IMG/VR virus record: IMGVR_UViG_3300012012_000807
Coordinates: 1 to 31,658 of that record
DNA from: a virus
Length of the DNA: 31,658 bases
Strand: one strand, 5' to 3'
The notes below the pieces were generated by a model. That model made no database searches, was not told the DNA's origin, and worked only from the letters and a program-made list of their open reading frames with translations. This document shows positions 1-31,658 of the stretch, piece by piece. The first letter of the stretch is position 1. Each line of letters starts with the position of its first letter. A program made the position numbers and the translations under genes.

Positions 1-161
1 GGGTAATAGATTCCTTAGCCACCCCCCTATTAGACGAGCGGAAACAGGCCGAGAAAGCCTTTAGGAGGTTCGGACGACCATTCGGGCAAGCCGAGAGGCC
101 TACCCGCCTAGAAATCAATCCTAGGAGGCAAAGGGAAGGGGACCTATCAAACGAACTAGGC
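1..161. other. Left edge, no supported gene
   Basis: No gene is supported between the window edge and the end of the last minus-strand gene at 162. The stretch is rich in CCTAGG-like words (for example near 105-135) but I see no convincing hairpin followed by a T tract for the minus strand. A plus-strand frame is open from 3 to 218 without a visible start and is treated as non-coding. Confidence 0.4.
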
Positions 162-758
162 TTAGTCATTAGGTCGCGAAGCCTCGGAAGCCTTATCGGG
201 TTTGCGGGAGCCGACTAACTTAGCGCGACCGGCGGGGCCGTGGTAGGTGTCCAGGGGTAGGTCGAGGAACTCCCTAACCTCTCGGACCTTCTTACTGACT
301 GCGGCCTGGGATAGGGAGAACTTGCGGGCAAGGTCGACGGCCTTAGTCCGCTTGGTATCGGGAAGGCCTATTGCAATTCGAACGATCGCGACGCGGAACT
401 CGGTCGGGGTTGTAGCATCGTGCGGGGTAAGGTCGAACGCGCTAACGATTCGGTTAGCGAGTCGAAGGAAGTCGTTTCGGGAGAAGATTGGGAGGTCGTC
501 GCCGTCGCCGAATCCGTCGGGGTCGGGCCGTTCGTCGGGGGCGGCGTTAGTGTCGACCTGGGAAGAGTCGCGACCGTCTAACTTTTCGTTAGTGAGGGAG
601 AAGGTTCGACCGCCGTTTGACTTAGTAGAAAGGCAAGGGTCGACCGCGAAAGGTTCGTCGGGGTCGAACCCCTGGGCGATAAAGGACCGGCGCGTTTCCT
701 CTGGTAGGCTATCGAAATAGACTCGAAACTGATTTCGGAGGTCGCGGCCTTTGCTCAT
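162..758 (-). CDS. HTH-containing putative regulator
   Basis: A 198-residue protein I cannot assign to a named family. The first ~90 residues are polar and acidic (a run GFGDGDDLP near residue 82), suggesting a flexible N-terminal part. The C-terminal third reads as a helix-turn-helix: AVDLARKFSLSQAAVSKKV near residues 140-158, the pattern seen in sigma region 4 and phage regulators, followed by a basic tail. It is the last gene of the leftward early transcription unit. Its ATG overlaps the stop of the preceding gene in an ATGA arrangement (755-758), so translation is probably coupled. A role as a late-gene activator would fit the position but is inference. Inside the window nothing follows it. 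Confidence 0.7.
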   Translation of the reverse strand: MSKGRDLRNQFRVYFDSLPEETRRSFIAQGFDPDEPFAVDPCLSTKSNGGRTFSLTNEKLDGRDSSQVDTNAAPDERPDPDGFGDGDDLPIFSRNDFLRLANRIVSAFDLTPHDATTPTEFRVAIVRIAIGLPDTKRTKAVDLARKFSLSQAAVSKKVREVREFLDLPLDTYHGPAGRAKLVGSRKPDKASEASRPND

Positions 759-1105
759 TTCTTAGGCGGCTTGGCCCAGTCGGGCGGGATTATAGGCGGG
801 GTAACAATAGCGCAACCGAACGAAACTAAGACAATCGGACGGCCTTTAGCCTTATAGCGTCGGTCGGCCTCTAGGTCGTCGAGTTGGGAAAGTAGTTTAA
901 CGCGGTCGCCGTTTCCTAGGATCGCGAGAACCGCGTCGACATTATAAACCGCGTTTCCGCTTGGTTCGGTAACGCCGGCGAACGCGCGGTCGAACTTGTC
1001 GGGCAATAGATCGGCGCGGGAGAACGCGTCTAGAGGGGAAGCGGCGGGGGAAGTCATTAGGCCGACGATAGCGGGACCGGTAGCCTTTGCGGGTTTCTTA
1101 GCCAT
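755..1105 (-). CDS. Hypothetical protein, 116 aa
   Basis: Unrecognised. The N-terminus is rich in Ala, Lys and Pro, the middle is an amphipathic mixed segment with a possible helix (AVLAILGNGDRVKLLSQL), and the C-terminus is hydrophobic and proline-rich (VSFGCAIVTPPIIPPDW), ending in PPKK. No signal peptide, zinc motif or HTH is clear. It overlaps the preceding LexA-like gene by 8 bases and the next gene by 4 bases, which supports it as a real gene of the same operon. Its place between two DNA-binding-type proteins makes an accessory regulatory role possible, but nothing in the sequence shows it. Confidence 0.65.
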   Translation of the reverse strand: MAKKPAKATGPAIVGLMTSPAASPLDAFSRADLLPDKFDRAFAGVTEPSGNAVYNVDAVLAILGNGDRVKLLSQLDDLEADRRYKAKGRPIVLVSFGCAIVTPPIIPPDWAKPPKK

Positions 1106-1577
1106 TTCGGACGGCGGAAGCGAGTTGAGGGAACTGGGCGAGGATTGCCGGCGAAAGGTTTAGGTTCGGGGGTAGATAGAGAATGTCCTCTAAAAGAATA
1201 ATCTTTCGGTTAATCCAATAGACGCGGGAAAGAACATCGGTCGAACGGATTAGGTCGAAGTTAGCGACAAAGTTTCGCGCGCCTTTGTATTGCAGGAAGC
1301 CGGCGGCGGAAATCTTAGCAAGGTGAAGGTGAACCGAGTTAGTCGAAGCCAGGTTAAAAGCGTCCATAATCTCGCGATAGGAAGGCCAAAGGGAATTAAT
1401 CCGACGATAGATAAGAACCCAAGCGACGATTTCGGCTTGTCGGTCGGAGATCTGGGAAGCGGGCCGGCGAGGTCGACCGCTAGGCTTAACAATTTCCTGC
1501 GCGGCTTTAGCCTGGGCGGGAGTTAGTTCCGTATAGGGGACGGCTAGGGTTTTGTCCTTAAAGGGGTTAATCTTCAT
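1098..1577 (-). CDS. Winged-helix protein, LexA N-terminal-like
   Basis: A 159-residue probable DNA-binding protein. Residues ~43-105 match the pattern of the LexA DNA-binding domain: SDRQAEIVAWVL, then a PSYREIMDAFNL helix pair, TNSVHLHLAKISAAGFL recognition helix and wing. There is no LexA autocleavage domain: no Ala-Gly cleavage site and no Ser/Lys pair follows. The protein would therefore act as a simple repressor or activator that is not cut by RecA. The C-terminal ~45 residues are leucine-rich and could mediate dimerisation. Its start overlaps the upstream gene by ATGA. It might be the phage's repressor, but its position late in the operon makes a delayed regulator equally likely. Confidence 0.7.
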   Translation of the reverse strand: MKINPFKDKTLAVPYTELTPAQAKAAQEIVKPSGRPRRPASQISDRQAEIVAWVLIYRRINSLWPSYREIMDAFNLASTNSVHLHLAKISAAGFLQYKGARNFVANFDLIRSTDVLSRVYWINRKIILLEDILYLPPNLNLSPAILAQFPQLASAVRNG

Positions 1578-1810
1578 TTATTCGGGTTAAAAGGGTTTGA
1601 GGCTTTGTCGCGGGCTTCGGTGTAATCTTCTACCGCGTCCGCGATCTCGTCGGCGGAGACGCGCTTTAGGTGGCGGAGACAATACCAAAGGCCGTCGCCC
1701 CCTTCGCGGAGGCCGGCTAACTTATGCTCTAGGTCGGCGACCTTAGCGATAAGCAAGGCGGCTTCGGCGTTAGCCTTTTGAGCGTCGGACCAATCGCGGC
1801 GGTCGCTCAT
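1574..1810 (-). CDS. Small acidic hypothetical protein, 78 aa
   Basis: Unrecognised 78-residue protein, mostly alpha-helical by composition (QKANAEAALLIAKVADLEHKL near 11-31, then a short Gly-rich turn, then DEIADAVEDYTEARDKA). The heptad-like spacing suggests a short coiled coil or helical hairpin. This is one of very few genes in the window with a good Shine-Dalgarno-like sequence: the mRNA reads GGAGG about ten bases before ATG (around 1820), inside the end of the upstream small gene. It overlaps both neighbours by four bases (ATGA), so it belongs to the same translationally coupled run. Confidence 0.65.
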   Translation of the reverse strand: MSDRRDWSDAQKANAEAALLIAKVADLEHKLAGLREGGDGLWYCLRHLKRVSADEIADAVEDYTEARDKASNPFNPNK

Positions 1811-1941
1811 TTCTTTTTTCCTCCAAAGGCTCCCTTGGTCTTAGCCTTGCGCGCGCCGCGATCCTTGCGGGCTTGGGCGTTGACCGTCCAAACAATCGCG
1901 TTAAGCGTTCCGGGAGGGTGAGGGTTTAACTTAGTTTTCAC
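1807..1941 (-). CDS. Tiny basic protein, 44 aa, GTG start
   Basis: A 44-codon gene that fills the gap between its two neighbours exactly. It begins with GTG at 1941-1939, overlapping the upstream stop as GTGA, and its own TGA overlaps the ATG of the next gene as ATGA. The product begins VKTKLNPHPPGTL and ends in a strongly basic tail (RKAKTKGAFGGKKK), so it may bind nucleic acid. The double four-base overlap and the MKT-type N-terminus common in this genome are the arguments that it is real. No family is recognised. Confidence 0.6.
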   Translation of the reverse strand: MKTKLNPHPPGTLNAIVWTVNAQARKDRGARKAKTKGAFGGKKK

Positions 1942-2207
1942 GGCTTCGCGCCTTTCGAGTTTAGCCAAACCAAAGAATAAGCATTTTTTCCGGCAGTCTC
2001 TAGGGTCGTGCAGTTGCCCAGGTAATCCCTCGCTTCGTTAATTACGGATTGGAGCCGCTCGACCTCGGCCTTGAGGCGGGCGACTTGCTCAAGTTCATCA
2101 TTAAGTTGTCTGCCCATAAGTTGCGTGTTCTTTTCCCATTTCTCGACCTCGGCATCAAGGCGGGCGTTCTCTCGTTTAAGAGTCTCGATTTCGAGTTGTT
2201 CGCTCAC
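1938..2207 (-). CDS. Coiled-coil protein, 89 aa, GTG start
   Basis: The start codon is GTG (2207-2205). The first ~60 residues form a long charged helix with heptad-like leucine/isoleucine spacing (EIETLKRENARLDAEVEKW, then LNDELEQVARLKAEVERL), a clear coiled coil. The end contains one Cys and no domain I recognise. Two bases separate it from the upstream coiled-coil gene, and it overlaps the following 44-codon gene by four bases. Together with its neighbour it may form a hetero-oligomer. Such small coiled-coil proteins are common in phage early regions and often remain without function. Confidence 0.7.
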   Translation of the reverse strand: MSEQLEIETLKRENARLDAEVEKWEKNTQLMGRQLNDELEQVARLKAEVERLQSVINEARDYLGNCTTLETAGKNAYSLVWLNSKGAKP

Positions 2208-2209
2208 GG

Positions 2210-2500
2210 TTAAAACCTTTCGAGGTTAACTAGCGCGGTGTAAATGTCGCGGACCGCGCCCAGGCCTCCGCTTACCTGGTAAGTTTGCCGAATGAAGTCG
2301 GCGAGTTTGCGGAAGTCCGCGAGGCTAGACGCGTTAAGGCTATTCTCGTCGCGTAGCCGGCTAAGTTCGTCGCGGAGTTGGCGGTTTTCTTTATGCAAAT
2401 CGGCGGCGAGACGCGCGAGGCCGGCAAGATCGGCGTAAGCGCGCGCGCGGACGGCCTCCGTAATCTCTCCGATTGCGTGTTCCTTTTCGAGGTCGCTCAT
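2210..2500 (-). CDS. Coiled-coil protein, 96 aa
   Basis: A helical protein with a coiled-coil centre: LAADLHKENRQLRDELSRLR near residues 31-50 has regular Leu spacing. The C-terminal part (ADFIRQTYQVSGGLGAVRDI) looks globular. No enzymatic motif, signal peptide or zinc site is visible. Its ATG overlaps the upstream stop (ATGA), and the next coiled-coil gene begins two bases after its own stop, so the pair is probably translated together. It could be a small regulator or an inhibitor of a host enzyme, but nothing decides between these. Confidence 0.7.
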   Translation of the reverse strand: MSDLEKEHAIGEITEAVRARAYADLAGLARLAADLHKENRQLRDELSRLRDENSLNASSLADFRKLADFIRQTYQVSGGLGAVRDIYTALVNLERF

Positions 2501-2838
2501 TTGTTAGCCGTGTCCGCGGAGTCGATTAGGTCGAGCAACTGGTTTTTGAGTCCATAAACGCGCTTGTAGGCGGAAGGCTTGCCGCCGAGTTCGGACTTAT
2601 CAATCGGGCGAAGTTCGACGACGAACTTAGCGTCGCGGTTTCCAATCGTTTCGGGGGACTTAGGGACGGCGGGTTCGGAGGTAAAGCCGACGACGATATA
2701 AAACCGACCATAGGCCTTAAAGAACCGCCCGACGGCCTGGGCGAACTGTTGAGAATAAACCGAGTCGAAGATCGCGGTTCGGGTAATCGTTGCGGGTTTG
2801 ACGGTAGCCAGGTTAACCGGCTTTGCTTGTTTGCTCAT
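2497..2838 (-). CDS. Hypothetical protein, 113 aa, after ERF gene
   Basis: Unrecognised. The sequence looks globular, with beta-strand-like stretches (RFYIVVGFTSEP and AKFVVELRPI) and a C-terminal helix. It is preceded by the CCCACAAATG start context shared by many early genes rather than by a Shine-Dalgarno sequence. It lies 21 bases after the ERF single-strand annealing gene and overlaps the next gene by four bases. The context suggests a recombination or replication accessory, such as a single-strand binding or nuclease-modulating protein, but no OB-fold signature can be claimed from sequence alone. Confidence 0.7.
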   Translation of the reverse strand: MSKQAKPVNLATVKPATITRTAIFDSVYSQQFAQAVGRFFKAYGRFYIVVGFTSEPAVPKSPETIGNRDAKFVVELRPIDKSELGGKPSAYKRVYGLKNQLLDLIDSADTANK

Positions 2839-2859
2839 TTGTGGGGGTTGGGTTGGAGA

Positions 2860-3672
2860 TTAGAAGGGAACGCCGTCGGAGTCGGGCGAGGGTTCGCCGG
2901 CGGGCGAGGAGGGCGAACGACCGAAGGCGAGGTCCAGAGAGTCGCGCAAGGCCTGGTCGGATTCCGAAATGCGGCCTTTGTAAGGCTTCGGAATATAGTT
3001 CTCGAAATACCAGAAAAGGGAAAGCGGGGTTAGATCGCGGAGCCGTTGGCCTTTGTTCTTACCGAAGGGAATAACCGCGTCGAGGTGCGGGCCGTCGACG
3101 ATAGGGGGGACTTCGGGGCGTGTTCCGCTAGCCTGGGCGGGCCGTGGGGCGGCTTGGGCGGCGGGAGCCGAGTAAGTAGTCGGGCGGGCGGTTGCAAAGG
3201 TCCTAGGGGCAACGGCGGAGGCCTCTTCGCCGTCGTCGTCCCTCTCTCCGACTAAGCCTAGGCAAGCCGCGAGGCCGTAGCGTCTCAAATAAGTTGTCGC
3301 CGAGGCCGCGTTCTGAGCGGTAGGGGGGACGGCTTCGGGTTCGCCGCTTTGCTTATTAATGCGCGTCGTCGCGTGAAGGAGGACCGAACATTCGTTCGAG
3401 ATCCATTCGCCGGAAGAGTGAAGTAAAACGGTTTCGATTCCTACCTGGTCGGGACCTGGGGAGGTCGGGAACTGGACGACGACCAGGCCGAACGGCGCAA
3501 GGGAGGCTTTCGTCGCCGCGATATGGGCGGCAAGCGACGCGTAGCCGGAGCCGTCGGGATTCTTAGCCGTCTTAAAGGTCGGGTTAACCGAATCGAAGGC
3601 GGGGTTTGCTAGGGTTGGCAAAGCCTGGACTAAAGCCGAGGCTAGGTTCGCGATAGAGGGCGAGGTTTTCAT
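2860..3672 (-). CDS. erf: ERF-family single-strand annealing protein
   Basis: Probable phage recombinase that anneals complementary single strands during recombination and genome circularisation. Residues ~20-145 follow the ERF pattern: YASLAAHIAATKASLAPFGL near 44-63, a beta-rich middle, then AQNAASATTYLRRYGLAACL near 119-138, the conserved block before the short LGL-G-ERDDDGEE acidic stretch. After a Pro/Ala-rich linker, residues ~195-250 form a second small domain (IPFGKNKGQRLRDL) like the one found at the C-terminus of exonuclease X-type proteins. The last residues (DSDGVPF) resemble the acidic tip of SSB. The start has the CCCACAAATG leader. It works with the exonuclease and RusA genes upstream. 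Family assignment is firm; the tail reading is inference. Confidence 0.85.
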   Translation of the reverse strand: MKTSPSIANLASALVQALPTLANPAFDSVNPTFKTAKNPDGSGYASLAAHIAATKASLAPFGLVVVQFPTSPGPDQVGIETVLLHSSGEWISNECSVLLHATTRINKQSGEPEAVPPTAQNAASATTYLRRYGLAACLGLVGERDDDGEEASAVAPRTFATARPTTYSAPAAQAAPRPAQASGTRPEVPPIVDGPHLDAVIPFGKNKGQRLRDLTPLSLFWYFENYIPKPYKGRISESDQALRDSLDLAFGRSPSSPAGEPSPDSDGVPF

Positions 3673-3702
3673 TTGTGGGCGGGTTGGGTTAGAGTGAAAG
3701 TT

Positions 3703-4266
3703 TCAAGGGGTGTCGTCGCCTCGGCAAGGGCGTAAACTGTTATTCAGAATAAATCTTCCGACAGTTATTTCCGAAACCTTAGCGTTAAAAGTTTCGTTAA
3801 GGCGGTCGCGAATAACCCTATTCGTCAACCCCTGGGCGACGAGCGGTTCGACGACCGCAAACCAGTTTGCCTTTTCATAACGGAAAACGGTTCGTCCGTT
3901 AGTGTTGCGCCAGGTAATCTTTAAGCGGCGGATCCAATGGCGGACGGAGTGTTCGGGATAACCGAGACGGCCCGCGGCTTCGGCGACTTGTAGGCCGATG
4001 CGGTTAGCCTCTTCGAGAATCGGTTTTGCCATTTCGAGACGCGCCTTAGCGAAGATATTTCCGCCGGGGAGGTCGGACTTAGCCAAGCGCGCGGCGGTCG
4101 CGGTCAAGTTAGCAAGATAGGTTAGGTCGATCGGACTAACTCCGAGTTCCTGGGCGATAGCCTTAGCGGATTCTCCTTTGCGGAGTCCCGCGTCGATAGC
4201 GGCGAGGAGTTCTTTTCGGTTGTTGCGGTAGCGTTTAGGGCAAACCGCGGAGCGTTTAGTTTTCAT
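3703..4266 (-). CDS. Multi-HTH putative DNA-binding protein
   Basis: A 187-residue basic protein with at least two helix-turn-helix patterns: SAKAIAQELGVSPIDLTYLA near 33-52, and LQVAEAAGRLGYPEHSVRHWIRR starting near residue 92. A third helical segment, TNRVIRDRLNETF, lies near residue 153. Paired HTHs of this sort occur in transposase-like and phage regulatory proteins. There is no catalytic DDE or Tyr/Ser recombinase domain, so I do not call it a recombinase. It has its own CCCACAAATG start context and sits between the endolysin gene and the ERF gene with 30-base gaps. It may regulate the early-to-late switch. Confidence 0.7.
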   Translation of the reverse strand: MKTKRSAVCPKRYRNNRKELLAAIDAGLRKGESAKAIAQELGVSPIDLTYLANLTATAARLAKSDLPGGNIFAKARLEMAKPILEEANRIGLQVAEAAGRLGYPEHSVRHWIRRLKITWRNTNGRTVFRYEKANWFAVVEPLVAQGLTNRVIRDRLNETFNAKVSEITVGRFILNNSLRPCRGDDTP

Positions 4267-4296
4267 TTGTGGGGGTCGGGTTGGGTGGGGAGGGAA

Positions 4297-4737
4297 TTAG
4301 CGAAGGGCGGCAGTAAGCCGGTTATAGCCGCGGACCTTATAGGCGGGGGCTAAGGCTAGCCGGTGACTTATCTTAGCGGCTCCGGTAGGGCCAAGGGTCC
4401 AGGCTAGCCAAAGCGAGGCCGAGTTAACGACGACGCGCCGGCGGCGGAGGTCGGCTTCGATAAAGTCGAAATAGGTTCGGGCATAGATCCGAGAAATAGC
4501 GGGGTCGAAGGCCGCGGAGAAGGGGAAGGTTTCGAACCCTTGCGCGCGGCGAAGGCGGGAGGTTTGTTCCCAGGCTATCGGGGTAAACTGGAAAAGGCCG
4601 CGATCGCCGGCGGAGCCGACGGCCTGGGGGTCGCCGCGGGATTCGGCGACGGCGATAGCGTCGAGGAACCGTTCGGAGACGGCTAACGCGGGCGAGGCCG
4701 AGAAAGCGACTAGGGCGAGAATGAGAAGAGGTTTCAT
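4297..4737 (-). CDS. Secreted lysozyme-like transglycosylase (endolysin)
   Basis: Probable peptidoglycan-cleaving enzyme that breaks the glycan chain at lysis or during entry. Residues 1-19 form a Sec-type signal peptide (hydrophobic LLILALVAFSA, ending ALA). The body matches the lytic transglycosylase/lysozyme fold: catalytic Glu32 in AIAVAESRGDP, then DRGLFQFTPIAWEQ near 45-58. At 146 residues it is a minimal, single-domain enzyme with no cell-wall-binding module. It overlaps the SWIM protein gene by four bases and lies in the replication operon, about 6 kb from the holin-like genes, which is unusual for an endolysin. Export by a signal peptide would make it partly independent of the holin. 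A structural, virion-associated role is less likely. Confidence 0.8.
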   Translation of the reverse strand: MKPLLILALVAFSASPALAVSERFLDAIAVAESRGDPQAVGSAGDRGLFQFTPIAWEQTSRLRRAQGFETFPFSAAFDPAISRIYARTYFDFIEADLRRRRVVVNSASLWLAWTLGPTGAAKISHRLALAPAYKVRGYNRLTAALR

Positions 4738-5045
4738 TTTTGGCGGGCCATTTCGTTTAGGACCTTATCCAGGAACCAGGAGCGGGTTAGGAGAATATGC
4801 CGGCAACGCGCGCGATCGGTAGGGCCGACGGTCTTAGCGACTGATTCCTTTCGGAGTCGGAAATCTTCGCACGAGCAAAAGCCGTTAGCACCTAGCGCGC
4901 CGAGGTCGACGAGATGGACTTCCCCAGGTCGCGACGAACTCGGAACGGTGAAGCGGAGCGGCGCGTCGTATTGTTTCGGTATAACCTTTCGCTCCGGCTT
5001 CGGGACGGAGTTAAGGAAATCGTCGTCGGGGTCGTCGAAACTCAT
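4734..5045 (-). CDS. Small SWIM-type zinc-finger protein
   Basis: A 103-residue protein with the SWIM zinc-binding signature C-x-C-x(21)-C-x-H: FCSCEDF near residues 57-63 and ARCRH near 83-87. SWIM domains bind DNA or partner proteins and usually sit in larger proteins such as Rad51 partners or chromatin-type ATPases. Here the domain stands nearly alone, with a short acidic N-terminus (FDDPDDDFLNSVPKPERK). Its gene overlaps the helicase-loader gene upstream and the endolysin gene downstream by four bases each (ATGA). A role in replication or recombination, for example with the loader or the ERF protein, is inferred from the operon. Confidence 0.75.
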   Translation of the reverse strand: MSFDDPDDDFLNSVPKPERKVIPKQYDAPLRFTVPSSSRPGEVHLVDLGALGANGFCSCEDFRLRKESVAKTVGPTDRARCRHILLTRSWFLDKVLNEMARQK

Positions 5046-5734
5046 TTCTGATTAACCAGGCTAACGGAGCGGAAGAACTCGCGGAGGCGGGCGACTAGGG
5101 CCGCGGCAAGTTCGGGGTTCGGGTTGTCCTTAGACGCGCTCGAAAGCCTTTCCTCTAGGACTGATCCGATTAGGTTCGTCGTTAATATCGTCGGTCGGCG
5201 GTTTGAAGTCCGCTCGTCGATAAGGGCGAAAAAGTCGGAAGCGAACCGTTCGGAAATCTTCCCGCCGTTGCCTAGGTCGTCAAACACTAGGAACGGAGCC
5301 GAAACCAGTTCGTCCAGGTAGTCCGAATGTCGGCGATCGCGGAAGGCCTTTTCGACTTGGCCCGCAAATCCGCGCATCGTTAGGAATGTCGGCGGGAGGC
5401 CGTAGACTTCGACGAACTTCTTAGCGATAAGGAAGGCCGCGCGGGTTTTACCGGTCCGGGTTTCGCCGAAGAGAATAACGGACTGCCGCGAGCGGGGATC
5501 GTAGCCGTCGACTAGGCCTCGGAGTTTATCGCAAAGCCTAGCGGGGTCGGTTTCCCTAATCACTTCGGGGAAGGAGTCGAGATAGCCGGCTAACTTCACG
5601 GCCTTAGCCGCGTTCGCTTTAATCTGGGACTCGGACTTTTCCTCGGCCTCCCGCATAGCGTAGGCGCAAGGGTTGCAAACGCCGCGGGGGTGAAGCGCGG
5701 TCGTCGGGCTGTCGCATTTAGGGCATTGAAGCAT
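5042..5734 (-). CDS. DnaC/IstB-like AAA+ helicase loader
   Basis: ATPase that probably loads the host replicative helicase onto the phage origin. Residues 4-23 form an N-terminal zinc ribbon (C4-x2-C7-x12-C20-x2-C23), followed by a helical linker. The AAA+ core has Walker A GETRTGKT at 90-97, Walker B FLVFDDLG at 148-155 and a sensor-1-like ILTTN at 183-187. The size, 230 residues, fits the DnaC/IstB class. No helicase gene is present in the window, so the host DnaB is the expected client. It is coupled to the winged-helix gene upstream (TAATG) and the SWIM gene downstream (ATGA). An IstB transposition role is excluded by the absence of any IstA-like gene. Confidence 0.85.
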   Translation of the reverse strand: MLQCPKCDSPTTALHPRGVCNPCAYAMREAEEKSESQIKANAAKAVKLAGYLDSFPEVIRETDPARLCDKLRGLVDGYDPRSRQSVILFGETRTGKTRAAFLIAKKFVEVYGLPPTFLTMRGFAGQVEKAFRDRRHSDYLDELVSAPFLVFDDLGNGGKISERFASDFFALIDERTSNRRPTILTTNLIGSVLEERLSSASKDNPNPELAAALVARLREFFRSVSLVNQK

Positions 5735-6237
5735 TAGAAACCCCCTTCGTAATCTTCACGAGTTAACCGCGCTCGCGCGGCCTTCGCTGACCGACCCGAC
5801 CGAGGGGGAGGGGTAGGGGTAGGGTTAGGTTTTATCATCTCGTTATATCTGGCGGACATTTTTGTCCGGGGGGGGAGGACATTTTTGTCCGGGGGGGAGG
5901 GTCGGAAGTCGTCGATAGAAACCGCGATATTTAGCCGGCGGTTAACAAGCGCGTCGGAGGTCGCCGTCCGAATCTTTCGGCGATCGCCTTTAACGCGGAC
6001 CAGGTAGCCGAGACGCTCCAAGATTTGGAGTTCGCGGCGGACCGTCCGAGGATCGCGGGAGACGATGCGGGCGAGGTAGGCATTTGAGCCGAAACAACCG
6101 CGTTGAGATTGGGCGAGGCAGTCGACGATTCCGAAGATAATTTTAGCCGTATTGGTTAGGCTAATATTTTCCAACAGTTCGCGAGGGATCCAAACGCCGG
6201 AAAACTCCGGCGGGATAGGGCGGGGTTCGGTTCCCAT
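5734..6237 (-). CDS. Winged-helix replication initiator-like protein
   Basis: Probable replication initiator of the lambda O or phage DnaD-like kind. Residues ~10-85 form a winged helix: TNTAKIIFGIVDCLAQSQRG, then SNAYLARIVSRDPRTVRREL and LERLGYLVRVKGDRR as recognition helix and wing. The C-terminal half is disordered, Pro-rich and basic (PNPTPTPPPRS), ending EDYEGGF. The DNA for this linker carries two copies of a 14-bp inverted repeat in different reading frames plus G tracts, the arrangement expected of an origin inside the initiator gene. It is followed at once by the helicase loader (TAATG overlap), the same O-then-P order as in lambda. Function is inferred from domain and context. Confidence 0.75.
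   Translation of the reverse strand: MGTEPRPIPPEFSGVWIPRELLENISLTNTAKIIFGIVDCLAQSQRGCFGSNAYLARIVSRDPRTVRRELQILERLGYLVRVKGDRRKIRTATSDALVNRRLNIAVSIDDFRPSPPDKNVLPPRTKMSARYNEMIKPNPTPTPPPRSGRSAKAARARLTREDYEGGF
5804..5899. other. Candidate replication origin inside initiator-like gene
   Basis: On the plus strand 5854-5867 and 5877-5890 are identical copies of GGACATTTTTGTCC, each an inverted repeat (5-bp arms, 4-base loop). They start 23 bases apart and each is followed by a run of 7-8 G. Because 23 is not a multiple of three, the two copies are read in different frames by the gene, so protein conservation cannot explain them. To their left is an AT-richer stretch (5829-5850) and, at 5804-5824, four G runs (5, 4, 4 and 3 G) separated by 1-2 bases, a G-quadruplex motif. 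The set resembles the lambdoid ori within the O gene. Only two iterons are present, fewer than lambda's four. Confidence 0.55.
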
Positions 6238-6974
6238 TATTCCAGGGGTTCGGAGCGGTTAGCGGCCTGGGCAAGTCCCATTCGGTAGGCGACGCGGCAA
6301 GTCAGTTCCAGGTCCTTCCGAAGGTAGGCGATAGCCGCTTCGGGGTTGCTAGCAAGGTCGGAAGCAAAGTCCGCTCCGGAGCCGGACTTGCCTTCGCCGG
6401 TGAGCGCGCGGGCCACCGTGTCGAGATTGGAGCGACCAGAGTTTCGGCCTAGAATCCAAAGGTCGCGGAGGTCGTAGAAGGCCGAGGACCAGTTCGGGAA
6501 CCGTCCGCGGAGTTCGAAAACGGCGGGAGGAACACTAACCGAGTTAACCCAGGAACGCGCGACTAGGAACGGCAAGTCAAACTCGCGAGAGTTGAAGCCG
6601 ACGAATAGGGTTCGGTCGGTCTTACCGGTGAGGGAGTCCGAGACGATGCGCCAAAAGGAATTGAGGACTTCGCGTTCGTCGCCGGTGAGGGCGTAGAAGT
6701 CGCAAGCCTTGCCGTCGTCGCCGATGTAGGCTAGGCCGATCGCGAGGACCTTCCCAGATTCGGGAGCAAGGGCGGCGTTCGAAACAAAGGTCGAACGGTG
6801 CGAGGCTTCGGCCTGGGTAATCTTCGCCGCGATCAAAGCGGGGTCCTTCATATTCCCGACCTTAACCTCGGAGGGGTCGAAGGGCGGGATTAGCGACTCG
6901 ATACCGTCGGCGGGGCCGGTTTCGATATCGAAGGCGAGGAACTGGGGTCGGTAGTTTGTGGGGGCTGGTTTCAT
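6237..6974 (-). CDS. DnaQ/PolB-like 3'-5' exonuclease
   Basis: Probable DEDD-family DNA exonuclease acting in replication proofreading, end processing or recombination. Exo I is FDIET (Asp16, Glu18). Exo II lies in FVGFNSREFDLPFL (Asn127, Asp133). A further acidic block is YDLRDLW near 167-173. Exo III has Tyr217-x3-Asp221 in YLRKDLEL, so it is the DEDDy subtype. The protein has no polymerase domain: 245 residues cover the exonuclease fold only, resembling stand-alone PolB-exonuclease-like proteins. It heads the tightly overlapping cassette of exonuclease, initiator, loader, SWIM protein and endolysin, and begins with the CCCACAAATG start context. It may resect DNA for the ERF protein. Confidence 0.85.
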   Translation of the reverse strand: MKPAPTNYRPQFLAFDIETGPADGIESLIPPFDPSEVKVGNMKDPALIAAKITQAEASHRSTFVSNAALAPESGKVLAIGLAYIGDDGKACDFYALTGDEREVLNSFWRIVSDSLTGKTDRTLFVGFNSREFDLPFLVARSWVNSVSVPPAVFELRGRFPNWSSAFYDLRDLWILGRNSGRSNLDTVARALTGEGKSGSGADFASDLASNPEAAIAYLRKDLELTCRVAYRMGLAQAANRSEPLE

Positions 6975-7010
6975 TTGTGGGCGGTTTTGGGTTAGGGAGA
7001 GGGGGAAGGC

Positions 7011-7250
7011 CTAGGCCGACTTGCCGGCGGCGGTTGTAGCCTCGGCTAGGCGGTTAGGAAAGGGGTCGAGTCCGCGGTCGGAGACGCGGTTTACCCCTTG
7101 GTTAATCAGAATCCGAATTGCGTCGGTTCGGGAGACGCGGAGGGAACGCGAGAGTTCCCAAACGGCTTGGGCGATTTCGGAGTCGAGGCGAACGGTAATC
7201 GCGAACGGCTTAACTTCGGGGGTTGCGGGAGGGAGTTGGGCTTTTGGCAT
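7011..7250 (-). CDS. Ribbon-helix-helix DNA-binding protein
   Basis: A 79-residue probable transcriptional repressor of the ribbon-helix-helix type. Residues ~15-52 contain the family pattern: a short strand FAITVRLD, helix A SEIAQAVWELSRSL, a turn RVSRTDAIRILINQG with helix B. Flanking segments are short and disordered. RHH proteins bind as dimers to operator pairs and often repress their own operon. The palindromic clusters upstream at 10296-10447 are candidate targets, but that link is inference. It lies 36 bases upstream of the exonuclease gene. No toxin gene is next to it, so an antitoxin role is unlikely. Confidence 0.75.
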   Translation of the reverse strand: MPKAQLPPATPEVKPFAITVRLDSEIAQAVWELSRSLRVSRTDAIRILINQGVNRVSDRGLDPFPNRLAEATTAAGKSA

Positions 7251-7259
7251 AGGGAAAAG

Positions 7260-7913
7260 TTAGGAGTGAAGGTCGATAATAAACCCGCGCGTCGGCGCGA
7301 GGAGTCGCGGAGCGTAGGACTTAAAGTCGCGGGAAAGGGAAAGGTCGCGGGCCGCCGAGTCGATTGCGTCGCCGATCGCCTGGTCGACGCAAGCCGGCAG
7401 GACTTGCAAGCCTGGGAAGGCTAGGGGTTCCGAGGCCGGCGCGAGATAGGGGATACCGAGGGAAAGGTCGAAGGTTCGACCGTCGAACTTGTTATCGGGG
7501 GCGAGGTGCTTTCCGACGCGCTCGATAGCGGCGACGGTTCGGCGGGCGGAAATCGAGCGCATAACCGAAAGGAGGGAATCTTCGGTTTCGCCGTCGTTAT
7601 ACCGGGAGAAAACAAGCGCGTCGTTTAGGTCGTCGATAGCCTTATCGGTTAGGTCGATTGCCTCGGCTAAGTGGCGGGCGATTCGCGCGCCGTGTTTGTT
7701 AGCCTCTTCGGAAGGAATGTCGAACCGCTCGACGACGCGGAAGCCGTCCCAGTCGTTAAGGAAACCGTTTCGCTTCGTCCAATAGGGAAGGGAAGAGGAG
7801 GCCTTGAGCGCGGAGGAGAGTTCGGTTTCAACCCAGGACTCCGCGATCGTGGCGGAGAGGGGTTCGGGCCTTGCGATAGACGGAGCAAGGCAAACGATTA
7901 TTTGCGTTTTCAT
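7260..7913 (-). CDS. Hypothetical protein, 217 aa
   Basis: Unrecognised. The sequence looks globular and mixed alpha/beta, beginning MKTQIIVCLAPSIARP and containing a helical middle (HLAEAIDLTDKAIDDLNDAL near residues 80-99). No catalytic motif, zinc ligands, signal peptide or membrane segment is evident. It starts after a CCCACAAATG context, shared with the exonuclease, ERF and other early genes. It lies between the RusA resolvase (16 bases upstream) and the RHH protein. Being in a DNA-metabolism block suggests a nucleic-acid role, for example a nuclease accessory or host-takeover factor, without direct support. Confidence 0.7.
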   Translation of the reverse strand: MKTQIIVCLAPSIARPEPLSATIAESWVETELSSALKASSSLPYWTKRNGFLNDWDGFRVVERFDIPSEEANKHGARIARHLAEAIDLTDKAIDDLNDALVFSRYNDGETEDSLLSVMRSISARRTVAAIERVGKHLAPDNKFDGRTFDLSLGIPYLAPASEPLAFPGLQVLPACVDQAIGDAIDSAARDLSLSRDFKSYAPRLLAPTRGFIIDLHS

Positions 7914-7929
7914 TTGTGGGGTCGGCGGG

Positions 7930-8379
7930 TTATTCCGACCGCGTTAGACTCGCCGCGGTTGCGCGGATTTCAAGCCTAGGATTCGAAGAGTTTAATTTAA
8001 CGACGGTCAAATGAGCGACGCGCTGATCGGCAGGAATCACCGAACATTCCGCGAGGAGGTCGATAATAGCCTTAGCCAGGTTGTCCGCGTCGGGCTTCGT
8101 CGTCCGGTAGGCTTCGCCGGCGGCGGCGGCCTTAGAGGTTCCCGCGGGCCAAGGGTAAGCGACGACTAGGTTAAGCGAGACGGCCTTCGCTTGCCGGACT
8201 TCAAAAGCGGCTTGCGTAAGCGAAGCGACGCGGAGCCGGTGTTCGACTTGCCGGAGAAAGCGGGACCAGTCCGCGGGGATCTTCTTATAAAACCGCGGGC
8301 CGCGTTTCGTCATAGCCGCGCGGGTTCGCGATTGGCTAGTCGACCGCGGCGGGGTGCAAGGGATATTTAGGCAGAGCAT
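7930..8379 (-). CDS. rusA: RusA-family Holliday junction resolvase
   Basis: Endonuclease that cuts four-way DNA junctions formed during recombination, tidying branched DNA before packaging. Residues 95-107 carry the signature KPDADNLAKAIID with Asp97, Asp99, Lys103 and Asp107, and Asp118 follows in IPADQRV. The N-terminus (LNIPCTPPRSTSQSR) fits the start of the family, so the first ATG is preferred over Met23. The C-terminus is a beta-strand-type segment (LTVVKLNSSNPRLEIRA). At 149 residues it is slightly longer than E. coli RusA. Its ATG overlaps the upstream stop as TAATG. It belongs with the ERF protein and the exonuclease in a recombination set. Confidence 0.88.
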   Translation of the reverse strand: MLCLNIPCTPPRSTSQSRTRAAMTKRGPRFYKKIPADWSRFLRQVEHRLRVASLTQAAFEVRQAKAVSLNLVVAYPWPAGTSKAAAAGEAYRTTKPDADNLAKAIIDLLAECSVIPADQRVAHLTVVKLNSSNPRLEIRATAASLTRSE

Positions 8380-8720
8380 TAGTTAAGGACCCAGGCTAGG
8401 GAGTGTCCGAGGATTGCGGGGGCTTGGTCGTCGACCGTTAGGGATAGAAACCGCCCAGGATTATTTTCGTCGTCGATCCAGGAAACGCCGTCGAGGACTT
8501 CGCCGGTTAGCGTGTCGAGAACGATAGGCCTAGCGACGGCGCGCCAGAACTCGCGCAAAGCCTCCGCCGATTTAAACACCGGTTCAAGGTCGGTCGTCGG
8601 GTTAGCCTGGAACGCTAGCAAGGTCGTTGCCGCGTCGCGGGTTCGGCGAGACATTTTCGACTGATAGAATCGGGCGACGGTGTAGGCCGCGACCGGCTTA
8701 ACTGGGACTAGGGTTGGCAT
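8379..8720 (-). CDS. Hypothetical protein, 113 aa
   Basis: Unrecognised. The N-terminal half is basic and helical (YTVARFYQSKMSRRTRDAA near 13-31), and the C-terminal half is acidic with beta-type segments (VSWIDDENNPGRFLSLTVDD), ending in LGHSLAWVLN. It has no membrane segment or zinc motif. It is three bases after a 35-codon membrane-peptide gene and overlaps RusA by one base, so it is part of the same translationally linked run. It may be an accessory of the resolvase, but this is only a positional guess. Confidence 0.65.
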   Translation of the reverse strand: MPTLVPVKPVAAYTVARFYQSKMSRRTRDAATTLLAFQANPTTDLEPVFKSAEALREFWRAVARPIVLDTLTGEVLDGVSWIDDENNPGRFLSLTVDDQAPAILGHSLAWVLN

Positions 8721-8723
8721 CGG

Positions 8724-8831
8724 TTAGAACTTAGGGTTATCGATAATCTCGAAGAGGGAAGGGCCGGAGCCTAGCGCGTAGATCGCGAAGGCGAGGCCGG
8801 CGGCGAGGAGAAGGAAGAGAAGGGTTCGCAT
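8724..8831 (-). CDS. Small single-span membrane peptide, 35 aa
   Basis: A 35-codon gene from ATG at 8831-8829 to TAA at 8726-8724. The product starts MRTLLFLLLAAGLAFAIYAL, one transmembrane helix or uncleaved signal anchor with an Arg at position 2, then a short polar tail GSGPSLFEIIDNPKF. It fits neatly between neighbours (10 bases after the upstream gene, 3 before the next). The helix is too regular and the spacing too tight to be chance, but a peptide this size is hard to prove. It could be a small inner-membrane toxin, an exclusion peptide or a lysis regulator. Confidence 0.55.
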   Translation of the reverse strand: MRTLLFLLLAAGLAFAIYALGSGPSLFEIIDNPKF

Positions 8832-8841
8832 CGGTCCAGGC

Positions 8842-9183
8842 TTAGGAGTTAAGAACGGCGTTAATCCGTTCGGCTTCGTTAGCGGTAGCGCGGCGAGGCT
8901 TTACCGGCTTGCCGCTTTGGACGATTGCGCCGGCGCGGTTAACTAGGATTTCGGAGAGGAGGCAAACGGAGCGGACCTTTTCCCAGTTGTTCTTTGCGCG
9001 GAGGTCCTCGGCGTAGGCCGCGCCTAGGTCGACGAGGAACTGCGTCGGGAGTTCGGAGCCGGCGGGAAAGGCCTCGATCTCGTCGCGGAGCGCGCGGAGG
9101 TTAACTTCGGCGAGGTCGAAGCGGGTTCGGGCTTCGGTTCGCTTTGCCTTTAATGCGGCTAAGTTTTCGTCGGTGATTTTCAT
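8842..9183 (-). CDS. Helical hypothetical protein, 113 aa
   Basis: Unrecognised, strongly alpha-helical. The first ~40 residues (LAALKAKRTEARTRFDLAEV and LRALRDEIEAF) look like a coiled coil, followed by a second helical part (AAYAEDLRAKNNWEKV) and a basic tail (KPVKPRRATANEAERI). It begins with an MKIT N-terminus after a leader that resembles, but does not exactly match, the CCACAAATG context. It is separated by 36 bases from the previous gene. No enzymatic or metal-binding motif is visible. Confidence 0.65.
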   Translation of the reverse strand: MKITDENLAALKAKRTEARTRFDLAEVNLRALRDEIEAFPAGSELPTQFLVDLGAAYAEDLRAKNNWEKVRSVCLLSEILVNRAGAIVQSGKPVKPRRATANEAERINAVLNS

Positions 9184-9219
9184 TTGAGCGGGTAGGGTTG
9201 GGTTCGGTTTCGGGTTGGG

Positions 9220-9498
9220 TTAGGAAATCAGTTCGGCGGCAATCTCGTCGGAAGCCGTGTTGCCGTGTTCGAAGTTGGAGCCGAGGCCGAGGCTAGACTC
9301 GAAAGCCATTTCGAGAGAGTCGCGGACGGACTCGGTAAGGACAGCGCGGGCGGCTTCGACCTGGGCGGCGGTAACGCGACCGGCTTTCTCGGCTTTGCGA
9401 TACTTGGCCCAGGTAGCCTTTGCCTTCTTAACCTGGCGAAGCGCGGCGGCTACGCGGTTAAGATCGGCGAGGATTGTTTTGTTTTGTTCGGTTTTCAT
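9220..9498 (-). CDS. Helical basic/acidic hypothetical protein, 92 aa
   Basis: Unrecognised. The N-terminal two thirds are a charged helical stretch (LNRVAAALRQVKKAKATWAK near 13-32, then AAQVEAARAVLTESVRDSLE), and the end is acidic (TASDEIAAELIS). The gene is directly downstream of one copy of the 70-bp promoter-like element (9531-9600), and its start has the sequence CGATCCACAAATGAAA, shared with the gene at 9927-10205, which follows the other copy. It is therefore probably among the first proteins made after infection. Typical early phage host-takeover proteins look like this, but its function is unknown. Confidence 0.65.
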   Translation of the reverse strand: MKTEQNKTILADLNRVAAALRQVKKAKATWAKYRKAEKAGRVTAAQVEAARAVLTESVRDSLEMAFESSLGLGSNFEHGNTASDEIAAELIS

Positions 9499-9530
9499 TT
9501 GTGGATCGGGTTTAGCGGATTGGGTTAGTT

Positions 9531-9600
9531 GGAACGAATAAGAACCTAGAGGAACCTTGCGGGGTGTAAAGGGTAAAAGAGAAGTTTCTTTCTACCCCCT
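9531..9600 (-). promoter_or_regulatory. Promoter-like element, copy A
   Basis: One of two 70-base elements with the same internal spacing. On the minus strand it has TTTACA (9570-9565), 16 bases, then TAGGTT (9548-9543) inside an 18-base block identical to copy B (plus strand 9531-9548). The upstream end carries AGGGGGTAGAA (9600-9590), also shared. TTTACA is a fair -35 box; TAGGTT is a poor match to a standard -10 box. It drives the gene ending at 9220. Confidence 0.5.
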
Positions 9601-9905
9601 TATTCCTTCGGGAATAGGGCGATTTGACGATCCATAAGGGCGCGCGAAATAACCGCGTTCTCTTTACGGACTCGGATTCCAAGGGGGACGGAGCCGGTAA
9701 TCCCTTGGTAATTCGCAACTAGGCGAAAGACCGAGGCCGAGTTCCGATAAACCGCGTCGCGGTTAGCCTGGGCATCGGAGAGGTTGTTTGCGATTCGACG
9801 AGAGGTTCGGAACCAGGCGACAATTTCGGCGGAGAGTTCGGGCTTATCCATCGTCGCAACTGCGGCGAGGTATTCGGCGTAAGACTTAGCGGGGCGGAGT
9901 TTCAT
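9600..9905 (-). CDS. Hypothetical protein, 101 aa
   Basis: Unrecognised. A largely helical protein: YAEYLAAVATMDKPELSAEI near residues 9-28, then RTSRRIANNLSDAQANRDAV, with a basic C-terminal half (GIRVRKENAVISRAL). It starts MKLRPA after a leader without a Shine-Dalgarno sequence. Its stop codon lies at the upstream edge of promoter-like element A, so the element's AGGGGGTAGAA box is at the very end of this gene. It is the second gene downstream of element B and so is expected early. No motif points to a function. Confidence 0.65.
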   Translation of the reverse strand: MKLRPAKSYAEYLAAVATMDKPELSAEIVAWFRTSRRIANNLSDAQANRDAVYRNSASVFRLVANYQGITGSVPLGIRVRKENAVISRALMDRQIALFPKE

Positions 9906-9926
9906 TTAAGAGGGTAGGGTTAGGGT

Positions 9927-10205
9927 TTACTTAGTGATTAGAACGAACTCGGAGGGGAACCGTTTAGCGCAATCGGAACCGACCGGCGAATAACCGAGGT
10001 CGCAATTTTCCGAGATTTTAAGCGCGGTCGGGATAAAGCAATTAGAGTTAGAAACGCGGACCCAGTATTCGACCGCGCTAGGCTTCATCTTACGACCGCA
10101 ACAAATGCAACGCTCGTCGGCCCAGGCGTTGCTATTCATCATTTGGATCGCGGCGGTTTCAATGCCGTCGAGTTCGATAGTTTTGATTTCGAGTTTTGCT
10201 TTCAT
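9927..10205 (-). CDS. Small zinc-binding-type protein, 92 aa
   Basis: The first gene after the large intergenic region, so probably expressed earliest. The sequence includes CICCGRKMKPS near residues 33-43 and a later VGSDCAKRF near residues 77-85. The CxCCGR...GSDCAK arrangement resembles the small phage and bacterial zinc-ribbon proteins in which the second metal site reads GPxCA. The N-terminus is a helical/beta lead-in. Its start context, CGATCCACAAATGAAA, is shared with the gene at 9220-9498. A nucleic-acid or protein-binding role is likely for such a ribbon but the target is unknown. Confidence 0.7.
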   Translation of the reverse strand: MKAKLEIKTIELDGIETAAIQMMNSNAWADERCICCGRKMKPSAVEYWVRVSNSNCFIPTALKISENCDLGYSPVGSDCAKRFPSEFVLITK

Positions 10206-10236
10206 TTGTGGATCGTGTTTGGTTCGGTTGTTGGTT

Positions 10237-10306
10237 GGAACGAATAAGAACCTAAGAGAACCTCCGTCCGAGTAAAGCCTAAATGTGAAACTATTTTCTA
10301 CCCCCT
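10237..10306 (-). promoter_or_regulatory. Promoter-like element, copy B
   Basis: Second copy of the 70-base element, same length and spacing as copy A. On the minus strand: TTTACT (10276-10271), 16 bases, TAGGTT (10254-10249) within the identical 18-base block (plus strand 10237-10254), and upstream AGGGGGTAGAA (10306-10296). The middle of the element differs between copies while these boxes are kept. It precedes the first early gene (starting at 10205). Confidence 0.55.
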
Positions 10307-10410
10307 AGGGGAAGCCGATTTGCGGGGGGTGTCTACCCCTAGCCGGCAAAAGGCCTAGGCCTCTAGGGGATACCCCCTTTAGAACCGAAGCCTAGGGGGT
10401 AGAATAACCC

Positions 10411-10447
10411 CAGAAAAGGAAAAGGCTAGGGGACCCAACCCCTAGCC
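10411..10447 (-). terminator. Intrinsic terminator after the lysis genes
   Basis: Perfect 9-bp arms GGCTAGGGG (10424-10432) and CCCCTAGCC (10439-10447) with a 6-base loop. Read on the minus strand, the hairpin is followed by TTTTCCTTTTCTG (10423-10411). It lies 67 bases beyond the last late gene and would stop late transcription before the early promoter region. Confidence 0.75.
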
Positions 10448-10513
10448 CCGGCTTTCGCCGTGTTCCGACCGACCCACAAAAGAGAACTACCTAACCGCCT
10501 GGACTTCTCTAGG

Positions 10514-10957
10514 CTAATCTCTTCGGAATCCGAGGAGCCGGAAAAGCGAAGCGACTAGAACCGTAATCCCTACCCCTAGGGCGACCAGGCTAGACCAGGT
10601 AAAGACGCGAAGGTTTTGCTGGCATCGTTCGTCGCAAATGGAAGCCGCGTCGACGGCGGCGAGGAGATCGGCGTTAGCCTTTTCGAGTTCCTTATCGTCG
10701 GAGGCTATTGCGCCTTTCGAGTTAACGACGACCGCGGCCCAGTTCTTTTTTACGAACGCCGCGCCCATCTTCTCAACCGACGAGTGAACCTCGGCGTGAA
10801 ACTTTAAGAGGTCGGAGTTAACCAGGAGGCCGACCGCGGATTGATAGGCTAGCAAAAGGCAAAGGGCGATAATCGCAATCTTACCGTTTCCGCTTTCTCC
10901 GCTTCGCGGGCCGGTCGGCTTGCTTTCGCTTTTGCTTGGGTTCGGTTTCGTTTTCAT
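10514..10957 (-). CDS. Two-span membrane protein of the lysis cassette
   Basis: A 147-residue membrane protein. After a polar basic N-terminus it has one span near 27-46 (IAIIALCLLLAYQSAVGLLV), a ~75-residue extracytoplasmic-type region with two cysteines (Cys108, Cys112), and a second span near 121-141, ending RRD. Two cysteines in the loop could form a disulfide. The ATG sits 77 bases inside the holin-like gene, a long overlap, but the start context (CCAATGAAAACG) matches other genes. It is the last late gene before the terminator. An antiholin or holin partner role is possible; no family is recognised with confidence. Confidence 0.6.
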   Translation of the reverse strand: MKTKPNPSKSESKPTGPRSGESGNGKIAIIALCLLLAYQSAVGLLVNSDLLKFHAEVHSSVEKMGAAFVKKNWAAVVVNSKGAIASDDKELEKANADLLAAVDAASICDERCQQNLRVFTWSSLVALGVGITVLVASLFRLLGFRRD

Positions 10958-11282
10958 TGGTAGGAAGTTTTCCCTCGCGCCATTTGCGGACGATTAGTTC
11001 GACGGCTTCCGCGGCGGCTACGCCGGCGGTCGATTGGATAAGGGCTTTATAGAGTCCAGAAATGGGAGCGTCGTATAAGCCGAAGTAAGTGATCCCTCCG
11101 ACGAGCGCGCCCGCAGTAATTCGTTTAACCCATACGACCCAGTTAGGGGAGTTCTTACTGAGGAGAAGTCGAGCAAGCGCGCCTCCGCCGCCGAGACTAA
11201 AAACAGTAGGCCAGACGCGGCGGAAGTCGTCGGTCGCTTTCGCGAGGGAGTCGGCATCATTAGGGGGAGGGGAGGGAGCCAT
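10881..11282 (-). CDS. Putative holin
   Basis: A 133-residue protein with the features of a holin: three probable membrane helices (near 28-41, 52-69 and 78-97, separated by Gly-rich turns and basic residues) and a strongly basic cytoplasmic tail ending AKRRKRKR. Holins form lesions in the cytoplasmic membrane at a programmed time to release or activate endolysin. The arrangement resembles LydA/gp13-type holins, although the match is by layout, not by conserved residues. It overlaps the lipoprotein gene upstream by 23 bases and the two-span membrane gene downstream by 77 bases, a compressed lysis cluster. The endolysin itself is encoded in the replication operon. Confidence 0.65.
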   Translation of the reverse strand: MAPSPPPNDADSLAKATDDFRRVWPTVFSLGGGGALARLLLSKNSPNWVVWVKRITAGALVGGITYFGLYDAPISGLYKALIQSTAGVAAAEAVELIVRKWREGKLPTNENETEPKQKRKQADRPAKRRKRKR

Positions 11283-12099
11283 TTTCGGGAGGGTTAGTCG
11301 AAGCCGCGTCGACGATTGGAATAGGCTTCGGGGGTAAGAGGTAACGGCGCGCGACGATCGCGAGGCCGATAAGGGCCACTAGGCCGAGGCTTCCGCCGGC
11401 TACCCAAGGGAACCATTCAGAGTTTAGAACTTTGTCGAGCAGTCCAGGAACCGCCGCGGAGACGATACCGCCTAGCATAAGGCAAACCCCGCCGACGCGA
11501 CCGCCTGGGATAAGGCCTCCGAAGGCGAGGAGAAGGGTTCCGATCGCGAAGAGTCCAACCCCTAGCGCGGCGAATAGGTAATTACGGCGCGCGGCCTCCG
11601 CCGCGTCTCGGTCCGCGTGAGCCGCGGCGACCTTTTGTTCGGCCTCCTTTTTGATAGCCTCTAACTTCGCGGCGTTGTCGGCTTTCTCGGCTTCGAACTT
11701 AGACCAAAGTTCGTCGCGTTCGCGCGAGAGTTTATCGGCAAAGGTAATAAGGCTAGCGTCGGCTTTCGTTAGGTCCTCGCCGGCTAGCCGTTTCTTTACG
11801 CGGGCTAAGGCTTCCGCCGTGTCCTCCGCGGTAGGGCGGGAAAGAAAGGCCTCGGCGACCTTGAGTTCCGCGGAGGCCGCGACCTTCGCCGGCGACTCGT
11901 TAACCTGGTCGACAGCGACCTTAGCCGCGCCGACCGCGGCCCCGGCCTTCGACTCCGCCGCGTCGCTTGCGTCGGCGTATTGGTCCGCCGCCGTCTTAGA
12001 ACCCGAACCGCCTAGGGTAGGGTCGGGCAAGATCGCTTGACCGCCGGCGCAACCGGCAAGCGCAAGCGCGCAAAAGAATAGGGCGGAAATCCGCCTCAT
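11260..12099 (-). CDS. Lipoprotein with coiled coil and C-terminal spans (spanin-like)
   Basis: Probable lysis-related envelope protein. Residues 1-16 form a lipoprotein signal with lipobox LAGC (Cys17). Residues ~55-170 are Ala/Lys/Glu-rich and helical, probably a long coiled coil. Three hydrophobic spans follow near 174-196, 201-221 and 231-251, then a Pro-rich tail. A lipid anchor at one end and a membrane span at the other is the plan of unimolecular spanins, which fuse inner and outer membranes in Gram-negative hosts. Typical u-spanins have one span and are shorter, so this is a candidate only. It overlaps the 54-residue membrane protein gene by four bases. Confidence 0.65.
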   Translation of the reverse strand: MRRISALFFCALALAGCAGGQAILPDPTLGGSGSKTAADQYADASDAAESKAGAAVGAAKVAVDQVNESPAKVAASAELKVAEAFLSRPTAEDTAEALARVKKRLAGEDLTKADASLITFADKLSRERDELWSKFEAEKADNAAKLEAIKKEAEQKVAAAHADRDAAEAARRNYLFAALGVGLFAIGTLLLAFGGLIPGGRVGGVCLMLGGIVSAAVPGLLDKVLNSEWFPWVAGGSLGLVALIGLAIVARRYLLPPKPIPIVDAASTNPPENGSLPSP

Positions 12100-12260
12100 T
12101 TTTTAAAGCGGTCGGAAACCTTATCGGCAACTTTCTCGGCTTCGGCCTTAACCTGGTCGGCAAGTTTAGCCGCCTTTGCTTGGTTATTCTTGAAAACGAA
12201 GATCCCAGTTAGGAACCCGAAGAGAAGGCCGAAGAGGACACCGGAGAGAAATGTAATCAT
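12096..12260 (-). CDS. Small membrane protein with helical tail, 54 aa
   Basis: The supported start is the ATG at 12260-12258; a longer reading of the frame would enter the fibre gene. Residues ~3-23 are one membrane span (ITFLSGVLFGLLFGFLTGIF), followed by a charged helix (AKLADQVKAEAEKVADKV) with heptad-like spacing, ending RFKK. A single N-terminal span plus a short coiled coil recalls an inner-membrane spanin or an antiholin, although 54 residues is very short for a spanin. It overlaps the next gene by four bases (ATGA) and lies 28 bases after the fibre gene, opening the lysis cassette. Confidence 0.65.
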   Translation of the reverse strand: MITFLSGVLFGLLFGFLTGIFVFKNNQAKAAKLADQVKAEAEKVADKVSDRFKK

Positions 12261-12288
12261 AGGATGAACAGTTTTTTTGTTTATATTG

Positions 12289-14691
12289 TTAGGAGGAAAA
12301 GACGGTGCGGGTAGAGAAATAAAGCGCGGGCTGTTGAGAGTTGGTCCCGAAGGTTTCGATTTCCTCTCGAATAACAAAGCCGCCTCCGCTTTGCCCAGAG
12401 TAGCCGGTCGGAGCGGTTGTCGAACCGACCGTCGTTCCGTCAATCTTTAGAGAAAGAGTCGAAGTCGAAGGGTCGAGGATTAGTTCCCAGGCGAACGACC
12501 GTTTAGATCCGGCGAAAAGGGTAGGGTCGGCATAGGATCCGGAGGCCGTTTCGATTAGTCCTCCGCCTACTGTGTCCCCGACAATAAGGTTAATCGGCGC
12601 GGCAGTTCCTCCGGTTGCACCGACAACCCAAGAGAAACCGATTAGGTTTACTAAGCCAACTAAAAGCGAACCAGAGGTCGTCGAATCAATAGAATCAAGG
12701 CCGACTAAGATTCGATAAGTCGAGTTGTCGGCGGTTCCTTCCGCATAACTAGGCGCGTGACATTTGCCGGAGACGCGGAGCGGATTGTTAAAATTAAACG
12801 CTCCGATAACATCGGAATAAATGGGGTCGACATATGTATAACCGAACGCGTGACCGGTAGAGGCTCCCCCATTCGGACCGATTAGAAAGCGAACTCCCGG
12901 GTAAAGAGTTGCTCCGCTTGTTCCGGTTCCCGAATGGTGAATGGCCCAGAAATCGGGACATTCCAATCTAACGACATTCGGATCTGTTGCACCAGTCGAA
13001 GTCGAAATCCCTAAGTTAGCGCGGGCGACTGCGGTATCGGTAAGCGAAGAGAGGTTCGAACCGGTAGCGTCGGAGCCGAGGCCGAGGTTTGTTCGGGCCG
13101 TCGGCGCGTCGGCTAGATCGGAGAGGTTGTTCGCGACCTGGGCAAAGGCCGAAGCCGCTTCGACTGCCGCGGAACCTAGGCCTAGGTTAGTTCGCGCCGT
13201 AGCCGGCAAGGTAAGGTCGGAAAGGTTATTCGCTACTAGGGCGAAATCGACTTCGGAATGTAGCGCGGCGGAGCCGAGGCCGAGGTTCGTTCGGGCCGTT
13301 GACGCGTCGGCTAGGTCGGAGAGGTTCGAAGCCTGGTCGAGGAACAAAGCCGAACCGCCCGACTCCGTTAGAATCGGGTTTCCTGCATTAGGCGAGGCCG
13401 CGGCAAGTAAGGCTAGGCGGGTATTCGCGGGAATAGCCAACCCGCCCGAAGCGATATCGGCTAGGGTAGCGAAAGGGTTAGCCGCGGAAGGGTCGTCGGC
13501 GGCGTGTAGCGCGGCGAGTTCGTCCGAGGTAGGGGCCTCGGCTATCGTCGCATAGATCTCCGCGGCCTCCGCTGAACCTAGGCAGGTATCCCCCTCGACT
13601 GGAACGCAGGTCGCCCCCTCGATAAGGTCCTCGACCAGGCTAGCCGAGATTTGAAGGACCGTCCTAGCGGCTCCGCCGGCGGCGGCGACTTGGACCTCTA
13701 AGACAACCCCGACCGAATCCGCGCCGTCTAGGGTCGTCTCGGCCTCAACCGTCGCGAGGCTTAGGGTCCCGCGTAGGCCGACCGAAGAGGAAAGGCCGGA
13801 GCCGTCGACCGCCCAACCGTCGACCGGTGCGCCGGCTTCGGGAGCGACCGTCGAAGTAATATCGAAAACCGTCGCGGCAATCTGTCGAACCGATACCGCG
13901 CCGGCGGCGGCGAAGTCCTCCCAGGCTTGGAGCGCGTTAAGGAGGTCGCTAGCCGTTAGGTCGTAAGGGAGGAGCGGAGCCGAATAGACGGTCGAAGGAC
14001 CGGCCTCGGTAAAGCCTAGGGTAAAGGTTCCGCCGACGGCCTCCGCGATCGTAAGCCGAACGGTCGAGTTAACGCCGTCCCAGGTTCGGACATTCGTTAG
14101 GGTAGCCGAGGCCGCAGGAACCGCGGTCCAGGAATTGAGCAAGGCAACCGGATTGACTCGGAGCCGAACGACCTGGACCGAAGGAGCCGAGCCGGTTCCG
14201 ACGGTAGATTCGACGACGATAGCCGAGGCCTTCGGAACCAGCGCGTCGGTCGTCGCGGAGATAGCCGTCCGAACGCCGAAAGAGTTAAAGGCAATTCGGT
14301 AGGATTCGCCGACTTGAGCAACCGCAACCCCGCCCGCGGAAACGACCGAGGCTAGGGCATTGAGGGCCGTCGATACCTGGGCGGCGGAAGCATTAAACGA
14401 AAGGGGGGAGGTAGTATTCGCGCCAAAGGTTAGCGAAAAGGTCCCGCTAGTCGGGAGGGTTTCAAGCGATCCAAGCGCAAGAGTCGCCGACGACGACGCG
14501 CCGGCTAGGTCGTCCGTCGAGATTTCGACCGCGGGGAAGTCCGTGTTTCTAGTCAACTCGACCAGGTGAAGGTCAACCGTTAGCGTGTCGCCTAGGACGA
14601 ACCGCGGACGATAGCCGGAAGAGTTCGCGTTAACCCCGCTCAAAAGTTGGTTGCCGGCGAAGTCGACGAAGAGTTTTAGGTCGGAGGACAT
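12289..14691 (-). CDS. Tail fibre / receptor-binding protein 2
   Basis: An 800-residue probable fibre. The N-terminal ~330 residues are paralogous to the fibre at 14919-17186: shared LLSGVNAN near residue 16, GDTLTVDLHLV, AxVxxALNxLxSxVSAGG, and a later domain starting WDG-NSTVRLTIAEA. The centre has repeats of about 33 residues around TARTNLGLGSAA (three full, one decayed with VARANLGI), typical of trimeric phage fibres. The C-terminal ~240 residues differ entirely from fibre 1 and look like a beta-rich, lectin-like head (DPSTSTLSLKIDGTTVGS near the end). The N-terminus probably attaches to the baseplate while the C-terminus binds the host surface. No chaperone is obvious downstream. Confidence 0.8.
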   Translation of the reverse strand: MSSDLKLFVDFAGNQLLSGVNANSSGYRPRFVLGDTLTVDLHLVELTRNTDFPAVEISTDDLAGASSSATLALGSLETLPTSGTFSLTFGANTTSPLSFNASAAQVSTALNALASVVSAGGVAVAQVGESYRIAFNSFGVRTAISATTDALVPKASAIVVESTVGTGSAPSVQVVRLRVNPVALLNSWTAVPAASATLTNVRTWDGVNSTVRLTIAEAVGGTFTLGFTEAGPSTVYSAPLLPYDLTASDLLNALQAWEDFAAAGAVSVRQIAATVFDITSTVAPEAGAPVDGWAVDGSGLSSSVGLRGTLSLATVEAETTLDGADSVGVVLEVQVAAAGGAARTVLQISASLVEDLIEGATCVPVEGDTCLGSAEAAEIYATIAEAPTSDELAALHAADDPSAANPFATLADIASGGLAIPANTRLALLAAASPNAGNPILTESGGSALFLDQASNLSDLADASTARTNLGLGSAALHSEVDFALVANNLSDLTLPATARTNLGLGSAAVEAASAFAQVANNLSDLADAPTARTNLGLGSDATGSNLSSLTDTAVARANLGISTSTGATDPNVVRLECPDFWAIHHSGTGTSGATLYPGVRFLIGPNGGASTGHAFGYTYVDPIYSDVIGAFNFNNPLRVSGKCHAPSYAEGTADNSTYRILVGLDSIDSTTSGSLLVGLVNLIGFSWVVGATGGTAAPINLIVGDTVGGGLIETASGSYADPTLFAGSKRSFAWELILDPSTSTLSLKIDGTTVGSTTAPTGYSGQSGGGFVIREEIETFGTNSQQPALYFSTRTVFSS

Positions 14692-14702
14692 TAGGGTTTC
14701 AA

Positions 14703-14915
14703 TTAAGCGGTTTCGGTTTCCTCGACGACGATATAAGAACCGAGGTCGATAGGGGATTGTTTAGTCGCAAAGACGACGACGCAAGATTCGCAAGATAGGG
14801 TCGACTCCCTAGCGTCCTGCCAAGTGTCGGGAAAAATATCTTTAATAATAGTCGGAGGGTTAGTCGACGCGTCTAAGACCGCATAGCGCAGTCTTACTTT
14901 GTAGGTATAGGACAT
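14703..14915 (-). CDS. Hypothetical protein between fibre genes, 70 aa
   Basis: Unrecognised 70-residue protein, beta-rich by composition (YTYKVRLRYAVLDAS, then SCVVVFATKQSP and GSYIVVEETETA). Two cysteines are spaced C-x2-C (CESC). It lies between two paralogous fibre genes, 3 bases after the first and 11 bases before the second, in the same direction. It could be a fibre connector, a small decoration protein or a fibre-assembly helper. The second fibre lacks an adjacent copy, so if it was part of a duplicated unit one copy has been lost. Confidence 0.65.
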   Translation of the reverse strand: MSYTYKVRLRYAVLDASTNPPTIIKDIFPDTWQDARESTLSCESCVVVFATKQSPIDLGSYIVVEETETA

Positions 14916-14918
14916 AGG

Positions 14919-17186
14919 TTAGAGGCCGAAATAGGTTCGGGGCTGAATCATACAGATTGTATTTCCGCTAGCCGTGGCCCCGGTAAGAATAGTAGCCCCG
15001 ATGTTTACACTATTGTTAGTCGTCGAAACTCCGACCGGCCCATCGGTGACAGTAATAACAAGGCCGTTTTGAACATTAGAATAAGCGAAGAGTTTAATCG
15101 TGCCGGTTCCGTCCGAGTATAAAATCCAAGCGCTATTCGCAAAGATATTGTTCGCTTGATTGGTGTTAAAACTGACATAGCCGGAAGCCTTTTGCGTTGT
15201 TCCGTCGTGATAGATAATTCGGATTCGTGCTTCCTGGGCGGCGGTCGTGTTAATGTGAATCGCCATTCCTTTATCGGTGAATGTCCCCACAAACTGAGCC
15301 GGATAGGGAAGCCCGATTCCACACCAGTAGTCGACATTTGCGTTGATGCCGTTTCCTCCATCGTTAAACGCGGAAGAGATAGCAATTCTTCGGGACCAGT
15401 TTAGACGGTATCTAGCAAGGGCCGCGTTTCCGTAATACTGCGGAACATAGCCAGTCACCGAGGTTGATTTGCTTGTGTATATTGACGCGCGAGAATTGGC
15501 AACAGAGGCCGAAGTTACTAGGTTGTGAATATTCGGAGCGTAAACCGAAGTCGCCGCTATCCCGCTATTTGCTACATTGGTAGTCCAAGCCGTGTTCGGG
15601 TGATCATACCAGGTAAAGTCTGGAATGTCCGCGTAGAGTTCAAGCCAGGCCTCTCCTTTTCGAACATAGGCTTTAGAGTTTGAGGGGGCATCGTTTACGA
15701 CCGACATAGTTCCGAGGCCTAGGTTTGCTCGCGCAGTCGGGGACGACGCAAGGCCGCTAAGGTTGCCGGCCTTCGTTAGGTAGTTCGTCGCCGTTTCGGT
15801 TGCCATCGTTCCCAGGCCTAGGTTCGTCCGCGCGGTCGGGGTCGACGCGAGGCCGGCGAGGTTGTCGGCTTTAGCCAGGTAATCCGCCGCCGTTTCGGTT
15901 GCCATCGTTCCCAGGCCTAGGTTCGTCCGCGCGGTCGGGGTCGACGCGAGGCCGGCAAGGTTGCCGGACTTCGCTAGGTAATCCGCCGCCGCCGCGGTTG
16001 CCATCGTTCCCAGGCCTAGGTTCGTCCTAGCCGTCGGAGCCGATGCAAGGGAGGCTAGGTTATCGGCTTTTGCTAGGTAGATAGCCGCGGCTTCCGCCGA
16101 ACCTAGCGCGTCGTCGAGTGTAACCGGAGCGAGGGGGCCGTTATCTACCAGGTCGGAGAGAAGGCTTGCCGTCCCCTGGTAAGCCGTGAAATAGCGCGCG
16201 CCGCCGATAGCCTCGACTTCGATAGCGACCTCGACCGATTCCGCGCCGTCGAGGAGGGTTTCGGCTTCGACCGTGTTAAAGTCTAGGTCGCCGACTAAGC
16301 CGACGAACGAATCGAGGCCGGAGCCGTCGACCGTCCAACCCGCTTGCCCAACTGCGAAGGGTTCGACTGGGGTTGAAATGTCGAAGATTCCGACTCCGAT
16401 TTGACGAACGGAAATCGTTTCGGTTAGGGCCGAACTATTGACGAAGCCGGCAAGGGTCGAGCCGGAGGAGTCGAAGGGGATAAGGCTAAAGGGATAGGTC
16501 GTTCCAGCGTCCGACTTAAAGGCTAGGTTAAACGAACCTCCGCGGGCTTCCGCGATCGTAAGGCGAACCGTCGAGTTGGTTCCGTCCCAGGCCGCGACTG
16601 TTTGGAGGCTAGCCGAAGCGGATGGAACGGCGGTCCAGGTCGTCGCGAGGGCGACCGGAACTTGACGGATTCGGAAGAGACGCGCTGGACCGCCGGCGGT
16701 AGGGGTCGAGGAAACGACGGTCGAGCGCGGGACTAGGGCGGCAGGGTCGAAGGAAAGTTCGGAAGCGGGGGGCGTGTCGAACTCGACTCGGTAGAACTCG
16801 CCGATCTTAGAGACGGAAACCCCGCCGGCGGAGACGATTGAAGGGAGGTCGTTAAGCGCGGCCTCGACCGTAGCGGCGGAAGCCGTCGCGGGAATAGGGT
16901 CGGAAAGGTCGCCGTCGAACTCGACCTTAAAGGTCCCAGTCGTCGGGGGAGTTTCAAGGGGGCCGACCGCTAGGCTAACCGAAGTCGCCGCGTCCATCCA
17001 GTCCGCGAAGGAAACGGCTTCCGCGGGGAAGGCCGTGTCGCCGGTCAAGCGGACCAGGTGCAACTCTACGCGGGCCGTATCGCCGGCAAAGAACCTAACG
17101 CGGTCGCCGGTTGCGTTAGCGTTAACGCCGGAGAGGAGTCGATTATTAGCGGGGTCGACAAAGAAACGATGCGTCGGGCGGGCCAT
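14919..17186 (-). CDS. Tail fibre / receptor-binding protein 1
   Basis: A 755-residue probable fibre paralogous to the protein at 12289-14691 over its N-terminal ~330 residues (LLSGVNAN, GDTARVELHLV, SIVSAGGVSVSKIGEFYRVE). The centre has four tandem repeats of exactly 33 residues with the core PTARTNLGLGTMAT (DNA 15703-16098, period 99 bases). The C-terminal ~240 residues are unique, Asn/Thr/Ser-rich and aromatic (YVPQYYGNAALARYRLNW), consistent with a receptor-binding tip. The paralogue pair probably gives the phage two adhesion specificities or forms a branched fibre. A glycosyltransferase-like gene lies 10 bases upstream. Confidence 0.8.
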   Translation of the reverse strand: MARPTHRFFVDPANNRLLSGVNANATGDRVRFFAGDTARVELHLVRLTGDTAFPAEAVSFADWMDAATSVSLAVGPLETPPTTGTFKVEFDGDLSDPIPATASAATVEAALNDLPSIVSAGGVSVSKIGEFYRVEFDTPPASELSFDPAALVPRSTVVSSTPTAGGPARLFRIRQVPVALATTWTAVPSASASLQTVAAWDGTNSTVRLTIAEARGGSFNLAFKSDAGTTYPFSLIPFDSSGSTLAGFVNSSALTETISVRQIGVGIFDISTPVEPFAVGQAGWTVDGSGLDSFVGLVGDLDFNTVEAETLLDGAESVEVAIEVEAIGGARYFTAYQGTASLLSDLVDNGPLAPVTLDDALGSAEAAAIYLAKADNLASLASAPTARTNLGLGTMATAAAADYLAKSGNLAGLASTPTARTNLGLGTMATETAADYLAKADNLAGLASTPTARTNLGLGTMATETATNYLTKAGNLSGLASSPTARANLGLGTMSVVNDAPSNSKAYVRKGEAWLELYADIPDFTWYDHPNTAWTTNVANSGIAATSVYAPNIHNLVTSASVANSRASIYTSKSTSVTGYVPQYYGNAALARYRLNWSRRIAISSAFNDGGNGINANVDYWCGIGLPYPAQFVGTFTDKGMAIHINTTAAQEARIRIIYHDGTTQKASGYVSFNTNQANNIFANSAWILYSDGTGTIKLFAYSNVQNGLVITVTDGPVGVSTTNNSVNIGATILTGATASGNTICMIQPRTYFGL
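15703..16098. repeat. Four tandem 99-base repeats in fibre 1
   Basis: The word starting GCCATCGTTCCCAGGCCTAG recurs at 15802, 15901 and 16000, exactly 99 bases apart, with a diverged copy at 15703. Each unit encodes 33 residues of the fibre shaft. The two central copies are almost identical at DNA level, which allows repeat number to change by recombination. Confidence 0.9.
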
Positions 17187-17196
17187 TACCTAACCG

Positions 17197-17862
17197 CTAA
17201 AACTTCCCTAGGGCGGCGAGATCGCGGCGCATAGGGTCCAAGGCTAGGGTTCGGTTCGAACCGATATTCTTTCGGGCGGCATAATGGCCCATTATTTGCG
17301 AACCGAAGTTCGGGGTTCGACCGTCCCACCGTTCCCAGAAAGCCGACCGCGAAGAGCGGAGGTCGACGCGGGCTTCGGGGATTCGGCTAGCCGCTAGGGT
17401 AATAACCTTATCTTCGGGAGCGCGCGTCGTCGTTCGGGATAAGACAACGGTTAGGGGGTCGATAGCCTGGACCGCCCGCGCGCTAATACGGTAGCCGCAA
17501 CCCCAGGCAAAGGGAAGGCCGTCGCGCTGGGCGACTCCGGCTAGGTCGTTATCGGCTTCGAAGAAATCGGGCCGGTAGAGGAGGCAATCAGAGTCGACCT
17601 TAACCAGGGGGCGACCGCCGGCGGAAAGGCGGGCGAACTCGCGGAGAATACCGACAACCGTTCCGGCTTTGTTTAGGTTCCGACCGCGGGGGAAGTCCGC
17701 GACGATTAGCCGAACCCCTGGGGGGGGAGTCAGTTCGCGGTCCTTAGGCTCGACGATAACGAACTTCTCCCAGGTATCGGGAACCGATCTAACCGAAAGG
17801 GCTAGGAGTTCCCAGTCGCCCGACCAAGATAGCCAGACGGCGGCGGGTAAGGGGAGGGCCAT
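17197..17862 (-). CDS. Putative GT-A-type glycosyltransferase
   Basis: A 221-residue probable glycosyltransferase. A central DxD-type motif, Asp90-Ser-Asp92 in LVKVDSDCLLY, would bind a metal and the nucleotide sugar. Before it is a Rossmann-like start (FVIVEPKDRE), and after it a WGCGYRISARAV segment and PEDKVITLAA near 148-157, where Glu/Asp could serve as acceptor-side residues, as in GT-A folds. It lies between a distal tail gene and fibre 1, so it could glycosylate the fibres or tail, or alter host surface sugars. Phage glycosyltransferases are known in several settings, but one embedded in the tail-fibre run is uncommon. Substrate and acceptor cannot be told. Confidence 0.65.
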   Translation of the reverse strand: MALPLPAAVWLSWSGDWELLALSVRSVPDTWEKFVIVEPKDRELTPPPGVRLIVADFPRGRNLNKAGTVVGILREFARLSAGGRPLVKVDSDCLLYRPDFFEADNDLAGVAQRDGLPFAWGCGYRISARAVQAIDPLTVVLSRTTTRAPEDKVITLAASRIPEARVDLRSSRSAFWERWDGRTPNFGSQIMGHYAARKNIGSNRTLALDPMRRDLAALGKF

Positions 17863-17896
17863 AGGTTAGCGGGAAGGGGTCAAGGCGACCTCTTGT

Positions 17897-18838
17897 TTAT
17901 TCGATAGGCTCAGAGCCAGGGTCGGAGTCGTCCGAGTCGTCCGAGGGGTTGCCGTCGGAGTCGATATCGATTGAGTTCTTAGGCCAGAAAACATCGGAGC
18001 GGAGCAACTGTCGAACCGTTACCCCTGGAACATCCCCCGCCGGCAATGGGGGTTCGCCTTCGGAGGCCGGCGCGACGATCTTAACGACCGCAATAGGTAG
18101 GCGGTAAATAACCGAGGTCGCGACAACTAAGCCGCCGGACCTATACCAACTTTCCATTTCGCCGCGGCTCACGAACTGGGCGCGAGTTTCCCAGTCGATT
18201 GCCCAACAGTCGAACGGTTCTAGGAATCGTCCGCTTTCGTCGTCGCCGCGGTTATAGCGGAGAACAAAGAAATAGGTTCCTGGGGTATTCGGGATATAGA
18301 ACCGCGCTAGGTTTCGGTTATCTAAGAACCCCTTAGAGGAATAGGTGTTCGTCGGGCCTCCGAGATATGGGACCATTTTAAGCGCGTCGACGACGGCCTC
18401 GCGCGCGAACTGCGGTCTAATGAAATAGTCGCCCATCGTTTCCGCGTTTGAGGTCCAAGAACTCTCGCCGGCGGGAACAGCGTCGGCTTGTGAGGACATT
18501 CCTAGCGGGCCGAAGATCATTCCCTCCTCAACAAAGAACTCCCATTTACCAACAAAAGTCGAAGCCTCGGCGGGGTTGTCTCGTTTCTTTGCTCCGCTAG
18601 GGACTAGGCCTAGGCAAATAACTTGGAAAGGGTGCGAGGCTTCGGGGTTCCGTTCGAGCGATTCAATAACCGTTCCCCCTTGGAACTCGCGAACCTTCAT
18701 TCCCGAACTCGGAACCGTCCGCGCGCGGTCGACCTGGTTAACTAACTTGTTAAAAGCCTTAGCCGATAACTTCCCGCCGGCGACAAGCCGAGGAACGCCG
18801 GACCGATTAGAGGACGACTTAAAAGGCGACGGCTTCAT
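17897..18838 (-). CDS. Distal tail structural protein, 313 aa
   Basis: Not recognised by family. The N-terminus is basic and low in complexity (KPSPFKSSSNRSGVPR), followed by LSAKAFNKLVNQVDRAR, a beta-rich body with many aromatic residues (WEFFVEEGMIFGPLG, NTPGTYFFVLRYNRGD) and a highly acidic C-terminal tail (about 30 residues of Asp/Ser). The ATG overlaps the upstream stop by a base. Position after the tape measure and one other tail gene, and before the fibres, fits a tail tip or baseplate hub component. No peptidase or lysozyme motif is visible. Confidence 0.65.
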   Translation of the reverse strand: MKPSPFKSSSNRSGVPRLVAGGKLSAKAFNKLVNQVDRARTVPSSGMKVREFQGGTVIESLERNPEASHPFQVICLGLVPSGAKKRDNPAEASTFVGKWEFFVEEGMIFGPLGMSSQADAVPAGESSWTSNAETMGDYFIRPQFAREAVVDALKMVPYLGGPTNTYSSKGFLDNRNLARFYIPNTPGTYFFVLRYNRGDDESGRFLEPFDCWAIDWETRAQFVSRGEMESWYRSGGLVVATSVIYRLPIAVVKIVAPASEGEPPLPAGDVPGVTVRQLLRSDVFWPKNSIDIDSDGNPSDDSDDSDPGSEPIE

Positions 18839-19735
18839 TTAGACAATATTTACGGACCGAAGATTTAAGGCTGAGTTTTCGTGGAAATAAATGTTTCGGT
18901 TCCAACCGCGATCCCCCGACAACTGGACTTCGAAGGAAACCTTATAGACTTTGCCGGCGGCGTATTCCTCGAAAGCGACCGAGGTTAAGAGGTAATTCTT
19001 ATAGCCGGTCCCCTTGTCATTGTCCCCAGAGTAAGCCGCGACCTCTAGGCGTGGGACTAGTTGGATTCCGCCGAACTTGCCGTCGCTCGAAATGTGGGCG
19101 AGGTGCTGTCCCAGTTCTAGGTCGTTACCTGGGCCAGTTACTTTAACCGTAAAGAAATGACCGCGAAAAGTAACCGTCGGCTCGTAATAGGATTTAATCC
19201 CAATCATCCAGAGGTCGGGCTTATCGACATCCCCCTTCTGAGGGAAAGTTTTGAACATCCCTTTTTCGAAGCGCGCAAAGTTCTTCGGAGCGAACTCCGT
19301 TCCCGCTAGTTTCTTTTCAAAGTCGGGGTGCGTTTCGATAGGCTCCGAAGCGACATTCGCGGAAGTCTCGGTTTTAATGTCGGTCCGTTCTTGGCCTTCG
19401 GTAATCCCTACCCATTCGGTCGAAATCTTCGCGTAGCCGGACGAGCCGAAGGTCGACTCGGCTTTGTGTAGGTAAAGCCTGGGCAACTTTGCGAAAGACA
19501 TTCCGACGGTGAAGGCGGCTTCAACCGCGGCGTGATCTAAGCCGAAGATAATTTGCGCCGTTAGAAGGCCGGCTCCGTCGTTCGAAACGGTCCAGTCCTT
19601 TTGAGCAATCGGCTTTCGCAAGCGGTCGCCGTGGGACTTACGGTATTTAACCGCGCCGACCGCTCGGTTAGTAAGTTCGGAAAGCGGGGACTCGCCGACT
19701 TGCGCCGCGCCGAAGGACATTTTTTTGTCAGCCAT
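18839..19735 (-). CDS. Distal tail structural protein, 298 aa
   Basis: Not recognised by family. The sequence is globular and beta-rich (LTAQIIFGLDH, HFFTVKVTGPGNDLELGQ, YKVSFEVQLSGDRGW) with no membrane span or coiled coil. The gene follows the tape-measure gene by 9 bases, the place of the distal tail protein in siphoviruses, which joins the tube to the tip. It carries no SD-like sequence. The assignment is by position and composition only; a baseplate hub or minor tail protein is an equal alternative. Confidence 0.65.
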   Translation of the reverse strand: MADKKMSFGAAQVGESPLSELTNRAVGAVKYRKSHGDRLRKPIAQKDWTVSNDGAGLLTAQIIFGLDHAAVEAAFTVGMSFAKLPRLYLHKAESTFGSSGYAKISTEWVGITEGQERTDIKTETSANVASEPIETHPDFEKKLAGTEFAPKNFARFEKGMFKTFPQKGDVDKPDLWMIGIKSYYEPTVTFRGHFFTVKVTGPGNDLELGQHLAHISSDGKFGGIQLVPRLEVAAYSGDNDKGTGYKNYLLTSVAFEEYAAGKVYKVSFEVQLSGDRGWNRNIYFHENSALNLRSVNIV

Positions 19736-19744
19736 AAAGAAAGG

Positions 19745-20944
19745 TTATTCGGTAATAGAGGTAGGGTCGGTCGTTTCCCTTCCGGCGATAGTCTCGACCG
19801 CGTTAGCCGTTCGTTCGGTAGCCGATGCCGTAGCCTGGGCCGCGGAAAGGGCGGGGTCGGTTCCGGTATAGAACCCGCCGCCGCCGCCGACCGTTCCCAT
19901 TGAAGAGGACACCGGCACAAAGGCCGAGACGCGACCGGCAAGGTCCTTCTCGCGGGATTTCTTTTCCGCTTCGGCGGCGATTTCCTGGGCGGTTTTCTTA
20001 TTAGTTCCGCCGGCCTTCGCCGCGGCCTCCTTGGTTCGCTTGTTTAGTTCGTTAATAGCCTCTTCGCGGCGTTTCTTTTGGCGGGCTTGCGCCTCTTCGT
20101 CGCCGTATCCAGCCAGGAGCGGGTCGAACTGTTTGTTAATCCCCTCGAGTTGGCTATTATATTCGTCCTTATTAATCATACCCGCGTTAAACTGGTCGGT
20201 CGCAAAGTTGCGGGATTCCGACCTTTGCTTTTTGATATACATTTGCGCGGGGATATCGACGAGCGCGCCGAACTTTCCGAGGATCCAACCGTAAGCGACC
20301 GCCAGATTATTGTTCGTCGCCTTAATCTGATCGTCGGCGTTCTTTAGGCGCATTACATCCTGCTCCGAAAGGGTCGCGGCCTGGGACATTAGTTCCCGCA
20401 AGTTAGCCGAACCTTCGCCCAGGAGCGGGAGGAGTTGACCGCCTAGGCGATTGCCTAGGATTTCGGTTAGCATATTTAACCGCTGGTTTTCGTCGCCGCA
20501 TTTAGACAAGCCGTCCGCAATTTTGAAGAGGATTGTTTCGGGGTTGCCGCGGCGAATGTCCTCTAGAGAAATACCCAGGGCGGAAAAGGCATCGGTCGCT
20601 TTCTTTTCCCCTGCCGCCGCGTCGCCCATTGATAACTTTATTTTCTGGAGGGCCTTAGCCGCCGTCTCTATATCCATACCGGTCTGTTCGGCGGCGAAGC
20701 CGAAGCGTTGAAGCATCGTCGTATCGACCCCAAGCCGTTCGGAAAGGTCGCCAATAGTCGCAAACTTTTCTAGGGCGTTGGCAAAGCCTTGAATCATTTT
20801 GCCGGCAATAGCCGCCGCGCCCAGGCCTCCGGCAATACCGCCGGCAAGGGACGACGAAAACTCCTTACCGAATCCCTTTAATTGGTTTAGGCCGGTCCTT
20901 ACTGAGGAACCGTCGAAGGTAGCCTTAACTTTAATTTCAGCCAT
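19745..20944 (-). CDS. Tail tape measure protein (short)
   Basis: Probable tape measure, which sets tail length and passes into the cell on injection. The N-terminus (MAEIKVKATFDGSSVRTGLN) has the usual beta-hairpin start followed by LKGFGKEFSSSLAG and a Gly/Ala hydrophobic stretch near 30-57 (AGGIAGGLGAAAIAGKMIQG). A conserved tape-measure-type block follows: DLSERLGVDTTMLQRFGFAA near 67-86 and a helical body. The C-terminal third is Lys/Ala-rich and repetitive, then Gly-rich. At 399 residues it is short, so the tail should be short (roughly 60 nm by the usual 0.15 nm per residue). Its start overlaps the upstream gene by eight bases. Confidence 0.75.
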   Translation of the reverse strand: MAEIKVKATFDGSSVRTGLNQLKGFGKEFSSSLAGGIAGGLGAAAIAGKMIQGFANALEKFATIGDLSERLGVDTTMLQRFGFAAEQTGMDIETAAKALQKIKLSMGDAAAGEKKATDAFSALGISLEDIRRGNPETILFKIADGLSKCGDENQRLNMLTEILGNRLGGQLLPLLGEGSANLRELMSQAATLSEQDVMRLKNADDQIKATNNNLAVAYGWILGKFGALVDIPAQMYIKKQRSESRNFATDQFNAGMINKDEYNSQLEGINKQFDPLLAGYGDEEAQARQKKRREEAINELNKRTKEAAAKAGGTNKKTAQEIAAEAEKKSREKDLAGRVSAFVPVSSSMGTVGGGGGFYTGTDPALSAAQATASATERTANAVETIAGRETTDPTSITE

Positions 20945-21557
20945 TGGAGCGAGGTTTGCGTCGGGGGGCGCGTGCGGCCTCCTCCTTTAACCGCTTAAAC
21001 TCGTCGACGATTGACTTAGATTTTTCGAGCATTTCCTCCTCCTCGGTCGTCATAATCTGGACCTCCGCTCCGCGGCGGATTTGGTCGGCGGTGTAGTAGA
21101 AGATTGCGCGGCCTTCGGGCATAGACCAGGCTTCGGCTTCGCTAAAGCCTATTGACATTAAACCGATAACGACTCCGAGGGTCCAATGGATCCCAGAGTC
21201 CGCCCCGCCGCCGGCGCGGGATTTCCAGATTGCCGGCCCGGTTGTGTAGTCCTCCAGGTAGGCCGCGAACTCGATAGCCCCGCGCCGAATCAGAAAGGGG
21301 TTTTGAGCAAGGCGGAGGTTCAGCAATTTATCCCGCCAGTTCGCCCGCTTTAGGTCGAAGTTAAGGCCGTCCGATTCGACGACGCGCAAGGCTAGGACAA
21401 TATCTTCCCGACGGATCTCCTCGCCCGACTTGAGAATCGGGGAACCTATCGTTTCCAGAATGAGCCGGTGACGGAGGCTAAAAGGAAAAACCTTCCGCCC
21501 CAGGATTCGCCGAGACGGAAGGCAAAGAAACGCAGTCAAATAACGGTCGTCGTTCAT
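20937..21557 (-). CDS. Putative tail assembly chaperone, 206 aa
   Basis: Placed directly before the tape-measure gene, where siphoviruses encode the chaperone that keeps the tape measure soluble. The sequence supports a soluble helical protein: LRHRLILETIGSPILKSGEE near 28-47, RREDIVLALRVVES, then a C-terminal coiled-coil-like helix (TTEEEEMLEKSKSIVDEFKR) with a basic tail (RAPRRKPRSNG). The gene overlaps the tape measure by eight bases. I do not see a second open frame or a slippery sequence, so the G/GT-type programmed frameshift of lambda is not evident. The function is inferred by position. Confidence 0.6.
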   Translation of the reverse strand: MNDDRYLTAFLCLPSRRILGRKVFPFSLRHRLILETIGSPILKSGEEIRREDIVLALRVVESDGLNFDLKRANWRDKLLNLRLAQNPFLIRRGAIEFAAYLEDYTTGPAIWKSRAGGGADSGIHWTLGVVIGLMSIGFSEAEAWSMPEGRAIFYYTADQIRRGAEVQIMTTEEEEMLEKSKSIVDEFKRLKEEAARAPRRKPRSNG

Positions 21558-21577
21558 TCGACGACCTTAGCCTAAGT

Positions 21578-21943
21578 TTAGTCGTCTACAACTGGGAAAG
21601 TTCCATAAGAAATACCGCGCATAGAAAACTTTGCGAAACCCTTTTGATCGTAGGCCTTTGAGACGCTTTCGATAATATATTGCGTAGCGCGATAAAGGAA
21701 AGTTTCGCCGGCGACTGGCAATTCCCCCGCGCCGTCTACGAGGGTGCAGTTTAGGGTAATCGTGTTACGCGGGTCGCTTTGCCGGTGAGTAATCGTCTCG
21801 CCGTTTTCGTCCTGCATTACATCATTGTTACCGAACTCGGAACCTTCGTCCGACGAGTTAACGATAAGCAAAGCGCTAGGGCTATCGGCTCCGTCGGCTC
21901 CGTAAATGAGGGTCGTTCCGTGGCTAATTGGTGCGTAGGGCAT
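21578..21943 (-). CDS. Probable tail tube or tail protein, 121 aa
   Basis: A 121-residue beta-rich protein (TTLIYGADGADSPSALLIVN, TITLNCTLVDGAG, RATQYIIESVSKAYDQK, KFSMRGISYG). It lies between a gpU-like tail-terminator-type gene and the chaperone-like gene, where the major tail tube gene is expected. It is smaller than most tube proteins (lambda V is 246), but short tube proteins are known. If it is not the tube protein, no other gene in the run fits better, so the call rests on order. Confidence 0.55.
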   Translation of the reverse strand: MPYAPISHGTTLIYGADGADSPSALLIVNSSDEGSEFGNNDVMQDENGETITHRQSDPRNTITLNCTLVDGAGELPVAGETFLYRATQYIIESVSKAYDQKGFAKFSMRGISYGTFPVVDD

Positions 21944-21970
21944 AGCGGGAGATTTTCTAACCGCTTACAT

Positions 21971-22423
21971 TCAACCGGCTAGGCCGACGCAAACCAGAAC
22001 CCGAAGGCTTATCGTATTGCCTAACTTTCGTCCCTCGCGGCTTTCCGCGTCGTCCCCTAGGGTTAGGTCGTAAAGGTAGGAGCCGGCGGGCCAGGAGGCC
22101 TTTACGGAGGCCGTATCGCGTAGCGCGTCGGTTAGGGCGGCGAGTCGGTCTTGGTGCGCGTCGAGGGCGGCTTGGTCCCCCTGCGGATCGTCGGCGGAAC
22201 TAAGGAGGATAACTTGCAACTCGACCGAATAGTTCCCCATCCCTTCGGGTAGGCCGTCGGGGACCGATGCGCCGGCGGCGTAGACGATCGCAACCGGCAA
22301 GGGTCGGTCGTCGGTCGATTGACCAGGGACGACGGAAAGGTCGGTTAGGACTTCGGCTTCGGTGGCGAAGGCCTCTAGGTAAGCGACGAAGGCCGCTTCG
22401 ACAATAGGGCGAGGGGAGGACAT
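21971..22423 (-). CDS. Tail terminator-like protein (gpU type)
   Basis: A 150-residue protein in the place of lambda U, which caps the tail tube. The N-terminus (SPRPIVEAAFVAYLEAFATE) is an amphipathic helix, followed by beta-type segments (PVAIVYAAGA, NYSVELQVILLSSAD) and a helix in QAALDAHQDRLAALTDALRD, then a strand (TISLRVLVCVGLAG). This helix-strand-helix layout matches phage tail-terminator and minor tail U proteins. The gene starts 28 bases before the probable tube gene and follows the gpZ-type gene by 9 bases. Family similarity is by layout; residue-level identity was not checked. Confidence 0.6.
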   Translation of the reverse strand: MSSPRPIVEAAFVAYLEAFATEAEVLTDLSVVPGQSTDDRPLPVAIVYAAGASVPDGLPEGMGNYSVELQVILLSSADDPQGDQAALDAHQDRLAALTDALRDTASVKASWPAGSYLYDLTLGDDAESREGRKLGNTISLRVLVCVGLAG

Positions 22424-22432
22424 AGGGGAAAG

Positions 22433-23338
22433 TTATTTTCGGGAGGCTTTAGCCGCAAGGTCTTTTAAGGCTTCGTCGTATTCCCTCCGCATCATTCGCG
22501 CGCGGAACTGGACCGCGGAGGAGATCGCGGAGACGCGGGTTGAAACTCCGTTCTTGTCGGCTATCCGGTTCGCAATCGCAACCGAAGCGACCATTCGTTC
22601 GGCGGAAGAATAGTCCTCCGAGTAACCGGTCGACTCGTCCGCCGCGGCCTTAATCCAGGCGGGAATCTTCCGGTGATTCTTTGCGTCGGGTAGGGCCTTA
22701 ATAGCGACGAACCAGCCGGCCTTTAATTTACCGACGCGGGCCTGGACTTGTTCGCGATAGGAGGCGATTCCGTCCCTTCGAACGAAATAGTTATTAGATT
22801 TGTAGCCTTTCGGAACTCGGCCTTTTCCTCCCTTTGCTTGTTGATGGAATACGCGGTTAAAGTTGTTGTGAATACTAACCGAACCTTCCGCCTTAGCGGA
22901 CTTTGAAAGAACGCGTTTGAATTGGTCGAAGTCCTCTTGGCCTCTCGACAAAAGCATTTTTTCTAGGACCCCACTTCTTCCAGTAATTGCGGCGAAGATA
23001 GCGGAAAGTTTCTCGTTTGATTTTTGGCCTTTCTGGACGGCTTCGGCCCAGCGCGTAAACGCCGAATAGTTATTCGACGCGGCGATCGCGCTTGCCGAAA
23101 TACTAGAGGCTGGGGTGTATACTTGCCTAATGTCCAGGGCGACGGCGCGACGGCCTTCTTCTCTAGCGGCGGGGGTTAGGCCTTTGCCGATACCTGGGGG
23201 AGTCCGTTCCATAATGTCGACGGCGAGGAGGACGACTTGCCGGCGGAGTGTCTTTCCCGCAATTTCGGGGTGCAAGTCGGCTAGCCTTTCGAGTTCTTTA
23301 TCGAAGGCTTTAAAGTCCGCTTGAAGGTTAACCGGCAT
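22433..23338 (-). CDS. Tail completion / minor tail Z-like protein
   Basis: A 301-residue protein starting at the ATG at 23338-23336 (MPVNLQADFKAFDKEL); a longer reading begins 39 bases earlier but overlaps the upstream gene and adds an unlikely peptide. The chosen start is two bases after the upstream stop. The first ~130 residues resemble lambda Z and HK97 gp10-type proteins: a helical LADLHPEIAGKTLRRQVV and MERTPPGIGKG, where GP-x-G is typical. The rest is basic (RVPKGYKSNNYFVRRDG). It probably helps join tail to head. The assignment rests on order and this N-terminal pattern. Confidence 0.65.
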   Translation of the reverse strand: MPVNLQADFKAFDKELERLADLHPEIAGKTLRRQVVLLAVDIMERTPPGIGKGLTPAAREEGRRAVALDIRQVYTPASSISASAIAASNNYSAFTRWAEAVQKGQKSNEKLSAIFAAITGRSGVLEKMLLSRGQEDFDQFKRVLSKSAKAEGSVSIHNNFNRVFHQQAKGGKGRVPKGYKSNNYFVRRDGIASYREQVQARVGKLKAGWFVAIKALPDAKNHRKIPAWIKAAADESTGYSEDYSSAERMVASVAIANRIADKNGVSTRVSAISSAVQFRARMMRREYDEALKDLAAKASRK

Positions 23339-23340
23339 CG

Positions 23341-23679
23341 TTAAGCGTCCTCGGATTGAGTCCGGCAAACAATCCAAAGCGACGACGAACTCCGAGGGTC
23401 GACCGTAAGAACGCGCCAGGTTTCGCCGGCGTAAGTGATAAGGTCGCCAGTCTTAGCGTGTTCGGTAGCAAAGAAAGCAAGGGACGAAAGGAACTTGAAC
23501 TCGAAACCAGTAGATTCGACAAACCCGCCCGCGGCTAGGTTCTCGGCGGAGTTAGGGTTCGAAACCATAGCGACCAGGCTAGCGGTCGCCCCGCTTTGCC
23601 TGGTATAGGTAACGGTTCGACCGCCTTCCGCCGCGATCTCGGCGCAGTCGTTCTTAAAGTCGTCGAATATTGAGGGCAT
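23341..23679 (-). CDS. Head-tail joining / connector protein
   Basis: A 112-residue protein just after the capsid gene, where lambda FII and similar connector proteins lie. It starts MPSIFDDFKNDCAEIAAEGG, a short helix, then a beta-rich core (RTVTYTRQSGATASLVAMVS, TGFEFKFLSSLAFFA, GDLITYAGETWRVLTVD). The motif GDLITYAGETWRV closely resembles the conserved G-D-x-I-x-Y-x-G-x-x-W/Y pattern of phage head-tail joining proteins. It begins after the terminator that follows the capsid gene, so it may be made from a separate or a readthrough transcript. Confidence 0.7.
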   Translation of the reverse strand: MPSIFDDFKNDCAEIAAEGGRTVTYTRQSGATASLVAMVSNPNSAENLAAGGFVESTGFEFKFLSSLAFFATEHAKTGDLITYAGETWRVLTVDPRSSSSLWIVCRTQSEDA

Positions 23680-23773
23680 ATTTTAGAGAGAAGAGAGAGG
23701 TAACAAAGGCGAAGCCGGAGGCCTCGGTCGGGAATCGCGTTAATCCGTTTAAGGCTAAAGCGAAGGTCTTTCA

Positions 23774-23807
23774 TAAAAAGAAAAAGGGAGGCCAAGCGGC
23801 CTCCCTT
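23774..23807 (-). terminator. Intrinsic terminator after the capsid gene
   Basis: A 10-bp stem with arms 23784-23793 and 23798-23807 (core GGGAGGCC / GGCCTCCC) and a 4-base loop. On the minus strand it is followed by TTTTTCTTTTTA (23783-23772), a textbook rho-independent signal. It lies 24 bases beyond the major capsid stop, inside the morphogenesis operon, so it probably attenuates the downstream tail genes relative to the capsid. Confidence 0.85.
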
Positions 23808-23830
23808 CGTTCCCGGTGTTGCCGCGACGA

Positions 23831-24751
23831 TTAGGCCGCGGTGTCGACGATAGGAATAATCGCGTTCTTATTCGCGAGGGCCACGCCATAAACCCATTCG
23901 GCGCGGAGGTAGTGCTTACCGCTGATAGGATCCCAGAAGGTCGTCACGGCGAAGTTAAAGCCGGAGTCTGGTTCGACAGCGACGGCGATATTAGCCGAGG
24001 TGTTAAGGGCGACTTCGGGACGGCGGGCGGCGATACCGAACGCGCCGCGGGTAGCGGCGAAGCCGTGGAGCGTTTGCGCGGTCTTGTAGAGGGAAGTTCC
24101 CAGAACATTCGTTTCGTAAGTCGCGAAGCCGGCGAGACGACCGACCGAGTTGTTTCGGATCACGGAGTTTTCGCCGATGCTGTATGACTGGGCGACGGTG
24201 TTGTCGCCGACGAGGGCGGCGTTAGCGTCGGCAGAGAGCCAGAGCGTGCGACCTTCGGGACGGAACTTAGCCTTAGTCGCCTTCTTAGCGAGGGAGACGA
24301 CATTCGCGCGGGTCATATTAGCGATACCGGAAACGGTTTCCTTCGTTGCGCCGCCGCCGAGGTTGGTTTCGGTGACGAGGCCGAAGAGGTCCGTAAACAT
24401 CTTCTCGACGACGGCGGTTGCCATAGCCGGAGCGAACTCGCGTTGAACTTTCTGGACCGTGTATTCGATAGCCTCACCAGGGGTGAGTTCAATCTGAACA
24501 TAGGTCGACTCGCCGAGGGTCACGGTAACGGCGGTAGAGGCCGCGTTAGCCGAGGTATAGCCCGAAGAGTAGGTCGAAGCGGACAGGCCGGAGACGAAGG
24601 ACGACTTAACGACCTTACCGCCGCCGACGATCTCGTTAGAGAAGTCGACCGCGATACCGGACTGGGTGAGGCTCGGAAGGACATTCCGGAGCGCGGGGAT
24701 CATCTCCTGCGCGAGGATATCGGCGGAGAAGTTATTGAAGGTATTAGCCAT
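23831..24751 (-). CDS. Major capsid protein (HK97-fold, putative)
   Basis: A 306-residue protein in the place of lambda E, after the protease and scaffold genes. It starts MANTFNNFSADILAQEMIPA, a pattern found in P22/HK97-type coat proteins, followed by KVVKSSFVSGLSASTY and a core block ending FRPEGRTLWLSADANAALVG. The C-terminal part has GFAATRGAFGIAARRPEVAL and ISGKHYLRAEWVYGVALANK, features of coat proteins in which the last strand closes the fold. The gene ends at a strong terminator, as expected for a product needed in hundreds of copies. HK97 fold is inferred; covalent crosslinking cannot be judged. Confidence 0.8.
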   Translation of the reverse strand: MANTFNNFSADILAQEMIPALRNVLPSLTQSGIAVDFSNEIVGGGKVVKSSFVSGLSASTYSSGYTSANAASTAVTVTLGESTYVQIELTPGEAIEYTVQKVQREFAPAMATAVVEKMFTDLFGLVTETNLGGGATKETVSGIANMTRANVVSLAKKATKAKFRPEGRTLWLSADANAALVGDNTVAQSYSIGENSVIRNNSVGRLAGFATYETNVLGTSLYKTAQTLHGFAATRGAFGIAARRPEVALNTSANIAVAVEPDSGFNFAVTTFWDPISGKHYLRAEWVYGVALANKNAIIPIVDTAA

Positions 24752-24787
24752 AGATTTTAGTTAGTGGAGAGTTAGGGGAGAAAAGTT

Positions 24788-25195
24788 TTAGCGCTTCATT
24801 CCGAGAATGACATCGCGGTTTTTTTGGTAGAAGTCGGCCTTAGCGATAAGGTCCTTCATCGAAAGAAACTCGGAACGGATTTCCTCGGCGGACTTACCAG
24901 GGGTAGCGTCGGCCTTCGGTGCGGACTCGATTTCGTTAACGCCGACCGAGGAAGCGATTTCCGCGGCGCGGGCTTCGGCGGTCTTAGCGGAGGCCTTCAA
25001 CTTAGCGGCTTCGTCGGCGATTGCCTTAGTCGAAGAGTTGAGGGCGTTAACCGTTTCGAGGGCCTTAGCGAGTTCGGCCTTAACCTGGTCGCGTTCAGCC
25101 GTAAGGCTAGCGACGACGGCGAGGGCCTTATCGTGTTCGGCAGTAAGGCCGGCAAGTGAAGCGGAAGCCTTAGCGAGTTCGTTTTCGAGGGTCAT
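24788..25195 (-). CDS. Putative head scaffolding protein, 135 aa
   Basis: An alpha-helical protein lying between the protease and the coat gene, the position of capsid scaffolds. Residues ~2-75 form a long coiled coil (LTAEHDKALAVVASLTAERD and VKAELAKALETVNALNSSTK), then a linker, and the C-terminal helix ends SMKDLIAKADFYQKNRDVIL plus GMKR. A basic C-terminal helix is what P22-type scaffolds use to hold the coat protein. At 135 residues it is short. It is one of few genes with a decent SD-like sequence (AAAAGGA about 7 bases before ATG). Cleavage by the upstream protease is likely but not shown. Confidence 0.6.
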   Translation of the reverse strand: MTLENELAKASASLAGLTAEHDKALAVVASLTAERDQVKAELAKALETVNALNSSTKAIADEAAKLKASAKTAEARAAEIASSVGVNEIESAPKADATPGKSAEEIRSEFLSMKDLIAKADFYQKNRDVILGMKR

Positions 25196-25222
25196 AGAGT
25201 TTCCTTTTAAACCGCCTAGACT

Positions 25223-26515
25223 TTACTCGGCGGCGGGTTCGGAGGCCGGTTCGGGAGCCGCGGCGGGGGTTTCCTCGGCGGGGGTTTCCTCCGCCTTTAA
25301 CTTCCCTTCGGGGATAATCCAGAACTTACAAACCGCGGTCGCCGCGATCTCGCCTTCGACGATTTCGCAACCGCCTTCGCCGTTATAAAATGGGCAATTC
25401 TCGCAAGCAATACCGCGGGCCGAAAAGGGGTTTTCCGCCATATAGTGCGAACCGTTAGGGCCGTCGGTTTGGTCGAACTTCCCGAACTTTTCGACGACCG
25501 TTTCGAGCGCGGAATAAATAGCGGTTTGACGGTCGCTAAGGGGAACGCCGGCGGACTCGACTTCGGGGTCGGCTTCGGGGTCGACTTCAACGGTAGGCTC
25601 CGCGGTTTCGGTTTCGCCTTCGGGCATTTCGACGGCGGCAAGCGCGCCGGCGGGCTTAACTGCGGAGCGGCTAGCCTGGGCATCGGAAGCACCTAGGCGG
25701 GCGAGGAGTTCTTCGCGGTTACGGACTAGGCCGGTAACGAACCCGCGGGCGGCGGCGCGCTTACCGGTGAAGGTTTGTCCTTCCAGGTCGTCGGGGTTAA
25801 TCCGCGAACGGACGGCTAAAACATCGGCTTTGAACTCGTTATGAAGTTCGATAACCTCGGCTTGAATCGCGGCGCGCGCGTCGTCGCTAAGGGGAAGGCC
25901 GGGGATTTGTCCCTTATATTTGCCGGACTTAATCACTTCGACCGAGATTCCCTTAGCCTTTAGTTCGCCGCTTCGGTCAAGGACCGGAACGAAAACACCA
26001 ACCGAACCGATCGCGGAGGCCGAAGGGGTCGCGATAAACTCCGAAGCCTGGGAGCCGATCCAGAAAGCGGCGGAGGCCGCGAACTCGGAGAAGGAAACGA
26101 CCTTCTTAGTTTGCGAGATTTCGCGAACGCGGGCGGCAAGTTCGGGAACGCCGGCGACGGTTCCGCCTGGGGAGTTAATATCTAACAGAATCGTTTTAAC
26201 CGAAGGGTCGGCGGCGAAGGCTTCGAGATCGGCTTCGACCTGGTTAACATCGACCGCGCCTAGGATCGTGTCGACCTTCGAAAGGTTCTTACCGATTGGG
26301 CCTTTAATGGGGATAATCCCGACCGAACCGCGGCGTTCCGCTTTGGGCTGGGAGGCTTGGATTAGGTCGAGGAGGCCGGAAGCCTTAGCCGCGGACAAAC
26401 CCCCCGCCTGGTCGATTTGTGCAAGTTTCTCGGTCGCGTCGTCGGCCCAGGTCTTAGCCTTATCGAATCGAATAAGGTTAAAGGGCGAGGACTTAATTTC
26501 GGAAAGGTAGGACAT
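25223..26515 (-). CDS. S49-family head maturation protease
   Basis: Serine protease of the SppA/lambda C type, which processes the prohead. Catalytic Ser148 is in FAASAAFWIG and Lys199 in KSGKYKGQIPG; the oxyanion region is LLDINSPGGT (110-119). After the catalytic part (to ~275) comes an acidic linker, then residues 355-403 with four cysteines (C371-x2-C374-x8-C383-x12-C396, in contexts ACENCPFY and AVCKFWIIPE), and a Glu/Ala/Pro-rich tail. The Cys domain could bind zinc or an Fe-S cluster. In lambda the scaffold is made from the 3' part of this gene; here a separate downstream coiled-coil gene exists. Confidence 0.85.
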   Translation of the reverse strand: MSYLSEIKSSPFNLIRFDKAKTWADDATEKLAQIDQAGGLSAAKASGLLDLIQASQPKAERRGSVGIIPIKGPIGKNLSKVDTILGAVDVNQVEADLEAFAADPSVKTILLDINSPGGTVAGVPELAARVREISQTKKVVSFSEFAASAAFWIGSQASEFIATPSASAIGSVGVFVPVLDRSGELKAKGISVEVIKSGKYKGQIPGLPLSDDARAAIQAEVIELHNEFKADVLAVRSRINPDDLEGQTFTGKRAAARGFVTGLVRNREELLARLGASDAQASRSAVKPAGALAAVEMPEGETETAEPTVEVDPEADPEVESAGVPLSDRQTAIYSALETVVEKFGKFDQTDGPNGSHYMAENPFSARGIACENCPFYNGEGGCEIVEGEIAATAVCKFWIIPEGKLKAEETPAEETPAAAPEPASEPAAE

Positions 26516-26520
26516 AGGAA

Positions 26521-28107
26521 TTAAATAGGTTCGTCGGTTGGCGATTGCGGTTCGATAGATTCGGGGGAGTCGTCGGCTTGGTCGGTCCCCTGCTCCGTTT
26601 CGGTTGGAGTCGTCGGAGCGGTCGGCGCGACGGCCTCGCCTTGAATAATATTCGCCGCGACTTCCGCGCCGGCGGAGACAATCGTTTGAAGCGGGTTATA
26701 AATCTCGGACTTGGGGACACCCCATTTAGCCGCGGCCTTGGCAATCTTCGCGGCAATCTCGCCGCGCTTGTCTAGGTGACGGTCGAGGTTCCCGCCAGTC
26801 TCGCCCAGGTAATCGGAAAGGAGCCGAGTCCCGAAGGCTAGTTCCTTTAAGTTCGCGTTAGTGTCGCGGGCGAAGTCGACCGTTAGACTCTTCGGCGTAA
26901 TCCAAGCAACGCGGTTCCAGTTCTTAACTTCGCGGAGTTCGCCCGACTTGATACCGTAGCCGATAACGAAACCCCAAGTCGGAGTCATAAACCGATGAGC
27001 GAGACAATGACCGCGGGTAGCGAAACGGCGGGCGGCGCGCTGGACGACTAGACGCGTAGCGGCTCCGCCGGCGCGGGCGGGATCGAAGAGGAACTCCGCG
27101 GGGATACCGGAGCCAGAGAGGGAGGAGCGGGTTAACCAGTCAAGGGAGGCTAGCAAATTAGGCGAAGGGCGGTTCGACTCGATTTGCTTAATCTCTTCGC
27201 CTGGGGAACCGAACATCGTGATTCCCCCAGTTTCGTCTAAAGCGGTTTTGTCGGCGGGGTTGTTCGGGTTGGCTACCGATCCGCCAGTCGCGAGAATGTC
27301 GTCGTCGTCGGCTTGGCCCGAGTTGCGAATAACCATTCGGATTACCTCGCCCGAAAGTTTCGCGTTCTTAATCTCTTGCGAAAGCAGTTCGTTAATATCT
27401 TGAAGGCCGGCAAGGGCCGTCGAGTGAGGGGGAATCCCGCGGGAACCCGAAACGGAATCGGGTTCGAAAATGTGCATAACCGAATTAGCGGGAATATCCC
27501 GAACGCCGTAGGCCGTTAAAATACGGAAGGTAAGGGGGCGACCGTAGCGGTCGGTTTTAATGCCGTCGGGGAAGTCGTTAGAATCGCGTTCCGCGCCGGC
27601 TCCGATGCGGTGTCCTTCCAGCATTTGCAAGCGGGGGCGACCTTTCCAGTCCAGGACCTTGACGACGAAAAGTTCTCCGTCGCGGTCGATTGACCGGCAA
27701 ACTAGGTTCTGAAGTTCGACGAGGTTAAAGCGATTCGTCACTTCGGGCCGGTTCGCCCATTGGTTAAAATAGGCTTCGGCCTCTTCGTTCCAAGCCGGAT
27801 CGTCGGACTGCGCTTCGGGTTGAATCCCGCTATCGCCGACGCAATAGGTCGAGAACGCGTCGACAATCGCGCGCATCGTGCCGGCGTTCTTTTCGAGCGC
27901 GCGGGTTTGGCGGACTAGTTCGGTCCGTTCCCAGGTCGAGATTTCCTTGCGGGCCTCGGTCGGGGTCGAGTGTTGCATTACCCCGCGAACCGACGAGTTG
28001 CCGGCTTGCCAATAGTTGCCGCCGTTTACCGCGCCGTTAGCGCGAGGCAACGGTCGCCCGAAGGCATAGGCTAGACGATCAAAGAATGAGGGTTTTTGGC
28101 GGGCCAT
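26521..28107 (-). CDS. Portal protein, lambda B family
   Basis: Dodecameric portal at the packaging vertex through which DNA enters and leaves. The 528 residues match the lambda-type portal: an N-terminal FFDRLAYAFGRPLPRANG, AGTMRAIVDAFSTYCVGDSG near 75-94, NLVCRSIDRDGELFVV, the conserved block ending IPANSVMHIFEPDSVSGSRGIP, and LASLDWLTRSSLSGSGIPAE. A disordered, Thr/Pro/Asp-rich C-terminal ~50 residues follows. It lies between the gpW-like gene and the protease, exactly the W-B-C order of lambda. No signal for C-terminal cleavage can be placed, although lambda B is trimmed. Confidence 0.88.
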   Translation of the reverse strand: MARQKPSFFDRLAYAFGRPLPRANGAVNGGNYWQAGNSSVRGVMQHSTPTEARKEISTWERTELVRQTRALEKNAGTMRAIVDAFSTYCVGDSGIQPEAQSDDPAWNEEAEAYFNQWANRPEVTNRFNLVELQNLVCRSIDRDGELFVVKVLDWKGRPRLQMLEGHRIGAGAERDSNDFPDGIKTDRYGRPLTFRILTAYGVRDIPANSVMHIFEPDSVSGSRGIPPHSTALAGLQDINELLSQEIKNAKLSGEVIRMVIRNSGQADDDDILATGGSVANPNNPADKTALDETGGITMFGSPGEEIKQIESNRPSPNLLASLDWLTRSSLSGSGIPAEFLFDPARAGGAATRLVVQRAARRFATRGHCLAHRFMTPTWGFVIGYGIKSGELREVKNWNRVAWITPKSLTVDFARDTNANLKELAFGTRLLSDYLGETGGNLDRHLDKRGEIAAKIAKAAAKWGVPKSEIYNPLQTIVSAGAEVAANIIQGEAVAPTAPTTPTETEQGTDQADDSPESIEPQSPTDEPI

Positions 28108-28110
28108 AAA

Positions 28111-28374
28111 TTAGCGACCTGGGCGACGGTTGCGGAGGGAACCTTGGACGACTCGACTAGCGTAGCCGTAGGTTTCTGGGTCGAGTTTACGGAGGGCGAA
28201 AACCGCCTCCTCGTAAGCCTCGCGCGGCGTAATACCTGGGAAGGTCTTAGAGACGGAAGTTCCGGCCTCGGACCAAGAAACAATAATCTGGCCCTTCCGA
28301 AGGGAAGCGAGCGAGTCGGATTTAATCAAAAGCAAAGTCGCTTCGTCCTCCATCGTGAAAAGTCCTTTAGCCAT
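28111..28374 (-). CDS. gpW-like head-tail joining protein
   Basis: An 87-residue protein between terminase and portal, where lambda encodes W (68 residues), which stabilises packaged heads and forms part of the tail attachment site. It starts MAKGLFTMEDEATLLLIKSD, then a short strand pair (GQIIVSWSEAGTSVSKTF), a helix PREAYEEAVFALRKLDPETY and a basic end RNRRPGR. The helix-hairpin-helix order is that of gpW. Spacing to both neighbours is 3-12 bases, so it belongs to the same operon. Low-confidence at residue level, good by position. Confidence 0.65.
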   Translation of the reverse strand: MAKGLFTMEDEATLLLIKSDSLASLRKGQIIVSWSEAGTSVSKTFPGITPREAYEEAVFALRKLDPETYGYASRVVQGSLRNRRPGR

Positions 28375-28386
28375 AAACTACCGCCT

Positions 28387-30255
28387 TTATTCAACCGATT
28401 CCCCTTCGTCGTCGGCCTCGGCTTTAGCGGGGGTTTCGACGGCTCCGCCGGCGGCGGGTTTCTTAGTTTGGCGGTCGACCAGGCGGAGAAGGTAGGCGGG
28501 GAGAAGTTGGAGGGTTTCGCAGTCGAAGAGGTGGTTAGCGCGGTTGCCTATTTGTTCCCAGATCGGCTTTCCGTCCCGGCGGCGGCGGCGGACCTCGGAG
28601 GCCATTTGGTCGGAGTAGTCGTCGCCCGCGTCGATTGGGAAGGTATGCGTTCCGGTAAGCCTTAGACGGAATAACGCGTCCTTAAAGTTTAGGGTCGAGA
28701 AATAATAAAGCCGGCAGTTCGAACCGGTAGCGACTGGGCGGGGGCGGGAGTAGAAACGGAAAAGAGTTTTAAAGCCTTTCGGGGTTTTAAGTTTCCAAGG
28801 GAACTCCGTTTTCTTCGAACCGCGCGTCGCGATCCAGCCGCCGAACTTTCCGCAAGCGCGGAAAACCTCTTCGGAGCGGTCGCCCGCGTCGACGAAAACG
28901 AATAGGTTGGAAACCTCCCATTTCTCGCGGAAGGCCGCGACCTCTTCCCAGGACGAAACGAATAGCCAAGCGACTAGGCGGGAGGAGCCGGTCGTCGACC
29001 AGGAACGAACCAGGCAATAAAAGCCGTTCCGTTGGCAGTCGACGGTAAGGAACCGAAGTCGGATCTGGTTAGGGTCGGCAGGGTCGAAGCGGTCGACTAG
29101 GATTCGGCTTTTAGTGTCGACCCCTCCCTCCTCTTCCCAGGCTTGGCCCAGTCGGTAGTCGGAGGCCTTGAAGTCGGATTGATAATTCGCGACCTCCTCT
29201 TGATACATTCGCGCGAGTTCCTTTTGTAGAAATATTTTGCGAGGTATTGGGTCCGCCTTAGTTTCCCATTCAAGCGACGCGCGCGCCCATTTCTCGGCGA
29301 GGTAGCCCCAAGGTCGACCGACTAGGGCGTTCCAGGTAAAGCCTACATTCTCCGCGGAAGCGTTGCCGTTCTTAGGGACATAAACCCCGCCGGCGTTTAA
29401 CTGATACCTTACCGCGTCGGTATCTTCTAGCAACCCCCCGCAGGATTGGCACGAATAACGAGTCCCTAGGCGGATCGCCTTAAAGTCGAAGCCGTCGTCG
29501 GTCCGGCAGTTGTCGGGAAGGGTTATCCCTTTCCAGTCGTAAGGCTGGACAAAGCGACAGCGGGGGCAACAGAACGACCAGGCGCGGCAATCCGTCGATT
29601 GCCAAAGGGTGTCGAAGTCGTCGCCGGCCTCGGACCCTTGCGACGCGACGACCGTTTTAGCCAAGTGTTTAAACGCGCTTGTTCGGGCCATAGCCTCGGC
29701 AAGGTTGCCTTTCTTAACCTTCCAGGCTTCGTCGATAAATAGCCACCGGACGGACTTAGACTGCAAAGGGTTTTCGGACTTCGCGCCGTCGACCCATACT
29801 TGAGCGCCGTTAACGACTAGGCTATTCCAAGTCCTACCGCGGGCCGGCGGCATAAGCGGAGCAAGGTCCGAGTTTTCGGGCCACAAGCGGAGGAGCCGAG
29901 ATTCTGACCAGGTGCGGGCCGCGTCGCCGGTGTGCGTTAGGTAGAAAGTCGGGCCTGGGTATTTAGCGAGGGCGACCGTTCCGGCTAATTCCATAATTAG
30001 CGACTTAGCCAACTGGACCGCGGCGAGGATTACGACGATCCGCTTTTCGGGGTCGAAGATTGTTTCGAGCGGTTCACGAATCCAAGGAGTCTCGTTAACT
30101 CGGAAGCGACCGGTATTCGGGGAATAGGGGACGGCGTTTTGCGTTCGTTCCAGGTAGTCGACGACGGAGGTTAGGTCGTCGGGCTTGAGGCTTTGCCTTA
30201 GCAATCGTTCAAAAGAAATGCCAGCGTCGGGCGGTTCGCGAAATAAGAGATTCAT
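28387..30255 (-). CDS. Terminase large subunit, GpA family
   Basis: Packaging motor ATPase and DNA-cutting nuclease. Residues 78-85 (AAVQLAKS) form the variant Walker A of GpA proteins, WLFIDE at 171-176 is Walker B (Asp175, Glu176), and VVASQGSE near 202 is the coupling motif. A zinc-type Cys cluster follows (CCPRCRF near 229-235 and YSCQSCGG later). The nuclease part includes LRFLTVDCQRNGFYCL and VFVDAGDRSEEVF. At 622 residues it is close to lambda gpA (641). It is followed by gpW-like and portal genes, as in lambda. The presence of GpA predicts cos-type packaging, but a cos site has not been located. Confidence 0.9.
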   Translation of the reverse strand: MNLLFREPPDAGISFERLLRQSLKPDDLTSVVDYLERTQNAVPYSPNTGRFRVNETPWIREPLETIFDPEKRIVVILAAVQLAKSLIMELAGTVALAKYPGPTFYLTHTGDAARTWSESRLLRLWPENSDLAPLMPPARGRTWNSLVVNGAQVWVDGAKSENPLQSKSVRWLFIDEAWKVKKGNLAEAMARTSAFKHLAKTVVASQGSEAGDDFDTLWQSTDCRAWSFCCPRCRFVQPYDWKGITLPDNCRTDDGFDFKAIRLGTRYSCQSCGGLLEDTDAVRYQLNAGGVYVPKNGNASAENVGFTWNALVGRPWGYLAEKWARASLEWETKADPIPRKIFLQKELARMYQEEVANYQSDFKASDYRLGQAWEEEGGVDTKSRILVDRFDPADPNQIRLRFLTVDCQRNGFYCLVRSWSTTGSSRLVAWLFVSSWEEVAAFREKWEVSNLFVFVDAGDRSEEVFRACGKFGGWIATRGSKKTEFPWKLKTPKGFKTLFRFYSRPRPVATGSNCRLYYFSTLNFKDALFRLRLTGTHTFPIDAGDDYSDQMASEVRRRRRDGKPIWEQIGNRANHLFDCETLQLLPAYLLRLVDRQTKKPAAGGAVETPAKAEADDEGESVE

Positions 30256-30257
30256 TT

Positions 30258-31025
30258 TTAACCTTTTGTAATTCCGTCGTCGTCGAGCGCGGGGTCGTCG
30301 GCTTCGCCGTCGTCGTCGGGAGTTCCAATCGGCGCGGAGTTCTCTTCGGTTTCGGGGTCGTCGGGAAGGGTTATCCCGCCGAAGTCCTCGCCGGTGAGGG
30401 ACTGGACCGAGGCCGAGGCCGTGTCGCTTAGTTTCTTTTGAAGGCGGATTCTAGCCTCGCGAAAAGCCTTCATAGCCAGCCCAGGGTTCGAAGGGTTAGC
30501 CAAGGGCGCGACCTCGACCTCTAACCTTTCGAGTTCGGCGACGAGCAAACCGAAAACCTTTCGGAATCTATCTAGGGCGGTCGCCCGCAGGATAAGGGTT
30601 CGCGACGCGATCAGTTCGGCGCGCGCTTCGCGGCGGAGTTTCGCGTAAGTGTTAACCGCTTTGTCCAGGGTATCGGAAGCGGCCTTAACCTTTTGCGGGC
30701 CGAGGTTCTCGCGCATAGCGCGGGCGAGGCCGTTTCGGGCAACGGTAACGATTCGGAGTTGATATTCGACTAGGGTTTCGAGGGAGCCTGGGTCGTTCTT
30801 AGCCTGGGAAGGTTCGGGTTCCGGTGCGGACTCCGCCGCCGCCGGCGACGAACCGCTAGCGGTCGCCCGCTTGTCGGCCCATATTGCCGCGCGACTGGAA
30901 CGACCGTCCCGCCAAGCCTCCGCCGCTTCGACGGATTCCAAGGGCATCCCCTCCTTTATCAGTTGGGAAACGCGGGCGGGGGTAATTCCCCACCGGTCCG
31001 AGAGTTCGTTATTAGTGACCGGCAT
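30258..31025 (-). CDS. Terminase small subunit (Nu1-like)
   Basis: Probable DNA-recognition subunit of the terminase. It starts with an HTH of the Nu1 kind: TNNELSDRWGITPARVSQLI near 4-23, with KEGMPLESVEAAEAWRDGR after it, typical of phage small terminases and MerR-like domains. The middle is helical (VTVARNGLARAMRENLGPQK) and the end is acidic (GTPDDDGEADDPALDDDG), probably contacting the large subunit. It lies two bases before the large subunit gene. The ATG overlaps the upstream ParB-domain gene by one base (TAATG). Confidence 0.8.
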   Translation of the reverse strand: MPVTNNELSDRWGITPARVSQLIKEGMPLESVEAAEAWRDGRSSRAAIWADKRATASGSSPAAAESAPEPEPSQAKNDPGSLETLVEYQLRIVTVARNGLARAMRENLGPQKVKAASDTLDKAVNTYAKLRREARAELIASRTLILRATALDRFRKVFGLLVAELERLEVEVAPLANPSNPGLAMKAFREARIRLQKKLSDTASASVQSLTGEDFGGITLPDDPETEENSAPIGTPDDDGEADDPALDDDGITKG

Positions 31026-31600
31026 TAGAGGGAGTCAGAGTCCAATTCGTAACCGCATTTCGGGCAGGATCGCGGGCCAGTCGAATCCCCTTTGCCTTCG
31101 TCGTCCGCCGGCAAGGGTTCGTCCTCCGCGGCTAACGAGGCGATTTCGTCGTCGGTAAACCCCGCGGCCTCCGACAATTCGGGCGAGGCTTCGCGGACGG
31201 CCTCCAACTCGGAAAGCAATAGATCTTCGTTCCATTCCGCCAACTCCGCTAGGCGGTTGTCGGCGAGAATGTAGGCGCGCGCTTCGTCGTCGCTAAGGTG
31301 CGGAACCATAATCGCGGGAACCGTCCGCAAGCCGACTTGCAAGGCGGCATAGGTTCGACCGTGGCCCGCGAGGAGCCGACCGTCGGGGCGAATAATGACC
31401 GGACTAACGAAACCGAATTGACGGATTGATGTGGCTAACCGCGAGATTTGGTCGGGCGAGTGAACGCGCGCGTTCCTGGGATCGGGGGAAATGTCCGTTA
31501 AGGGGTAGTTCGCGACGAACTTGATTTGATGGGGTAGGGGTTTACCCCCTAGGTCGTCCCCTGGGGGAGGGGGCAAGGCGGGACCGGTAGGGCGAGGCAT
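31025..31600 (-). CDS. ParB-domain protein with C-terminal Cys pair
   Basis: A 191-residue protein with an N-terminal ParB/Srx-like domain: NPRxR-type PDPRNARVHS near 39-48, RPDGRLLAGHGRTYAALQVG near 71-90 and AYILADNRLAELAEWNEDLL. Such domains in phages are usually fused to a DNA methyltransferase; here the protein stops after EAAGFTDDEIASLA and an acidic linker, ending with a single CPKCG pair. There is no methyltransferase in the window. It precedes the small terminase, suggesting a packaging or DNA-nicking role. ParB-type domains may hydrolyse CTP or cut DNA; neither is shown here. Confidence 0.75.
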   Translation of the reverse strand: MPRPTGPALPPPPGDDLGGKPLPHQIKFVANYPLTDISPDPRNARVHSPDQISRLATSIRQFGFVSPVIIRPDGRLLAGHGRTYAALQVGLRTVPAIMVPHLSDDEARAYILADNRLAELAEWNEDLLLSELEAVREASPELSEAAGFTDDEIASLAAEDEPLPADDEGKGDSTGPRSCPKCGYELDSDSL

Positions 31601-31658
31601 AAGAGAAAAGAGGGGGTTTTTAAGGGTTTTCCAGTTTCGCGACCCTACACCCCCGAAA
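31601..31658. other. Right edge, upstream of the packaging operon
   Basis: Fifty-eight bases before the ParB-domain gene. The minus-strand leader just before the ATG is pyrimidine-rich (CCCCCTCTTTTCTCTT) without a Shine-Dalgarno sequence. A minus-strand frame is open from the window edge down to a TAA at 31622-31620 and could be the last 12 codons of a gene cut by the edge. No promoter can be identified. Confidence 0.35.

Follow-up and report, generated by a model that had tools for sequence, protein, structure and literature searches.

The window, that is, the whole stretch of DNA that was analysed, corresponds to the IMG/VR virus record IMGVR_UViG_3300012012_000807 and spans 31,658 bases with a GC content of about 58%. 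Searches of Rfam and, at the nucleotide level, of phage records gave no match. Two adjacent genes on the minus strand encode a putative replication initiator of 167 amino acids with a winged helix-turn-helix (HTH) domain (5734–6237; PF13730, HTH_36, 2e-07; phrog_270, 1.3e-08) and a DnaC-like AAA+ helicase loader of the IstB family with 230 amino acids (5042–5734; phrog_50, 1.1e-25; PF01695, 1.1e-08). The two genes share one base at a TAATG junction, and both Pfam and PHROGs thus bear out the proposal in the first-pass annotation of a winged-helix initiator followed directly by a DnaC-type loader. The neighbouring genes in the cluster were identified with Pfam and PHROGs as coding for an exonuclease-like protein, an ERF annealing protein and a RusA resolvase, which marks the cluster as a tailed-phage replication module; the terminase and a lambda-type portal are encoded at the opposite end of the window. 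A transglycosylase (SLT) gene is also located within the replication cluster (4297–4737, minus strand), and an exact 13-bp inverted repeat pair, TTCTGATTAACCA, with copies at 5046–5058 and 7099–7111, about 2 kb apart, flanks the loader, initiator and exonuclease genes.

The initiator scored 31.1 bits against the HTH_36 profile PF13730, for which the cut-off is 25, and is placed by both Pfam and PHROGs with the HTH_36 phage replication initiators (phrog_270 and relatives). It gave no match to the lambda O profile PF04492 (Phage_rep_O), its matches being limited to HTH_36 and O-like PHROGs, nor to the RepA_N profile PF06970, and a sequence search of the PDB with the single initiator protein as query was also negative. 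The AlphaFold2 model contains a confidently predicted winged helix, with pLDDT values mostly above 90 in the HTH domain and a recognition helix at residues 63–76 (6010–6051, minus strand), which includes R64, R67 and R68. A fold search with this model recovered winged-helix regulators as the nearest solved structures, followed at lower ranks by the N-terminal domains of RepA_N initiators and of DnaD; every one of these matches is weak, with an E-value of 0.002 or worse. The RepA_N structures of the pSK41 type, 4pql and 5kbj, were weak matches in both sequence and fold, and the structural resemblance to RepA_N is weak.

About 115 codons into the initiator gene, in the region that encodes a linker modelled at low confidence (pLDDT 54–60), lie two exact copies of the palindromic sequence GGACATTTTTGTCC, at 5877–5890 (the first in the coding direction) and at 5854–5867 (the second). 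Each copy is a perfect 14-bp dyad, GGACA-AAAA-TGTCC, and we refer to the copies as iterons. Their starts are 23 bp apart, and they are separated by the spacer GGGGGGGGA (5868–5876), which begins with a G8 run (5868–5875), while the 5877–5890 iteron is flanked by a G7-A tract (5891–5898; G7 at 5891–5897). The identical repeats, their spacing and the 7–8 G that follow each of them are thus present as first annotated. On the coding (minus) strand the iterons read GGACAAAAATGTCC and are translated in two different frames, as P-D-K-N-V within PPDKNV (5877–5890) and as R-T-K-M-S within PPRTKMS (5854–5867). We scanned the window for dyad pairs with exact 5-nt arms, a loop of 2–6 nt and copies 15–60 bp apart, and the array was the only repeated-dyad pair in the 31.7 kb, as compared to a mean of 0.05 pairs in block shuffles. 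The array also folds into strong single-strand hairpins (z = -6), a consequence of the dyads being perfect that therefore carries no information on function.

The loader side of the array is occupied by an AT-richer stretch (5828–5853), which had likewise been pointed out in the first-pass annotation and is a candidate unwinding element. Its AT content of 62% corresponds to about the 94th–97th percentile among the 26-bp stretches of the window and is moderate for a phage with a GC content of about 58%. The bias is more pronounced in the 58 related initiator genes described below, in which AT content averages 69% in the 50 bp that adjoin the array towards the loader, as compared to 55% at the opposite end of the array and an equal 55% for the gene (loader-side excess, P ~4e-09). 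Further along is a four-run G-rich motif, G5-A-G4-TA-G4-TA-G3 (5804–5824, plus strand), that could form a G-quadruplex. The motif itself is present as annotated, but in the one close relative found, L001, the corresponding stretch contains just three runs of at least three G, and we rejected the G-quadruplex as a conserved part of the locus since the four-run form is broken there. The motif probably lies outside the mechanism considered here.

L001 shares 84% protein identity with the window. We compared 11 kb of the two sequences, the aligned parts of which are about 77% identical at the DNA level, and found that 55 bp over the array (5843–5897), including the spacer and both dyads, are unchanged. 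This is the longest identical run in the 11 kb, and it covers 17 identical codons with their synonymous positions, a length that is reached in 0.3% of shuffled codon patterns (P = 0.003). The repeats are thus kept in this one close relative. Taken alone, the conservation in L001 may be regarded as modest evidence for selection on the DNA.

We also searched for two copies of GGACAAAAATGTCC within 4–34 bp of each other in other genomes. Such tandem copies were found in 64 viral contigs, whereas a control palindrome of the same composition gave 0, and in an additional 33 bacterial-genome contigs from several phyla, many of which are metagenome bins of uncertain assignment. Isolates with tandem copies include Domibacillus enclensis, Paenibacillus daejeonensis and Enterovibrio baiacu. 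Among the 76 representative open reading frames that carry an array, including those of the window and L001, 60 matched HTH_36 and 58 matched phrog_270, and their alignment has a mean column identity of 7%. Most copies of the dyad fall in the linker region of HTH_36 initiators that have diverged widely from one another. The spacing in the 58 HTH genes is mostly 22–24 bp, and the copies occur in all three frames (95, 35 and 29 copies), which gives the readings DKNV, RTKMS and GQKCP, with frames mixed within 42 of the 58 genes. Selection at the protein level can therefore not explain the array, in agreement with the earlier argument that copies read in different frames imply selection on DNA. 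That the Pro-rich PPDKNV and PPRTKMS motifs were selected as a peptide element of the linker is scarcely credible: frame 2 (DKNV) is indeed the commonest, with 95 of 159 copies, but the two copies in the window encode different peptides, the frame mixing contradicts selection for a peptide, and the identity with L001 is at the DNA level, synonymous positions included.

Because these loci had been picked by their motif, we performed a protein search in which the HTH domain alone served as query. At least two repeated dyads were identified in 29 of 69 relatives of the window type, as compared to 6 of 326 other open reading frames on the same contigs (P ~2e-19), and in 28 of 66 relatives of a second type, as compared to 8 of 198 controls (P ~6e-13). 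In both samples, about 42% of the initiators but only 2–4% of the control genes contain repeated dyads, and the 42% rates are lower bounds because the strict dyad test would miss the imperfect iterons of lambda itself. The arms vary in these samples (GGCAA, GCCGA, TGCGG, GCACA, TTAAAG and others), and the centre is often A-rich. Arms with GGACA are restricted to the window and L001 in the window type, and are present in 5 of 66 relatives of the second type. As judged from these samples, putative palindromic iterons are general in the HTH_36 initiator class, and the sequence of the arms is lineage-specific.

We suggest that the array is very likely the binding core of a phage replication origin. 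Dimers of the 167-residue winged-helix initiator would recognise the two GGACA-AAAA-TGTCC dyads, which lie within the gene for the initiator, and the resulting complex would melt or bend the AT-richer DNA around 5828–5853, at which the DnaC-like loader encoded by the next gene would place the replicative helicase. Comparative evidence gives good support to the original proposal of an origin within the initiator gene on the lambdoid plan, in that the DNA is conserved, the dyads recur across divergent initiators irrespective of frame, and AT-rich flanking DNA and the gene order fit. Several points count against it. The GC skew is positive almost throughout the window and does not switch at the array, and is as such uninformative as a test, GGACA arms are limited to the window and L001 in the closest clade, and the initiator is short and lacks the large C-terminal domain that lambda O has. 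If the assignment is correct, an uncultivated phage gains a specific and testable origin candidate, and the lambda arrangement would extend to many initiators of the HTH_36 class.

Alternatively, the dyads may be operators through which a repressor or the initiator controls the initiator-loader operon or an intragenic promoter. Palindromic 14-bp sites are typical of operators, and in five viral contigs (L011, L015, L027, L041 and L046) a pair of GGACATTTTTGTCC copies, 31 bp apart, is located in an intergenic region about 24–30 bases upstream of a conserved open reading frame of 65 amino acids, in a position that looks like an operator built from the same dyad. The gene on the far side of these pairs encodes an HTH protein, except in L046, where another gene is found. 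The 65-residue protein was considered as HicA-like, which Pfam did not confirm, and the assignment was rejected. An operator nevertheless seems unlikely in the window, where the array is located about 115 codons inside a gene, where no sigma-70-type promoter was found in 5000–9500 and where the scan for promoters and terminators showed no signal near the array that exceeded chance. The location in the linker and the AT-rich flank moreover recur from family to family. Binding of the initiator could still have a regulatory effect in addition to the proposed role at the origin.

The dyads could also be the product of a neutral tandem duplication or a repeat element with no function. The comparison is to a single close relative, and some tandem GGACA dyads are indeed repeat elements. 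In one Clostridia metagenome assembly (L071, L076, L095 and L098), pairs of GGACAAAAATGTCC, 33 bp apart, are found in several unrelated places, embedded in the longer repeat AAACGTCCCCAATGGACA, and look more like a dispersed repeat than like origins. However, with 55 bp unchanged amid about 77% identity, and with dyads in the same type of gene in divergent phages when the control palindrome gave none, we consider this explanation highly improbable for the array in the window. Because the dyad also occurs outside initiator genes, its presence by itself does not identify an origin. In the open literature, the 14-mer, whole or in part, turned up in two unrelated papers only, and in no case was it linked to replication.

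We compared the predicted origin to that of lambda, which has four annotated 18-bp iterons (ATCCCTCAAAACGAGGGA and variants). These are inverted repeats inside gene O, located 20, 24 and 23 bp apart in frames 0, 2, 2 and 1 and followed by DNA with 72% AT. Lambda O binds the inverted-repeat iterons as dimers, and two iterons together with the AT region are sufficient for unwinding (PMC7466680), so that the array in the window corresponds approximately to this minimum. Shared features are dyad iterons in the linker of the initiator, spaced by about two helical turns (23 bp in the window, 20–24 bp in lambda) and in mixed frames, and a loader gene directly after the initiator gene. AT-rich DNA on the loader side, as in lambda, is clear on average in the 58 related genes but only moderate in the window. 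The window differs from lambda in having two rather than four iterons, GGACA arms rather than arms of the CCCTC type, a G8 spacer, an HTH_36 initiator of 167 amino acids as compared to 299 for O, and a DnaC-like AAA+ loader in place of P. The predicted origin plan is thus lambda-like, yet the family of the initiator differs from that of lambda O. The first-pass annotation had described the layout as without precedent, a claim that finds no support since the lambda iterons are likewise inverted repeats in mixed frames; spacers with runs of G or C, for their part, are present in 35 of 71 related arrays.

Similar arrangements are found in plasmids and other phages. In RepA_N plasmids of the pSK41 type, an N-terminal winged helix binds Rep boxes within its own gene, and the origin sequence codes for a linker of the protein (PMC5703833). 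These differ from the window in belonging to another Pfam family and to plasmids, and in having a C-terminal domain that binds primase. In the chimeric initiator of the staphylococcal plasmid pPR9, an N-terminal HTH_36 domain (pfam13730) related to a phage replication protein has, together with the origin region, taken the place of the RepA_N module, and the rep region replicates autonomously as a mini-replicon (PMC5703833), although pPR9 is a plasmid and its C-terminal domain is of the pSK41 type. Among cultured phages, Flavonifractor phage Cormatin and Cellulophaga phage phi39:1 each encode an HTH initiator with three GACA-N4-TGTC dyads in the linker, 21–24 bp apart, but these dyads have an outer base pair other than that in the window, and the next gene encodes a DnaB-type helicase rather than a loader. 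The plan is already known, and the window would represent a further case with a different iteron and a different protein family. What may be new is that a single iteron sequence recurs among divergent phages and may be linked to an arginine in the recognition helix.

With regard to this link, arginine is present at the position of R68 in all 8 members of the second protein-selected family with arms of the GACA type, as compared to 4 of 19 with other arms (P = 2e-04). In all data, the corresponding numbers are 58 of 59 and 5 of 45, with many of these loci chosen by motif and sharing ancestry. A test on the tree identified one independent pair on supported branches, which is too little resolution, and the link is confounded by shared ancestry because this pair is the only one. 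We regard the apparent association between R68 and GACA as a lead, not as a result. It is a reasonable guess, though short of probable, that R68 and neighbouring residues of the HTH_36 recognition helix set the iteron arms and that GGACA-N4-TGTCC is an old variant, widely shared among phages of several bacterial phyla. If such a recognition code is true, the origins of many uncultivated phages would be predictable from their sequences, and the recurring iteron together with the lineage-specific changes of the arms makes both origin prediction and the code directly testable.

Elsewhere in the window, a protein with a ParB-like N-terminal domain is encoded upstream of the terminase genes (31025–31600, minus strand). 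Two related long open reading frames with similar starts (12289–14691 and 14919–17186, minus strand) contain 99-bp tandem repeats that correspond to about 33 amino acids (ARTNLGLG...NLAGLAS), and they probably encode tail-fibre proteins.
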